Positions 1 through 52,014 of a stretch of DNA of 52,014 nt are shown piece after piece. The stretch is from Malaciobacter halophilus (GTDB lineage: Bacteria > Campylobacterota > Campylobacteria > Campylobacterales > Arcobacteraceae). The stretch lies in assembly GCF_002837275.1 (NCBI RefSeq), contig NZ_NXIF01000013.1, positions 1-52,014 of the forward strand. The letters run 5' to 3'. A program made the position numbers and the translations under genes. The notes beneath the pieces are model-generated. The model was not told the origin of the DNA, did not search any database, and was given only the letters and a program-made list of their open reading frames with translations. Numbering within the stretch: position 1 is the first letter of the stretch; each line of letters opens with the position of its first letter.

Positions 1-481
1 CATTATCTTTTAGTTGGGCTTTTTCTTCTCTTATTTTTTTATTTATTCTCTTTTTATCTCTTTTCCAACTATTTGTTCTTTCATCATAATAGTACTTCTC
101 ATGTACTATTATCTCTCTTTGTTTGCTTTTATAAAACTCTTTTAATATTTTTTCATTTAAAGAAATATTAGATAAGAAAAGAAGGTCTTTATCTCTTTCA
201 TATAAAAAATCAGCAACTTTATTTGCTATTTCAAAAGTTAATCTTTCAATGGATAACTGAGATTTTTTATCAAGATTTTTTACACTATCACCAATAGATT
301 CATTTGCAGTATTTAAAATAATCTCTTTACTTTGATTAAATAAATATTTAGTACTATTTCTTAAATACTCATCAAGCTTAACAACACCTTCATATGCAAT
401 ATATGCAATTAATAAAAGGGGTATAACTTTTATTAAGATAAAAATTAGAATTAGTTTTGCTTTGATAGTAATATTTTTCAT
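1..481 (-). CDS. Membrane sensor protein, N-terminal part (cut by window edge)
   Basis: The reading frame opens with ATG at 479-481 and stays open for 160 codons to the left edge, so only the N-terminus is visible. Residues about 8-30 form one strongly hydrophobic transmembrane segment followed by a Tyr/Ala-rich stretch. The rest is hydrophilic, with alternating Asn/Lys/Glu-rich helices, which looks like the start of a periplasmic Cache-type sensing domain. This architecture is typical of chemoreceptors, sensor kinases, diguanylate cyclases and PP2C-type phosphatases; the output domain lies outside the window, so the class cannot be decided. It is transcribed away from the Rossmann-protein gene on the same strand, 28 bases downstream of that gene's stop. 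Confidence 0.7.
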   Translation of the reverse strand, partial: MKNITIKAKLILIFILIKVIPLLLIAYIAYEGVVKLDEYLRNSTKYLFNQSKEIILNTANESIGDSVKNLDKKSQLSIERLTFEIANKVADFLYERDKDLLFLSNISLNEKILKEFYKSKQREIIVHEKYYYDERTNSWKRDKKRINKKIREEKAQLKDN

Positions 482-509
482 AGTAAAATTCCAATTGTAA
501 ATTGGTTAA

Positions 510-1289
510 TTATACTAAAAAGTAAGTAAATGGGTTATCAAATTTATATGAAAAATTTAGCTTATTTGTTATTTTGTTACCAATAATTATACGATTATTA
601 TAATTTTCAGTATTCTCAAAGTTTAAGATTTTAATATTTTTATTTTTTGCTTGAAATGAGTATAATTGTTTTTTAGTTGGGTGTTGCTTAGAACAAAGAT
701 TAAAAGTATCAAATGTAGAAGTTTTTATTACTTGTTCAATTGCGCAAACTACATCATCTTTGTGTACAAAATTTACTTTTTTATTTGAATCTTTTACTAC
801 TTTATTATGAAAATATTTAGCAGCAAATCTATCATATCCCATCAAACCTGCACATCTTAATATAGTAAGTTTTGAAAAATTTTCTTTGCAAAACTCTTCT
901 ATTTCATAAACATTTTTTTTACCACAATTTGTTTTATTTATATGATAATCTTCATCAAAATCTTTATTTTCATTTGGATATATAGAAGTTGAACTTATAA
1001 GAATTATATGAGTTTTTTTTAAATCTTGATAAATTTTATCTAAAAATTCTAAAAAATTATCTACTCTTGAAGGAATACAAATAAGTAAAATATCACAATT
1101 TAAAAAATCTCTTAAATCATTATTTTCTTTTTTTGTATCTATTAAAAAAGAGGTAAAGCCCTCTTTTTTTAATTTTTGTATCTTTTTATTTGTAGTTGTT
1201 GAAGCTTGAACATTAAAACCTTTTTTATAAAGAGTTTTTCCAACTTCTAAACCTAACCAACCACAACCTAAAATAGATACTGTTTTCAA
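510..1289 (-). CDS. NAD(P)-binding Rossmann-fold protein, YeeZ/extended-SDR-like
   Basis: A 259-residue soluble protein. It opens with a dinucleotide-binding motif, ILGCGWLGLEVG at residues 6-17, of the G-x-G-x-x-G type, and the GCGWLG wording is typical of the YeeZ group of atypical extended SDRs. An ISSTSIYP segment near residue 100 matches the strand that carries the SDR Ser/Tyr region, and an RCAGLMG segment near 145 matches the following strand. The substrate is unknown for this family and cannot be read from the sequence. It starts 2 bases after the uracil permease stop, so the two are probably co-transcribed, but no functional link to uracil is evident. Confidence 0.75.
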   Translation of the reverse strand: MKTVSILGCGWLGLEVGKTLYKKGFNVQASTTTNKKIQKLKKEGFTSFLIDTKKENNDLRDFLNCDILLICIPSRVDNFLEFLDKIYQDLKKTHIILISSTSIYPNENKDFDEDYHINKTNCGKKNVYEIEEFCKENFSKLTILRCAGLMGYDRFAAKYFHNKVVKDSNKKVNFVHKDDVVCAIEQVIKTSTFDTFNLCSKQHPTKKQLYSFQAKNKNIKILNFENTENYNNRIIIGNKITNKLNFSYKFDNPFTYFLV

Positions 1290-1291
1290 AA

Positions 1292-2533
1292 TTAACTCTG
1301 TCTTGGTTGAGGCAAGATTAGATTTAAAAAGATTCCAACAATAGCACCAAGACCAATTCCAGAAAAAGCTACTCCTCCAAAATTAAATGTCATACCACCA
1401 ATAGAAAAAACTAAAATCATAGCAACAATTGCCATATTTCTTGGACAAGATAAATCTGTATTTGCTTTAATTAATGTAGAAATACCAATAGAAGCTATAA
1501 TACCAAATAATAAAAGCATTATTCCTCCCATAACTGGAACAGGAATAGTAGCTAATAACCCTCCTAATTTACCAACAAATGCTAAAATAATAGCAGCAAT
1601 TGCAGTCCATGTCATAATAGCTGGATTATAAGCTTTTGTAACTGTAACAGCTCCAGTTACTTCTGAATATGTTGTATTTGGAGGTCCACCAAACAATGAT
1701 GCAACTGATGTTGCCAAACCATCACCTAAAAGTGTATTTTTAAGTCCTGGCTTTTTTAAATAATCCTCTTTTGTTACTTTTGAAATTGCTAACATATCTC
1801 CAATATGTTCAATTGCAGGGGCGATTGCAATAGGTAAAATAAATAAAATTGCTTGCCAATTAAATTCAGGAGCTGTAAATTTTGGAATAGTAAACCAAGC
1901 TGCTTCTTGAACTGATTTAAAATCAACTACTCCATAATATAAAGAAACAATATATCCAATAACTATACCTGCTAAAATTGGTATTAATTTAAACATTCCT
2001 TTTCCAAGTAAAGATACAAATACTGTTACTAATAAAGCAATCATAGATATAACTAAAGCTTGCTCTTCTGGGATTAGTTGTATAGCACCATCACCAGTTT
2101 TCCCCATAGCCATATTAACAGCAGCAGGAGATAAAATTAGACCAATAGACATAACAACAGGCCCAACAACTATTGGAGGTAAAAGTTTATGTAAAAAATT
2201 ATCACCTTTTAATCTAACTAAAAAACTCAAAATAATATATAAAAGTCCAGCTGCAAAAAGTCCAGACATTGTTGCAGCAATTCCCCAAGTTTTAACTCCA
2301 TGAGAGATAGGAGCAATAAAAGCAAATGAAGATGCAAGAAAGATTGGAGGAACATTACCTCTTGTAATAAATTGGAAAACTAAAGTTCCAACACCAGCAG
2401 TAAAAAATGCAACATTAGGATCAAGTCCTGTTAAAATAGGAACTAAAACTAATGCACCAAATGCAACAAATAAAAATTGCAAACCTAAAAGTGAATCCTT
2501 GACTCTAAAATTATAATCAGTAGGTTTATTCAT
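1292..2533 (-). CDS. uraA: Uracil:proton symporter (NCS2 family)
   Basis: A 413-residue polytopic inner-membrane protein of the normal length for UraA/PyrP uracil permeases. The N-terminus has the family opening GLQFLFVAFGALVLVPIL, followed by a regular succession of hydrophobic helices. Two acidic residues known in UraA to bind substrate and proton have clear counterparts, in IAPAIEHIGDM and in GGPPNTTYSEVTGAVTVT. An AGAGG-like ribosome site lies 4 bases before the ATG. The gene is divergent from upp, which encodes the enzyme that converts imported uracil to UMP, so the pair forms a uracil salvage module. The Rossmann-protein gene follows 2 bases downstream. Confidence 0.93.
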   Translation of the reverse strand: MNKPTDYNFRVKDSLLGLQFLFVAFGALVLVPILTGLDPNVAFFTAGVGTLVFQFITRGNVPPIFLASSFAFIAPISHGVKTWGIAATMSGLFAAGLLYIILSFLVRLKGDNFLHKLLPPIVVGPVVMSIGLILSPAAVNMAMGKTGDGAIQLIPEEQALVISMIALLVTVFVSLLGKGMFKLIPILAGIVIGYIVSLYYGVVDFKSVQEAAWFTIPKFTAPEFNWQAILFILPIAIAPAIEHIGDMLAISKVTKEDYLKKPGLKNTLLGDGLATSVASLFGGPPNTTYSEVTGAVTVTKAYNPAIMTWTAIAAIILAFVGKLGGLLATIPVPVMGGIMLLLFGIIASIGISTLIKANTDLSCPRNMAIVAMILVFSIGGMTFNFGGVAFSGIGLGAIVGIFLNLILPQPRQS

Positions 2534-2653
2534 GTAGCCTCTTAATGTGTAAAATTTGAAAATAGTAGCAAAATTTCAATTAATAATTAGTAAATTGTAT
2601 AAGTTTTTTTTAGATACAATTAAGCTTTTAAATAAAATATTAGGACACAAATT

Positions 2654-3277
2654 ATGTATAAAGAGAGTACTAATGTAGTTGTAAAGCATCTTATAAATAG
2701 ACTAAGAGATGTAAGAACAGCTTCTAATGAATTTAGACTTACTATTGAAGAGATTTCAAGAATGATAGTTGCAGAAGCTTTAGCAGATTTTCCAACTATT
2801 ACTACAAATATAAATACTTGGCAAGGCCCACTTGATGTGGAAATGTTAGAGGTTCAAAAAATTGTTTTAGTTCCAATTTTAAGAGCGGGTGAGCCTATGC
2901 TTACAGGAATTTTACAAACTTTACCATATGCAAGAAGTGGTTTTTTAGCTATGAAAAGAGATGAGCAGACTTCTTTGAGTAAACTTTTTTATGAAAATAT
3001 TCCAGATAATTTAGAAGATAAAACTGTTTTATTACTTGACCCAATGGTTGCAACAGGTGGTTCATTAATTGATGGAATTGATTACTTAAAAGGTATAGGT
3101 GCAAAAAGAATTATTAGTTTAAATATTTTAGGTTCACCATTTGGTGTACAAAAAGTTCAAGAAGCACATCCAGATGTGGATATTTATATTGCACAAATTG
3201 ATGAAAGATTAGATGAAAATAACTATATTAGACCTGGTCTTGGAGATGCAGGAGATAGAGCATTTAATACAAAGTAA
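2654..3277 (+). CDS. upp: Uracil phosphoribosyltransferase
   Basis: A 207-residue cytosolic enzyme that makes UMP from uracil and PRPP; the length is normal for the family. The PRPP loop LLDPMVATGGS lies near residue 128, and the C-terminal uracil-binding segment (YIRPGLGDAGDR) is intact. It is divergent from the uracil permease across a 120-bp region that contains a plausible -10 box (TACAAT at 2615-2620). A bidirectional hairpin closes the gene against the converging ion channel gene. Confidence 0.96.
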   Translation: MYKESTNVVVKHLINRLRDVRTASNEFRLTIEEISRMIVAEALADFPTITTNINTWQGPLDVEMLEVQKIVLVPILRAGEPMLTGILQTLPYARSGFLAMKRDEQTSLSKLFYENIPDNLEDKTVLLLDPMVATGGSLIDGIDYLKGIGAKRIISLNILGSPFGVQKVQEAHPDVDIYIAQIDERLDENNYIRPGLGDAGDRAFNTK

Positions 3278-3295
3278 GGGTTTTACTCCTTACTT
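3272..3295. terminator. Bidirectional hairpin between upp and the ion channel gene
   Basis: An 8-bp perfect stem (AAGTAAGG with CCTTACTT) and a short loop span the stop codons of two converging genes. T-rich sequence lies inside the loop and just to the right. It is a likely shared transcription terminator. Confidence 0.65.
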
Positions 3296-4077
3296 CTTAT
3301 ATAAGATAACTCTTCTTTTAAAGACTTAACTTCTTCTAATAAAATATCTAGTTTTTTACTATCTTCATGTATCTCTTCTTTCATATCAGCTTCATGAAGT
3401 TTTTGCATCTCTCCAATAATAACTGCAACAAATAGATTGAAAAATACAAATGCAGCAATAATAACAAAAGAGACAAAATATATCCAAGCCCAAGGATATA
3501 CCTCCATTGCTTCATACATAACATCTGTCCAATCTTCAAAAGTTAAAACTCTAAAAAGAGTTAGCATAGAAACTAAAAAATCACTCCATAAACCAGAAGG
3601 AAGTTTTGCAAAGAAAAAGTTTCCTATAATTGCATAAATATAAAAAATTATAAACATTAAAATTACAATATCAATAATTGAAGGTATTGCTTTAATTAGC
3701 ATATCAATTATTGCTTTTAATTCTGGTCTAGCAGTAAAAAGTCTTAAAACTCTAAAAATTCTAAGAAGTCTTGCAACTGCTGCAAAACCTGAAGACTCTA
3801 AAGGTAATAAAGTAATAACTACAATTGTAAAATCAAAAAGATTCCATTTATTTTTAAAGAAGTTAATAAACTTCTTTTCTGCAACCATTTTAATAGCTAT
3901 TTCAAAAATAAAATAGATAGTTACAAAAGTATCAGCAAATTGCAAAAACAAAGAATACTTTGCTTCAACATCACCAATAGTTTTAAAGCCTAAAACAGAA
4001 GCATAGGCAATAATAATAAAAGTTGTTAGATTTGAAAACCATCTAGCATCTCTTACATTTTCAATCTTTTCAATCAA
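3283..4077 (-). CDS. Voltage-gated cation channel (bacterial Ion_trans family)
   Basis: A 264-residue six-helix channel subunit, expected to act as a homotetramer in the inner membrane, with the overall length of NavAb/NaChBac. The S4 helix carries Arg at 103, 106, 109 and 112 in the every-third-residue spacing of a voltage sensor. The pore loop is TFEDWTD at residues 179-185, where the sodium channel NavAb has TLESWSM. S6 ends in a hydrophilic tail with a heptad-like coiled coil at about 240-262, as in bacterial Nav channels. The extra acidic residues at 182 and 185 make a calcium-permeable pore plausible; this is inference. A DUF423 protein gene lies 10 bases upstream and is probably co-transcribed. 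Confidence 0.88.
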   Translation of the reverse strand: MIEKIENVRDARWFSNLTTFIIIAYASVLGFKTIGDVEAKYSLFLQFADTFVTIYFIFEIAIKMVAEKKFINFFKNKWNLFDFTIVVITLLPLESSGFAAVARLLRIFRVLRLFTARPELKAIIDMLIKAIPSIIDIVILMFIIFYIYAIIGNFFFAKLPSGLWSDFLVSMLTLFRVLTFEDWTDVMYEAMEVYPWAWIYFVSFVIIAAFVFFNLFVAVIIGEMQKLHEADMKEEIHEDSKKLDILLEEVKSLKEELSYIRSKE

Positions 4078-4087
4078 TTAAACTCTC

Positions 4088-4474
4088 CTAATCTTTATAT
4101 ATAGCATAAGCAATCATTAGCCATGCAATTATCATAAGTGTTCCACCAATAGGTGTAATTGCACCTAATACAGGGATATTAAGTATCACTAATAAATATA
4201 GTGAAAAACTAAAAATTATAGTTCCTATTAGTATTAGCCAAGATGCTAATACAAGTTTTTTATTGTCTGGTTTTAGATATATCATAAAAGATGTAGCAAA
4301 TAACCCAAGAGTGTTATAAAAGTGATATTCTACACCTGTGTGGTAGGTAGTAAGCATAGTAGGTTCTACTATGGCTTTTAATCCATGTGCTCCAAAAGCA
4401 CCTATTGCAATAGCCAATGCCATCATAAAAGAAGCAATAGCTAAAAAAAGTTTTGCATTACCATTTAATTTCAT
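4088..4474 (-). CDS. DUF423 family small membrane protein
   Basis: A 128-residue protein with four hydrophobic helices. It has the DUF423 (YgdD-like) hallmark IGAFGAHGLK near residues 24-33 and a Tyr-His-rich segment, TGVEYHFYNTLGLF, near residues 46-59. The biochemical role of the family is not known. A GGAAG-type ribosome site precedes the ATG. The ion channel gene starts 10 bases downstream, which implies a shared transcript. Confidence 0.88.
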   Translation of the reverse strand: MKLNGNAKLFLAIASFMMALAIAIGAFGAHGLKAIVEPTMLTTYHTGVEYHFYNTLGLFATSFMIYLKPDNKKLVLASWLILIGTIIFSFSLYLLVILNIPVLGAITPIGGTLMIIAWLMIAYAIYKD

Positions 4475-4551
4475 TGTAACTTCCTTGTTTTTTTGGGAAG
4501 TTTAGCAAAAAAATGTTAATAATTGTTTAATAAAAAGCCTTAATAGCTTTT

Positions 4552-4830
4552 TTATTTTTCTTCTTTTTTCTTTTCCTCTTTCTTCTTAGAAAAACCTGCG
4601 CCTTTTTTCTCTTTTTTCTTTAAATCTAAATCATTAATTAAAGTTCTATAATCAATTCCTTCTTGATTCATCTTTGCAAAACAAGCTGCAATACTTGCAA
4701 TTGCGTTTGGCACCTCTTTTTTCTTTTTGTAAGCTTGAATATTTTTTTCGCTTACTTTAATAAGTGCAGTGAACTTTGGAATTGTCAATTCTGCATCAAG
4801 TAATAATTTTTTGAATTCTATAAATGTCAT
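4552..4830 (-). CDS. Small helix-turn-helix-like protein with Lys/Glu-rich tail
   Basis: A 92-residue protein. Residues 1-55 look like a compact helical domain of the lambda-repressor/XRE type: TIPKFTALIKVSEKNIQAYK could form helices 2 and 3. The C-terminal 25 residues are almost only Lys and Glu. I do not recognise a characterised homologue. A GGAAT-type site precedes the start, and the gene stands alone on its strand. A DNA-binding role is a guess from the fold-like pattern. The low-complexity tail suggests interaction with nucleic acid or ribosomes. Confidence 0.6.
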   Translation of the reverse strand: MTFIEFKKLLLDAELTIPKFTALIKVSEKNIQAYKKKKEVPNAIASIAACFAKMNQEGIDYRTLINDLDLKKKEKKGAGFSKKKEEKKKEEK

Positions 4831-4947
4831 TCCTAATTCCTGTTTTAATTTGGAAGTATTATACTAAGAAACAATTAAAAACAAAGTAAAAAAATTAAAT
4901 TTAATATATATAAAAGTTATAAAATATAGATTTAAGATAGTTTTTTT

Positions 4948-4980
4948 ATATTTTAGAGTAGAGAAACTACTCTAAAATAT
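4948..4980. terminator. Perfect 14-bp stem-loop after the phosphoribosyltransferase gene
   Basis: A 14-bp perfect stem with a 5-base loop (AGAAA) sits 1 base beyond the stop of the minus-strand phosphoribosyltransferase gene. On that strand the stem is followed by A residues rather than U residues, so it is not a textbook intrinsic terminator. It may define or protect an mRNA 3' end. Confidence 0.5.
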
Positions 4981-4981
4981 G

Positions 4982-5428
4982 CTAAATAACATCAACTTCC
5001 CAGAAAAAGTCAATCCACTCTTTAGCTTCTCTTACTGTATAATCAGGTTGTAATACAGCAGATTTTTTATAAAAAATTGTTGCTAATTTAAACTCAACAC
5101 TAGGAAACTTCTCTTTTAAAACTTTTAAAATTTCTTGCATTGTCTCTCCAGAGTCAACAATATCATCAACAACTAAAACTCTTTTTGCATGAGATACATC
5201 AGGAATATTAAAAATATTAAATGTATCTAGTTTTAATTCACCTTCATAATGAATTGAGTTTAATGTATATAAATTTCTCATATCCATTGCTTGTGCCATT
5301 AAATGAGATAAAGTTAATCCACCTCTTGCAACTGCTAATAAAATATCTGGTTGATACTCTCTACAACTATTAACTAGCTTTTGAGTATCATTTTTAAATT
5401 CTTCGTAACTGTAATAAAATTTTTCCAA
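4982..5428 (-). CDS. Purine-type phosphoribosyltransferase
   Basis: A 148-residue cytosolic enzyme of the type I PRTase fold. The PRPP-binding motif VLVVDDIVDSGETM is intact near residues 84-97. An upstream ARGG segment (VARGGLTLSH) matches the substrate loop of Gpt/hypoxanthine-type enzymes. It starts 3 bases after the purine permease stop, so the likely role is to trap an imported purine base (xanthine, guanine or hypoxanthine) as its nucleotide. The exact base cannot be told from sequence alone. Confidence 0.85.
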   Translation of the reverse strand: MEKFYYSYEEFKNDTQKLVNSCREYQPDILLAVARGGLTLSHLMAQAMDMRNLYTLNSIHYEGELKLDTFNIFNIPDVSHAKRVLVVDDIVDSGETMQEILKVLKEKFPSVEFKLATIFYKKSAVLQPDYTVREAKEWIDFFWEVDVI

Positions 5429-5431
5429 AAT

Positions 5432-6730
5432 TTAACCTTGTAATATAAATACTAATAGACTTATTAATGTAATTGTTAAGATTCCTATATTTAAATCACT
5501 AAACTCTCTTTTTGTAAGTTTAATAATTGTATATGCTAAAAATCCTGCTGCGATACCATTTGTAATAGAAAAAGTTAAAGGCATTAAAATTACAATAAAA
5601 AATGCCCCTGCACTTGTTGCTAAATCAACTTGTTCAAAATTAATCTTACCAAGCTCTGTAAACATTAATACACCAACTACTACTAATACTGGATAAATAG
5701 CATTTGATGGAATAGATTTAAAAAGTGGTAACATAAATAGTGTAGTAACAAAAAACATCGCAGTAAATATTGCTGTAAGACCAGTTCTACCACCCTCTTC
5801 AACACCACTTGCACTCTCAATGAAAGCAGTTGTAGTAGAAACACCTATCATACTTCCAGCAGTTGTAGAAATAGCATCTGCTTCTAAAGTTTTCTGTAAA
5901 GATTTATCCTCTTTATCTCCATTTTGGAACATATTCGCTCTAGCACCAATTCCTGTTAATGTACCTAAAGTATCAAACATATCTGTAATTAAAAATGTAA
6001 CAATTACAGGTAATAACGATAGCGATAAAGCGCTAACAATATCAAGTTGCATAAATATTGGAGAAATAGAAGCAGGAGCAGATAAAAAACTAGTTGGCAT
6101 AGGATTAATATTGAAAAACCAAGCAACAGCTGAAGTAATTGCAATAGAGAATACAAAAGCACCTTTTAATCTATATGCATAGAAAATAAATGCTAATACT
6201 AAACCAACAACGCCAATTAAAACATTTGGGTCAGAGAAATCACCAAGTTTTACATAAGTAGCTTTATCAGGAACAATCATAGCCATTTGTTTAAGACCAA
6301 TAAATGCAATAAAAGTACCAATACCAGCAGATATTGCACGTCTTAAATTCATAGGAATTGAAGTCATAATCCAAACTCTAAAGTTTGTAAAAGATAATAA
6401 TACAAAAAGTACACCTGATAAAAATACAATACCTAATGCAGTTTGCCAAGGTATCTTCATACCTAAAACAAGGCCATAAGAAAAATATGCATTTAATCCC
6501 ATACCAACACTCATTGCAATTGGAGTATTAGCCCAAAGACCAGAAAAAATAGTAGCTAAAATAGTTATAAGAGCAGTAGCAGTAACAACTGCGTCCATAG
6601 GCAATCCTGCATCAGCAAGAATAAAACCATTTACAGGAACAATATACATCATAGTCAAAAAAGTAGTAAATCCAGCAGTAAACTCTGTTTTGACATTTGT
6701 GTTATGCTCTTTAAGTTTGAAGAGGTTCAT
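5432..6730 (-). CDS. Purine nucleobase permease, AzgA/NCS2 type
   Basis: A 432-residue polytopic permease. The N-terminal signature TEFTAGFTTFLTMMYIVPVN is diagnostic of the AzgA branch of NCS2 transporters (adenine/guanine/hypoxanthine), and the conserved GIGARANMF and STTTAFIESASGVEEGGRTG-like segments are present. I chose the ATG at 6728-6730: AAGGA at 6738-6742 lies 7 bases from it, but only 1 base from the in-frame TTG at 6734-6736. It is the first gene of a purine salvage pair with the phosphoribosyltransferase 3 bases downstream. Confidence 0.92.
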   Translation of the reverse strand: MNLFKLKEHNTNVKTEFTAGFTTFLTMMYIVPVNGFILADAGLPMDAVVTATALITILATIFSGLWANTPIAMSVGMGLNAYFSYGLVLGMKIPWQTALGIVFLSGVLFVLLSFTNFRVWIMTSIPMNLRRAISAGIGTFIAFIGLKQMAMIVPDKATYVKLGDFSDPNVLIGVVGLVLAFIFYAYRLKGAFVFSIAITSAVAWFFNINPMPTSFLSAPASISPIFMQLDIVSALSLSLLPVIVTFLITDMFDTLGTLTGIGARANMFQNGDKEDKSLQKTLEADAISTTAGSMIGVSTTTAFIESASGVEEGGRTGLTAIFTAMFFVTTLFMLPLFKSIPSNAIYPVLVVVGVLMFTELGKINFEQVDLATSAGAFFIVILMPLTFSITNGIAAGFLAYTIIKLTKREFSDLNIGILTITLISLLVFILQG

Positions 6731-6877
6731 AACCAAATCCTTAAAATTTAAAATGAAGGCGCAATTATACTAAATTTTTCGTAAATAATATATAAACTAA
6801 AGTATAAATTAAGCTAATAATAACAAAAAAAATAGTAAAAATCCCTAACATACAACTTTTCAAAGGTTAAAAAAATT

Positions 6878-7735
6878 ATGAATATAACAAATACATGTAT
6901 TGAATGTATTACAGGCCAAATACAAAAAGCAACTAAACTATTGAAACTTAATAATAATCTAAGTGATGAAATTATGCAAGAGGTTAATAAAAAAGCTACA
7001 AATTTTGACTTTTCAAGAACACCTCCTTATGTAGCAAAAGAGGTTTATGAACTTCTTGCTAATAAAACTGGATTAAAAGATCCGTTAGAACAATTAAAGC
7101 AAGAATCAATAAAAAATGCAACTTCATACCTTCCAATAATAAAAAAGCAATTACAACAAAGCGATGACAAGTTATATACAGCAATTAAAAGTTCTGTTGC
7201 AGGAAATGTTATTGATTTTGCAGTAACAAAAGAGTTTAGTTTAGAAGATGAAATAAAAACAGTTTTTCATACACCTTTTTCAATTAACCACTACAAAATA
7301 TTTAAAGAAGAATTAAAAAAGCACAACGAACTTCTTATTTTGTCTGATAATGCTGGTGAAAATGTATTTGATAAAGAGTTAATAAAAATATTAAACTTAC
7401 TATATCCAAAATTACAAATTACATATGCAACAAGAGGTAAACCTATTATAAATGATATTACTACAAAAGAAGCTATTCAAGTAGGTATTCATAAACATTG
7501 TAAAGTAATAAGCACAGGTGTTGACACTCCAGGAATGGAGAAATCACAAGCATCAAAAGAGTTTTTACAAATATTTGAAAATGCACCATTGATTTTAGCA
7601 AAAGGAATGGGTAATTTTGAGTGTTTAGAAAGTTATAATGATAATAGAATATTCTTTTTATTTAAAGTTAAATGTGAAGTTGTAGCAAACAAAGTTTCAA
7701 GAAATTTATCAGAATTAATACTAAAAAGAGGCTAA
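6878..7735 (+). CDS. DUF89/ARMT1-like metal-dependent phosphatase family protein
   Basis: A 285-residue protein of the DUF89 family, whose characterised members are metal-dependent damage-control phosphatases or carboxyl methyltransferase-like enzymes. The N-terminal CIEC (Cys7, Cys10) is typical of the prokaryotic subfamily. The metal site motif LSDNAGENVFD lies near residues 155-165, and AKGMGNFE near 240 forms the other side of the active site. The physiological substrate is not known. It stands alone, with an AAAGG-like site before the ATG, and converges on the aminotransferase gene 3 bases away. Confidence 0.85.
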   Translation: MNITNTCIECITGQIQKATKLLKLNNNLSDEIMQEVNKKATNFDFSRTPPYVAKEVYELLANKTGLKDPLEQLKQESIKNATSYLPIIKKQLQQSDDKLYTAIKSSVAGNVIDFAVTKEFSLEDEIKTVFHTPFSINHYKIFKEELKKHNELLILSDNAGENVFDKELIKILNLLYPKLQITYATRGKPIINDITTKEAIQVGIHKHCKVISTGVDTPGMEKSQASKEFLQIFENAPLILAKGMGNFECLESYNDNRIFFLFKVKCEVVANKVSRNLSELILKRG

Positions 7736-7738
7736 GAC

Positions 7739-8833
7739 TTACTTTGTAAGCTTAGCTAATATTTTTATACCCTCTTTAGTCTGTTTAAAGTTGCAGTTTG
7801 TAAAATTGAATCTTGCTTCATTACTAATTTGTTCATCAAAATAAAAAACTTGTGCTGGAACAAAAGCAACTTTTTTTTCCAAGGCTTTAGTTGCTAATTG
7901 CATACTATCTTTAATATTATTGAACTTTCCATAAATAAACATTCCACCTTTTGGCCTTTCAAACTCAAAATTAGGAAGATATTTTTCCATACACTCAGCC
8001 ATATAATTCATTCTTTTCTTATAATTTTTTGCATTTTTCTTAATATGCTTAAAAAGATCATTATCATCTAAATAACTATCTATAAGCATTTGATTAAATG
8101 TTGATGTATGTAAATCTAAAGACTCTTTTACTACAAGTATTTTTTCAATTAATTCTTTATTTGCTCTAATCCAACCAACTCTAAGACCTGGTGCAACTAT
8201 TTTTGAAAAAGTGCCTAAATGATATGATTTATCTTTATAAAATGAACAGATTGGCTTTTTAATTTTTCCTTTAAAGTTAAGCAGACTATACGCTGCATCT
8301 TCAATCAAATAGGCATCTTTTTCTTTTAGTATATTTGCTACTTTTTCTCTTTGTTTTTTTGTATAAGTATATGTTGATGGGTTTTGATAATCACTAATAC
8401 AATAAAGTATTTCATCTTTTTTTAATATATTATTTAATTGTTCAAAAGTTTTAAACTCTTTTATATCTTTTTTTAAGATTCTAAAAGATGACAATGCTCC
8501 AATATAAGAAGGGCTTTCAACTATTAGATTATTTGCATTTAAACTTTTTAGTATTATATCAAAAGCTTGTTGGCTTCCTGTTGTTATCAAAATCTCATCT
8601 TTTGTTGTTTCAAGATTATAAACTCTTGTATAAAAGTTGGCTATTTTCTCTCTTAAAGAGTCTATACCTTGAGATTTACTATACTGCAAAGAGCTTCTGT
8701 CTTTAAGGACTTTTTTCGATGCTTTACTAATCTGTTTTAGTGGAAATAAATCTTCATTTGGTAATCCCCCCGCAAATGAGATTGTATCCTTGTCTATTGC
8801 ATCTAAAATTTTCCTAATATAAGACCTTTTCAT
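7739..8833 (-). CDS. PLP-dependent aminotransferase, class I/II (MocR/LysN-like domain)
   Basis: A 364-residue fold-type I aminotransferase. The pyridoxal lysine is K211 in HLGTFSKIVAPGLRVGW. The N-terminal SFAGGLPNEDLFP motif and the SDYQNPS segment match the 2-aminoadipate/aromatic aminotransferase group, which also forms the C-terminal half of MocR regulators. There is no winged-helix DNA-binding domain, so this is an enzyme rather than a MocR regulator. Substrate is undefined. It is divergent from an AraC-family gene across 113 bases, which suggests that the regulator may control it. Confidence 0.86.
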   Translation of the reverse strand: MKRSYIRKILDAIDKDTISFAGGLPNEDLFPLKQISKASKKVLKDRSSLQYSKSQGIDSLREKIANFYTRVYNLETTKDEILITTGSQQAFDIILKSLNANNLIVESPSYIGALSSFRILKKDIKEFKTFEQLNNILKKDEILYCISDYQNPSTYTYTKKQREKVANILKEKDAYLIEDAAYSLLNFKGKIKKPICSFYKDKSYHLGTFSKIVAPGLRVGWIRANKELIEKILVVKESLDLHTSTFNQMLIDSYLDDNDLFKHIKKNAKNYKKRMNYMAECMEKYLPNFEFERPKGGMFIYGKFNNIKDSMQLATKALEKKVAFVPAQVFYFDEQISNEARFNFTNCNFKQTKEGIKILAKLTK

Positions 8834-8946
8834 TTTCTTCCCTCGATTTTTATTACGATGAAATTATATAGAAATTCAAACTTTTTTTCTTTATCTCAAA
8901 TTGCAAATTTCTTGTCTTGTATTGCTTTTTTTGATATACTTTAATT

Positions 8947-9798
8947 ATGAAAAAAGCAACAAAACAACAAAGAGCTAATATTGTAAATAAAACTCTTTTT
9001 TATATTTATAAAAATATAGATACTAATATAACTTTAGATGAACTTGCAGAGTTTAATAATATATCAAAATACCATTTTCATAGAATTTTTAAAGAAGAGA
9101 CAAATCAAAATCTTTTTGATTTTATCACTTCAACACGCTTACAAAAAGCTGCAAATTTACTTATTACAAACTCTCATTCAACTATTAGTGAAGTTGCAAA
9201 TACTTGTGGATACTCTTCTCACTCGTCATTTATTAAAGCCTTTAAGCAAAAATTTTGCTACACTCCAACTGCTTGGAGAAAATCAGGACATATTGAATAC
9301 TCAAAATTTCTTATTAAAGAGGATAAAACTTTTGAAAATATTAATATGAAAATAGAAGTTATTCCCAAAAGATATTGTGCTTATATAAGACATAAAGGTT
9401 ATAATAGAAAAATTATCAATATTTGGCAAAAATTAAAAGCTCTTGCATATGAGTATAATTTAAAAGAGTACAAACAACTTGCATTACTTCATGATAACCC
9501 TACTATAACTCCATTAAGTGAGTGTAATTATGTTGCAGCTATTGAGGTTCCTAAAGAGTTTCGTTCAGAAATATCTACAATGGAAATTCCAAAAACTTTA
9601 TGTGCTTCATTTCATTTAGAAGGTGTTTATGGAGATGTATTAGCATTTTTACGATATGTTTATCATTTTTGGCTTCCAAAATCTGGGTATGAAGCTACAA
9701 CACTACCTTCATTTGTACATTATCATAAAAATCATTTTCTAAATGAGGATGAAAAGTTTGATTTAACTTTTTATTTGCCAATTAAAGTTGCTTATTAA
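8947..9798 (+). CDS. AraC-family regulator with GyrI-like effector domain
   Basis: A 283-residue transcription factor. Residues about 10-110 contain the double helix-turn-helix of the AraC family (FNNISKYHFHRIFKEE, then VANTCGYSSHSSFIKAFKQK). Residues about 125-283 resemble the GyrI/Rob effector-binding domain, with the opening pattern VIPKRYCAYIRHKGYN and a C-terminal FDLTFYLPIK strand. Proteins of this layout bind amphipathic small molecules and often control efflux or detoxification. The gene is divergent from the aminotransferase, and its stop overlaps the end of the converging HD-GYP gene by 4 bases. Confidence 0.88.
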   Translation: MKKATKQQRANIVNKTLFYIYKNIDTNITLDELAEFNNISKYHFHRIFKEETNQNLFDFITSTRLQKAANLLITNSHSTISEVANTCGYSSHSSFIKAFKQKFCYTPTAWRKSGHIEYSKFLIKEDKTFENINMKIEVIPKRYCAYIRHKGYNRKIINIWQKLKALAYEYNLKEYKQLALLHDNPTITPLSECNYVAAIEVPKEFRSEISTMEIPKTLCASFHLEGVYGDVLAFLRYVYHFWLPKSGYEATTLPSFVHYHKNHFLNEDEKFDLTFYLPIKVAY

Positions 9799-11603
9799 AA
9801 CTCATCTTGATACTCTTCTTGAATTTTCAAAAACTCATCAAGATTGTTTAAAAATATATCTACTAAATTAGGGTCAAACTGTTTTGCTCTCTCTTCTTTA
9901 AACAGTTTTACTATTTTTTCTAAAGGCCATGCTTGTTTATAGCATCTTTTACTAGCTAAAGCATCAAAAACATCACAAACTGCAGTAATTCTTCCATAAA
10001 TATGAATTTGCTCTTTTTCAAGACCTCTTGGATAACCTTTCCCATCCCATCTTTCATGATGCTCATGTGCAATTGTAGCAGCTGCTTTTAGTATCTCTCT
10101 TTTTGAATTTCTTAGCATTTCATAACCAATTGTAGCATGCTCTTTCATCTTTAAATACTCTTCATCACTTAATTTTGCAGGTTTTTTTAAAATACTATCT
10201 TCAATAGCTATTTTCCCAATATCATGCACAGGAGAAGCAAGTTTTAGTAACTCACACTCTTTTCTTGATAAACCGCATTTCTTTGCCATTAAAAAAGAGT
10301 ATTCTGCTACTCTTTTTACATGATTTCCTGTCTCATTTGACCTTCCTTCACAAATAGTTCCCATAGTATAAAGAACCTCTTTTTGTGTATCAATAATCTC
10401 TTTATTTAAATATATAATTTCGCTAACATTGTGTTTTATACTTATATACTCAATTATTTCATCATTAATATTTACTATTGGAATAATAGTAGTATCCATA
10501 TAATAAGCTTTATTATGTTTTGTTCTATTTTTAAGTATTCCTCTCCAAATATTTTTTGATTTTAGTTGTTCCCACATTTTTTTATAAGTTAAAGAAGGAA
10601 CTTCTTTATCTCTTACACAGCTAAAACTATTTCCTAATAACTGTTTTTTACTAAATCCAGATACTTCACAAAACTTATCATTAACATAAGTTATCACACC
10701 TTTTGTATCAGTTCTTGTAAAAGAAGTACTAACATCAATAGCTTTTTCAAACTCTTTTATTAAATGTACTTTTTCGCTTAAACCCTTTGAAGTAGTATCA
10801 AGCTTATCTTTTAATAACTCTTTATAACTCTCTATTTCCGTAATATCATGTCTAATTCCAAGATACTCAACAACTTCATTATCTTGATTTAAAACAGGAA
10901 TAATAGTAGCATCAACTATATATACACTTCCATCTTTTGCTCTATTTTTTACTATTCCTTTCCATGTTTTCTTTTTTTCTTTAATAGTTTCCCACATTTG
11001 TCTAAAAGTCTCTTTTGGCATATCTTCATGTCTTAAAATATTATGCTGTTTTCCAAGTAGTTCATTTAAGTTGTATTTTGAGATTCTGCAAAACTCTTCA
11101 TTTGCATAAGTAATTCTTCCTTTTTTATCAGCTTTTGAAAGAATTGTTGAGTTATCAACTGCAAGTTTATAGTGCTGTAAAATTGAATTAACATACTTTA
11201 TTTCATATCTATTTGAAACTCTTTTTATACATGAGTCAAAAACCTCTTTTAACTCTTTTTTCTTGATTGGATATTGAATATAGTACCTAATACGAAGTTT
11301 TATAGCTTTAATTAAATCTTTTTTCTTATTAAATTTTGAAATAAGTATAAAAATTTGGTCTTCATTTATCTCTCTGATTTTTTTAACCATTTTTTTTCCA
11401 TCTTCATCTGACATCAAAAAATTTGTTAAAACAATATCAAAGTTACTTTGCAAATATAAAGTATATGCCTCTTCTTTTGATTTACAAATAGTAATATCAT
11501 CAAGATTGTACTCTTGTTTTAATAATTTTAAAGCTTTGGAAATACACTCATCATCAGTACAAACAAAAAGTATTGATAATTTACTATTTTTATTATTTTC
11601 CAT
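9795..11603 (-). CDS. Receiver-PAS-PAS-HD-GYP protein (c-di-GMP phosphodiesterase type)
   Basis: A 602-residue cytosolic signalling protein. In order: a receiver-like domain (about 8-125), PAS domains at about 145-255 and 285-395, and an HD-GYP domain at about 405-590. The HD-GYP catalytic set is visible: H428, HDIGK at 460-464, H489, H513/H516 and GKGYP at 521-525, which predicts hydrolysis of cyclic di-GMP. The receiver has Asn61 where the phospho-accepting Asp is expected (VLTNFLM), so it is probably not phosphorylated in the usual way. The PAS domains share the TYANEEFC/TYVNDKFC pattern of Aer/BvgS-like sensors. No transmembrane segment is seen. Confidence 0.92.
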   Translation of the reverse strand: MENNKNSKLSILFVCTDDECISKALKLLKQEYNLDDITICKSKEEAYTLYLQSNFDIVLTNFLMSDEDGKKMVKKIREINEDQIFILISKFNKKKDLIKAIKLRIRYYIQYPIKKKELKEVFDSCIKRVSNRYEIKYVNSILQHYKLAVDNSTILSKADKKGRITYANEEFCRISKYNLNELLGKQHNILRHEDMPKETFRQMWETIKEKKKTWKGIVKNRAKDGSVYIVDATIIPVLNQDNEVVEYLGIRHDITEIESYKELLKDKLDTTSKGLSEKVHLIKEFEKAIDVSTSFTRTDTKGVITYVNDKFCEVSGFSKKQLLGNSFSCVRDKEVPSLTYKKMWEQLKSKNIWRGILKNRTKHNKAYYMDTTIIPIVNINDEIIEYISIKHNVSEIIYLNKEIIDTQKEVLYTMGTICEGRSNETGNHVKRVAEYSFLMAKKCGLSRKECELLKLASPVHDIGKIAIEDSILKKPAKLSDEEYLKMKEHATIGYEMLRNSKREILKAAATIAHEHHERWDGKGYPRGLEKEQIHIYGRITAVCDVFDALASKRCYKQAWPLEKIVKLFKEERAKQFDPNLVDIFLNNLDEFLKIQEEYQDEF

Positions 11604-11690
11604 AAGAGGACTTCTTTTCTAATTTAAATTATAAGTTATTTTTTGTATTCTTAAAAATAATAATTATATTAACTTTAACTTAATCTTTTT

Positions 11691-12023
11691 TTAAAATTCT
11701 GTATCATAAATATAGCTTGCAATATCTTCTAAAGTTTTTTTATCATAATGTAAATGGGGCATTAATTCATACTTTTTAACTTGTTCTAACATGATAGAAC
11801 CTTCAATATTTGGTTTATAAACCCACTCACTCATATATTTAATAAACTCTTTTTTATTTAAGAATGCTTCTTTATATCTTTTTTTTATTAGATTAATAGA
11901 AGGTGCAGATATAGATTTGCCAACTCTATGACAAGTTTCACAATTCCCACTAAAAAGTAATGAAGCATTATCTTGTGCAAAAACAGGTACAAAAATAAGT
12001 AGTGTTAATATTAATTTTTTCAT
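11691..12023 (-). CDS. Small periplasmic monoheme cytochrome c
   Basis: A 110-residue protein with a signal peptide (hydrophobic residues 4-16, ending FAQ). It has one heme c attachment site, CETCH, near residues 28-32, and a downstream Met in the MPHLHYD region as the probable axial ligand. It resembles class I cytochromes such as cytochrome c553. It is divergent from the arsR gene across 122 bases. No adjacent oxidoreductase reveals its electron partner. Confidence 0.82.
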   Translation of the reverse strand: MKKLILTLLIFVPVFAQDNASLLFSGNCETCHRVGKSISAPSINLIKKRYKEAFLNKKEFIKYMSEWVYKPNIEGSIMLEQVKKYELMPHLHYDKKTLEDIASYIYDTEF

Positions 12024-12102
12024 ATAAAAATTATAGCAAAAAATTAACTCTACAAATTTGATTTAACTCAAGTAAAACTAATCTATTTTTAAGAATCATT
12101 AT

Positions 12103-12124
12103 CATATGATTACATATTCATATG
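12103..12124. promoter_or_regulatory. Candidate ArsR/SmtB operator upstream of the metal efflux operon
   Basis: A perfect 7-bp inverted repeat, CATATGA and TCATATG separated by 8 bases, ends 21 bases before the chosen arsR start. Its spacing and AT-rich TGA/TCA arms resemble SmtB/CzrA-type operators, so the adjacent repressor probably binds here. The left flank (AATCATTATCATATGATTA) also has some Fur-box character. Confidence 0.6.
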
Positions 12125-12145
12125 TACATATAATAAAGGATGAGA

Positions 12146-12487
12146 ATGTCTCAAGAATGTTGTGACCACTCAAAAGAGGTTGAAAAAGTAAAAAAAGTTT
12201 TGATATGTGATGAAACTTTATATGATGTTGCAGAGCTATTTAAAGCTTTTGCTGATACTACTAGAATAAAAATAATTGCTGTTTTAAAAGAAGAAGAGCT
12301 GTGTGTTGGAGCAATAAGTGAACTTATAAATGTAAGCCAATCTGCTGTTTCGCACCAATTAAGAGTATTAAAAAACTCAAAAATAGTAAAACCAAGAAGA
12401 GTTGGTAAGCAAATGTTCTATTCCCTAGATGACGAACATATTAAAAAAATATACGATATGGGATTAGAACATATTATAAAAGGATAA
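12146..12487 (+). CDS. ArsR/SmtB-family metal-sensing repressor
   Basis: A 113-residue winged-helix repressor. The recognition region is VSQSAVSHQLRVLKNSKIV. The C-terminal helix has D96, H98 and H109 (D-x-H, then His 11 residues on), which matches most of the alpha-5 Zn/Co site of SmtB/CzrA. The N-terminus also has Cys5-Cys6 and His8, with further Cys at 21 and 53, so a CadC-like Cys site is possible. The start at 12146 is preferred over the in-frame ATG at 12140, because AAAGGA at 12135-12140 overlaps the latter but is 5 bases from the former. It is 4 bases upstream of the P-type ATPase gene, and a palindrome sits just before it. Confidence 0.9.
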   Translation: MSQECCDHSKEVEKVKKVLICDETLYDVAELFKAFADTTRIKIIAVLKEEELCVGAISELINVSQSAVSHQLRVLKNSKIVKPRRVGKQMFYSLDDEHIKKIYDMGLEHIIKG

Positions 12488-12491
12488 TTTT

Positions 12492-14699
12492 ATGCAAAAA
12501 GTAAAATTGCAAAATCTTGATTGTGCAAATTGCGCAGGAAAAATTGAAAAACGTCTAAATGAATTAGATGAACTAAATAATGTTAAACTTAATTTTTCAA
12601 CTTCTACATTAAGTTTTGAACAAACTGTTGAAGAAAATATACTAGATAAAATAGAAAAAGAGATTCAAAAGATTGAAAGAGAAGTAGTTATTGTAAAAGA
12701 TAATATCAAACAACAAAGAGGGTTTTGGCAACTTCTTGATAAAAAACTCTTAGTTATTACAATAATATCTTTAGTATTAACTTATATTTCATATAACTAC
12801 ATAAAAAATGAAACACTACAACTTGTTGTATATCTTTTAGCATACTTTTTAGTTGGGTGGGATGTTTTATATAAAGCTATTAGAAACTTAACAAATGGGA
12901 AAGTTTTTGATGAACACTTTTTAATGGGTATAGCAACAATAGGTGCTTTTGCATTGGGCGAATATGTTGAAGGTATTGCTGTTATGATATTTTATCAAGT
13001 AGGTGAAATGTTCCAAGCAGTTGCAGTTAATAATTCAAGAGATAGTATTAATTCATTACTTGATATAAAACCTGAATTTGCAAATGTAAAAGTAGAAGAT
13101 TCTATTATTCAAAAAGCTCCTGAAGATGTTAAGATTGGCGATACTATTTTAGTAAAAGCAGGAGAAAAAGTACCAGTAGATGGAGTACTGCTTTCTACTA
13201 ATAGCTCTTTTGATACAAGTGCTATAACAGGAGAGTTCAAACCTAAAAGTATTAAAAAAGAACAAGAAGTTTTAAGTGGATTTATAAATACTTCAAAAGC
13301 TTGTTATATAAAAGTTACTTCATTATATAAAGATTCAACTGTTGCTAAAATTATTGAGTTAATAGAAAATGCTTCTTCAAGAAAAGCAAAAGCAGAAAAA
13401 TTTATAACAAAATTTGCAACAGTATATACTCCAATTGTTGTAGTATTAGCAGCACTTTTAGCAGTAATTCCTCCACTATTAATTGAAAATGCACAATTTG
13501 CAGATTGGGTAGAAAGAGCATTGATTTTCTTAGTTATTTCTTGTCCTTGTGCTTTAGTAGTATCTATACCATTATCTTTTTTTAGTGCCATTGGTGCAGT
13601 ATCAAAAAGAGGTGTACTTGTAAAAGGTGCTAATTATATAGAAAAATTAACAGAGATTCAAAATATAATTTTTGATAAAACAGGTACGTTAACACATGGA
13701 GTGTTTGAAGTTACAAAGATAAATAGTAAAGATATTTCAAAAGAGGAACTTTTAAAATTTGCTGCATATGCAGAGAGTTTTTCTACTCATCCAATAGCAA
13801 AATCAATTGTAAAGGCTTTTGATAAAACAATTGATTCAAAACTTATTAGTGAACACGAAGAATTAAGTGGTTTAGGAGTAAAAGCAACAATAGAAAATAA
13901 AGAGATTTTAGTAGGAAATAAAAAACTTCTAAATAATTTTAATATTACTTATGATGAAATAAATGAGGATTTAAATGTAGTATTTATTGCAATAGATTCT
14001 AAGTTTGCTGGATATATTGTAGTAAGTGATATTATTAAAGTTGAAGCAAAAGAAGTAATTAGTGAGCTTAAAACTTTAAATATTCATAAGACATATATGT
14101 TAACAGGTGACAAAAAAGAGGTTGCTTTAAATGTTGCAAATCAATTAGGTATTGATGAAGTAAAGTATGAACTTTTACCTCAAGAAAAATTAACAAATTT
14201 TGAAGCAATAAAAAAACAGACAAATAAAGTTACAGCATTTGTTGGAGATGGTATTAATGACGCACCAACACTAGCAAATTCAGATGTAGGATTTGCAATG
14301 GGTGGAGTTGGAAGTGATTTAGCAGTTAAATCTGCTGATGTTGTTATTTTAAATGATAATATCAAATCAATTAGTGATGCTATTAAAATTGCTAAAAAAA
14401 CAAAGGTTATTGTATATCAAAATATTATTTTTATTATGGCCATAAAAATTGCTTTTCTTGCTTTAGGTGCTGGGGCTATGATTAGTATGAAAGAGGCAAT
14501 CTTTGCTGATGTTGGAGTAGCATTACTTGCAATTTTTAACTCTATGAGAATCTTAAAAACAATAAAAGATAAACCTAAACAATCAATTTGTGAAGATAAT
14601 AGTTGTAACCTACAAGAAAATCAAGAAATAAAAAATTTTACAACAAAACAACAAAACAACTGCTGCAATGACACTAATTGTTGCTCTACAAAAAACTAA
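12492..14699 (+). CDS. Zn/Cd/Pb-type P1B ATPase (ZntA/CadA-like metal exporter)
   Basis: A 735-residue inner-membrane heavy-metal efflux pump. An N-terminal HMA domain carries CANC at residues 11-14. The translocation motif is C351-P352-C353 in ISCPCALVVSIPLSFF, the phosphorylated Asp is about residue 395 in DKTGTLTHG, and the hinge GDGINDAPTLA is intact. The DVGVALLAIFNSMRIL end helix, with its Asp, fits the Zn/Cd/Pb subgroup (P1B-2) rather than copper pumps. A 40-residue C-terminal tail is unusually Cys-rich, with two CC pairs, and is a likely extra metal-binding site. It forms an operon with the ArsR-family gene 4 bases upstream and ends in a strong terminator. Confidence 0.94.
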   Translation: MQKVKLQNLDCANCAGKIEKRLNELDELNNVKLNFSTSTLSFEQTVEENILDKIEKEIQKIEREVVIVKDNIKQQRGFWQLLDKKLLVITIISLVLTYISYNYIKNETLQLVVYLLAYFLVGWDVLYKAIRNLTNGKVFDEHFLMGIATIGAFALGEYVEGIAVMIFYQVGEMFQAVAVNNSRDSINSLLDIKPEFANVKVEDSIIQKAPEDVKIGDTILVKAGEKVPVDGVLLSTNSSFDTSAITGEFKPKSIKKEQEVLSGFINTSKACYIKVTSLYKDSTVAKIIELIENASSRKAKAEKFITKFATVYTPIVVVLAALLAVIPPLLIENAQFADWVERALIFLVISCPCALVVSIPLSFFSAIGAVSKRGVLVKGANYIEKLTEIQNIIFDKTGTLTHGVFEVTKINSKDISKEELLKFAAYAESFSTHPIAKSIVKAFDKTIDSKLISEHEELSGLGVKATIENKEILVGNKKLLNNFNITYDEINEDLNVVFIAIDSKFAGYIVVSDIIKVEAKEVISELKTLNIHKTYMLTGDKKEVALNVANQLGIDEVKYELLPQEKLTNFEAIKKQTNKVTAFVGDGINDAPTLANSDVGFAMGGVGSDLAVKSADVVILNDNIKSISDAIKIAKKTKVIVYQNIIFIMAIKIAFLALGAGAMISMKEAIFADVGVALLAIFNSMRILKTIKDKPKQSICEDNSCNLQENQEIKNFTTKQQNNCCNDTNCCSTKN

Positions 14700-14722
14700 A
14701 GAGTTTTACTCTTTAGTTTTTT
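14691..14722 (+). terminator. Intrinsic terminator of the arsR-ATPase operon
   Basis: A 13-bp perfect stem (AAAAACTAAAGAG with its complement), a 5-base loop (TTTTA) and a trailing T run. It overlaps the ATPase stop codon. Confidence 0.85.
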
Positions 14723-14810
14723 CTTTAATTTCTCTCAAAAGATAAATAACTTTAAAGTGTATTATATTTTATTAAGCTTTCCTATGTAATAATCCGCGCC
14801 CAATAAAATT

Positions 14811-14829
14811 ATTGATAATTAATATCAAT
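14811..14829. promoter_or_regulatory. Fur-like box before the siderophore receptor
   Basis: A 19-bp perfect inverted repeat, ATTGATA-N5-TATCAAT, 25 bases upstream of the receptor start. It resembles the classical Fur box in length and in its GATA/TATC cores. Iron-repressed control of a TonB receptor is the expected arrangement. Confidence 0.65.
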
Positions 14830-14854
14830 ATTATTATATACACAAAGGAAATTT

Positions 14855-16993
14855 ATGAAAAAATTAGTTACTTCATCTTTTGTAGTAATGCTAAGTTTAA
14901 GTACAGCACAAAGTTTACTTAGTGCAAATTCTGTTGAAAATTCAAAAAATAATAAAGAAGAAAAGCAGAAATTTAATGCAGTCTTACCAACTGTTTATAT
15001 TGAAGCTATGAAAGAAGATGACATAACAAAAGGTTATGTAAACTATGAAAATGCTTCAGTTACAAGAAATAAGATGAGTATTAAACAAACTCCTATGACT
15101 ATTGATACTTTAAACATTCAAAAAAATAAAAACTATGGAACAAATGATTTAAGTTCCATATTAGAAGGAAATGCAGGTATTGATACTACATATGATATGA
15201 GAAGTGATAACATTTTTATTAGAGGGTTTAGAGCTGATACAAATGATATTTACAGAGATGGGATTAGAGAAAGTGGTCAAGTAAGAAGAAGTACTGCTAA
15301 TATTGAAAGAGTTGAAATACTAAAAGGACCTGCTTCATTACTTTATGGAAGAAGTAATGGAGGAGGAGTTATTAATATGGTAAGTAAGTATGCAAACTTT
15401 GATAGCTCAAATAGTCTTGGTATATTACTAGGTTCATGGGAAAACAAAGGGATAAATTTAGATGTTAATCAAGTAGTAAATGAAAATATTGCTTTTAGAT
15501 TTGTAAGTGATATAACAAAAGGTGAAACATTTAGAGATAGTATTCAAAAAGATATTGAGAATAAAACTAAAATGTTTTCTCCTAGTATTACAATTACAAA
15601 TAATGACAACTTAAATTGGACAGCTCAATATACTTATGATTATGCAAAAAGAACACCTGATAGAGGTCCAGACAAAACTCAATATGATTTAATGGGTATC
15701 TCTTATGATAAAGCATTTGCTCATGATGGAGATTATGTAGAAGATAGATTACAAATATTAAGATCTAGTTTAGATTATCAAATCAATGATAAATGGAGTC
15801 TAAATTGGGCAGCTGCATATAGAGAAGCTGAACAAAATTTTGACCATTACTATTTAGGAAGTTATGACACTACTACTAAACTTTTAAATCAAAGTTATGC
15901 ATGGCAAGAAACAGAAAATAAGACAATTTCAAATACATTAACACTTAATGGTGAAGTAAAAACAGGTAATATTTTGCATAATTTAACTTTAGGAGTTGAT
16001 TACAGTAAAGAGAAAAGAACTCCAGAGTTATACTATACAAGAAATCAATTATTTGACCCTTTTGATTCTTCTTCATGGACAAGAACTGAAAAGAAAGATG
16101 CACTAATAAAAAATGAGCATGAAGGGGTTTCAAAAGGTATTTTTTTAGAAGATATTATCTCTTTAACTCCTTCTTTAAAACTAGTTTTAGGTGGAAGGTT
16201 TGATAAATACTCATTTAGTTCTTCAGATATTTCAAATAATCACAGCTCTTATGATGGTGACTCTTTTAGCCCAAGAGTAGGAGTTGTTTATGATATAAAT
16301 GAAGATCATACTATTTATACTTCATATAATAAAAGTTTTTCACCTTATGGAGGAAATAGTTATTTAGGTGTAAGTGCTAGTGCTGATTCTAACACTTTTA
16401 ATGATGAACCTGAATACAATGAACAGTATGAAATAGGAATAAAAAGTAATTGGCTTGATAATAGATTAAGCAGTACTTTCTCTTTATACCAAATTGAACA
16501 TTACAATATTAGATATAGACCTGATTGGGAAACAGATTTAACAAAATGGTACCAAAGAGGGAAAGAGAGATCAAGAGGAGCAGAATTAAGTATTATAGGA
16601 CAAGTATATGAAAATATTTACTTAAGAACATCATTAGGTGTAATGCAAGCAAAAGTTATAAAAGACAAATCAAACCCAGATAATGAAGGCAATTACTTAA
16701 GTAATACTGCAAATATCAATGGAAATATTTTCGTAAGATATGCACCTTCATCAAAGAGTTTCTACACAGAACTTGGAGTTACACATGTAGGGAAAAGATA
16801 CTTTTATGATAGAAGTGGAAATGAAAGTACTTTAGATAGTTTTAATAGAGTAGATACTTTATTAGGATGGAAATATAAAGATGTAAATATTACACTTGGT
16901 ATTTTAAATCTATTTGATAAAGATTATTGGAGATCAAGTACGATGCCAGGAGCATCAAGATCAGCAACATTAAGACTTAATTATAAGTTTTAA
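14855..16993 (+). CDS. TonB-dependent siderophore receptor (outer membrane)
   Basis: A 712-residue outer-membrane receptor, in the normal range for FpvA/FhuA-type proteins. A signal peptide spans about residues 1-24. The plug domain is recognisable by SIKQTPMTIDTLN, the FIRGFRADTNDIYRDG segment and the VEILKGPASLLYGRSNGGGVIN motif. A long series of amphipathic strands follows, ending in LRLNYKF with a terminal Phe, as expected for BAM-assembled barrels. There is an AAAGGA ribosome site before the ATG and a Fur-like box upstream. The ligand is probably a ferric siderophore, whose identity cannot be inferred. No tonB or ABC importer genes are adjacent. Confidence 0.94.
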   Translation: MKKLVTSSFVVMLSLSTAQSLLSANSVENSKNNKEEKQKFNAVLPTVYIEAMKEDDITKGYVNYENASVTRNKMSIKQTPMTIDTLNIQKNKNYGTNDLSSILEGNAGIDTTYDMRSDNIFIRGFRADTNDIYRDGIRESGQVRRSTANIERVEILKGPASLLYGRSNGGGVINMVSKYANFDSSNSLGILLGSWENKGINLDVNQVVNENIAFRFVSDITKGETFRDSIQKDIENKTKMFSPSITITNNDNLNWTAQYTYDYAKRTPDRGPDKTQYDLMGISYDKAFAHDGDYVEDRLQILRSSLDYQINDKWSLNWAAAYREAEQNFDHYYLGSYDTTTKLLNQSYAWQETENKTISNTLTLNGEVKTGNILHNLTLGVDYSKEKRTPELYYTRNQLFDPFDSSSWTRTEKKDALIKNEHEGVSKGIFLEDIISLTPSLKLVLGGRFDKYSFSSSDISNNHSSYDGDSFSPRVGVVYDINEDHTIYTSYNKSFSPYGGNSYLGVSASADSNTFNDEPEYNEQYEIGIKSNWLDNRLSSTFSLYQIEHYNIRYRPDWETDLTKWYQRGKERSRGAELSIIGQVYENIYLRTSLGVMQAKVIKDKSNPDNEGNYLSNTANINGNIFVRYAPSSKSFYTELGVTHVGKRYFYDRSGNESTLDSFNRVDTLLGWKYKDVNITLGILNLFDKDYWRSSTMPGASRSATLRLNYKF

Positions 16994-17000
16994 TAACTTT

Positions 17001-17032
17001 TAACTTAGTATATTTTCTAATATACTAAGTTA
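17001..17032. terminator. Bidirectional stem-loop between receptor and kinase genes
   Basis: A 14-bp perfect stem with a TTCT loop lies between the converging receptor and histidine kinase genes and touches the kinase stop codon. It probably serves both transcripts, although neither side has a long U tract. Confidence 0.6.
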
Positions 17033-18712
17033 TACTAAAGTAGATTTTTCAACTTTTATAGTAAATAATGCACCACTATTTATATTTCTTACATTTATAA
17101 ATCCATTCATATTTCTTTCAATAATATTTTTTGACATATAAAGACCTATTCCTGTACCTTGGGTTTTATGTCTTGTTGTAAAATATGGATCAAAAATTTT
17201 ATCTTTTATACTATCTTTAATTCCTCCTGCATTATCTTCTATTTTTACAATTGCATAATTATCTCCACTTTTTATTTCTACATTAATAGCTGGATTTTTA
17301 ACTCCTCTTTCAAGTAAAATATCTTTTGCATTACTTAAAACATTTAAAATAACTTGAGAATATTCATTTTTATATCCATATACTTTACTATCCTCTTTTA
17401 CATCAAAACTAAGCTCAATTCCATGATATTTTAAAGAGGATTCAATAATAAAATAGGCTTCTTTACAAGCTTTTTCTACACTAAACTCCTCTTTTTCACC
17501 TTGAGGTTTAAAGAAGTTTTGAAAATCACTAATTGTTTGAGACATATATGAAGTTAATTTATTTGCTTCTTTTATCTTACTATTTAAATACTCTTTTGTA
17601 AATTTATTAAAATCATATGTAACTTTCATATTCATATGTATTGCAGAGATTTGTGCTAAGGGTTGTCTCCATTGATGGGCTATATTTCCTATCATTTCAC
17701 CCATTGCAGCTAATTTACTTTGCTGAATTAATATCTGTTCTTGTTCAACTCGCTTATCAATTTCATCTTGAATTTTTATTTCAAGATTATCAATCATATC
17801 ATTAATCATCTTTTTTAGCTCATTTAAAGCATTACTATTTGTTTCTTGACTAAGTCGAGTTCCTAAATTCCCTAATTTAATATTTTCTAAAACTTTTGTT
17901 GCATTTTTAATTAGTGCTTCATTTTGTTCAATATTATTTTGAATATTTGATACATTTTGATTAATAATTGTTGCCATTTGATAAAATTCATCTTTCGTAT
18001 CAATTTCAATTTTCTTAACACCTCTTTTTTTATGATTTAAATAGTTAAAAAACTCTTTTAATCCATTTTGTACTTTATATATTGATTGTATAATATTATT
18101 TGAAACAAGCCAACCAACAACTGTTGCAAAAAGTAAAATAACAATAATTGATGTTAAAATTTCTACTTTAATCTCTTTTGATTTTAGTACTGCTTGGCTA
18201 TAAGCAACTGTTGCATTATTTAAGTATCTACTTTGTGTATTTAAAAGTTCATTTGTAAGTAAATGAAACTGTTTTCTACTAGAAGTAGTAACATTTACAT
18301 AAGCACCTTCTTCAAACTCTTCATGCAAATAGCCTTTAATTGTTTCTATTAAATACTTATAATTTATCCACATCTGTTTTATTTTTATTTGAGAATCACT
18401 TAATCTTTTAAACTGTATATCTAAGCTCTTTACTAATTCATTAAGATTTTTTTCAATTCCTGCTCTTATTTCTTTATTTGGTGCCATAACTAAAGATTGA
18501 GTCACTTCTCTTAATCTATATAAAGGAGTAATTATTCTATTTTGTAAACTAAGTACAGTTTGAGATTTACTATGTACTACTTTTAATGTTTGTTTATTTT
18601 GTTCACTAATGTTTATGGATTTATATCCTAAAACAGCTATTGAGGTGCATAAAATAAAAAACAGTATCCCAAGTTTAAATTTAATATTCAAGCTATTTAT
18701 TAATCTCATCAT
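17030..18712 (-). CDS. Sensor histidine kinase (partner of the periplasmic binding protein and response regulator)
   Basis: A 560-residue membrane kinase. TM1 is at about 13-30 and TM2 at about 183-205. They enclose a roughly 150-residue all-helical periplasmic domain resembling four-helix-bundle sensors such as NarX/TorS. A HAMP-like linker and coiled coil (about 210-335) leads to the phosphorylated His346 in GNIAHQWRQPLAQIS. N, G1 and G2 boxes of the ATPase domain follow (ILNVLSNAKDIL, EDNAGGI, GTGIGLYMSK). The start overlaps the end of the binding-protein gene by 20 bases, implying translational coupling. It has no receiver or HPt domain, so direct phosphotransfer to the response regulator in the same operon is expected. 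Confidence 0.9.
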   Translation of the reverse strand: MMRLINSLNIKFKLGILFFILCTSIAVLGYKSINISEQNKQTLKVVHSKSQTVLSLQNRIITPLYRLREVTQSLVMAPNKEIRAGIEKNLNELVKSLDIQFKRLSDSQIKIKQMWINYKYLIETIKGYLHEEFEEGAYVNVTTSSRKQFHLLTNELLNTQSRYLNNATVAYSQAVLKSKEIKVEILTSIIVILLFATVVGWLVSNNIIQSIYKVQNGLKEFFNYLNHKKRGVKKIEIDTKDEFYQMATIINQNVSNIQNNIEQNEALIKNATKVLENIKLGNLGTRLSQETNSNALNELKKMINDMIDNLEIKIQDEIDKRVEQEQILIQQSKLAAMGEMIGNIAHQWRQPLAQISAIHMNMKVTYDFNKFTKEYLNSKIKEANKLTSYMSQTISDFQNFFKPQGEKEEFSVEKACKEAYFIIESSLKYHGIELSFDVKEDSKVYGYKNEYSQVILNVLSNAKDILLERGVKNPAINVEIKSGDNYAIVKIEDNAGGIKDSIKDKIFDPYFTTRHKTQGTGIGLYMSKNIIERNMNGFINVRNINSGALFTIKVEKSTLV

Positions 18713-20357
18713 TTACTCTTTTTGGTTTAATGGCTTTTTTTAGATGACTTTTATACTCTTTATCACCTCTTATAGACCAATGCTCATTTGTAATTTCTAT
18801 CTCCCACAAAGGAATAATCCCACCCTCATAAGGTTTAAAAATCACCTCTTTATTTACTGCAAAAACTTTATTTAATGACGGTACTCTTAAAGTATATGCC
18901 ATATCTCTTGCTCTAAAAAGTATCTTTCTTACTATTTGCTCATATTCTAAAGTATCTTTTTTTGTAATAAAAAACTCTTTTATATACTCTTGCATTTTTT
19001 CATCTTTATTTATTGTTGACCAAGCACCGTTTGTCTCATAAATAAAAAATACTGTCCAAGGATTTTGATAATACCAATCATCATCACCCCAAATTAACAA
19101 ATCCCACTGCTTTGTATTTTTATTTTTATTTGTATTTAATAGTTGTTTATATATATCTTTTTCACTTGTAGTAATATCATAAATTAGTTTTACTCCATAC
19201 CTTTTTAATTGAAACTCTATTCCTTTAAATAAAAACATAAATCTATCTTGTGTAAATACTTTTAACTCTAACCCTTCTAAAAGTCTATGTAGTTTTTCTT
19301 CTTTTAATTTAGTATCATTAAGTTTGTACTTTTTTGAGATTTTATTTACAATATCATAATTGATTGAAGCTGTAAAATCAGATACTTTCCCCTCTTTTTT
19401 ATAAACAAAATTTAATAGATTTTCTTGATTAAGTGCTTGATTTAAAGCTTGTCTTACTTTTTGATTTTTTAGTTTTTTATTTCCATTTATTAAATTAAAA
19501 AAAATCACAAAGTTATCAGTAGATTTTGAAACAATTAATTTAGAGTATTTTGAAAGTAATACTTCAAGTTTTTTATTAAAAGGAATAGGCATTAAATCAA
19601 GCTTACCCTCTTGTTTTGTAATCATTTTAATTGCATCATCAACATCTAGTTGAGTATAAACAGTAACTCTTTTTACTTTAGGAAAATCTTTATTCCAGTA
19701 GTATGGATTTGCTACTAACTCTAATTTTTCAGTTTGTTCATCTCCTATTGCAAACCCTTCTTTTAAAATATATGGTCCCATACCAAAAGCACCAGCTATT
19801 TTATTTGCAGTTCCTGTCTCTTTTCCTACTGGATTATATTTTTGTATATACTCTTTTGTATAAAAATAAACTCTTGCTAAATCAGTTAAAAACATCTCAT
19901 ACTTTTGTTTTAAAACAATTTTAAATCTCTTTTCATCAAGTTTTATAATATCAAAATCAATTTTATCAATATTTGTATATAAAAATGGATTTTTCTTAAA
20001 AAATTCCAAATTATATAAAATATCATTCATCGTAAAATTTTCTCCATTTTGAAATTTTAGATTATCTCTTAAAGTGAAAATATATGTATAATCATCCACT
20101 CTTTTATGTGATTTTGCAAGGTCATAAACCCAACCTCTTTTATTATCATATGAGCGTATAAGACCTGAATTTGTTGATTTTGCAATATAAGAATAAGGAA
20201 TTGAAGGAAGAAAAATATTTATATGAGACTTAGGATGAAGTTTCATTGCAACTCTATTTTTTGAGTCATCTTCACGAAACTCAAAAGCAGGTACAATATT
20301 TGAAGACGCGATTAAACTGTTTAAAAATATTAATATAATTACTATTAATCTAAACAA
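18693..20357 (-). CDS. Orphan SBP_bac_5-family periplasmic binding protein, probable sensor co-receptor
   Basis: A 554-residue protein of the peptide/nickel-binding (cluster C, SBP_bac_5) family. It has a cleavable signal peptide (about residues 1-18) and no lipobox Cys, so it should be freely periplasmic. Family landmarks include YTYIFTLRDNLKFQNGENFT, GMGPYILKEG, ANPYYW and VRQALNQALNQENLL. No ABC permease or ATPase genes are nearby. Instead the gene lies between a response regulator (8-base overlap) and a sensor kinase (20-base overlap). The start is TTG at 20355-20357; it is needed to include the signal peptide. The likely role is ligand detection for the kinase, functionally like TorT but of a different binding-protein class; this is inference. 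Confidence 0.87.
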   Translation of the reverse strand: MFRLIVIILIFLNSLIASSNIVPAFEFREDDSKNRVAMKLHPKSHINIFLPSIPYSYIAKSTNSGLIRSYDNKRGWVYDLAKSHKRVDDYTYIFTLRDNLKFQNGENFTMNDILYNLEFFKKNPFLYTNIDKIDFDIIKLDEKRFKIVLKQKYEMFLTDLARVYFYTKEYIQKYNPVGKETGTANKIAGAFGMGPYILKEGFAIGDEQTEKLELVANPYYWNKDFPKVKRVTVYTQLDVDDAIKMITKQEGKLDLMPIPFNKKLEVLLSKYSKLIVSKSTDNFVIFFNLINGNKKLKNQKVRQALNQALNQENLLNFVYKKEGKVSDFTASINYDIVNKISKKYKLNDTKLKEEKLHRLLEGLELKVFTQDRFMFLFKGIEFQLKRYGVKLIYDITTSEKDIYKQLLNTNKNKNTKQWDLLIWGDDDWYYQNPWTVFFIYETNGAWSTINKDEKMQEYIKEFFITKKDTLEYEQIVRKILFRARDMAYTLRVPSLNKVFAVNKEVIFKPYEGGIIPLWEIEITNEHWSIRGDKEYKSHLKKAIKPKRVNDEINK

Positions 20358-21036
20358 AACGATACCCTACCCCAGATAGGTTAAAAATAATATCTGTTGG
20401 AAGTTTTTTTCTTAGATTTCTAACTAAGGACCTTAATGCACTATCAGTCATTACATCATCGCCCCAAACTTTTTCTTGTAACTCTTCATATGTTACAACA
20501 CGATTTTGATAAGAGATAAGAACTTCAAAAAAATTCATCTCTTTTTTGTTTAAAATTATAAGTTCATCTTTATATTTTAACTCTTTTCTATCATAATCAT
20601 AACTATAATTTTCATCAACTTTTAAAAATATCTTTTTATTTACACTAAGAAGTTCAACACACTTTTCTAAAACTTCAAATAAAGCCTCAAGTTCTATTGG
20701 CTTTACAATATATTTTTCCATATGAAGTTCAACAGCTTCAAGCAAATACTTTTTATCAGTATGGGCTGTAATCATAACAATAGGAATAGTTCTATTAACT
20801 TCTCTTACTTTTTTAACAAAATCTATTCCATTTAAAATAGGCATATGAATATCACTTAGTATAATATCAGGCTTTTTAGTTTCAAAAATTTCAAAAGCTT
20901 CTTGACCATTACAAGCCTGATATACTTCTTTTACATAATAACTTAAACTATCTGCAATATTCTCTCTAATTCCTACTTCATCTTCTGCATAAAGAATAGT
21001 TAATCCTTGTAATTTTTCTAAAAAATCTTTTTGCAT
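20350..21036 (-). CDS. OmpR/PhoB-family response regulator
   Basis: A 228-residue regulator. The receiver domain (about 12-125) has the acidic pair in YAEDE, phospho-acceptor Asp62 (IILSDIHMP), Thr in MITAH and the KP dipeptide (YIVKPIE). A winged-helix DNA-binding domain follows, ending with the family signature VRNLRKKLP...LSGVGYRFV. It is in the same transcript as the binding protein and kinase, and 33 bases downstream of the cytochrome gene. A perfect tandem 11-bp repeat before the molybdoenzyme gene has the spacing expected of an OmpR-family operator, so autoregulation of the whole operon is likely. Confidence 0.93.
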   Translation of the reverse strand: MQKDFLEKLQGLTILYAEDEVGIRENIADSLSYYVKEVYQACNGQEAFEIFETKKPDIILSDIHMPILNGIDFVKKVREVNRTIPIVMITAHTDKKYLLEAVELHMEKYIVKPIELEALFEVLEKCVELLSVNKKIFLKVDENYSYDYDRKELKYKDELIILNKKEMNFFEVLISYQNRVVTYEELQEKVWGDDVMTDSALRSLVRNLRKKLPTDIIFNLSGVGYRFV

Positions 21037-21069
21037 GAAGACCCCTTTTTATATAATTATAACAAAACT

Positions 21070-21627
21070 TTAGTGTTTTGTTTTAACAAATCCATCTGAA
21101 GCATTAGCTTTTAAATATCTAAGAAGATACGATGCTTCTTCCTCATCAAGCTTTGCAAAACCTCTCATTGTTCCAAATATTGCTTCCCATTCCATCATTG
21201 TATGATGATTTACTTCTGGACCTGCATGACATTGTGTACACATTTCAAAATAGAACTCTTCATGCTCACCCCATACATCTAGTAAATCAGAAGCAGTTAA
21301 CTCTTTAGCTAATGTTCCAATTAACTCAACTTCATTTCCATCTTTTTGATTTACATTAAAACCTTTTTCCACTTTTGCAACTAAAAGGTCTTTTGATTTT
21401 GTTGAATAAACCTCATCTTTAAACATAAAACCTTTAATTGAAACTTTTACATTTTTCCCTATCTCTTCTTTGATTGTTACTGGAACTCCTACAAAAACTT
21501 TCGCAGTTTTTCCATTATCATCTTTTAAAACTGCATCTTGATAGATAAAGTTCTGTGCTGCATTTACTTGGAAGAAGGCTCCAAGTAAAGCTAATAGTAT
21601 TATTGTATTTTTTATAATTGTTTTCAT
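21070..21627 (-). CDS. Periplasmic monoheme c-type cytochrome, redox partner of the molybdoenzyme
   Basis: A 185-residue exported protein with a signal peptide (about residues 1-23, ending VNAAQ). It has one heme site, CTQCH, near residues 131-135. The C-terminal part, HTMMEWEAIFGTMRGFA, resembles the C-terminal heme domain of TorC-type cytochromes. The first 110 residues are a heme-free beta-rich region. It is 1 base downstream of the molybdoenzyme gene; the pair corresponds to the Cj0264/Cj0265 arrangement of Campylobacter jejuni. The likely role is to pass electrons from the membrane quinol pool to the enzyme. Confidence 0.87.
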   Translation of the reverse strand: MKTIIKNTIILLALLGAFFQVNAAQNFIYQDAVLKDDNGKTAKVFVGVPVTIKEEIGKNVKVSIKGFMFKDEVYSTKSKDLLVAKVEKGFNVNQKDGNEVELIGTLAKELTASDLLDVWGEHEEFYFEMCTQCHAGPEVNHHTMMEWEAIFGTMRGFAKLDEEEASYLLRYLKANASDGFVKTKH

Positions 21628-21628
21628 A

Positions 21629-24067
21629 TTATGCTCCTATAATTTTTGGTGGATTGTAAGCTACATTTGGACTTACAGTTCCTGCTTTTTTAATACTTAC
21701 AAGTACAGTATTTGCTGTAGTTGCTTGCGCCATTTGTGATGTTGGTCTTGATGATGTTAAAACATTTACTTGTCCAGAGTTACATCTTACTTTTCTTTGG
21801 TCACTACCACCAAATATAGAATCACCAGCCTTTGCATCTTCAGGAGAGTACCAAGCACCCTCTTCAATTGCTACAACACCATCTCTAATTGTATTTGTCA
21901 CAACAACACCAGCAAGTAAACTTCCTCTATCATTGTAAACTTCTACAATCTCACCATCTTTTACTCCAAATTTTTTCGCATCATTTGGAGAGATTCTAAT
22001 AGGCTCTCTACCTTGTACTTTATGTACATTTTGCACCCAAGTATTATCTAATTGTGAGTGAATTCTATATGTTGGGTGAGGCGACACTAGGTGTAGTGGA
22101 TATTTTTTCACTAACTCTTCATTACCTAACCACTCTGCTGGTTCAAACCACATAACATGACCTTTAAAGTCTTCATATCCATAAGATGCAAACTTATCAG
22201 AAAAAATTTGAATTTTTCCAGTTTCTGTTTTAAGTGCATTGTTTACAGGGTCTTTTCTAAAGGCTTCATGTCTAACAAATTTTGTTGCACTTTTTGGAAT
22301 ATCGTATTTAATAACACCCATTTTCCAGAACTCTTCAAATGAAATTCCCATTTCTCTTTTAGCTGAAGATCTTTTATAAAGTCTTTCTAACCACTGTTTT
22401 ACTGTTCTTCCTCTTGAATATCTTCTTGCTTTACCAAACTTATCTGCAAGCATTGTAAAAATTTCATAATCATCTTTTGACTCATATCGTGGCTCAACAA
22501 TTTTTTTCATTGCATAGATTCTATCTGCTGAGTAAGACATAGCTCCTGCTACATCATCTCTTTCCATAGTTGTTGTTGCAGGTAAAACAATATCTGCCAT
22601 TTTTGCAGTTGGTGTCCACCATGGCTCAACAACTACTACAGTATCAAGTTTTCTCATTGCTTCAATAAGTTCATTTACATCTGGTTGGTGACCAATTGGT
22701 GAACCACCTGCACTTAACATAAACTCTACTTTTGGATATTTAATAACTTTACCTTTGTAAGTTACAGTCTCACCTGGTTTATTGATTAAGTCACTCATTC
22801 TTGATGCAGGAATAGCAATTTTTACTTTATCTCCTCCACCTTGACTCATACCACCAATAGTATTTTTACCAGAGTTTGCATCTCCTCCACCTTCATAGTG
22901 CATAGAGAATCCAAAACCACCACCTGGTAATCCAACTTGTCCTAGCATCGAAGCTAAAGTAATAATTGACCAGTCAACTTGCTCACCATGATGAGCTCTT
23001 TGCATAGCCCAGTTACCAGCAATAAATGTTCTTTTTGAAATCATAATATCAGCTAATTGTCTAATCGTTTTAGCTGGAATTTCTGTTAATTTTTCTGCCC
23101 ACTCAGGAGTTTTTTCTACACCATCTTCTTTTCCTAAAAGGTATGGTAAGAATTTATCAAAACCATAAGTATATTTTTCAATAAAATCTTTATCATATTT
23201 ACCACTTTTGTATAAGTAGTTCATCATTCCTAGCATTAAAGCAACATCAGAACCTGGTCTAATTTTAATCCAATCAGCTTTGAACTCTTGTGCTGACATT
23301 GTATAAATTGGGTCGATTGAGATTACTTTAATACCTGCTTTTTTATACTCTTCATAAGCATCAAAACATCTGTGATTGTGAACAGAATACCCTGCTCTAT
23401 TTGTTTTATATAAATCTGCACCCCATAAAACCATCACTTCAGTATTTTCAATAATTTGCTCATGGGCAGTTTGAATAGAATAAACTTCCATATCTCCAAC
23501 AATTGATGGATTTACTTGTCCTGCTGCACCATTTGAATACTCACCTGATGTTCTAACAGCTCCACCAATTTGGTTAAAAAATCTTCCAGCTAATGCATTT
23601 GGTTTAAATGCTCCTGGATGAGCCCAACCACCATATGATGCATTATAAAGTGCTTCGTTTCCACCTTTTTCTTGTGCTTTTTTAATTGCTTTTGCAACTA
23701 AATCAATAGCTGTATCCCAAGAAACTCTAACAAACTCTTCTTTTCCTCTTAAATCACCTCTTCCTTTTCCTTCAAGGTAACTTTTTCTAACTACTGGATA
23801 TTTAACTCTTGAGTCTGAACTGTTTCTATCTGCAAGTGCTTTTACCATAACTGTTGGATTAGCATCTGAATCTAACTGTGAAGTAATATCAACAATTTTG
23901 TTATCTCTTACATGAGCATAAAAAGCACCAAAGTGAGATGCACTTGGAATCTTTGTAGTTCTATTTGCAAACTCTTTTGCAAATGCTCCTGTTACAGTAC
24001 CACTTCCTACAACAGCTGCAGATGCAGCAGCACCAACTTTAAGAAAATCTCTTCTTGAATTGTTCAT
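21629..24067 (-). CDS. Periplasmic TMAO/DMSO/biotin-sulfoxide-type molybdopterin reductase (TorA/BisC family)
   Basis: An 812-residue DMSO-reductase-family enzyme. The N-terminus has a twin-arginine signal (SRRDFLK at residues 4-10) and an Ala-rich hydrophobic stretch. Family landmarks are YNASYGGWAHPG at about 141-152 and GEYSNGAAG, where Ser178 is the expected molybdenum ligand, which places it in the TMAO/DMSO reductase group. No N-terminal Cys cluster is present, so it lacks an iron-sulfur centre, as TorA does. It probably reduces TMAO or another N- or S-oxide as a respiratory acceptor. AAGGA precedes the ATG. It heads the five-gene operon with cytochrome, regulator, binding protein and kinase. 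Confidence 0.9.
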   Translation of the reverse strand: MNNSRRDFLKVGAAASAAVVGSGTVTGAFAKEFANRTTKIPSASHFGAFYAHVRDNKIVDITSQLDSDANPTVMVKALADRNSSDSRVKYPVVRKSYLEGKGRGDLRGKEEFVRVSWDTAIDLVAKAIKKAQEKGGNEALYNASYGGWAHPGAFKPNALAGRFFNQIGGAVRTSGEYSNGAAGQVNPSIVGDMEVYSIQTAHEQIIENTEVMVLWGADLYKTNRAGYSVHNHRCFDAYEEYKKAGIKVISIDPIYTMSAQEFKADWIKIRPGSDVALMLGMMNYLYKSGKYDKDFIEKYTYGFDKFLPYLLGKEDGVEKTPEWAEKLTEIPAKTIRQLADIMISKRTFIAGNWAMQRAHHGEQVDWSIITLASMLGQVGLPGGGFGFSMHYEGGGDANSGKNTIGGMSQGGGDKVKIAIPASRMSDLINKPGETVTYKGKVIKYPKVEFMLSAGGSPIGHQPDVNELIEAMRKLDTVVVVEPWWTPTAKMADIVLPATTTMERDDVAGAMSYSADRIYAMKKIVEPRYESKDDYEIFTMLADKFGKARRYSRGRTVKQWLERLYKRSSAKREMGISFEEFWKMGVIKYDIPKSATKFVRHEAFRKDPVNNALKTETGKIQIFSDKFASYGYEDFKGHVMWFEPAEWLGNEELVKKYPLHLVSPHPTYRIHSQLDNTWVQNVHKVQGREPIRISPNDAKKFGVKDGEIVEVYNDRGSLLAGVVVTNTIRDGVVAIEEGAWYSPEDAKAGDSIFGGSDQRKVRCNSGQVNVLTSSRPTSQMAQATTANTVLVSIKKAGTVSPNVAYNPPKIIGA

Positions 24068-24106
24068 GGTTTATCCTTTTTTCTTTTATATTGAAATCTT
24101 ATCAAC

Positions 24107-24128
24107 AAAAAATCGAAAAAAAATCGAA
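24107..24128 (-). promoter_or_regulatory. Perfect tandem 11-bp repeat upstream of the molybdoenzyme gene
   Basis: Read on the minus strand, TTCGATTTTTT occurs twice head to tail, 40-61 bases before the molybdoenzyme ATG. Two direct repeats with an 11-bp period are typical of OmpR/PhoB-family operators, and a TATAAA candidate -10 lies just downstream (about 24086-24091). The operon itself encodes such a regulator. Binding is inferred, not shown. Confidence 0.55.
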
Positions 24129-24274
24129 TAATTATATTTTTTTCAATTTATGAAAAAAAGAACTCACTTAAAGAGTTTTACATATAAAAAGTACATTATT
24201 ATATATATACAAAGAATTAAAAATTTAAATAAGAATTTATAGAGGTGTTAAAAAGCGATAACTATTATCTTTTT

Positions 24275-24301
24275 ACTTAAAGAGGCTAGACCTCTTTAAG
24301 T
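24275..24301. terminator. Stem-loop after the alcohol dehydrogenase gene
   Basis: An 11-bp perfect stem (ACTTAAAGAGG and its complement) with a CTAGA loop sits directly beyond the stop of the minus-strand dehydrogenase gene. On that strand it is followed by TAAAAAG rather than a U tract. The remaining 24129-24274 stretch is AT-rich promoter sequence without a recognisable gene. Confidence 0.55.
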
Positions 24302-25435
24302 TTACTTTATTGCTAAGTTAAGAATTTTTTCTACTTTATCAAGTGTGATATTTTGATTTTCACCAATTGCAGTCATTCCATGTTTTTCTAAAGCACTTGT
24401 AACATTTGTTACAACTTTATCATCAATTCCATAATCACTTAAATTTGTTGAAACTCCAAGTGAATGATATAACTCTTCAATTTTTTCAATACTCTTTTGT
24501 GCATCATTTATATTAAATACATTTTGTCCCATTTGAAGTAGTTTCTCTTTTTTATCTTCAAACATTACTCTTAAAAGTTGTGGTTGAACTACAGCTAAAC
24601 TTCTTCCATGGTCAAGTCCATAAAAAGCAGTTAACTCATGTCCTATCATATGTGTCGCCCAATCTTGTGGTACACCTGAACCAATAAATCCATTTAAAGC
24701 TTGATTTGCTAAAAGCATTAGATTTTCTTGCCAATTATAAGTATCTCTTTTATCCCAATTATTTGCAAGAGATACTAAACCTTTTAAGATAGTTTCGCTA
24801 TATCCATCATGTAATAATGACTCATTTGGATAAGTAATATATTGTTCACATGTATGAACAAAAGCATCAACTAATCCATTTGCAAGTTGTCTATCATTTA
24901 ATGAGCTCATAACACTTGGGTCTAAAACTGCAAACATAGGAAAAACTTTAGGTGAAAAGAAAAATCTTTTTTCATTTGTTGTTTTTCTTGAAACTACTGA
25001 ACCACAGTTAGATTCACTTCCAGTTGCTGGCAAAGTTAAAATCACACCTAAAGGTAAAGCTTCTGTAGGTTGTGCGCTACCATCTAAAAAGTCCCAAGCA
25101 TCACCTTCATATAATGAAGCTGCTGCTAAATATTTACACCCATCAATTACAGAGCCTCCTCCAACAGCTAATATAAAATTGATATTTTTTTCTTTTACTA
25201 TTTTTACTGCTTTATTCATAGTCTCAACTGTAGGATTTGGTTCAACTCCACTAAACTCTAAAACTTCATAATTTTCTAATGCTTTAACAACTTGTTCATA
25301 AACACCATTTTTCTTAATAGAACCACCACCATAAACAAATAGTACCTTTGCATTTTTAGGAATATAAGTAGAAATAGATTCTATTTTCTGTTTTCCAAAC
25401 TCAATTAATGTTGGATTATGATATGTATATGTCAT
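24302..25435 (-). CDS. Iron/zinc-containing alcohol dehydrogenase, YqhD/BDH type
   Basis: A 377-residue group III alcohol dehydrogenase, of the length of YqhD. The NADP-binding region includes YGGGSIKKNG (about 35-44) and VGGGSVIDG (about 91-99), both typical of the YqhD/butanol dehydrogenase branch. Metal ligands are expected at D190 and H194 (LVDAFVHTCE), H266 (MIGHELTA) and H276 (GLDHGRSLA). Such enzymes reduce a broad range of aldehydes, with a proposed role in removing reactive aldehydes. It is a single gene, divergent from the porin pair, with AAGGA before its ATG. Confidence 0.9.
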   Translation of the reverse strand: MTYTYHNPTLIEFGKQKIESISTYIPKNAKVLFVYGGGSIKKNGVYEQVVKALENYEVLEFSGVEPNPTVETMNKAVKIVKEKNINFILAVGGGSVIDGCKYLAAASLYEGDAWDFLDGSAQPTEALPLGVILTLPATGSESNCGSVVSRKTTNEKRFFFSPKVFPMFAVLDPSVMSSLNDRQLANGLVDAFVHTCEQYITYPNESLLHDGYSETILKGLVSLANNWDKRDTYNWQENLMLLANQALNGFIGSGVPQDWATHMIGHELTAFYGLDHGRSLAVVQPQLLRVMFEDKKEKLLQMGQNVFNINDAQKSIEKIEELYHSLGVSTNLSDYGIDDKVVTNVTSALEKHGMTAIGENQNITLDKVEKILNLAIK

Positions 25436-25532
25436 AAATTATCCTTTCTAAAATTTCTAATATTATATAGATAAAAAATGGATTTTCAAATAGTAAATCC
25501 TACAAATTGTATCTATTTTTCTACAAATATAC

Positions 25533-25549
25533 TTATTCGATTTTTTTTC
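25533..25549 (+). promoter_or_regulatory. Motif shared with the molybdoenzyme promoter, upstream of the first porin
   Basis: A 17-base sequence here (TTATTCGATTTTTTTTC on the plus strand) is identical to the sequence at 24115-24131 read on the minus strand. It includes one full TTCGATTTTTT unit followed by a degraded second unit (TTCTA). The orientation relative to the downstream gene is the same in both places. It starts about 105 bases before the porin ATG. It may bring the porin under the same response regulator. Confidence 0.4.
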
Positions 25550-25637
25550 TACAATTTTTTTTTATACTTTCAAAACATAAAAAATAAAACTACTTATAAA
25601 TATTTAGTTTTATTTAAAATTACATAAAGGAAATGAT

Positions 25638-26795
25638 ATGAAATCTATAAAGTTAAGTCTAATTGCTGCTTTAGCAACAACTGTATGTACTAATATTAGT
25701 GCAAATAGTTTACAAGAAGCACTAACAAATGGAAAAGTAAGTGCAGAGTTTGCTGTAACTTATGAAACAAGAAAACAAGATAAAGAGATTTCTAAATATT
25801 ATCAAGATACTGCTTATAGTGTTGGTTCTTTTGCTTTAAAATATGAAACAGAAAAGTGGAATAACCTTAGTTTAACAGCAAAATTTAGAGCTTATAAAAC
25901 TCTATTTGAAGATGATGATAAATCTATAACAAGCACAGGTAAAGGTGATGCTAGTGAAAGATTTTACAAAACTGGAAGTGAAAAAGATATTGATGCAGAA
26001 GAGTTATTTTTAGCATATGATTTGAATAACTTACATATTAAAGCAGGTAGACAATTTATCTCTACTGAATGGATTAATAAAACTCAAGATGCAATAAGTT
26101 TATATTATGATATAAACAATACAAGTATTGAAGCAATTTGGTCAAGTAGACATGGTAGAGTTTATGCAAGAGATTATAGACCTATGACTCATATCAATAA
26201 AGAAAATGGTGGTGTATATAAATTAGGAGTTACACAAAAAATTAGTGATAAACTCTTTGTAAAAGCTTATGGATTAACAGCACCATCATTAAAAGATATT
26301 TATGGTGGAAAAATTAACTATAAAAATAGTATTAATAATATTAAATTTGGAGCAATGGCACACTATGCAGATTTAAATGAAGATGATACTAATTTACAAG
26401 ATAGTAATATTTTAGAATTAAAAACATTTGCTACAATTAATGGATATACAGCAACTCTTGGATATGTACAAATTGATGAAGATGCTGCTTTTAATCACAT
26501 TGCAGGAGAGACTATCATTCCTTTTGAAGAAGGTGATCAGATGTTCTTAAAAGATGCAAAAACTACTTATGCAATGCTAAGTAAATCTTTTGGTAAATTA
26601 AATTTAACAGCTTTATATGGAATCACTGATTATGAAAAAGATTTTGATAAAGACGAATTTAACTTATGGGCAGGATATAAATTTAATAAAAACCTTACAT
26701 TAAATGTAGGATATGCCTTAACAAATGAAGATAATAAAGATGCAAATACTACTGATTTAAATCAACTAAATGCAACTTTAGTTTACTCATTTTAA
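25638..26795 (+). CDS. Outer-membrane porin, Opr family (first of tandem pair)
   Basis: A 385-residue beta-barrel porin. The signal peptide covers about residues 1-22 (ending SAN). The mature protein is a succession of alternating-pattern strands and ends in LVYSF with a terminal Phe. Very similar stretches, such as YYQDTAYSVGSFALKYET and GDASERFY, occur in the next gene, so the two are tandem duplicates. Substrate is unknown. AAAGGA precedes the ATG. The shared 17-base motif upstream suggests co-regulation with the molybdoenzyme operon. A hairpin and a structured RNA-like element follow it. Confidence 0.86.
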   Translation: MKSIKLSLIAALATTVCTNISANSLQEALTNGKVSAEFAVTYETRKQDKEISKYYQDTAYSVGSFALKYETEKWNNLSLTAKFRAYKTLFEDDDKSITSTGKGDASERFYKTGSEKDIDAEELFLAYDLNNLHIKAGRQFISTEWINKTQDAISLYYDINNTSIEAIWSSRHGRVYARDYRPMTHINKENGGVYKLGVTQKISDKLFVKAYGLTAPSLKDIYGGKINYKNSINNIKFGAMAHYADLNEDDTNLQDSNILELKTFATINGYTATLGYVQIDEDAAFNHIAGETIIPFEEGDQMFLKDAKTTYAMLSKSFGKLNLTALYGITDYEKDFDKDEFNLWAGYKFNKNLTLNVGYALTNEDNKDANTTDLNQLNATLVYSF

Positions 26796-26821
26796 TATAT
26801 ACTCCTTCAAAGGAGTATATA
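26796..26821 (+). terminator. Perfect 12-bp stem-loop after porin 1
   Basis: The stem TATATACTCCTT pairs with AAGGAGTATATA around a CA loop and begins at the first base after the stop codon. It has no U tract. A homologous hairpin follows porin 2 at 28258-28282. Confidence 0.6.
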
Positions 26822-26822
26822 A

Positions 26823-26933
26823 AGTATAAAACTGCCTCTAAAAAAATTATATAGTCTTTCTTTGTTTCCCTTACTATAAAGAAGTTTTTAGCGAATTTAA
26901 CTTCAAAGTCTTTTTTGGAGGTAGTTCTATACT
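26823..26933 (+). ncRNA. Candidate structured RNA element, copy 1 (porin-downstream)
   Basis: A 111-base non-coding segment closed by a long stem: 26823-26845 pairs with 26911-26933 over 23 positions with one A-C mismatch and G-U pairs. The inner hairpin 26881-26886/26899-26904 (GAAGTT/AACTTC) displays the loop TTTAGCGAATTT. The CTGCCTC/GAGGTAG core of the stem is identical in copy 2. It pairs fully, with a G-U, only on the plus strand, so the plus strand is probably the functional RNA. It may be a porin 3'-UTR-derived small RNA or a leader of the next porin. I recognise no known RNA family. Confidence 0.5.
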
Positions 26934-26991
26934 CTATCAAAATTTTCTATATATTCCACAAAAAATTTACTTTTTAGACCCACTGATTAAT

Positions 26992-26997
26992 TATAAT
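26992..26997 (+). promoter_or_regulatory. Candidate -10 box for porin 2
   Basis: TATAAT, preceded by AT-rich sequence, lies 69 bases before the porin 2 start codon and downstream of the structured element. It suggests that porin 2 can be transcribed independently of porin 1. Confidence 0.4.
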
Positions 26998-27066
26998 TTG
27001 AAAATAAACTTAATTTTACCAACTACTGTAAAAATAAAGTTTAAATACTTTGGGAAAAGGAAAACA

Positions 27067-28254
27067 ATGAAAAGTATAAAATTAAGCTTAATCGCTTCAT
27101 TAGCTTTAGGAACATGTACATTCGCGAGTGCAGATAGTTTACAAGAAGCTTTATCAAATGGAAAAGTAAGTGGAGAAGTTGCAATTACTTATGAAACAAG
27201 AAATGTTGATGAGAAAGTAGGAGACTATTATCAAGACACTGCTTATAGTGTTGGTTCATTTGCATTAAAGTATGAAACAGGTGTTTGGAATAATCTTAGT
27301 TTAACTACTAAATTTAGAGCATATAAAAATCTATTTGAAGATAATGATAGCCTTGATACTTGGAAAGGTACTGGTGATGCTAGTGAAAGATTTTATGAAA
27401 ATGGTGATGAAAAAGACATTGATGCAGAAGAGTTCTTTGTAAAATACCAATATGAAAATTTCACACTTAAAGCTGGTAGACAATTTATTGTTTCTGATTG
27501 GTTTGCAAAAACACATGATGCAGTTAAACTTGATGCAGTATTTGGTGATACAGCAGTTGAAGCAATTTGGTCTAAAAAAATTGGTAGAGTTTATGCAAGA
27601 GATTATAGACCTATGGAAAATATCAATGAAAGCAAAGGTGCTTATAAATTAGGTATTACTCATAAATTCAATGATAATATTAAAGCAACTGTTTATGATG
27701 TATATTTACCAGATAATCACTACAAATTAGGTGGAAGATTAAATCTTGATTATGATAAATTCTCTATTAGAGCAGACTATGTTCAACAAAAAATGGATGA
27801 TGATTTAAACAAAGATGATACTGACTTTTTTCATTTAAAAGCTAGTACAAAAATCCTTGGAGTTAATGCAGCTATTGGTTATGCAAAAGTTGGAGATGAC
27901 AAAGACCCATTTATTGGATATGGAGCAGCTGGAGAGTCTTTAAGTCCATTTGAAGAAGGTGATGCTTTTTATTATAGAAATGCAGAGACTTACTATGCAA
28001 GTTTAAGCAAATCATTTGGTGATTTAAATGCTACTTTAATTTATGGAATCTTTAACGACTATAAAGTTGATATAAAAGGAAGAGATTCAAATAATGAATA
28101 TGATGCAAATGAAACAACTTTATGGTTAGGATACAAAGTATCTGATAATATCAAAGCAAATGTTGGATACACATACTTTAATACAGATGATGTAAATGGT
28201 TGGATTGGTTCTGATATGAATCAATTAAACGCTACATTAGTATATAGTTTCTAA
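27067..28254 (+). CDS. Outer-membrane porin, Opr family (second of tandem pair)
   Basis: A 395-residue porin paralogous to the gene before it, with the same opening (MKSIKLSLIA), the same internal motifs and the same LVYSF ending. The start at 27067 is preferred over an in-frame codon at 26998: it has AAGGA 5 bases upstream, and a normal signal peptide (ending FASAD) begins there, whereas the extra 23 residues are Lys-rich and would spoil the signal. Differences from porin 1 concentrate in loop-like segments, for example an added DIKGRDSNNEYDANE stretch, which suggests divergence in exposed loops or pore selectivity. Confidence 0.88.
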   Translation: MKSIKLSLIASLALGTCTFASADSLQEALSNGKVSGEVAITYETRNVDEKVGDYYQDTAYSVGSFALKYETGVWNNLSLTTKFRAYKNLFEDNDSLDTWKGTGDASERFYENGDEKDIDAEEFFVKYQYENFTLKAGRQFIVSDWFAKTHDAVKLDAVFGDTAVEAIWSKKIGRVYARDYRPMENINESKGAYKLGITHKFNDNIKATVYDVYLPDNHYKLGGRLNLDYDKFSIRADYVQQKMDDDLNKDDTDFFHLKASTKILGVNAAIGYAKVGDDKDPFIGYGAAGESLSPFEEGDAFYYRNAETYYASLSKSFGDLNATLIYGIFNDYKVDIKGRDSNNEYDANETTLWLGYKVSDNIKANVGYTYFNTDDVNGWIGSDMNQLNATLVYSF

Positions 28255-28257
28255 TTT

Positions 28258-28282
28258 TATACACTCCTTTTTGGGGTGTATA
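28258..28282 (+). terminator. Stem-loop after porin 2
   Basis: A 10-bp stem (TATACACTCC with GGGGTGTATA, one G-T) with a TTTTT loop, starting 3 bases beyond the stop codon. It is homologous in position and sequence to the hairpin after porin 1. Confidence 0.55.
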
Positions 28283-28404
28283 TAGGCCATAAAACTGCCT
28301 CTGGAACATTTTTATTGTCCCTTTTTGTTTCTTAAGTTTTTTATCTTCAGATGTTTATTGCGAATTTTGCATCTTAAGAGTTTCAGAGGTAGTTTTATGG
28401 CCTA
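28283..28404 (+). ncRNA. Candidate structured RNA element, copy 2 (porin-downstream, before feoA)
   Basis: A 122-base segment closed by 28283-28303 paired with 28384-28404: 21 continuous pairs including one G-U, extendable by four more. The inner hairpin AGATGT/GCATCT (28349-28354/28369-28374) holds a loop with TTGCGAATTTT. Compared with copy 1, the outer end of the stem changes from AGTATA/TATACT to GGCCATA/TATGGCC and the inner hairpin from GAAGTT/AACTTC to AGATGT/GCATCT. Both keep pairing, so the base changes are compensatory. The 352-base gap between porin 2 and feoA holds this element, a hairpin and a Fur-like box. Confidence 0.5.
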
Positions 28405-28571
28405 TTCTCTCAATTTATAATAAGTTTTTCTTATAACTTTTATTTCTAAAACTTTCACAACTTAGTGACATTTTAATAACAAAACACCTTTTTATGGTAT
28501 TTCTTTCAAAAAGAATTTTATTTTTTTAAGTATTTATTATAATATTTTAAGTTTTAATATCTTAATATTTC

Positions 28572-28590
28572 AATAACGATTATCATAATT
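28572..28590. promoter_or_regulatory. Fur-like box upstream of feoA
   Basis: The sequence AATAACGATTATCATAATT resembles the Fur consensus, with a GATTATCAT core. It ends 15 bases before the feoA start. Iron repression of feo genes through Fur is the usual arrangement. Confidence 0.55.
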
Positions 28591-28605
28591 ACTAAAGGTT
28601 ATATT

Positions 28606-28842
28606 TTGAATAATAAAATGATTATGCTTGATACTTTATCAAAAGGTCAAAAAGCAAAAATAAAAAAAATAAGAACTGATGGAAAACTTTTAAGAAGACT
28701 ATTAGACATGGGTTTTGTTATGAATAGCGAAATTGAGGTTATTAGAGAAGCACCATTATTTGATCCAATGGAATTAAAAATACATAACTACTATATTAGT
28801 ATTAGAAAAAGTGAAGCTTCTTTAATTGAGGTAAAAATATGA
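28606..28842 (+). CDS. feoA: Ferrous iron transport protein A
   Basis: A 78-residue SH3-like protein that supports FeoB. The pattern RLLDMGFVMNSEIEVIREAP with a C-terminal YYISIRKSEASLIEV strand is typical of FeoA. The start is TTG at 28606-28608, chosen because AAAGG at 28594-28598 lies 7 bases before it. The next ATG, at 28618, would be 19 bases from that site. Its last 4 bases overlap the feoB start (ATGA), so translation is coupled. Confidence 0.9.
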   Translation: MNNKMIMLDTLSKGQKAKIKKIRTDGKLLRRLLDMGFVMNSEIEVIREAPLFDPMELKIHNYYISIRKSEASLIEVKI

Positions 28843-31325
28843 AACAAATAAAAGTAGGTCTTGCAGGACAACCAAATTGTGGTAAATCTACAATTTTTAA
28901 TCTTGTAAGTGGAATTGAACAACATATTGCAAACTATCCAGGAGTAACAGTAGATAAAAAAACTGGATTTTTCAAATATGAAGATTATAAAGTTGAAATG
29001 GTAGATTTACCAGGTACATACTCTTTTAGCTCATTTTCACAAGAAGAAAAAGTTGCCAAGAAATTTATTATTGAAGAGAGTAATCCTAATTATAAGGGTA
29101 AAAATATAGATATTATTGTAAATGTTATTGACTCTTCGAATTTAAAAAGAAATCTTTATTTAACTTTTCAACTTTTAGAGATTGGTATTCCTGTTGTAGT
29201 TGTATTAAATATGATTGATATAGCTAAAAACAGAGGTTTAGAAATAGATTCAAAAAAAATCTCTAAAATGCTTTCTTGCCCAGTTGTTGAAACAAGTGGT
29301 TCAAAAGGAATTGGTGGAAAAGAGCTTATGCAAGCAATTGCTGATACTTTTGAGAAAAAAACAAAATATGAAGAGTTTAAAATAAACTATGAAGAACTAG
29401 AAGTTCATATTCAAAAGATTGAAAAACTTTTAGATAATAGTAAAAGTCATTTGAGCAAAAGATGGCTTGCAATTAAACTTCTTGAAGAAGACCCTACTAT
29501 TTTAGAACATGTTAGTTCAAATATAAATAAAGAAGAAATAGATAAAGAAATAGAGAGTTTTCATACACTTCATGATAAAGATACCATCTCTTTTCTAGCA
29601 ACATTTAGATACGACTCTGCAGATGTAGTTTATCATGAGTGCGTAAAAAATCATAATAAAAATAAAGAAACCTTAACTGATAAAATTGATAAAATTGTTT
29701 TAAATAGAGTATTTGCAATACCAATTTTATTATTTATTATATTTTTAGTTTATGAAATATCTATTGTTTATGGATATAAACTAACAGATTATACTTGGCC
29801 TATATTAGCCTCTATGAAAAACTTTATTATTGATATATTACCAAAAGCTGATTTTACACAAGTGCCTATGATTACGGACTTTTTTATATGGATGACTAAT
29901 AGTTCAATTGCACTATTAAATTATATACCCATATTTTTTATTTTATTTGCATTAATTGCAATTATGGAAGATGCAGGATATATGCCAAGAATGGCTTTTA
30001 TTCTTGATAAAATCTTTAAAAAATTTGGTTTACATGGACAATCTACACTTCCATTGGTATTAGGTGGAGCAATGGTAGGAGGTTGTGCAGTTCCTGGAGT
30101 TATGTCAACAAAAGGAATTAGTGATGAAAGAGCAAGAATGGCTACAATATTGACAGTTCCTTATATGAATTGTCTTGCAAAAGTACCTTTTTATACTCTT
30201 TTATTAGGAGCCTTTTTCAAACCAGAAATGGCATTGATGATGTTTTTTATCTCAACAATAACTATTTTTATTGCTTTATTAATTGCAAAATTTTTAACAA
30301 CAACAGTTTTAAAAACAAGACAAACAGCTCCTTTTGTAATGGAGTTACCTCCTTATCATGTTCCTACTTTAAAAGGTGTATTTATAAGATCATTTCAAAA
30401 AGTATGGATATATATTAAAAAAGTTGTGACAATTGTATTAGCAGTAGCAGTTATACTATTTGCAATGTTGGAGTTTCCAGGATTAAATGAGGAAGCAACT
30501 TTAAAATATGAAAAGCAATCTCTTTCTTATTTAAATAAATTTGATAAACAAATTAAAAACAATAAATATTATGCATTAGTAGATACAAAAAAAGAGGTTT
30601 CAGATTTACTAAACTATTATGATAGTTATAGAGCAAAAAGAATGGCAGCTACTTCAAAAGAGGATTCAAAACAACTTGATAGAAAGTTTAAACTAATAAA
30701 TGCAGACTATTATACTTTTTTAAAACCTAAAAGGGATAAAGAAGCAAAAAAAATAAATAGAGCTATTAGAAAACTTTCAAGGGATAGAAAAAAAGTTTTA
30801 AGAGAAATGAAAAACGAAAAAATTGAAAACTCAATTTTAGGTATGACAGGAAGAGCATTAGAACCAATTACTCAATATGCAGGGTTTGATTGGAAGATAA
30901 ATGTAGCATTTTTAAGCTCTTTTGCAGCAAGAGAGAGTGCAGTTGCAACACTTGGAAGTATCTATGAAAACAATAAAGCAGATTCAAAAAGAGCAGAAGA
31001 AGCAATGGCTGAGAATAGTGGTTATACTCCACTACATGCAGCGGCAATTATAATTTTTATGATTTTAACTCCACCTTGTATTGCAACTATGATTGTAGTA
31101 AAAATGCAAACAAATAGTTATAAGTGGATGGTATTTGCAATATTCTTCCCTGTATTTTTAGGAATTGCAATGTCATCATTAACTTTTACAGTTGGAAATA
31201 TTTTCTCTTTAAGTGGAGTAGAAGCCATGGCAACATTTTATTTTACAATAGTTTTTATTACTCTTATTTTGGCTTTTTATCCAAGTAAGAGTATAAACTG
31301 GAAAGGAGGACTAAATAGAGTCTAA
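28839..31325 (+). CDS. feoB: Ferrous iron transporter B
   Basis: An 828-residue inner-membrane Fe(II) transporter. The N-terminal GTPase domain has G1 (GQPNCGKST, about residues 9-17), G3 (DLPGTYS) and G4 (NMID). The membrane domain has the Cys-containing motifs GGAMVGGCAVPGVM and VPYMNCLAKVPFY of FeoB. Between helices, at about residues 550-665, there is a roughly 110-residue charged, Lys-rich insert before the second GATE segment. This makes the protein longer than E. coli FeoB (773 residues) and much longer than the Campylobacter and Helicobacter proteins. It is the second gene of a Fur-box-preceded operon. Confidence 0.95.
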   Translation: MKQIKVGLAGQPNCGKSTIFNLVSGIEQHIANYPGVTVDKKTGFFKYEDYKVEMVDLPGTYSFSSFSQEEKVAKKFIIEESNPNYKGKNIDIIVNVIDSSNLKRNLYLTFQLLEIGIPVVVVLNMIDIAKNRGLEIDSKKISKMLSCPVVETSGSKGIGGKELMQAIADTFEKKTKYEEFKINYEELEVHIQKIEKLLDNSKSHLSKRWLAIKLLEEDPTILEHVSSNINKEEIDKEIESFHTLHDKDTISFLATFRYDSADVVYHECVKNHNKNKETLTDKIDKIVLNRVFAIPILLFIIFLVYEISIVYGYKLTDYTWPILASMKNFIIDILPKADFTQVPMITDFFIWMTNSSIALLNYIPIFFILFALIAIMEDAGYMPRMAFILDKIFKKFGLHGQSTLPLVLGGAMVGGCAVPGVMSTKGISDERARMATILTVPYMNCLAKVPFYTLLLGAFFKPEMALMMFFISTITIFIALLIAKFLTTTVLKTRQTAPFVMELPPYHVPTLKGVFIRSFQKVWIYIKKVVTIVLAVAVILFAMLEFPGLNEEATLKYEKQSLSYLNKFDKQIKNNKYYALVDTKKEVSDLLNYYDSYRAKRMAATSKEDSKQLDRKFKLINADYYTFLKPKRDKEAKKINRAIRKLSRDRKKVLREMKNEKIENSILGMTGRALEPITQYAGFDWKINVAFLSSFAARESAVATLGSIYENNKADSKRAEEAMAENSGYTPLHAAAIIIFMILTPPCIATMIVVKMQTNSYKWMVFAIFFPVFLGIAMSSLTFTVGNIFSLSGVEAMATFYFTIVFITLILAFYPSKSINWKGGLNRV

Positions 31326-31364
31326 TTTAAAAAAATACAATTTAATACAAAGAAAGGAAATAAA

Positions 31365-31664
31365 ATGAAAAAAATAGTATTAGCATTAAGCTTTATGATA
31401 AGTTCGATGTTTGCCCATAGTGCAATAATGAGTTGTTTTGATAATGCAGATGGAACAATCACTTGCGAAGGTGGTTTTAGTGATGGAAGCAGTGCAACAG
31501 GAGTAAAATTTAAAGTTGAAAAAGATGGAAAAATTATATTCAATACTAAAATGAACGAATATAGTGAAGTAACATTTGATAAACCAAGTGGAAATTATAC
31601 TGCAATATTTGATGCAGGAGAAGGACATCAAGTTAAAATAAATGGTTCTGATATAACAGAGTAG
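31365..31664 (+). CDS. Small exported Cys-containing protein of the feo operon
   Basis: A 99-residue protein with a signal peptide ending near MFAHS. The mature part has two Cys in SCFDNADGTITCEGGFSDG that could form a disulfide or a metal site. I do not know a characterised family. It lies 39 bases after feoB with AAAGGA before the ATG, and a DUF4198 gene follows. If signal peptidase cuts after MFA, the mature protein starts with His, as predicted for the DUF4198 neighbour. The C-terminus is Gly/Glu/His-containing (DAGEGHQVKING). A role in periplasmic iron handling is inference from context. Confidence 0.75.
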   Translation: MKKIVLALSFMISSMFAHSAIMSCFDNADGTITCEGGFSDGSSATGVKFKVEKDGKIIFNTKMNEYSEVTFDKPSGNYTAIFDAGEGHQVKINGSDITE

Positions 31665-31671
31665 TATAAGA

Positions 31672-31697
31672 CTTTATCTTCTTTTTTGAGGATAAAG
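31672..31697 (+). terminator. Stem-loop between the small Cys protein and DUF4198 genes
   Basis: The stem CTTTATCTTC pairs with GAGGATAAAG around a T6 loop. It probably attenuates read-through from feoAB. A separate promoter region follows. Confidence 0.55.
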
Positions 31698-31708
31698 CTA
31701 AATTATAA

Positions 31709-31727
31709 TTGATAATGACTATAAATA
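31709..31727. promoter_or_regulatory. Weak Fur-like box before the DUF4198 gene
   Basis: TTGATAATGACTATAAATA has a GATAATGA core like the left half of the Fur consensus, with a poor right half. It lies 21 bases before the DUF4198 start, just after a stem-loop. Confidence 0.35.
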
Positions 31728-31748
31728 TTAATATAAAAGGAAAATAAA

Positions 31749-32540
31749 ATGAAGAAAATTTTAATTAGTAGTATTGCTGCAACAGTTTTAGCAACAAGTG
31801 CATTTGCACATTTCCAAATGCTTTATACTGATAACATGGCTCTTCCTAAAGGGAAAACTGTTGAATTCAAGCATGTATTTACACATCCATTTGCAGATGA
31901 ACATACAATGGATATGGCAGGAGTAGAAGAGTTTTATGTTATAAATAAAGGTAAGAAAAAAGATTTAAAGAAAAGTTTAAATTCTATTACTTTTCAAGGT
32001 AATCACAATAAAGCAAAAGCATATGAATCAAAATATAAAGCTAGAAGAATGGGTGACCATATTTTAGTATTAAAGCCAAAACCATATTATGAAAAAAATG
32101 AAGATGCATATATTCAACAAATTACAAAAACTATAATAAATGTTGCAGGAACACCTACTGATTGGGATAGTGAACTTGGATTAAAAGCTGAAATTGTTCC
32201 ATTAACAAAGCCTTATGCAATTTGGGAAGGTGGAAGTTTTACAGGAATTGTAAAATCAAAAGGAAAAGTTGTACCTTATGCTGAAATTGAAGTTGAGTAT
32301 TTAAATAGAGATGTAGATATAAAAAATAATAAAATGGGTAAAGATAGAGTTACTGCTCCTCAAGATGCATTTGTAACAATGACAATAAAAGCAAATAAAG
32401 ATGGGGAGTTTACATTTGCTATTCCTAAAGCTGGTCAATGGGGATTTTGCGCACTTGGTGTAGGTCCAGATAAAGAGTATAAAGGCAAAGAATTAAGCCA
32501 AGATGCAGTTATTTGGGTAGAAGCTAAACCTATGAAATAA
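31749..32540 (+). CDS. DUF4198 periplasmic protein (NikK-like), iron/nickel uptake accessory
   Basis: A 263-residue exported protein. The signal peptide ends in a clean AFA site, followed directly by HFQML, so the mature N-terminal residue should be His. The family motif VEFKHVFTHPFADEHTM carries further His residues. The second half looks like an Ig-like or carnitine-type beta domain with repeated Gly-Lys turns (SKGKVVPYAEIEVEYLNRD). DUF4198 proteins occur with nickel and cobalt uptake systems and with TonB systems. Here it is in the feo operon, so ferrous iron is the likely metal; this is inference. Confidence 0.85.
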   Translation: MKKILISSIAATVLATSAFAHFQMLYTDNMALPKGKTVEFKHVFTHPFADEHTMDMAGVEEFYVINKGKKKDLKKSLNSITFQGNHNKAKAYESKYKARRMGDHILVLKPKPYYEKNEDAYIQQITKTIINVAGTPTDWDSELGLKAEIVPLTKPYAIWEGGSFTGIVKSKGKVVPYAEIEVEYLNRDVDIKNNKMGKDRVTAPQDAFVTMTIKANKDGEFTFAIPKAGQWGFCALGVGPDKEYKGKELSQDAVIWVEAKPMK

Positions 32541-32542
32541 TG

Positions 32543-32565
32543 AGTATGAGCCCAAGGCTCATACT
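32543..32565 (+). terminator. Stem-loop between the DUF4198 gene and the small Cys-rich protein gene
   Basis: AGTATGAGCC pairs perfectly with GGCTCATACT around a CAA loop. It is followed by TTAAAAAGG, which includes the ribosome site of the next gene. It may stabilise the upstream mRNA or attenuate read-through. Confidence 0.55.
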
Positions 32566-32580
32566 TAAAAAGGAGAACAT

Positions 32581-32724
32581 ATGGATAAAATATTTTTAAT
32601 TATAATTACGCTTATTGCAATTTTTTATATATACTATACAATATCTAAAAACAAAGGTTGTAATTGTGGCAAAAAAAACTGCGGAATAAAAAAAGATAAA
32701 AATAACAAAGATATTATACATTAA
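32581..32724 (+). CDS. FeoB-associated Cys-rich membrane protein (47 residues)
   Basis: A short gene with a strong ribosome site (AAGGAG, 6 bases before the ATG). The protein has one transmembrane helix at residues about 4-20, then a cytoplasmic-type basic tail with Cys-Asn-Cys-Gly and a third Cys (GCNCGKKNC). This is the layout of the FeoB-associated Cys-rich membrane protein family (Pfam FeoB_associated), which accompanies feoB in many bacteria. It lies 40 bases after the DUF4198 gene and probably ends the feo operon. Confidence 0.75.
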   Translation: MDKIFLIIITLIAIFYIYYTISKNKGCNCGKKNCGIKKDKNNKDIIH

Positions 32725-32772
32725 AACCTAAAAATAGATAAAAGTATTAAATTGAAAAATTGGTTTAATACT

Positions 32773-33513
32773 TTATACTATAACTTGTGCAATTAAAACT
32801 AGTGAAATAATAAATAAAACAACTCTAATTACTTTTAAATAAACTTTTGTATCTATTCTTTTTTTTAATTTTATTCCAAAGTATAAAGCAAATGAAATTA
32901 TAAAAATAGCTAAAAAAGAGAAAGACAAATGCTCACTTGTAAAACTTCCATTTATAAAAAAAACTACAATCTGAATAATTTTACCAAATAAAAAAGATAT
33001 ATTCATAGCTTGAATAAGTTCTGCTTTTGTATATTTAAGTTCAATTCCATACATCATAAGCAAAGGACCCATAACATTTGTAAGTCCACCTATTACTCCT
33101 GTTAATACAGAATAAACAATAAAAGAGCTTTTAGGATAAATTCTAAAAATAGAGATTGAAATATTAACTTTATTAATAAATAGGTATATTAGTATCGTAA
33201 AGGCCAAAAGAAGCTTAAAAACTTCAGAATTACTCATTATTAATAGTTGAGTACCTATTGCACTTCCAAGCATTGTAAGCAATGCTAAAGGCATATGTTT
33301 TTTAAAACCTTCAAGTATATTACCTTCACTTAAAAAGCTAACTAAATTAACTATCAAAGTAGGAATAAGTGTAAGTAAGATTGCAGTTTGAATATCAGTG
33401 AAAATTGCTATTATAGGAGTAGGAATTAATGCAAAACCAAAACCAATACTACCATGTACAAAAGCAGCTATAATAAGTATAATTGAGGCAACTATAAAGA
33501 AATCTAAATCCAA
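32773..33513 (-). CDS. TauE/SafE (TSUP) family membrane permease
   Basis: A 246-residue protein with eight or so hydrophobic helices. The TSUP signature is visible in GSIGFGFALIPTPI near residues 21-34 and again in the second half as TGVIGGLTNVMGPLLMMYG. Family members export sulfite, sulfoacetate or other organosulfur anions. No sulfur-metabolism genes are adjacent, so the substrate is open. It converges on the feo operon and lies between it and the tRNA cluster. Confidence 0.88.
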   Translation of the reverse strand: MDLDFFIVASIILIIAAFVHGSIGFGFALIPTPIIAIFTDIQTAILLTLIPTLIVNLVSFLSEGNILEGFKKHMPLALLTMLGSAIGTQLLIMSNSEVFKLLLAFTILIYLFINKVNISISIFRIYPKSSFIVYSVLTGVIGGLTNVMGPLLMMYGIELKYTKAELIQAMNISFLFGKIIQIVVFFINGSFTSEHLSFSFLAIFIISFALYFGIKLKKRIDTKVYLKVIRVVLFIISLVLIAQVIV

Positions 33514-33609
33514 AATAAACCTTAATAAAAATATAAATTAAAATATCATATCTTTACTTTGATTTTTATAGTTAAAATAAAATAGTAATAAGATTAAAGT
33601 TAGAAGTTA

Positions 33610-33684
33610 TGGCTCCGGATACTGGATTCGAACCAGTGGCCAAGTGATTAACAGTCACCTACTCTACCGCTGAGCTAATCCGGA
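33610..33684 (-). tRNA. tRNA-Asn (GTT), third in transcription order
   Basis: A 75-base gene including an encoded CCA end. It folds into a full cloverleaf: acceptor TCCGGAT with ATCCGGA, anticodon loop CTGTTAA giving anticodon GTT, and TTCGAAT in the T loop. The sequence is identical to the two neighbours. Confidence 0.97.
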
Positions 33685-33710
33685 ACAAATATTAAGTTTA
33701 ATTAGATAAG

Positions 33711-33785
33711 TGGCTCCGGATACTGGATTCGAACCAGTGGCCAAGTGATTAACAGTCACCTACTCTACCGCTGAGCTAATCCGGA
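33711..33785 (-). tRNA. tRNA-Asn (GTT), second in transcription order
   Basis: Identical over all 75 bases to the copies on either side. It is separated from them by 26 and 31 bases of unrelated AT-rich sequence, so the three are probably cut from one precursor. Confidence 0.97.
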
Positions 33786-33816
33786 ATATATCTAATAAAA
33801 GTTTTCATTAAAGTTA

Positions 33817-33891
33817 TGGCTCCGGATACTGGATTCGAACCAGTGGCCAAGTGATTAACAGTCACCTACTCTACCGCTGAGCTAATCCGGA
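33817..33891 (-). tRNA. tRNA-Asn (GTT), first in transcription order
   Basis: The third identical 75-base copy with encoded CCA and anticodon GTT. It is the promoter-proximal member of the tandem. The upstream region toward the radical SAM gene is short and AT-rich. Confidence 0.97.
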
Positions 33892-33961
33892 ATACATCTT
33901 CCTTTAATGGGCTGGAATTATAGTCAAAATTTAATCTTTTGTCAAGTAATTTTTAAAAAAA

Positions 33962-34879
33962 TTATAAAATTTTATAAAAATTTAATCCACTGCTATCAAT
34001 TATTGTAATTACTTGCTTTTTTAACAATTTCTCTAATATTATTTTTGAAGATGTATCAAACATATTTTCAATATCTTCTTGTGTTAAAGGTCTTCTTTTT
34101 AACATTGTAATTATCTCTTCTTCAGTAAATGTTTGAACTTGTTTAGGTCGATTTTTATATGCAATATTTACATTTATTCCTTTGAAAACATTTGCTACTT
34201 TTTCTAAAGTTTCAAAACTTACAGGTTTAACTTTATAAGCAGGTGGTCTATCTATTGTTCCAATATCAACTCTTTTAGGATTAATTTTTTTTACCGCATC
34301 GTAAAGTAAATTTATCTCTTCTTCTTTATCATTTAAATCTTTAACAAAAAGTATTTCTAAAACAAAATCATTTTTATACTCTTTTGAAAACTCTATCATA
34401 GAAGGGATAATCTTATCAATTTCAATACTATTATGAGTTCTATCTAGTTTTTTAAAACATTTTTCACTTACACAATCTAAAGATAACTTAACCATATCAA
34501 GTTTTAAAAGGGCATCATAAATCTCTTTTTTATAAATGGTACTACCATTTGATAAAATTAAAGTTTTCGCATTTTGTTTGATTTTATTTAATTTATCAAT
34601 CAATTTTGCAAGATGTGGATAAAGTGTTGGTTCTCCATTTGCTGTAATTGTAATAACATCAATTTTAGGATGTTTTTCAAAGCTTTTTTCAACTTCTTTT
34701 ATAACTTCATCAACACTTGGATATTCACTCATCTCTTTCATAGTTTTTGCAGGTTTTAATTCGCAATATAAACAATCAAAATTACACTGTTTTATATTTG
34801 CAGATAAATCAATCCCTAAAGATATACCAAATCTTCTTGATGGAATTGGTCCAAAAATAATAGAGTTTAAATTTGACAT
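33962..34879 (-). CDS. Radical SAM protein
   Basis: A 305-residue protein with the radical SAM cluster motif CNFDCLYC (C-x3-C-x2-C) near residues 32-39, preceded by GPIPSRRFGISLGIDL. That N-terminal signature belongs to a widespread subgroup (UPF0026-like, distantly related to wyosine-type enzymes) without an established reaction in bacteria. The SAM-binding GEPTLYP segment is present near residues 83-89. The last 60 residues look like a winged helix (TEEEIITMLKRRPLTQEDIENMF). It lies downstream of hemE beyond a strong terminator. Confidence 0.82.
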   Translation of the reverse strand: MSNLNSIIFGPIPSRRFGISLGIDLSANIKQCNFDCLYCELKPAKTMKEMSEYPSVDEVIKEVEKSFEKHPKIDVITITANGEPTLYPHLAKLIDKLNKIKQNAKTLILSNGSTIYKKEIYDALLKLDMVKLSLDCVSEKCFKKLDRTHNSIEIDKIIPSMIEFSKEYKNDFVLEILFVKDLNDKEEEINLLYDAVKKINPKRVDIGTIDRPPAYKVKPVSFETLEKVANVFKGINVNIAYKNRPKQVQTFTEEEIITMLKRRPLTQEDIENMFDTSSKIILEKLLKKQVITIIDSSGLNFYKIL

Positions 34880-34900
34880 TTTTTATTTACCTTTTAAATA

Positions 34901-34934
34901 AAAAAAGAGAGACTTACTTAAGCCTCTCTTTTTT
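34901..34934 (-). terminator. Intrinsic terminator after hemE
   Basis: The 11-bp stem AAAAAAGAGAG with CTCTCTTTTTT, extended by an inner CTTA/TAAG helix, is followed by U residues on the minus strand. It ends the gyrA-asd-hemE transcript. Confidence 0.85.
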
Positions 34935-34960
34935 AAAATATATTTTATATATAAAGTTTA

Positions 34961-35995
34961 TTATTTAGCTTTACTTACTCTGTGGCATTCATCAACAAAG
35001 TGTTTTGCATTTTCAACAGGAACATCAGGTAAAATTCCATGTCCTAAGTTGAAAATATGTCTTTTCCCACCCATTACTTCTTGAATTTTTTCTACGCATG
35101 CAGTTGTTTTCTCTTTTGAGTATAATCTACAAGGCTCCATATTACCTTGAAGAACATATTTATCACCAAGCTTCTCTTTTGCTAATGCCATTGGAGTTGA
35201 CCAATCAACACCAAATACATCAAAGTTACCATAAATATCATCTAAATATTGCCCAATACCTTTAGGGAACATAATAACTGGAATGTGTGGATATTTTTCC
35301 TTTAAATACTCTGCAATTTCAACCATATATTTCCATGAAAATTCAAAATATGCTTGTTTTTCTAATGCTGCTGCCCAAGAATCAAAGATTTGAACAACAT
35401 CTGCACCTGCAAGTATCTGTTTTTCCATATAATGCTTAACTACTTGAGTAACTTTAGCAAGAAGCTTATGCATAAGTTCTGGATTTGAGTATATTAATTT
35501 TTTACATAAATTATATGTTTTCGTACCTTTTCCTTCAATCATATAAGTAGCAAGAGTCCAAGGTGCTCCTGTAAATCCAATAAGTGCTTTATCTTCTGGA
35601 AGCTCTTGTTTTAATAACTTTATAGTATCATAAACATATGTTAATTTATCAGCTGCTTCTTCACCACCTAATAAAGCATCAATATCTGCTTCATCTTTAA
35701 TTGGCTTATGAAAAACTGGTCCTTCACCTTTAATAAACTCTAAATCCATTCCCATTTCATGTGGAATAACTAAAATATCACTAAATAAGATTGCTGCATC
35801 AACTCCTACTATATCAAGAGGTTGAATAGTAACTTCACATGCCTTTTTAGGGTCGTGACAAAGATTTAAAAAACTTCCAGCTTCAGCTCTTACTTTCATA
35901 TACTCAGGTAAGTATCTTCCTGCTTGTCTCATCATCCATACAGGAGTATAAGGAGTTTCCTTACCAAAACAAGCATCTACAAAAATTTTTGACAT
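34961..35995 (-). CDS. hemE: Uroporphyrinogen III decarboxylase
   Basis: A 344-residue cytosolic heme-biosynthesis enzyme of standard length. It converts uroporphyrinogen III to coproporphyrinogen III. The N-terminal signature [16 protein letters not shown] carries the conserved substrate-binding Arg residues. The second signature, [16 protein letters not shown], and the C-terminal [12 protein letters not shown] are intact. It is the last gene of the gyrA-asd-UPF0114-hemE run, 12 bases after the UPF0114 gene. Confidence 0.97.
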
Positions 35996-36007
35996 TTATA
36001 TAACCTT

Positions 36008-36523
36008 TTATTTATTTTTTCCTATCTTCCCTAAAAAAAACAACCCTACGGCTAAGGCTGTCACTGCTAATGCAAAATACAACATTTCTAAAGCAGAGGT
36101 ATAATTTGTATGTAAAACTCTTTGAAAAAAGTTTACAACTAAAACCATAACTATAACTTTAGCAATTTTATCTTTTAATTGGTCTAAAGAAGTAATTGAT
36201 AAAATCTTTAAATCCTCTTTTGTAGTATTTATATGATTAAATTGTGAGATAAATAGTTCATAAACTCCAAAAGAGAAAATAAGCATAACTACTGCAATTA
36301 AGTATAAATCAACAGCACCTATAATACCACTTACTATATCTTCGTGAAAGTTTTCAGGATGTGCACCTGTTACAACAGTTGTAAAAGTATATTTTGCAAC
36401 ACCCCAAATATCTAAACTTGCTACTACAAATAAAACTACTGCACCAACAAGTCCAAATATAACAGCCAAGATTACTAAAAATCTTGTCTGCCACATAGCT
36501 TTTTCAAAAAGCTTCTCTATCAT
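36008..36523 (-). CDS. UPF0114 (YqhA) family membrane protein
   Basis: A 171-residue protein with four hydrophobic helices. The family pattern includes an amphipathic N-terminal FEKAMWQTRFLVILAVIFGL and a central FSFGVYELFIS motif, characteristic of UPF0114. The function is unknown. Its start overlaps the asd stop by 1 base, so it is translationally linked to asd and hemE. Confidence 0.87.
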   Translation of the reverse strand: MIEKLFEKAMWQTRFLVILAVIFGLVGAVVLFVVASLDIWGVAKYTFTTVVTGAHPENFHEDIVSGIIGAVDLYLIAVVMLIFSFGVYELFISQFNHINTTKEDLKILSITSLDQLKDKIAKVIVMVLVVNFFQRVLHTNYTSALEMLYFALAVTALAVGLFFLGKIGKNK

Positions 36524-37560
36524 TAGATATCATTCTCCATTTCAATCCATTTTAATGCAATTCTAACAGAATTAGTTGCAGCACCAACTCTTACTTGATC
36601 TGCAACATTAAAAAAGTGTACTACATTATTTGAATAAGCATCTTTTCTAATTCTACCAACATAAGTTGTATCTGTATCAGTTGAAATAATTGGCATTGGA
36701 TATTGATTATTTTCTAAATCATCAATAACCTCAACATTTTCAAAATTTGCCAATGATTCTCTTACTTTATCAACATCAACTTCAACATTTTCATCAAATG
36801 TAACTGTAATAGATTCACTATGACTTCTTAATACAGGAACTCTAACACAAGTTGCAGCAACAGCCATTTGCTTATGCATAATTTTTTGTGTTTCATTAAT
36901 CATTTTCATCTCTTCTTTTGTAAACCCATTTGGTTGAGCTACATCAATTTGAGGAATAACATTTAATGCAATTTGATGAGCAAATGCTTCTTTTTCAGAC
37001 TCATCTAGCTTGAAAGCAAAGAAAGCTTGCATCTGTTTTACAAGCTCTTCCATACCAGCTTTTCCTGCACCACTTACTGCTTGGTAAGTAGATACATCAA
37101 CTCTTTTAATTCCATATAATTCATCAAGTGGCTTTAAAGATAATACCATTTGAATAGTTGAACAATTTGGATTTGCAATAATACCTGTCTCTTTCCATTT
37201 TGAAATATCTTCAGGATTAACTTCAGGTACAACCAATGGAATATTTGGCTCCATTCTAAAATGACTTGTATTATCTATTACAACAGCACCTGCTTCAACT
37301 GCATATTTTGCAAATTTTGCTGAGATACTACCACCTGCACTAAAAAATGCAATTTCAACTTCATTTTCTTCAAATGCAGTTTCAGTTAACTCTAAAACAG
37401 TATACTCTTTATTTTTATATTCAACTGTTGTTCCAGCACTTTTAGCACTTGCTAAAGGAACTATATTATTTACTGGAAAATCATATGCATCCATAACTCT
37501 TAAAAGCTCTTCTCCAACAGCACCAGTTGCTCCAACAACAGCAACGTTAAATTTTCTCAT
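36523..37560 (-). CDS. asd: Aspartate-semialdehyde dehydrogenase
   Basis: A 345-residue NADP-dependent enzyme that makes aspartate semialdehyde for lysine/diaminopimelate, threonine and methionine synthesis. The nucleotide motif VGATGAVGEELL lies at about residues 9-20, and catalytic Cys133 sits in ANPNCSTIQM. The downstream substrate-binding YQAVSGAGKAGMEEL segment is normal. It overlaps gyrA by 1 base upstream and the UPF0114 gene by 1 base downstream. Confidence 0.96.
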   Translation of the reverse strand: MRKFNVAVVGATGAVGEELLRVMDAYDFPVNNIVPLASAKSAGTTVEYKNKEYTVLELTETAFEENEVEIAFFSAGGSISAKFAKYAVEAGAVVIDNTSHFRMEPNIPLVVPEVNPEDISKWKETGIIANPNCSTIQMVLSLKPLDELYGIKRVDVSTYQAVSGAGKAGMEELVKQMQAFFAFKLDESEKEAFAHQIALNVIPQIDVAQPNGFTKEEMKMINETQKIMHKQMAVAATCVRVPVLRSHSESITVTFDENVEVDVDKVRESLANFENVEVIDDLENNQYPMPIISTDTDTTYVGRIRKDAYSNNVVHFFNVADQVRVGAATNSVRIALKWIEMENDI

Positions 37561-40133
37561 TATTTTTCTTCCTCTCCCTTATCAATTAAGTTTTCATTAG
37601 CTTGACTGTTTTGCTCTTCTTGTTTATTATCAACTAAATTAGTATCTTCAATAACTCCAGCTAAATCAGTTGCAGACTCAATATCTAATTCATCGTCTTC
37701 TTCTTTAGGACACTTAGCAATTGAAACTACTTTATCCCCTTTATCTACGTTAACAATAATTACACCAGAAGTATTTCTTCCAGCTTTTCTAATAGTATTC
37801 ATATCAACTCTAATCATCTTACCAATTGATGTTAAAGCCATTAAGTCTTGAGTTTCATCAACTAAAACTGAACCAATTACACTTCCAGTTTTTTGATGAA
37901 GTTTCATTGAGATAACACCAGAACCTGCTCTATTTGTAAGTCTGTACTCATCTACAGTTGTTCTTTTTCCAATACCTTTTTCAGATACTGTTAACAACTC
38001 TTGTTCTTCACTTATAATCACATCTGCATCTACAACAAAGTCAGAGTCATGTTTAAATTTAATTCCTCTTACACCTCTTGTACTTCTTCCTTGTTCTCTT
38101 GTCTTTTCAATTTCGAATCTAATACATTGACCTAAACTTGTAAAAATCATAAAGTATTGTGAACCTGGAATTGTAATTTTTGCAGTTACAACTTCATCTG
38201 CATCATCAAGAACAATTGCTCTTACACCATTACTTCTTATATTACTAAATTCAGCTAATGATGTTCTTTTTACAATACCATTTCTTGTAAAGAATGCTAA
38301 AGATTTGCTCTCATCAAAATCAGTAGTTGGAATAATAGCCATTATCTTCTCATCAGCTCTTAAATTAATTAAGTTAACAACAGCTTTACCTTTTGCTGTT
38401 CTACTTCCTTCTGGGATTTTATATACTTTTAACCAATATAACTGACCCATATTTGTAATAAACATCAATGTATCATGAGTATTAGTTACAAAGAATCTTT
38501 CAATAAAGTCATCATCATGTGTAGTAACTGCTACTTTACCTTTTCCACCTCTTCTTTGTTTTTCATATGATTTAATTGGAACTCTTTTTACATAACCATT
38601 ATGAGTAATTGTAACTACCATTGGCTCATTTGGAATTAAATCTTCAATATCAATTTCATCATATGAATCTTCAATTTCAGTTCTTCTTTCATCAGAGTAT
38701 TTTTCTTTAATTTCTGCAACTTCTTCTTTAATAATCTCATTTAATTTATCTTCTGATTTTAAGATTGACTCTAATTCAGCAATTAAAGCTAATAACTCTT
38801 GATACTCAGCTTCTAATTTATCTCTTTGAAGACCAGTTAATCTTCCAAGTCTCATATCTAAAATTGCTTGAGATTGAATAATTGATAAACCAAATCTATC
38901 TTGAAGTTTCTCTTTAGCCTCTGCATCATTTGCAGAAGATCTAATAATTTGTACAACTTCATCGATATTATCAAGTGCAATTTTTAGACCTTCTAAAATA
39001 TGAGCTCTTGCTTTTGCTTTCTCTAAATCAAAAATAGTTCTTCTAATAATAACTGTTTTTCTATGAGATAAGAAAAGATTTAATAATTCAGGAAGATTAA
39101 ATACTTTTGGTTCTTTATTATGCACAGCTAATAAAATAATCCCAAAAGTTGTTTCAAGAGGAGTTGATTTATAAAGATTATTTAATACAATTTCACTCAT
39201 TGCATCTTTTTTAAGCTCTATTACGACTCTAATTCCTTCTCTATCAGATTCATCTCTAACTTCAGAAATACCTTCAACTTGTTTATCTTTTGCTAATGTA
39301 GCAATTTGCTCAATTAGTCTTGATTTGTTAACTTGGTACGGAAGTTCATCAAGAACAATTACTTCTTTTTTACCTTTTGTTTCAATATGGTGTTTAGCTC
39401 TAATTTTTACTCTACCACGTCCAGTTTTATAAGCATCAATTATTCCTCTTCTTCCAAAGATTGTACCACCAGTTGGAAAATCAGGACCTTGAATAAACTG
39501 CATTAAATCTTCTGCTGTTGCACCTTTATTATCTACCATATAAAGAACAGCATCTAATAGCTCTTTTAAGTTATGAGGAGGTATTTTAGTAGCCATACCA
39601 ACAGCAATACCCTCACTACCATTTAATAATAGCGTTGGAACTCTTGTTGGTAATACAGCAGGCTCTTTTAAAGTATCATCATAGTTTTGAACAAAATTAA
39701 CAGTATCTTTATCAATATCTCTTAAAATCTCTTCAGATACCTTAGTCATTCTAGCTTCTGTATATCTCATTGCAGCTGCATTGTCTCCATCAACTGAACC
39801 AAAGTTTCCCTGTCCGTCAACTAAAGGAGCTCTCATTGAGAAATTTTGAGCCATTCTAACTAATGCATCATAAACTGAACTATCACCATGAGGGTGATAC
39901 TTACCAATAACATCCCCTACAATCCTTGCAGATTTTTTATAAGGAGACCTTGAACTAATATTCAAGTCATGCATTGCATACAAAATTCTTCTATGAACTG
40001 GCTTTAATCCATCTTTTGCATCAGGAAGTGCCCGTCCAATAATAACACTCATTGAGTAGTCTAAATAAGAAGCTTTTACACTATCTTCTATATTAATATC
40101 TATAATATCTTGATCTTCGAAAAGGTTTTCCAT
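37560..40133 (-). CDS. gyrA: DNA gyrase subunit A
   Basis: An 857-residue topoisomerase subunit. The catalytic Tyr is about residue 124 in [10 protein letters not shown]. The quinolone-resistance region reads [18 protein letters not shown]: Ser85 and Asp89 correspond to E. coli Ser83 and Asp87, both of the susceptible type. The C-terminal beta-pinwheel has the GyrA-box QRRGGKGK near residue 536, followed by repeated blade motifs. The extreme C-terminus is acidic (runs of Asp and Glu). It begins the transcript with asd, UPF0114 and hemE. Confidence 0.98.
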
Positions 40134-40223
40134 AAAAAAACGCCTTTATTTTATATATTTGGTTTTATTTTAGCTAAAAAGGGCTTAGTATAAGTTAATG
40201 TAGGATTTTAAGCTACTAATAAA

Positions 40224-40255
40224 AAAGAGATTAAAAAAGAATTTTTAATCTCTTT
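40224..40255 (-). terminator. Long A/T stem-loop between DUF465 and gyrA
   Basis: A 14-bp perfect stem (AAAGAGATTAAAAA and complement) with a short loop lies 14 bases beyond the DUF465 stop. It probably terminates that minus-strand transcript. Confidence 0.65.
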
Positions 40256-40269
40256 AGCTTAAATATTAA

Positions 40270-40485
40270 TTATTGACTATTTTTATATTCCATTATTAAT
40301 GAATATACTTCATCTTTAAGTTTTAATTTCTCTTTTTTCTTTTTTTCTATTTCTGCTTGCTCTGCAAAATTTTTCTCTAACTCAATTATCTCTTCGTCTA
40401 ATTCGTTATGTCTGTCAAATATCTTATGAAAACGAGCATTTTCTTGCTTTAACTTTGTAATAATATCTCTGTGTTCGTGAAACAT
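40270..40485 (-). CDS. DUF465/YdcH-like small coiled-coil protein
   Basis: A 71-residue protein made of two charged helices. It has the family pattern HRDIITKLKQENARFHKIFDRHNELDEEI, followed by a Lys-rich helix and the end KDEVYSLIMEYK. Its function is unknown. AAGGA lies before the ATG. It stands between argJ and gyrA on the same strand with terminators on either side, so it is probably a single-gene unit. Confidence 0.85.
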   Translation of the reverse strand: MFHEHRDIITKLKQENARFHKIFDRHNELDEEIIELEKNFAEQAEIEKKKKEKLKLKDEVYSLIMEYKNSQ

Positions 40486-40593
40486 ATTTAATCCTTTTAG
40501 TTGAGTTATTACAATTATAACAGTTAATTTCTTAGAATAGATTATGTAGGTTATATATTTTTTATAAATTAGTTTTTAAAAAAAAGTGTGTAG

Positions 40594-40618
40594 TTAAGAA
40601 GCTATTTTAGCTTCTTAA
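40594..40618 (-). terminator. Stem-loop overlapping the argJ stop
   Basis: TTAAGAAGCT pairs with AGCTTCTTAA around ATTTT. On the minus strand a T run follows a few bases later. It probably terminates the transcript of the K-channel and argJ genes. Confidence 0.65.
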
Positions 40619-41796
40619 GTTCTATAATCAGCATTTATTTCAACATATTTGTAACCCAAATCACATCCATATGCTGTAAAATCATACTCTCCAACTCCAA
40701 TATCACAAGTGATTTTAAATTTATCATTTTGAAGTACTTTAGCTGCTGCTTGTTCTACTTCTTCATTAAATACTAACTCACCTTTATTGTAAACAATTAC
40801 ATCATTATATGAAATAACTAGTCTATTTTCATCACTTTTTATTCCACTTGCACCAATAGTTGAAGCGATTCTTCCAAAGTTTGGGTCTTCTCCAAAAAGA
40901 GCTGTTTTTACTAGTAAAGAGTTAGATAAAGCTTTTGCAGCTTTTTCAGCCTCTTCATATGTTGCTGCATTTTTAACTTCAAAAGCTGCTGCTTTTTTTG
41001 CACCTTCTCCATCAGCAACCATTAACATTGCCATATCATGCATAACTAATCTTAGGGCTTCAAAAAATGCCTCTTTATTATATGTATTTGATTTTTTATT
41101 TGTTAAAAGTAAAACTGTATCATTTGTTGAAGTATCTCCATCAACAGAAATAGCATTAAAAGTTGTTTTACTATTAAGTTTAAGAGCTTCTTTCATATCT
41201 TTTTTAGGAACATTTGCATCAGTACAAATAAAACAAAGCATTGTTGCTAAATTTGGATTTATCATCCCTGCTCCTTTAGCAACAGCACCTATTTTAAAAC
41301 TACTTCCATCTTCTAATTTCACTTCATACATACAATTTTTTTCATATGCATCAGTAGTCATAATTGCTTTTGAAAGATTATAAGCATTTTTAGCTTTTAA
41401 GTTAAAACTATTTGCACCTTTTACTATTTTTTCTATAGGTAAAGGATTCCCAATAACTCCCGTACTACTCATAATTGGATTAACAACATCATAGTTTAAT
41501 GAAGAGAAAATTGTATTTATATCTTCTATACCTTTTTTACCTGTCATAGCATTGGCATTTTTAGAATTTATTAATAAAAAATTTGTTTTAAAATCTTTTT
41601 CATACATTTGATAATGTTTTAAAGGTGCTGCTTGAAATCTATTTTCTGTAAATAGCGCTTCTACATCACATAAAGTATCACTATATATAAACCCTAAATC
41701 CAAAGCATTATTTGGCTTTAATCCTGCACTAATTCCATCACAATAAAAGCCTTCAATTTGTTCAAATAAACCTTTAATTGGTAAAATTGTAAACAT
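40615..41796 (-). CDS. argJ: Bifunctional ornithine acetyltransferase / N-acetylglutamate synthase
   Basis: A 393-residue arginine-biosynthesis enzyme that transfers acetyl from N-acetylornithine to glutamate. It is made as a precursor that cleaves itself: the nucleophile is Thr185 in AKGAGMINPNLATML. The oxyanion region SSTGVIGNPLP (about 110-120) and the C-terminal GYKYVEINADYRT are normal. Whether it also uses acetyl-CoA (first step) cannot be told from sequence. It overlaps the K-channel gene upstream by 1 base, although no pathway link is evident. Confidence 0.95.
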   Translation of the reverse strand: MFTILPIKGLFEQIEGFYCDGISAGLKPNNALDLGFIYSDTLCDVEALFTENRFQAAPLKHYQMYEKDFKTNFLLINSKNANAMTGKKGIEDINTIFSSLNYDVVNPIMSSTGVIGNPLPIEKIVKGANSFNLKAKNAYNLSKAIMTTDAYEKNCMYEVKLEDGSSFKIGAVAKGAGMINPNLATMLCFICTDANVPKKDMKEALKLNSKTTFNAISVDGDTSTNDTVLLLTNKKSNTYNKEAFFEALRLVMHDMAMLMVADGEGAKKAAAFEVKNAATYEEAEKAAKALSNSLLVKTALFGEDPNFGRIASTIGASGIKSDENRLVISYNDVIVYNKGELVFNEEVEQAAAKVLQNDKFKITCDIGVGEYDFTAYGCDLGYKYVEINADYRT

Positions 41797-42923
41797 TATA
41801 TATCCTTTGGTTTTTGTGAATATGAAAGTATTCTTTTTGATTTTGAAATACCTTTTTGGCTTCCTACTAGTAATAATTTACAATTTGCTCTAATTACCGT
41901 AGTACCTTTTGGCATTTGAATAAATTTCCCATTTGACTCAGTAATACCAATAATTGATACTTTCATTCTATCTCTTAAGTGTAAATCTTGAATTTGTTTA
42001 TCAACAGCCCAAGACTCTTCTCCTACAAAAGCTTCTTCCATATCTATTGGAGTATCTTTTTTATATAAAAATTCTTCTAATACATTTTCCATATCAGGTC
42101 TTATTGCCATTGCACTTACTCTTTTTGCCATAAGTGAAGGAGGAGCTACAACTTTATCTGCACCAAGTTTTTTTAATCTTACTTTATCATTTTGTGTCTC
42201 AGCATTAGATATAATCAAATAAGGACTTCGCCCAAGCTCTTTTTCATATAGCCTAACGGAAGCAATAAGTGTAATATTATCAGATATATTTTTTGATAAT
42301 GAAATAGCACCTTTTGCTGAACTCAAATGAGATTTTAAAAAAGCAATCTCTTTATAAGGTTCCTCTTTTACATAGTATGGATAATTATACTCTTTTGCTA
42401 TTTGCTCAATATCATCTCTTGAATCAACTACAACAAAAGGAACATGGTTTTGCCTAAATTGTCTTGCTAATTGGGCTGTATATTCATTGTGATGAAATAT
42501 GACAAAATGTCTTCTAAGTCTTGCGATTTTATATAACATTTTTCTTTCCTTAAGAAGTTTAAAAAGTGTACCATTTGATATAGTATTGATTAAAATACCC
42601 ACAGAAAATGTAAGTACTGCAAACCCAGATAACATCAAAGTAACAGTAAAAATAATACCTTGATTACTAAAATTTGCTTCATTTAAAGCACCAAAACCTG
42701 TTGTTGTAAAAGTATATGCTGATTGAAAGATTGCTTTCATTATTGGATAATCTTCAATATACACATATCCTAATGTTCCAACCATTAAGATGACTTGAAT
42801 TAAAATTAGTGGTAGTCTAAAGGGTTTAAGTTGGGAGTATATGAGCGGGTTTAGGTCATAATCAGGTTTAGTAGACCTTATCTCCCACCCGAGAGCTTTT
42901 TTTATTCTTTTAAAGAAGCTCAT
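41796..42923 (-). CDS. Potassium channel with RCK (TrkA-N/TrkA-C) domains
   Basis: A 375-residue channel subunit. Two hydrophobic helices (about 36-56 and 86-112) flank a pore loop with the filter TTTGFG at 73-78. A cytoplasmic RCK domain (about 142-260) and a TrkA-C domain (about 300-370, ending LLLVGSQKGI) follow. The layout matches MthK-like channels, and an RCK K+ channel is also known in Helicobacter pylori. Two things are odd: Phe replaces the usual Tyr in GYG, and the first RCK strand (HFVIFHHNEYTAQLARQ) lacks the GxGxxG nucleotide motif. Ligand gating by NAD(H) is therefore doubtful. Confidence 0.87.
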   Translation of the reverse strand: MSFFKRIKKALGWEIRSTKPDYDLNPLIYSQLKPFRLPLILIQVILMVGTLGYVYIEDYPIMKAIFQSAYTFTTTGFGALNEANFSNQGIIFTVTLMLSGFAVLTFSVGILINTISNGTLFKLLKERKMLYKIARLRRHFVIFHHNEYTAQLARQFRQNHVPFVVVDSRDDIEQIAKEYNYPYYVKEEPYKEIAFLKSHLSSAKGAISLSKNISDNITLIASVRLYEKELGRSPYLIISNAETQNDKVRLKKLGADKVVAPPSLMAKRVSAMAIRPDMENVLEEFLYKKDTPIDMEEAFVGEESWAVDKQIQDLHLRDRMKVSIIGITESNGKFIQMPKGTTVIRANCKLLLVGSQKGISKSKRILSYSQKPKDI

Positions 42924-42947
42924 GAAAGCACTTTTCTAAGCGCCTTC

Positions 42948-43136
42948 TTATGAATGTTTTTTAAGAGTTCTTAACTCTTTAGCAGAAATTCTGATTTTTT
43001 TAGTTGTACCATCTTCTAATGTAACTCTAACAGTTCTTAAGTTTGGTAAAAATCTTTTTTTAGTTCTGTTTTTAGCGTGACTTACGTTGTTTCCAACCAT
43101 AGGTCCTTTTCCTGAAATTGCACATCTTCTTGCCAT
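42948..43136 (-). CDS. rpmB: 50S ribosomal protein L28
   Basis: A 62-residue ribosomal protein of normal length. The start [23 protein letters not shown] and the ending [10 protein letters not shown] are typical. It lacks the second and third Cys of zinc-binding L28 forms. It lies 24 bases before the K-channel gene on the same strand. Confidence 0.97.
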
Positions 43137-43219
43137 ATCGATTTCCTTATTATTTTAGTGAAAAATATTCGCGTATTATAGCTTAATATTCTTAACCTTT
43201 ATTTAAAAAGTTTATTAAT

Positions 43220-44089
43220 TTATACACTTTGTAATATTGTTTCAATTTTTTCAAGATTTTTTTCTATTGTAAACTCTTTTGCAACATCTCTATTTTGTTT
43301 TTTTATAAACTTTAAATCCTCTTTTCTTCCTAATAGTGCGTCAATTTTAAAAGCAGTACTTCCATCACTTGGCATCATCATTGTTGCAAATACATCAACT
43401 ACCTCACTTGAACTACAATTAGAAGGAACAAAAACTGCACACTTACAATACATAGCTTTTAAAACATTTTTAGCAAAGGCTTTTGTATGAGTAGGAAGAA
43501 CAAAAATATCTGCAGCTAAAAAGAGTTTATCCATATCTTTATAATCATTTAGAAAAATCATTTTTTCATCTAAGTTCAATTTTGACATTTGAAATTTTAA
43601 TCCTTGAACTTCACTCTTTTCTCCAGCTACAACAGCTTTAAAATATTTATAATTTAAACTACTTATAATATCAACAAACTCTTTTGAACCAGAGTTTTTA
43701 AAGTTCTGTGCAGTAAAAAGAATTATTCTATTTTTTATATCTATATCAAACTCTTCACAAAACTCTTTTTTTACATCTTTTGGTTTCTTATATTCTACGT
43801 CAATACTTGGATAAACTACTTCGATTTTATTATTTTCAAGTTGAAATCTTTTAAGTAAGTTCTGCTTTTGTTTTTTTGAATTTACTATAATTTTTTTAGC
43901 ATGTTTAATCTTTAAGGCATCCTCTTTTTTTATATTTCCTGTGTGAAAAAATACTTGAGCATACTCTTTTTTTGAAAAAGTTAATTTATCTAATAGAGTT
44001 CTTTTTTTTATTTTTGTAATATTTGGCTTTTCCAAAAGTCTATTTATTGTTTTTGTTTTTGTTTTAAAATCAATTGTAATATTTTGCAT
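43220..44089 (-). CDS. Glycosyltransferase, GT-B fold (GT4-like)
   Basis: A 289-residue putative sugar transferase. The visible parts are the C-terminal nucleotide-sugar domain: an ILFTAQNFKNSGSKEFVDII strand-turn, then LAADIFVLPTHTKAFAKNVLKAMYCKCAVF, a shortened version of the GT4 E-x7-E region with the first Glu missing. The start at 44087-44089 is preferred because an AAGAG site precedes it; a TTG 13 codons earlier has no good site. It is shorter than most GT4 enzymes and has a degenerate acceptor-side domain. It is divergent from gmhA and probably belongs to the LPS locus. Confidence 0.75.
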   Translation of the reverse strand: MQNITIDFKTKTKTINRLLEKPNITKIKKRTLLDKLTFSKKEYAQVFFHTGNIKKEDALKIKHAKKIIVNSKKQKQNLLKRFQLENNKIEVVYPSIDVEYKKPKDVKKEFCEEFDIDIKNRIILFTAQNFKNSGSKEFVDIISSLNYKYFKAVVAGEKSEVQGLKFQMSKLNLDEKMIFLNDYKDMDKLFLAADIFVLPTHTKAFAKNVLKAMYCKCAVFVPSNCSSSEVVDVFATMMMPSDGSTAFKIDALLGRKEDLKFIKKQNRDVAKEFTIEKNLEKIETILQSV

Positions 44090-44213
44090 AAATCTCTTCT
44101 CTTTTTTAAAAGTTAGTAATTTTAACAAAATTAATTAAAATAGTTATAAAACCTATTCAATTACTTTAAAATATTCTTATGATAAAATAAAATATCAATA
44201 ATAAAGGACTTTA

Positions 44214-44780
44214 ATGAAGCAAGTGATAGCAGATGAATTTCAAGCACACCTTGAAACAATCAACAATACAATCAAAACTATGCAAGATAAATTAGAGGCT
44301 GCATCACAAATTGCAGTTGAAACTTTAAAAAATGGAAATAAAATTTTAATTTGCGGTAATGGTGGAAGTGCAGCAGATGCTCAACATATTGCAGCTGAAT
44401 TAACAGGAAGATATAAAACAGAAAGAAAAGGATTACCAGGAATTGCCCTTACAACAGATACAAGTGCTTTAACTGCAATTGGTAATGATTATGGATTTGA
44501 CAGAGTTTTTGATAGACAAGTTGAAGCATTAGCCTCAAAAGGGGACTTAATTATAGGTATTAGTACAAGTGGTAATAGTAAAAATGTAATAAATGCATTA
44601 AATTTAGCTAAAGAGCTTGGTTGTAAAACTATTGGACTTACAGGAAAAGATGGAGGAGTTATGAATGAAATTTGTGATGTAAATTTAGTAGTTCCTTCAA
44701 ATGATACGCCAAGAATTCAAGAAATGCATATTCTTTTTGGTCATACAATATGTCAATGTATTGATAATGAGTTAAGTTAA
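44214..44780 (+). CDS. gmhA: Phosphoheptose isomerase
   Basis: A 188-residue SIS-domain enzyme that converts sedoheptulose 7-phosphate to D-glycero-D-manno-heptose 7-phosphate, the first step of LPS heptose synthesis. The motif [18 protein letters not shown] (about 46-63), the [11 protein letters not shown] loop and the C-terminal [15 protein letters not shown] are all normal. AAAGGA precedes the ATG. It is the only plus-strand gene in the LPS region, and converges with a heptosyltransferase gene 4 bases away. Confidence 0.95.
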
Positions 44781-44784
44781 TAAA

Positions 44785-45723
44785 TCAATTATCAATTACT
44801 TTTAAAACATCATTTGCTGTAATAAGTTTCATACAGTTATGATGTTTTAAAGGACACACTCTTTTCATACATGGAGCACACTCTAAATTTTTCGTTATAA
44901 TATTTTCATTTGAATTATTCCATTGATTTGTCTCTTTAAATCTTGTTGGACCAAAAATAGCCACTGTTTTTACTTTATATGCAGCTGCAACATGCATAGG
45001 CCCAGAATCATTTGTAATAAAAATATCTAAACCTGCTATTTTTTCTATAAGTTCAGGAATTGTAGTTTTTCCAGCTAAATTTTGATAATTTGAAATTTTA
45101 TTTGATATAAGTTCATCTTCTATATCTTTTGCAATATCAATTTCACTAGGACCTCCAAAGATTACAATATCATACTCTTTTGACATCTTAATTGCTACTT
45201 TTGCAAACTCATTTGGATACCATCTTTTTGCACTTCCATAAGTGGCTCCTGGATTTATTCCAAGTGTTGCTTTATCATAAGAAAATGGCTTAAAATATAG
45301 TTTTAAATCACCAGCTTTATTTTGTAAATTCAATTCATAATTTATAAAATCATTGTATCTTAATACTTGATGAATTTGCTCTTTTTGAAGTCTTTTATAG
45401 TTATATTTTTTTTGTGAATCAATAAAAAACATCATAAATTTTGAAGAAAAACTTCTTCTAAAAGAGATAGCTAAATCAACTTTTCCTATTTGTTTAGCTA
45501 AAGAATAAAGATTAATATATCGATTTCCCCTTTTTTTTGTATCATCAACAATTACTTTTTCTATATTTTTAAAATTTCCCAAAGCTTGAGTTGAAACATA
45601 CGAGCCAAGAAGAGTTATCTTTGCTTTTGGATATGTTTTTATAATATTTTCAATAGCTGGCGTTGTCATAATTGCATCACCAAGCCAAGTTGGTATTTCT
45701 ATAAATATTTTTTCAATCTTCAT
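44785..45723 (-). CDS. GT9 heptosyltransferase (WaaF-like)
   Basis: A 312-residue glycosyltransferase family 9 enzyme that adds ADP-heptose to the LPS inner core. The N-terminus has IPTWLGDAIMTTPAIENI, and the sugar-nucleotide site is FITNDSGPMHVAAAYKVKTV (about 234-253) with FGPTRFKETNQW following. The C-terminus has a Cys-rich patch (CAPCMKRVCPLKHHNC) that is common in heptosyltransferase II. It is the last gene of the overlapping LPS cluster. The heptose acceptor (HepI or HepII) is inferred from resemblance only. Confidence 0.9.
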   Translation of the reverse strand: MKIEKIFIEIPTWLGDAIMTTPAIENIIKTYPKAKITLLGSYVSTQALGNFKNIEKVIVDDTKKRGNRYINLYSLAKQIGKVDLAISFRRSFSSKFMMFFIDSQKKYNYKRLQKEQIHQVLRYNDFINYELNLQNKAGDLKLYFKPFSYDKATLGINPGATYGSAKRWYPNEFAKVAIKMSKEYDIVIFGGPSEIDIAKDIEDELISNKISNYQNLAGKTTIPELIEKIAGLDIFITNDSGPMHVAAAYKVKTVAIFGPTRFKETNQWNNSNENIITKNLECAPCMKRVCPLKHHNCMKLITANDVLKVIDN

Positions 45724-46798
45724 TTAAAACTTCTTTTAATGCATAAAATTGTGGTAGTTTTATTATTTTACCCTCTCTATTATCAACTAACCCATATCCA
45801 GGAGCTATTAGTTGATGCCAAAAAACTTTTTGTATCTTTTTACTTTTCTTTGCTATTTTTAAATACTCAATCATATACTTTACATACTGTTCATTACTAA
45901 TACACTCTTTTTCACTTGTTGGAGCATAAGGTGCAGTATTTGATAAAGGCCAATTTACTTCTGTAATATAAATCTTATCATTTGATTTAGGTGAAAGTTT
46001 ACATAAAGAGTAAAGTAAATCTATCTTATTTTTTGTATCAAAAAAAATATATTGGGTATTGCAAGGAGCTCCTCTTCTATCTACATATAAAAGAGAACTT
46101 ATTTTGTCATATTTTATATTATACAAATTAAACATAGCCCTTATATTATAATAATACTCAAAATCTATTGTACTTGGACCTATTAATTTTAAATCTTTAT
46201 ATTTTTCATCTCTTAAATCTTGAGCTATTTTAAAAAATTCAAGATACTCTTTTACAGCAAAAAAACCCCACTTTGCTCTATTTATAGTAGTTCCCACTTG
46301 ATACTCACTTACAAAAGAGTTAAATTTTGAAAAAACAGTATCTAAATCTTTTTTTAAAAGTTTATGATTTTCAATATGAACTCTATCTTGAATAATATTT
46401 ATTAAAATATTTTTAAAAGATTTTTCATTAAAACTTTTTGCAAACTCTACATAAGAATCAATATTTTTTATATCCCATAAAGGTACTCTAATAATAAGAT
46501 TTTTAATACCAAGCTCTTCAATAAGTTTTTGCTGTGTATTATTTCCATCATCTTTATCTAAGTTTACACCAAGACCAATAAACTCTTTATTTGAAAAATT
46601 ATTCTTTCCTTTAAATAGTTTCATAAACAAAATTGCAAAAGGTAAGATTAAAAGTGAAAAAAAAAGCATTTTTACATAATCAAAAATATACTTTTTCCTC
46701 ATAGCTTTTTTATAAGCTTTATCTTTTATAACACTTGGCTGGTCTGAGTATTTATCCCAAAAAAATGGAGCTTTATTCATATATTTTACTTTTTGCAT
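45713..46798 (-). CDS. Membrane-anchored TIM-barrel glycosidase-like protein of the LPS cluster
   Basis: A 361-residue protein with a single transmembrane helix at about 43-60 and a large C-terminal domain. Pattern features resemble (beta/alpha)8 glycoside hydrolases: LIIRVPLWD, VSEYQVGTTINRAKWG, KLIGPSTIDFEYY and YITEVNWPLSN, where the Glu could be catalytic. I cannot assign a GH family. It overlaps its neighbours by 26 bases upstream and 11 bases downstream, so it is part of the LPS transcript. Start choice (ATG at 46798 or 46780) is uncertain; neither has a strong ribosome site. Confidence 0.7.
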   Translation of the reverse strand: MQKVKYMNKAPFFWDKYSDQPSVIKDKAYKKAMRKKYIFDYVKMLFFSLLILPFAILFMKLFKGKNNFSNKEFIGLGVNLDKDDGNNTQQKLIEELGIKNLIIRVPLWDIKNIDSYVEFAKSFNEKSFKNILINIIQDRVHIENHKLLKKDLDTVFSKFNSFVSEYQVGTTINRAKWGFFAVKEYLEFFKIAQDLRDEKYKDLKLIGPSTIDFEYYYNIRAMFNLYNIKYDKISSLLYVDRRGAPCNTQYIFFDTKNKIDLLYSLCKLSPKSNDKIYITEVNWPLSNTAPYAPTSEKECISNEQYVKYMIEYLKIAKKSKKIQKVFWHQLIAPGYGLVDNREGKIIKLPQFYALKEVLNED

Positions 46799-47366
46799 TT
46801 TGGAAATTTTTGAAAAATTTTTTCCATTGCTTTTTTATTTTATATTTAGTAAAAGTTCTTGACTTTAAATACAAGTTAAATCTCCATCCAGTTCTTCTAG
46901 CTCCTAATCCATCAATTATCACTAATCGGTAATTATTCTTTTTATATTCACAACAAAAGACATTACTTAAATCTACATCAATAAATAATATATTATATGT
47001 AAAGATAAACTCTTTTAACTCTTCTACTAATCTATTCTCTTCTTCATTTGAAAGCAATTTATTTTGTAAAAAATCTTTAAATGAACTAGATTGCTTATTG
47101 TTATAGTCTAAAACTCTATCAAAAATCAAACCTTGACCTAAATTAGTATTAATAAAACCAATACATTTGGTAAGATGAGTAAAAGGGATAGCGTTATTTA
47201 ATAAAAATTTATTATAAATATACTCTAGTTCATTTTGATTGTTATGTTTACCTTTTCTATGAACTATTTTAATTACTTTTGAATTATCATTGGGATGAAT
47301 ATAACAATCTCTTTCTCCACCTTTTGCTAAAAAGTATTTATTACTTAAAACTACTTTTTCATTCAT
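46773..47366 (-). CDS. YrbL-type kinase-fold protein, copy 1
   Basis: A 197-residue protein of the YrbL (PhoP regulatory network) family. It retains kinase-like residues: K33 in VIKIV, E46/E48 in the following helix, a catalytic-loop-like D130-x4-N135 (IDVDLSNV), and D152-G153 in IIDGLG. A basic C-terminus (KKQWKKFFKNF) could touch the membrane. The same family occurs again at 49032-49628. Position among core transferases suggests phosphorylation of an LPS core sugar, as for WaaP; this is inference. It overlaps the GT9 gene by 8 bases. Confidence 0.82.
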   Translation of the reverse strand: MNEKVVLSNKYFLAKGGERDCYIHPNDNSKVIKIVHRKGKHNNQNELEYIYNKFLLNNAIPFTHLTKCIGFINTNLGQGLIFDRVLDYNNKQSSSFKDFLQNKLLSNEEENRLVEELKEFIFTYNILFIDVDLSNVFCCEYKKNNYRLVIIDGLGARRTGWRFNLYLKSRTFTKYKIKKQWKKFFKNFQNAKSKIYE

Positions 47367-48279
47367 TCAAAAGTTCCATTAAACAATTTTCTATTTTATT
47401 ATATTCTTCTTTACTATAATTACTTGATAACATAAAATTATTTTGATTTTTTTCTTCACTTATTGTTGCCCATCTTTCAGAACTAGCAAATAATGAATCT
47501 CCAAAAAAAGAAATTGTTTTAGTATTTGTTGTCCCAGCTAAATGCATAGGTCCTGTTGAAGTACTAATAAAAACTTCAGCAGAAGCTATAAATTTAGTAA
47601 AATCAAATAATGAAATTTTTGAATCAAAAATTTCTGCTTCAAAATCAATTTTTGAAGAGATATAATCTTTTGAATAAGCATCATCTGGCCCGAAAGTAAA
47701 AACTACTTTTTTTGAAGTTTCACTTACTTTTTTAGCCAACTTTATATAATCATCTAAAGATAAATTACCATCACTACTTCCACCAAAACCTGGATGAAAA
47801 ACTACTCTATTCTCTTTTTTTATATTAAGATTTAATAATGGCTTTGTATAATCTAATTTAATCTTAGGAAAAAGTTTTTTTGCTAAGTCTAAATTATATT
47901 GCCACTCTGTTTTCTCTACTTTACTTCTTCGCTGTTTTACCCTTTTATTAAAAAAAATTTGAGCAATTTTAGTAGCAGGAGCAACTCTATTTTTTATACC
48001 ACTTTTGAAAAGAAGTTTTCCCAAAGTAGTATCAATAAAACAAGAAATACTTGCGTCAAATTTTTTCTCTTTTATCTGTTTTAAAGTAGTGTCTAAATTT
48101 TCTTTATCAAATAAAATTACATTATCAATAAAATCAATCTCTTTTGCAAAATCAAAATTAATTTTACTAACTAATGCTGTTAATTTTGTATTTGGGTATT
48201 GTTCTTTTATAGCTTTAAATAAAGGTAAAGTCACAACAAAATCACCAATTTTATCATGTCTAGTAATAAGTAAATTCAC
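47359..48279 (-). CDS. GT9 family glycosyltransferase (heptosyltransferase-like)
   Basis: A 306-residue GT-B enzyme. It opens with LITRHDKIGDFVVTLPLFKAI and has the sugar-nucleotide site FISTSTGPMHLAGTTNTKTISFFG (about residues 234-257). It is less typical than the WaaF-like enzyme at 44785: Thr-Gly-Pro replaces Asp-Ser-Gly-Pro, and the C-terminal Cys patch is absent. It probably adds an outer-core heptose or a related sugar. It begins immediately after the Kdo-kinase-like gene (1-base overlap). Confidence 0.87.
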   Translation of the reverse strand: MNLLITRHDKIGDFVVTLPLFKAIKEQYPNTKLTALVSKINFDFAKEIDFIDNVILFDKENLDTTLKQIKEKKFDASISCFIDTTLGKLLFKSGIKNRVAPATKIAQIFFNKRVKQRRSKVEKTEWQYNLDLAKKLFPKIKLDYTKPLLNLNIKKENRVVFHPGFGGSSDGNLSLDDYIKLAKKVSETSKKVVFTFGPDDAYSKDYISSKIDFEAEIFDSKISLFDFTKFIASAEVFISTSTGPMHLAGTTNTKTISFFGDSLFASSERWATISEEKNQNNFMLSSNYSKEEYNKIENCLMELLNE

Positions 48280-49031
48280 TATTTTTTACCTCTAATTTTT
48301 CTTTTAAACTCTACAAACTCTTTTAATTTTCTATCTGAATTTTTTAATAACTTTATAGCTTCATTTTTATCTGCATTTACTAAATTTGAATATGTTGTAG
48401 CTATTAAAATTATATCGTCTTCATCCAACCAAAGTTTTGCAAAATTATCAAGTCCAGTTTCTAAATCAACAGTTTTAAACTCCATTCTGTTAATATCTAC
48501 AACTGAGAATTCATAGTTATTATCATTGATAGATACTAAAGTATTTCCAGCTGAAAAGTCTTTATGGTAAACACTATTTTTATGCAAATTATATGTAAAC
48601 TCAACAAACTTTTTTATAATATCTTCTCTATTTTTAAGTTGTTTATTTCTTAAAGGCTCTCTAATAGTAAAATCATATTCATACTTTTTTGCTATAAAGA
48701 AACTCTCTTTAAACAAAAAATTCTTATAAAACTCTATATATCCAATTGGCTCAGGAGTATTTAAACCTAGATTTTTTAACTTTATTGCGTTTTTATATGA
48801 TTTCTTAGCTTTTGAATCTCTAAAATATGCATATGCTATCTGATTGATTATATTGGGTACTTTAAAACCTTTTACAACTGTTTTTACACCTTTATATTCA
48901 ATAACTTTTAATTCATTTCTAGCTTTATGTATAGTATTTGAGTTTTCTTCAAAAAACTCTTTTATATTTAGTAAAAACTCTTTTATATTTTTATAATTTT
49001 TATTTAATTCATATTTAAAACTCAAAATCAC
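48279..49031 (-). CDS. InaA/Kdo-kinase-like LPS kinase
   Basis: A 250-residue protein of the lipopolysaccharide kinase (Kdo/WaaP, InaA) group. The catalytic-loop motif is YHKDFSAGNTL (D158, N163), and the metal-binding Asp is D179 in VVDINRM. The N-terminal lobe has VVKGFKVPN with the ATP-binding Lys region. It should phosphorylate an inner-core sugar at the cytoplasmic face. It abuts the second YrbL-type gene upstream and overlaps the GT9 gene downstream. Confidence 0.87.
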   Translation of the reverse strand: MILSFKYELNKNYKNIKEFLLNIKEFFEENSNTIHKARNELKVIEYKGVKTVVKGFKVPNIINQIAYAYFRDSKAKKSYKNAIKLKNLGLNTPEPIGYIEFYKNFLFKESFFIAKKYEYDFTIREPLRNKQLKNREDIIKKFVEFTYNLHKNSVYHKDFSAGNTLVSINDNNYEFSVVDINRMEFKTVDLETGLDNFAKLWLDEDDIILIATTYSNLVNADKNEAIKLLKNSDRKLKEFVEFKRKIRGKK

Positions 49032-49628
49032 CTACTTATTTAAATCTTTCATAGAAGAAACTTTTTCATATCTTTTTAAAAATTTTTTCCATTGTTTTAA
49101 AACTTTATATTTAGTAAAAACTTTTGAATACTGATATAGTTTTGATTTTAAGCCATATCTTTTCCCACCAATTCCATCAGTAAGTATTAGTTTATAACTA
49201 TTTTCATCAATTTTTTTGCATAAAATATTACTTAAAGCAATATCTACAAAAATTATATTATTTTTAAAAATATACTGTTTTAAATCTTCTATTAATTTTA
49301 GTTCTTCATCTTTACTGAAAAAAGAGTTTAAGACTAATTCCTTAAATGATTTTGATTGTGTATTATCAAAATCTAATACTCTATCAAAAACAAAACCTTT
49401 TCCAATATTTGTATTCACTAAACCATAACAATTTGTAATATGAGAAAATTCTTTTTTATTTTTCTTTAAATATTGAATATAACTATATTCCATTTCATTT
49501 TGATTTAGCCCTTGGTCTTTTCTATATACAATTTTAATCACTTTTTGAAAGTCATGAGGATGAATATAACATTTACGTTCTCTTCCCTTTCCTAAATACA
49601 AACTTTCATCTAATTTTATTAAATTCAA
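49032..49628 (-). CDS. YrbL-type kinase-fold protein, copy 2
   Basis: A 198-residue paralogue of the protein at 46773-47366. The two share almost the whole motif order: RKCYIHP, KVIKIVYRK, FDRVLDFDNTQSKSF, then D129-x4-N134 (VDIALSNI) and D151-G152 (TDGIGG). The putative catalytic residues are therefore also present here. It sits directly before the Kdo-kinase-like gene without a gap. Two YrbL copies in one LPS cluster could phosphorylate different core positions, or one may be regulatory. Confidence 0.82.
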   Translation of the reverse strand: MNLIKLDESLYLGKGRERKCYIHPHDFQKVIKIVYRKDQGLNQNEMEYSYIQYLKKNKKEFSHITNCYGLVNTNIGKGFVFDRVLDFDNTQSKSFKELVLNSFFSKDEELKLIEDLKQYIFKNNIIFVDIALSNILCKKIDENSYKLILTDGIGGKRYGLKSKLYQYSKVFTKYKVLKQWKKFLKRYEKVSSMKDLNK

Positions 49629-49691
49629 TAAATTTTCCTAAACTCTATTTTTCTTATTTTATCAAAAATTTGATTTATAAAATATGATACT

Positions 49692-50792
49692 TTAAGATCT
49701 ACCAAACAATTCAATTACTTTTTCAAACTGTTTATCATAATCAAATTGTATTTTTGCTTTTTTTTGTCCTGCGTAAGCTAATTTTTCTCTTAAAATATCA
49801 TCTTTATATAACTTTTCTATTTTTAAAGCCAAATCTTCATAATTTTGATTTTCAAATAAAAGTCCAGTTTTTTCATCATCAATTACTTCTAAAACTCCCC
49901 CAGAATTTGAAGCAATTACAGCTGTGCCATTTCGCATTGCTTCTATTGTAACTAATCCAAAAGTTTCATTTTTAGAAGCCATTAAAACTACATCACAAGC
50001 TTGCATAAATTTTGAAGGTTCTTTTGTAAAACCCACAAATAAAACTTGCTCTTCTAACTCATATTTTATAACTTTTTGTTTTAGCTTTTCTAAATACTCT
50101 TCATTCATAGCATGTCCTATGATATAAGCTTTGATATTTAATTTTTTTTCTTTTAGCAAACTCATAGCTTCAATAAGTAAATGTTGTCCTTTAAATTCAT
50201 TGATTCTACCAACAAGTCCTAGCATAAAAGAGTCATTTACTTTCAAACTATTTTTAAACTTTAGTATTTCATTCTCTTTTAACTTTTCAGATGTTTTAGC
50301 ACCAAGATATATAACTTCTGTTTTAGGTCTAATATTTTTAGGAATAAATTTATTAACTTGCTCTTGTAAGGCTTTTGTTACACAAATAATTGTATCAATA
50401 TTTTTATATAAAAACTTATGATAAAAATCATTTTTAAATCTTGTCATTGTCATATGTCTTGTTTGTACAATTTTTGGTTTTCTTTTTGATAATTTTTTTG
50501 AAAATACTACAATTGGAATATCTTTTGTCCAATGAAGATGAATAATATCAATACTTTGTTTATCGATAATCTTTGCAAGTTTTAAAGCCAAAAATAATGA
50601 AAAACTACTTTTTCTTTTTAAAAGAAAACTATTTTTGTCATTTTTAAAATAGTCTTCAAGCTTTGAATTTTTTGAAATTACATTATATACATTAAACTCT
50701 TTTGATAAATACTTTGAGCAATTACTCATATAAAGTTCCAATCCTCCTAAATCAGGAGATAAGCAAACTTCTAAGATACTCTTATTTTTCAT
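49692..50792 (-). CDS. GT4 family glycosyltransferase
   Basis: A 366-residue GT-B enzyme of standard length. The N-terminal acceptor domain has CLSPDLGGLELYMSN and an IDIIHLHWTKD strand. The nucleotide-sugar domain has LGLVGRINEFKGQHLLIEAM and the retaining-enzyme E-x7-E motif in ASKNETFGLVTIEAMRNG. It acts at the cytoplasmic face on a surface glycan. The start overlaps the GT2 gene by 11 bases, and 63 bases separate it from the YrbL-type gene downstream. Confidence 0.9.
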   Translation of the reverse strand: MKNKSILEVCLSPDLGGLELYMSNCSKYLSKEFNVYNVISKNSKLEDYFKNDKNSFLLKRKSSFSLFLALKLAKIIDKQSIDIIHLHWTKDIPIVVFSKKLSKRKPKIVQTRHMTMTRFKNDFYHKFLYKNIDTIICVTKALQEQVNKFIPKNIRPKTEVIYLGAKTSEKLKENEILKFKNSLKVNDSFMLGLVGRINEFKGQHLLIEAMSLLKEKKLNIKAYIIGHAMNEEYLEKLKQKVIKYELEEQVLFVGFTKEPSKFMQACDVVLMASKNETFGLVTIEAMRNGTAVIASNSGGVLEVIDDEKTGLLFENQNYEDLALKIEKLYKDDILREKLAYAGQKKAKIQFDYDKQFEKVIELFGRS

Positions 50793-51525
50793 TTTTTTGC
50801 ATCTCTAACATAATTGCATATTTCATATAAGAGCTAAAAGCAGATACAACAGCTACATTCCAACCATTAATTCCATGAAATGCACCACCTTTTAAAATCA
50901 ATGTTTTAAAAAGTGCTCCAACTCCATGAATAAAAGGATCAAAAACATTTGCACGCTTACCATCTTCATATGCTAAAACGGCACCTCTTTTAATAAACTT
51001 TTCTGTGGTTCTTATCATATGTATATAATCTTCATATGAATAATGCAACATATCAGCTTCTAAATCACAAATATTTTGCGTTTCTACTTTTGCATGACCT
51101 TTTGCAGTTGAGTAAGCACATTTTCGTCTATTATAAAGTCTTGTAACTCTATCTGGATACCAAAGTTTTATAAAGTTATTTCCAACATAAGTTTTTCTTG
51201 CGAAAGAAAAAGCATCAAAAGTTGTATTTTCTAAATCTAATTTTTTAATCTCTTCTATTGCATTTAAATCTAATCTTTCATCTGCATCTATACTTAAAAT
51301 CCAGTCATTTTTTGCAAATGGAGCTCCAAAAGCTTTTTGTGGACCATCACCTAAATACTCTTGCTTTATAACTTTTGCACCTAAACTCTCTGCTATTTCA
51401 CATGTTTTATCACTACTTAATGAATCAATAACTAAAACTTCATCACATACTGTTTGTACTGATTTTATAACTTCTTTTATATTTTTTTCTTCATTAAGTG
51501 TTATTATATTTGCTGTTATTTTCAA
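50782..51525 (-). CDS. GT2 family glycosyltransferase (WaaE/KdtX-like)
   Basis: A 247-residue GT-A enzyme. The nucleotide-binding start ITANIITLNEEKNI and the metal-binding DxD-type motif SIDADERLD (about 93-101) are clear. The order of motifs, including DGPQKAFGAPFAKNDW and the late FDPFIHGVGALFKTLILKGG, is that of WaaE/KdtX enzymes, which add a glucose to the inner core. It overlaps the O-antigen ligase gene by 4 bases and the GT4 gene by 11 bases. Confidence 0.88.
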   Translation of the reverse strand: MKITANIITLNEEKNIKEVIKSVQTVCDEVLVIDSLSSDKTCEIAESLGAKVIKQEYLGDGPQKAFGAPFAKNDWILSIDADERLDLNAIEEIKKLDLENTTFDAFSFARKTYVGNNFIKLWYPDRVTRLYNRRKCAYSTAKGHAKVETQNICDLEADMLHYSYEDYIHMIRTTEKFIKRGAVLAYEDGKRANVFDPFIHGVGALFKTLILKGGAFHGINGWNVAVVSAFSSYMKYAIMLEMQKNEK

Positions 51526-52014
51526 CTCAATTCACTCTCTTTTTTATTTTTTTCGTTAAATGCAATAATAACAAAAAGTAAGAAAAATATTATATAAACA
51601 TAATTTAAAGGTTTAACAGACAATGTTTTGTTTGCAAAGGAATTAAAAAACAATGATAAAAAAACAGTTAAACTCATATAATAATACAATGGGATTTTTC
51701 GTAAATTATAAATTAAAATCACTATACTTAAAAACAATAGACTATATCCTATTAAACCATATGCTGTTAAAGTATCCATATGTTCACTATGAAAATGATT
51801 AATTATTCTTGCATTATAATTAGTATCTAATTTTTGTTTTTCTTGAAGTAGGATTCTATTATCTTTAGGGCCTGTTCCAAAAAATAAATTATCTTTAAAA
51901 ATCTCAAAACCTACTTTATTAAAATAAATTCTCAATCCCACACTACCACTATAAGTATTATTTTCTAATACTTTTTTTGTTTCATTATAAGCAATAACAA
52001 ATCTATCAAATTTA
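51522..52014 (-). CDS. O-antigen ligase family protein, C-terminal part (cut by window edge)
   Basis: The frame stays open beyond the right edge, so the gene is longer than any internal start suggests; about 163 C-terminal residues are visible. It begins with a periplasmic loop containing FGTGPKDNRILLQEKQ and the hallmark HFHSEHMDTLTAYGLIG, followed by three hydrophobic helices. This is the large periplasmic loop and C-terminal end of Wzy_C/WaaL proteins, which join polysaccharide to lipid A-core. It is the first visible gene of the LPS cluster in transcription order. Confidence 0.85.
   Translation of the reverse strand, partial: KFDRFVIAYNETKKVLENNTYSGSVGLRIYFNKVGFEIFKDNLFFGTGPKDNRILLQEKQKLDTNYNARIINHFHSEHMDTLTAYGLIGYSLLFLSIVILIYNLRKIPLYYYMSLTVFLSLFFNSFANKTLSVKPLNYVYIIFFLLFVIIAFNEKNKKESELS

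Follow-up and report, generated by a model that had tools for sequence, protein, structure and literature searches.

Structured elements behind the tandem porin genes

The window, a stretch of 52,014 nucleotides from Malaciobacter halophilus, carries two Opr-family porin genes in tandem, each followed on its own strand by a segment with a long closing stem, and the locus raises the question of what these segments do. We consider it likely that they are a regulatory RNA, situated in the 3′ untranslated region (UTR) of the Opr-porin mRNA, which represses translation of the major outer membrane protein (MOMP), itself a porin, and thereby acts as a porin switch. In what follows, the genome of the window is G000 (copies G000a and G000b), its sister genome is G001, and G003 is another species of the same genus. 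The features of the locus are as follows.

25638..26795, + strand: Opr-family porin gene a, 385 aa, 5′ of element a; Pfam Porin_4; NCBIfam opr_proin_2, E 5e-172
26796..26821, + strand: short hairpin a, TATATACTCCTT/AAGGAGTATATA, directly 3′ of stop codon a, with no T-run after it
26823..26933, + strand: element a, structured RNA with a 22-pair closing stem; covariance model (14 copies) E 1.6e-14
26881..26904, + strand: apical hairpin of element a, GAAGTT-loop-AACTTC; TTTTT-A-GCGAATTT at 26885-26898 is antisense to MOMP codons 3 to 7, with one bulged A
27067..28254, + strand: Opr-family porin gene b, 395 aa counted from ATG, 5′ of element b; Pfam Campylo_MOMP, E 7.5e-13; NCBIfam opr_proin_2, E 1.7e-162
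28258..28282, + strand: short hairpin b, TATACACTCC/GGGGTGTATA, directly 3′ of stop codon b, read from the sequence
28283..28404, + strand: element b, structured RNA with a 25-pair closing stem; covariance model (14 copies) E 4.4e-17
28349..28374, + strand: apical hairpin of element b, AGATGT-loop-GCATCT; TTGCGAATTTT at 28358-28368 is antisense to MOMP codons 2 to 6

A sequence-only reading of this DNA had described one structured segment after each porin, and both were recovered where it had placed them, together with the shared arms ATAAAACTGCCTCT and GAGGTAGTT and the shared word GCGAATTT, which sits in the loop of the apical hairpin in both elements. The closing stem, put at 21-23 pairs by that reading, has 25 pairs in element b and 22, around one A-C mismatch, in element a. 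Folded as plus-strand RNA, copy a reaches -29.0 kcal/mol (z -4.6) and copy b -47.1 kcal/mol (z -8.3), and in neither case was any of 200 shuffles as stable. Rfam returned no credible match for either element at the gathering cut-off or at a relaxed threshold, and the sequence-only reading had likewise recognised no known RNA family.

At both window porins a short hairpin lacking a T-run lies between the stop codon and the element. No intrinsic terminator, defined as a stem-loop followed by a T-run, was found between window positions 25400 and 28900, and no clear promoter of their own was seen at the two elements. ACTTTTTAGACCCA, a possible regulator site conserved in G001 and G003, lies upstream of the TATAAT box that precedes porin b (window 26970-27010). 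Elsewhere in the window (33613-33891, minus strand), three tRNA genes with identical Rfam scores stand in tandem.

Conservation and genomic linkage of the element

Covariance models, built from four copies and later from 14, were searched in 104 genomes of the family and gave 13 places with E < 1e-8; with one further copy spotted by eye (G070), the element is represented by 14 copies from eight species in four genera of Arcobacteraceae. All 14 stand immediately behind an Opr-family porin gene, past its stop codon and on its strand, and the covariance search found the element nowhere else; whether homologues always follow Opr porins was a check suggested by the sequence-only reading. The tandem porins recur in G001 and G003, where each is likewise followed by an element, and further copies occur in G064, G071 and G072 (genus g10, Halarcobacter), in G040 (Arcobacter sp. 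EP1), in G091 and in G070. Two elements stand in a row behind one porin in both G064 and G071, and an assembly gap occupies the expected spot in G095, where the 3′ arm is still visible. The earlier idea of a structured RNA tied to porin genes held at every locus.

An exact-arm pattern, which proved too strict, matched in only two of the 104 family genomes. Profile searches of contigs with a single porin as query returned no loci, and with a porin alignment they returned 10. The covariance model detected no other credible element in 397 genomes of the phylum; weak matches outside the family (L042-L044, L104, L118-L120) fell in or beside unrelated genes and were rejected.

Covariation and strand

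Compensatory change, proposed from two copies by the sequence-only reading, extends across all 14. In the 20-pair core of the stem, 94.2% of cells are paired; shuffles give 77.5%, and sliding the partners never gives more than 48.7%. Double-changed cells number 48 against the 13.4 expected from shuffles, a value that none of 500 shuffles reached, although these controls only partly remove the relatedness of the copies; 14 of the 20 pairs show changes on both sides. Exchanges such as C-G to U-A, G-U to G-C to A-U, and the use of UA, AU, GC and CG at one and the same pair in different genera are not easily accounted for except by selection on structure. The stem contains 25 G-U cells and 6 A-C cells, which indicates that the plus strand is the RNA, as a single conserved G-U pair had earlier suggested.

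Loop words shared between unrelated stems

The loop words GCGAAUUU, UUUGUUCUCC and UCUCCUAAAAUUUCG are antisense to the Shine-Dalgarno sequence, start codon and first codons of MOMP. CTCC is found in 13/13 loops outside the genus of the window (2.6 expected from dinucleotide shuffles) and GCGAATT in 10/19 loops (0.07 expected on the same basis), and within the genus CUCC is mostly lost, being kept in 1/6 loops. Behind the same porin family and in the same place, Aliarcobacter and A. caeni (L068, L069) as well as Sulfurimonas OB8 (L070) carry elements whose stem sequence is unrelated and whose loop contains CUCC. Since these words are kept around unrelated stems, the loop appears to be the part that matters. 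It had been suggested that the CTGCCTC arm could pair with GAGG-type ribosome sites; the arm itself is buried in the closing stem, but the anti-Shine-Dalgarno idea survives in the CUCC of all 13 loops outside the genus. The loop, with its words antisense to the MOMP translation start, is a better candidate for the active part than the arm.

Two broader uses of these words were considered and rejected. A generic anti-Shine-Dalgarno action is not supported, as in most genomes the loops pair with typical start regions no better than shuffled loops do, and a GCGAATT regulon was discarded because most other copies of the word in G001 fall in genes or unrelated repeats. REP-like intergenic palindromes GGAAGCGCGAATTYATTCGTGCC, unrelated to the element, also occur in G001:C1 at ~911-924 kb, 331 kb and 335.6 kb.

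Most loops are antisense to the MOMP translation start

Every occurrence of GCGAATTT was checked in the 2.06 Mb read of G001, and one site complements a start region, TTTAGGAGAACAAATGAAAAAATTCGCAAAAATG, which belongs to a 399-aa porin beginning MKKFAKMSLVAAVAVAG and matching Pfam Campylo_MOMP (E 5.8e-28). The leader and start of this gene, AAATTTCGAAATTTTAGGAGAACAAATGAAAAAATTCGCAAAAATG, are identical in six of six species of the genus, including that of the window (L025). Its reverse complement, GCGAATTTTTTCATTTGTTCTCCTAAAATTTCG, includes the loop words of several genera: GCGAATTT(T) in the genus of the window, TTTTCATTTGTTCTCCTAA in G072, GCGAATT..ATTTGTTCTCC in G040, ATTTTTGCGAATTTT..TTCTCCT in G064 and G071, and TCTCCTAAAATTTC(G) in A. 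caeni and Aliarcobacter. The position matched shifts accordingly, from codons 2-7 in the genus of the window, to the Shine-Dalgarno sequence and start codon in G072, to the leader and Shine-Dalgarno sequence in Aliarcobacter. A MOMP-like leader from the genus to which A. caeni and Aliarcobacter belong (G010, L033) has the same site. From their loops, the MOMP site of G072 itself is predicted to read TTAGGAGAACAAATGAAAA, and that of G064 and G071 AAAATTCGCAAAAAT plus AGGAGAA.

In the window the predicted pairing with MOMP is modest and involves the apical loop in both copies: it extends over 11 bp for copy b and, interrupted by a bulge, over 13 bp for copy a. The antisense segment also falls in the predicted apical loop in G003b and G072, as it does in G000a and G000b, and in an open loop in A. 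caeni.

MOMP was then ranked among 1847 start regions in the 2.06 Mb of G001; these were called by a simple script in place of a gene finder, so that all ranks are approximate, and the G001 MOMP start served as proxy for G040, G064, G071 and G072. By longest uninterrupted complementarity, MOMP ranked 1 of 1847 for seven loops, those of G072 (19 nt), A. caeni (16 nt), Aliarcobacter (14 nt) and both elements of G064 and G071 (14-15 nt); it ranked 2 for G003b and G040 and 7 for G000b and G001b. By duplex energy of the exposed segments, it ranked 1-2 for G000b, G003b, G040, G064-1, G064-2, G072, A. caeni and Aliarcobacter (-12.7 to -25 kcal/mol). Within the window, this measure placed MOMP at 2 of 1847 for copy b (-12.7 kcal/mol) and at 11 of 1847 for copy a (-11.9 kcal/mol); for G003a, where a C to T change gives a G-U pair, the rank was 21.

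Shuffled loops put MOMP at rank 1-2 in 1/105 trials, and reversed or minus-strand loops scored low against it. The uninterrupted match of copy a, taken alone, was not better than that of shuffled loops (78/500), and no fit to the MOMP start, as it reads in G001, was seen for the loops of G070 (rank 101), G091 (rank about 450) and Sulfurimonas. When whole loops were scored by unrestricted duplex energy, long weak pairings dominated and MOMP was not near the top, as for G001a and G001b; gapped local alignment with cheap gaps was noisy too, and the uninterrupted match and the loop-restricted energy were therefore chosen. The target hypothesis arose from the GCGAATTT search and, simultaneously, from the G072 word. 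The loops of A. caeni and of Aliarcobacter and the leaders described below were tested afterwards, and the first two, which have no stem sequence in common with the window element, are out-of-sample.

One other start region in G001, TTAGGAGAAATTACAATGACAAAATTCGCAAAAATAGC (G001:C1:251370-251694, minus strand), also pairs with GCGAAUUUU loops. It belongs to a 107-aa exported-looking protein with no Pfam match, and may be a second target.

Leaders of another porin carry the same words

Loop words in the same sense, such as GCGAATTTTATTCTCCTAAAA and GCGCGAATTTTATTCTCCTAAAA in G005, also occur in the 5′ leader of one more porin (NCBIfam opr_porin_1). Across these leaders (L022 in G000, L023, L121-L128), the conserved words GCGCGAATT..TTCTCCTAAAA or TTCTTCTAA are antisense to the MOMP start, which they placed at rank 1 in G004 and G005, 3 in G091, 5 in G000, 7 in G001 and 10 in G002. 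Leader words are present and the 3′ element absent in G002, G004 and G005. These leaders suggest that antisense to MOMP is not confined to a single porin mRNA.

Proposed mechanism

Antisense RNAs that pair from the Shine-Dalgarno sequence to about codon 7 block ribosome entry. Expression of the Opr porin would produce the element RNA within the 3′ UTR of the porin mRNA, where the long covarying stem would close a loop that exposes the stretch antisense to the MOMP translation start. The RNA could act within the intact mRNA or as a free molecule, perhaps cut by RNase III through the 20-26 bp stem. By pairing within this region of the MOMP mRNA, from the Shine-Dalgarno sequence up to roughly codon 7, it would keep ribosomes out, and one channel would be made instead of another. 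Release by RNase III is plausible because Campylobacter jejuni, a well-studied relative within Campylobacterota without RNase E and Hfq, uses RNase III for a small RNA (PMC8687705).

A wider version, which we put forward tentatively and would not yet bet on, is a network of porin mRNAs in Campylobacterota, in which Opr 3′ UTRs and the opr_porin_1 5′ leader are each antisense to the MOMP start. The major porin would then be repressed, without Hfq, by the mRNA of every alternative porin, and the antisense would have been re-made independently around non-homologous stems across genera.

Alternative explanations

The element could merely serve the 3′ end of an abundant porin mRNA, by terminating transcription or by stopping 3′ exonucleases, and its loop sequence would then have no specific meaning. 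Its place at the 3′ end of porin genes, behind another hairpin, would suit such a role, as would the T-runs that follow some copies outside the window (e.g., G064-1, G071-1, G070). We nevertheless judge this unlikely: the window region 25400-28900 has no terminator-like site, and loop words that are conserved or re-made far above chance match one start region in 1847. Short hairpins similar to those of the window occur 3′ of Opr porins in other genomes even where the element is absent, and the porins of G020, G032, G036, G060, G061 and G067 have this hairpin only.

It is rather improbable that the element is a decoy, its loop words titrating a third factor, protein or small RNA, with no direct pairing to MOMP. 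Such a factor would account for the same-sense words in the opr_porin_1 leaders, but these leaders are themselves antisense to the MOMP start, and direct pairing explains them without a third partner. Moreover, the loop words differ according to the site within the MOMP start that they match, as antisense predicts, unlike the single fixed site of one protein.

Feedback from the 3′ UTR onto the Shine-Dalgarno region of the element's own porin mRNA might hold for those copies whose loops have no match at the MOMP start, and the own start does rank high in G070 (1/33), G091 (2/40) and G001b (3/45). Ranks are low in G064 (41-45/48), G000a (18/41) and G001a (25/45), where the matches amount to generic Shine-Dalgarno complementarity, and we consider this explanation very unlikely. 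A MITE or REP-like DNA repeat, which the inverted-repeat shape and the two copies in one genome might recall and which the sequence-only reading had kept as its alternative, can practically be dismissed, as the genome holds just these two copies, both behind porins and accounted for by duplication of a porin plus its tail, with no unlinked copies, while all copies elsewhere occupy the same place behind the same family and the stems covary with a G-U bias to one strand.

Comparison with known RNA regulators

Repression of MOMP by a porin-borne RNA would place the element beside several known systems. Porin exchange by small RNA is best known from Hfq-bearing gammaproteobacteria; MicF and MicC stand beside their porin gene in the opposite orientation, have their own promoters and are linked to Hfq. 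In E. coli, these antisense RNAs to OmpF and OmpC lie beside one porin gene (ompC-micF, ompN-micC) and pair with the 5′ region of another porin mRNA (PMC5745476). The element resembles them as a porin-adjacent RNA with pairing predicted at the translation start of another porin; in contrast, it resides in the 3′ UTR of its porin, on the same strand, and in a different lineage. MalH derives from the malEFG 3′ end and is a repressor of ompC and ompA; NarS derives from the narK 3′ UTR and represses nirC (PMC9438474). These are likewise 3′-end RNAs of transporter mRNAs acting on another outer-membrane channel or transporter, as repression by the element is predicted to be; they are made by RNase E, and the parental gene of MalH is no porin, whereas the long closing stem of the element is an obvious RNase III substrate and its parent is itself a porin.

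MicX, which derives from a parent other than a porin, is transcribed from its own promoter and then processed by RNase E. It consists largely of the vca0943 3′ UTR of Vibrio cholerae and represses an outer membrane protein mRNA near the start codon (PMC1976385), the kind of aim that is predicted for the element. RNase III frees the small RNA CJnc190/CJnc180 in C. jejuni, which has no Hfq, ProQ or RNase E (PMC8687705), and RsaC from the mntABC mRNA in Staphylococcus aureus (PMC9438474). The sequences and targets of these two RNAs (ptmG; sodA) are unrelated to those of the element. In a screen for structured RNAs that covered Arcobacter sp. L, Stav et al. 2019 gave no names to most rare motifs (PMC6429828); an earlier sighting of a related motif among them is possible.

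The analysis puts forward a candidate regulator and names its predicted target together with the exact positions of pairing, and it suggests that mRNAs of competing membrane proteins can have antisense to one another built into them. This bacterial group has in MOMP-type porins a main channel, so that control of MOMP bears on nutrient and drug uptake; we know of no RNA regulator of MOMP.

Promoter-like boxes near some elements

A TATAAT or TATACT box precedes the second element in G064 and G071 (L055, L057), which may therefore be transcribed on its own. About 100-200 nt past the element in G040 and G072 (L050, L054), another stem-loop (ATAGAAGTCATC..GATGACTTTTAT) has UCUCC in its loop and a TATACT box before it, and is possibly an independent small RNA gene.
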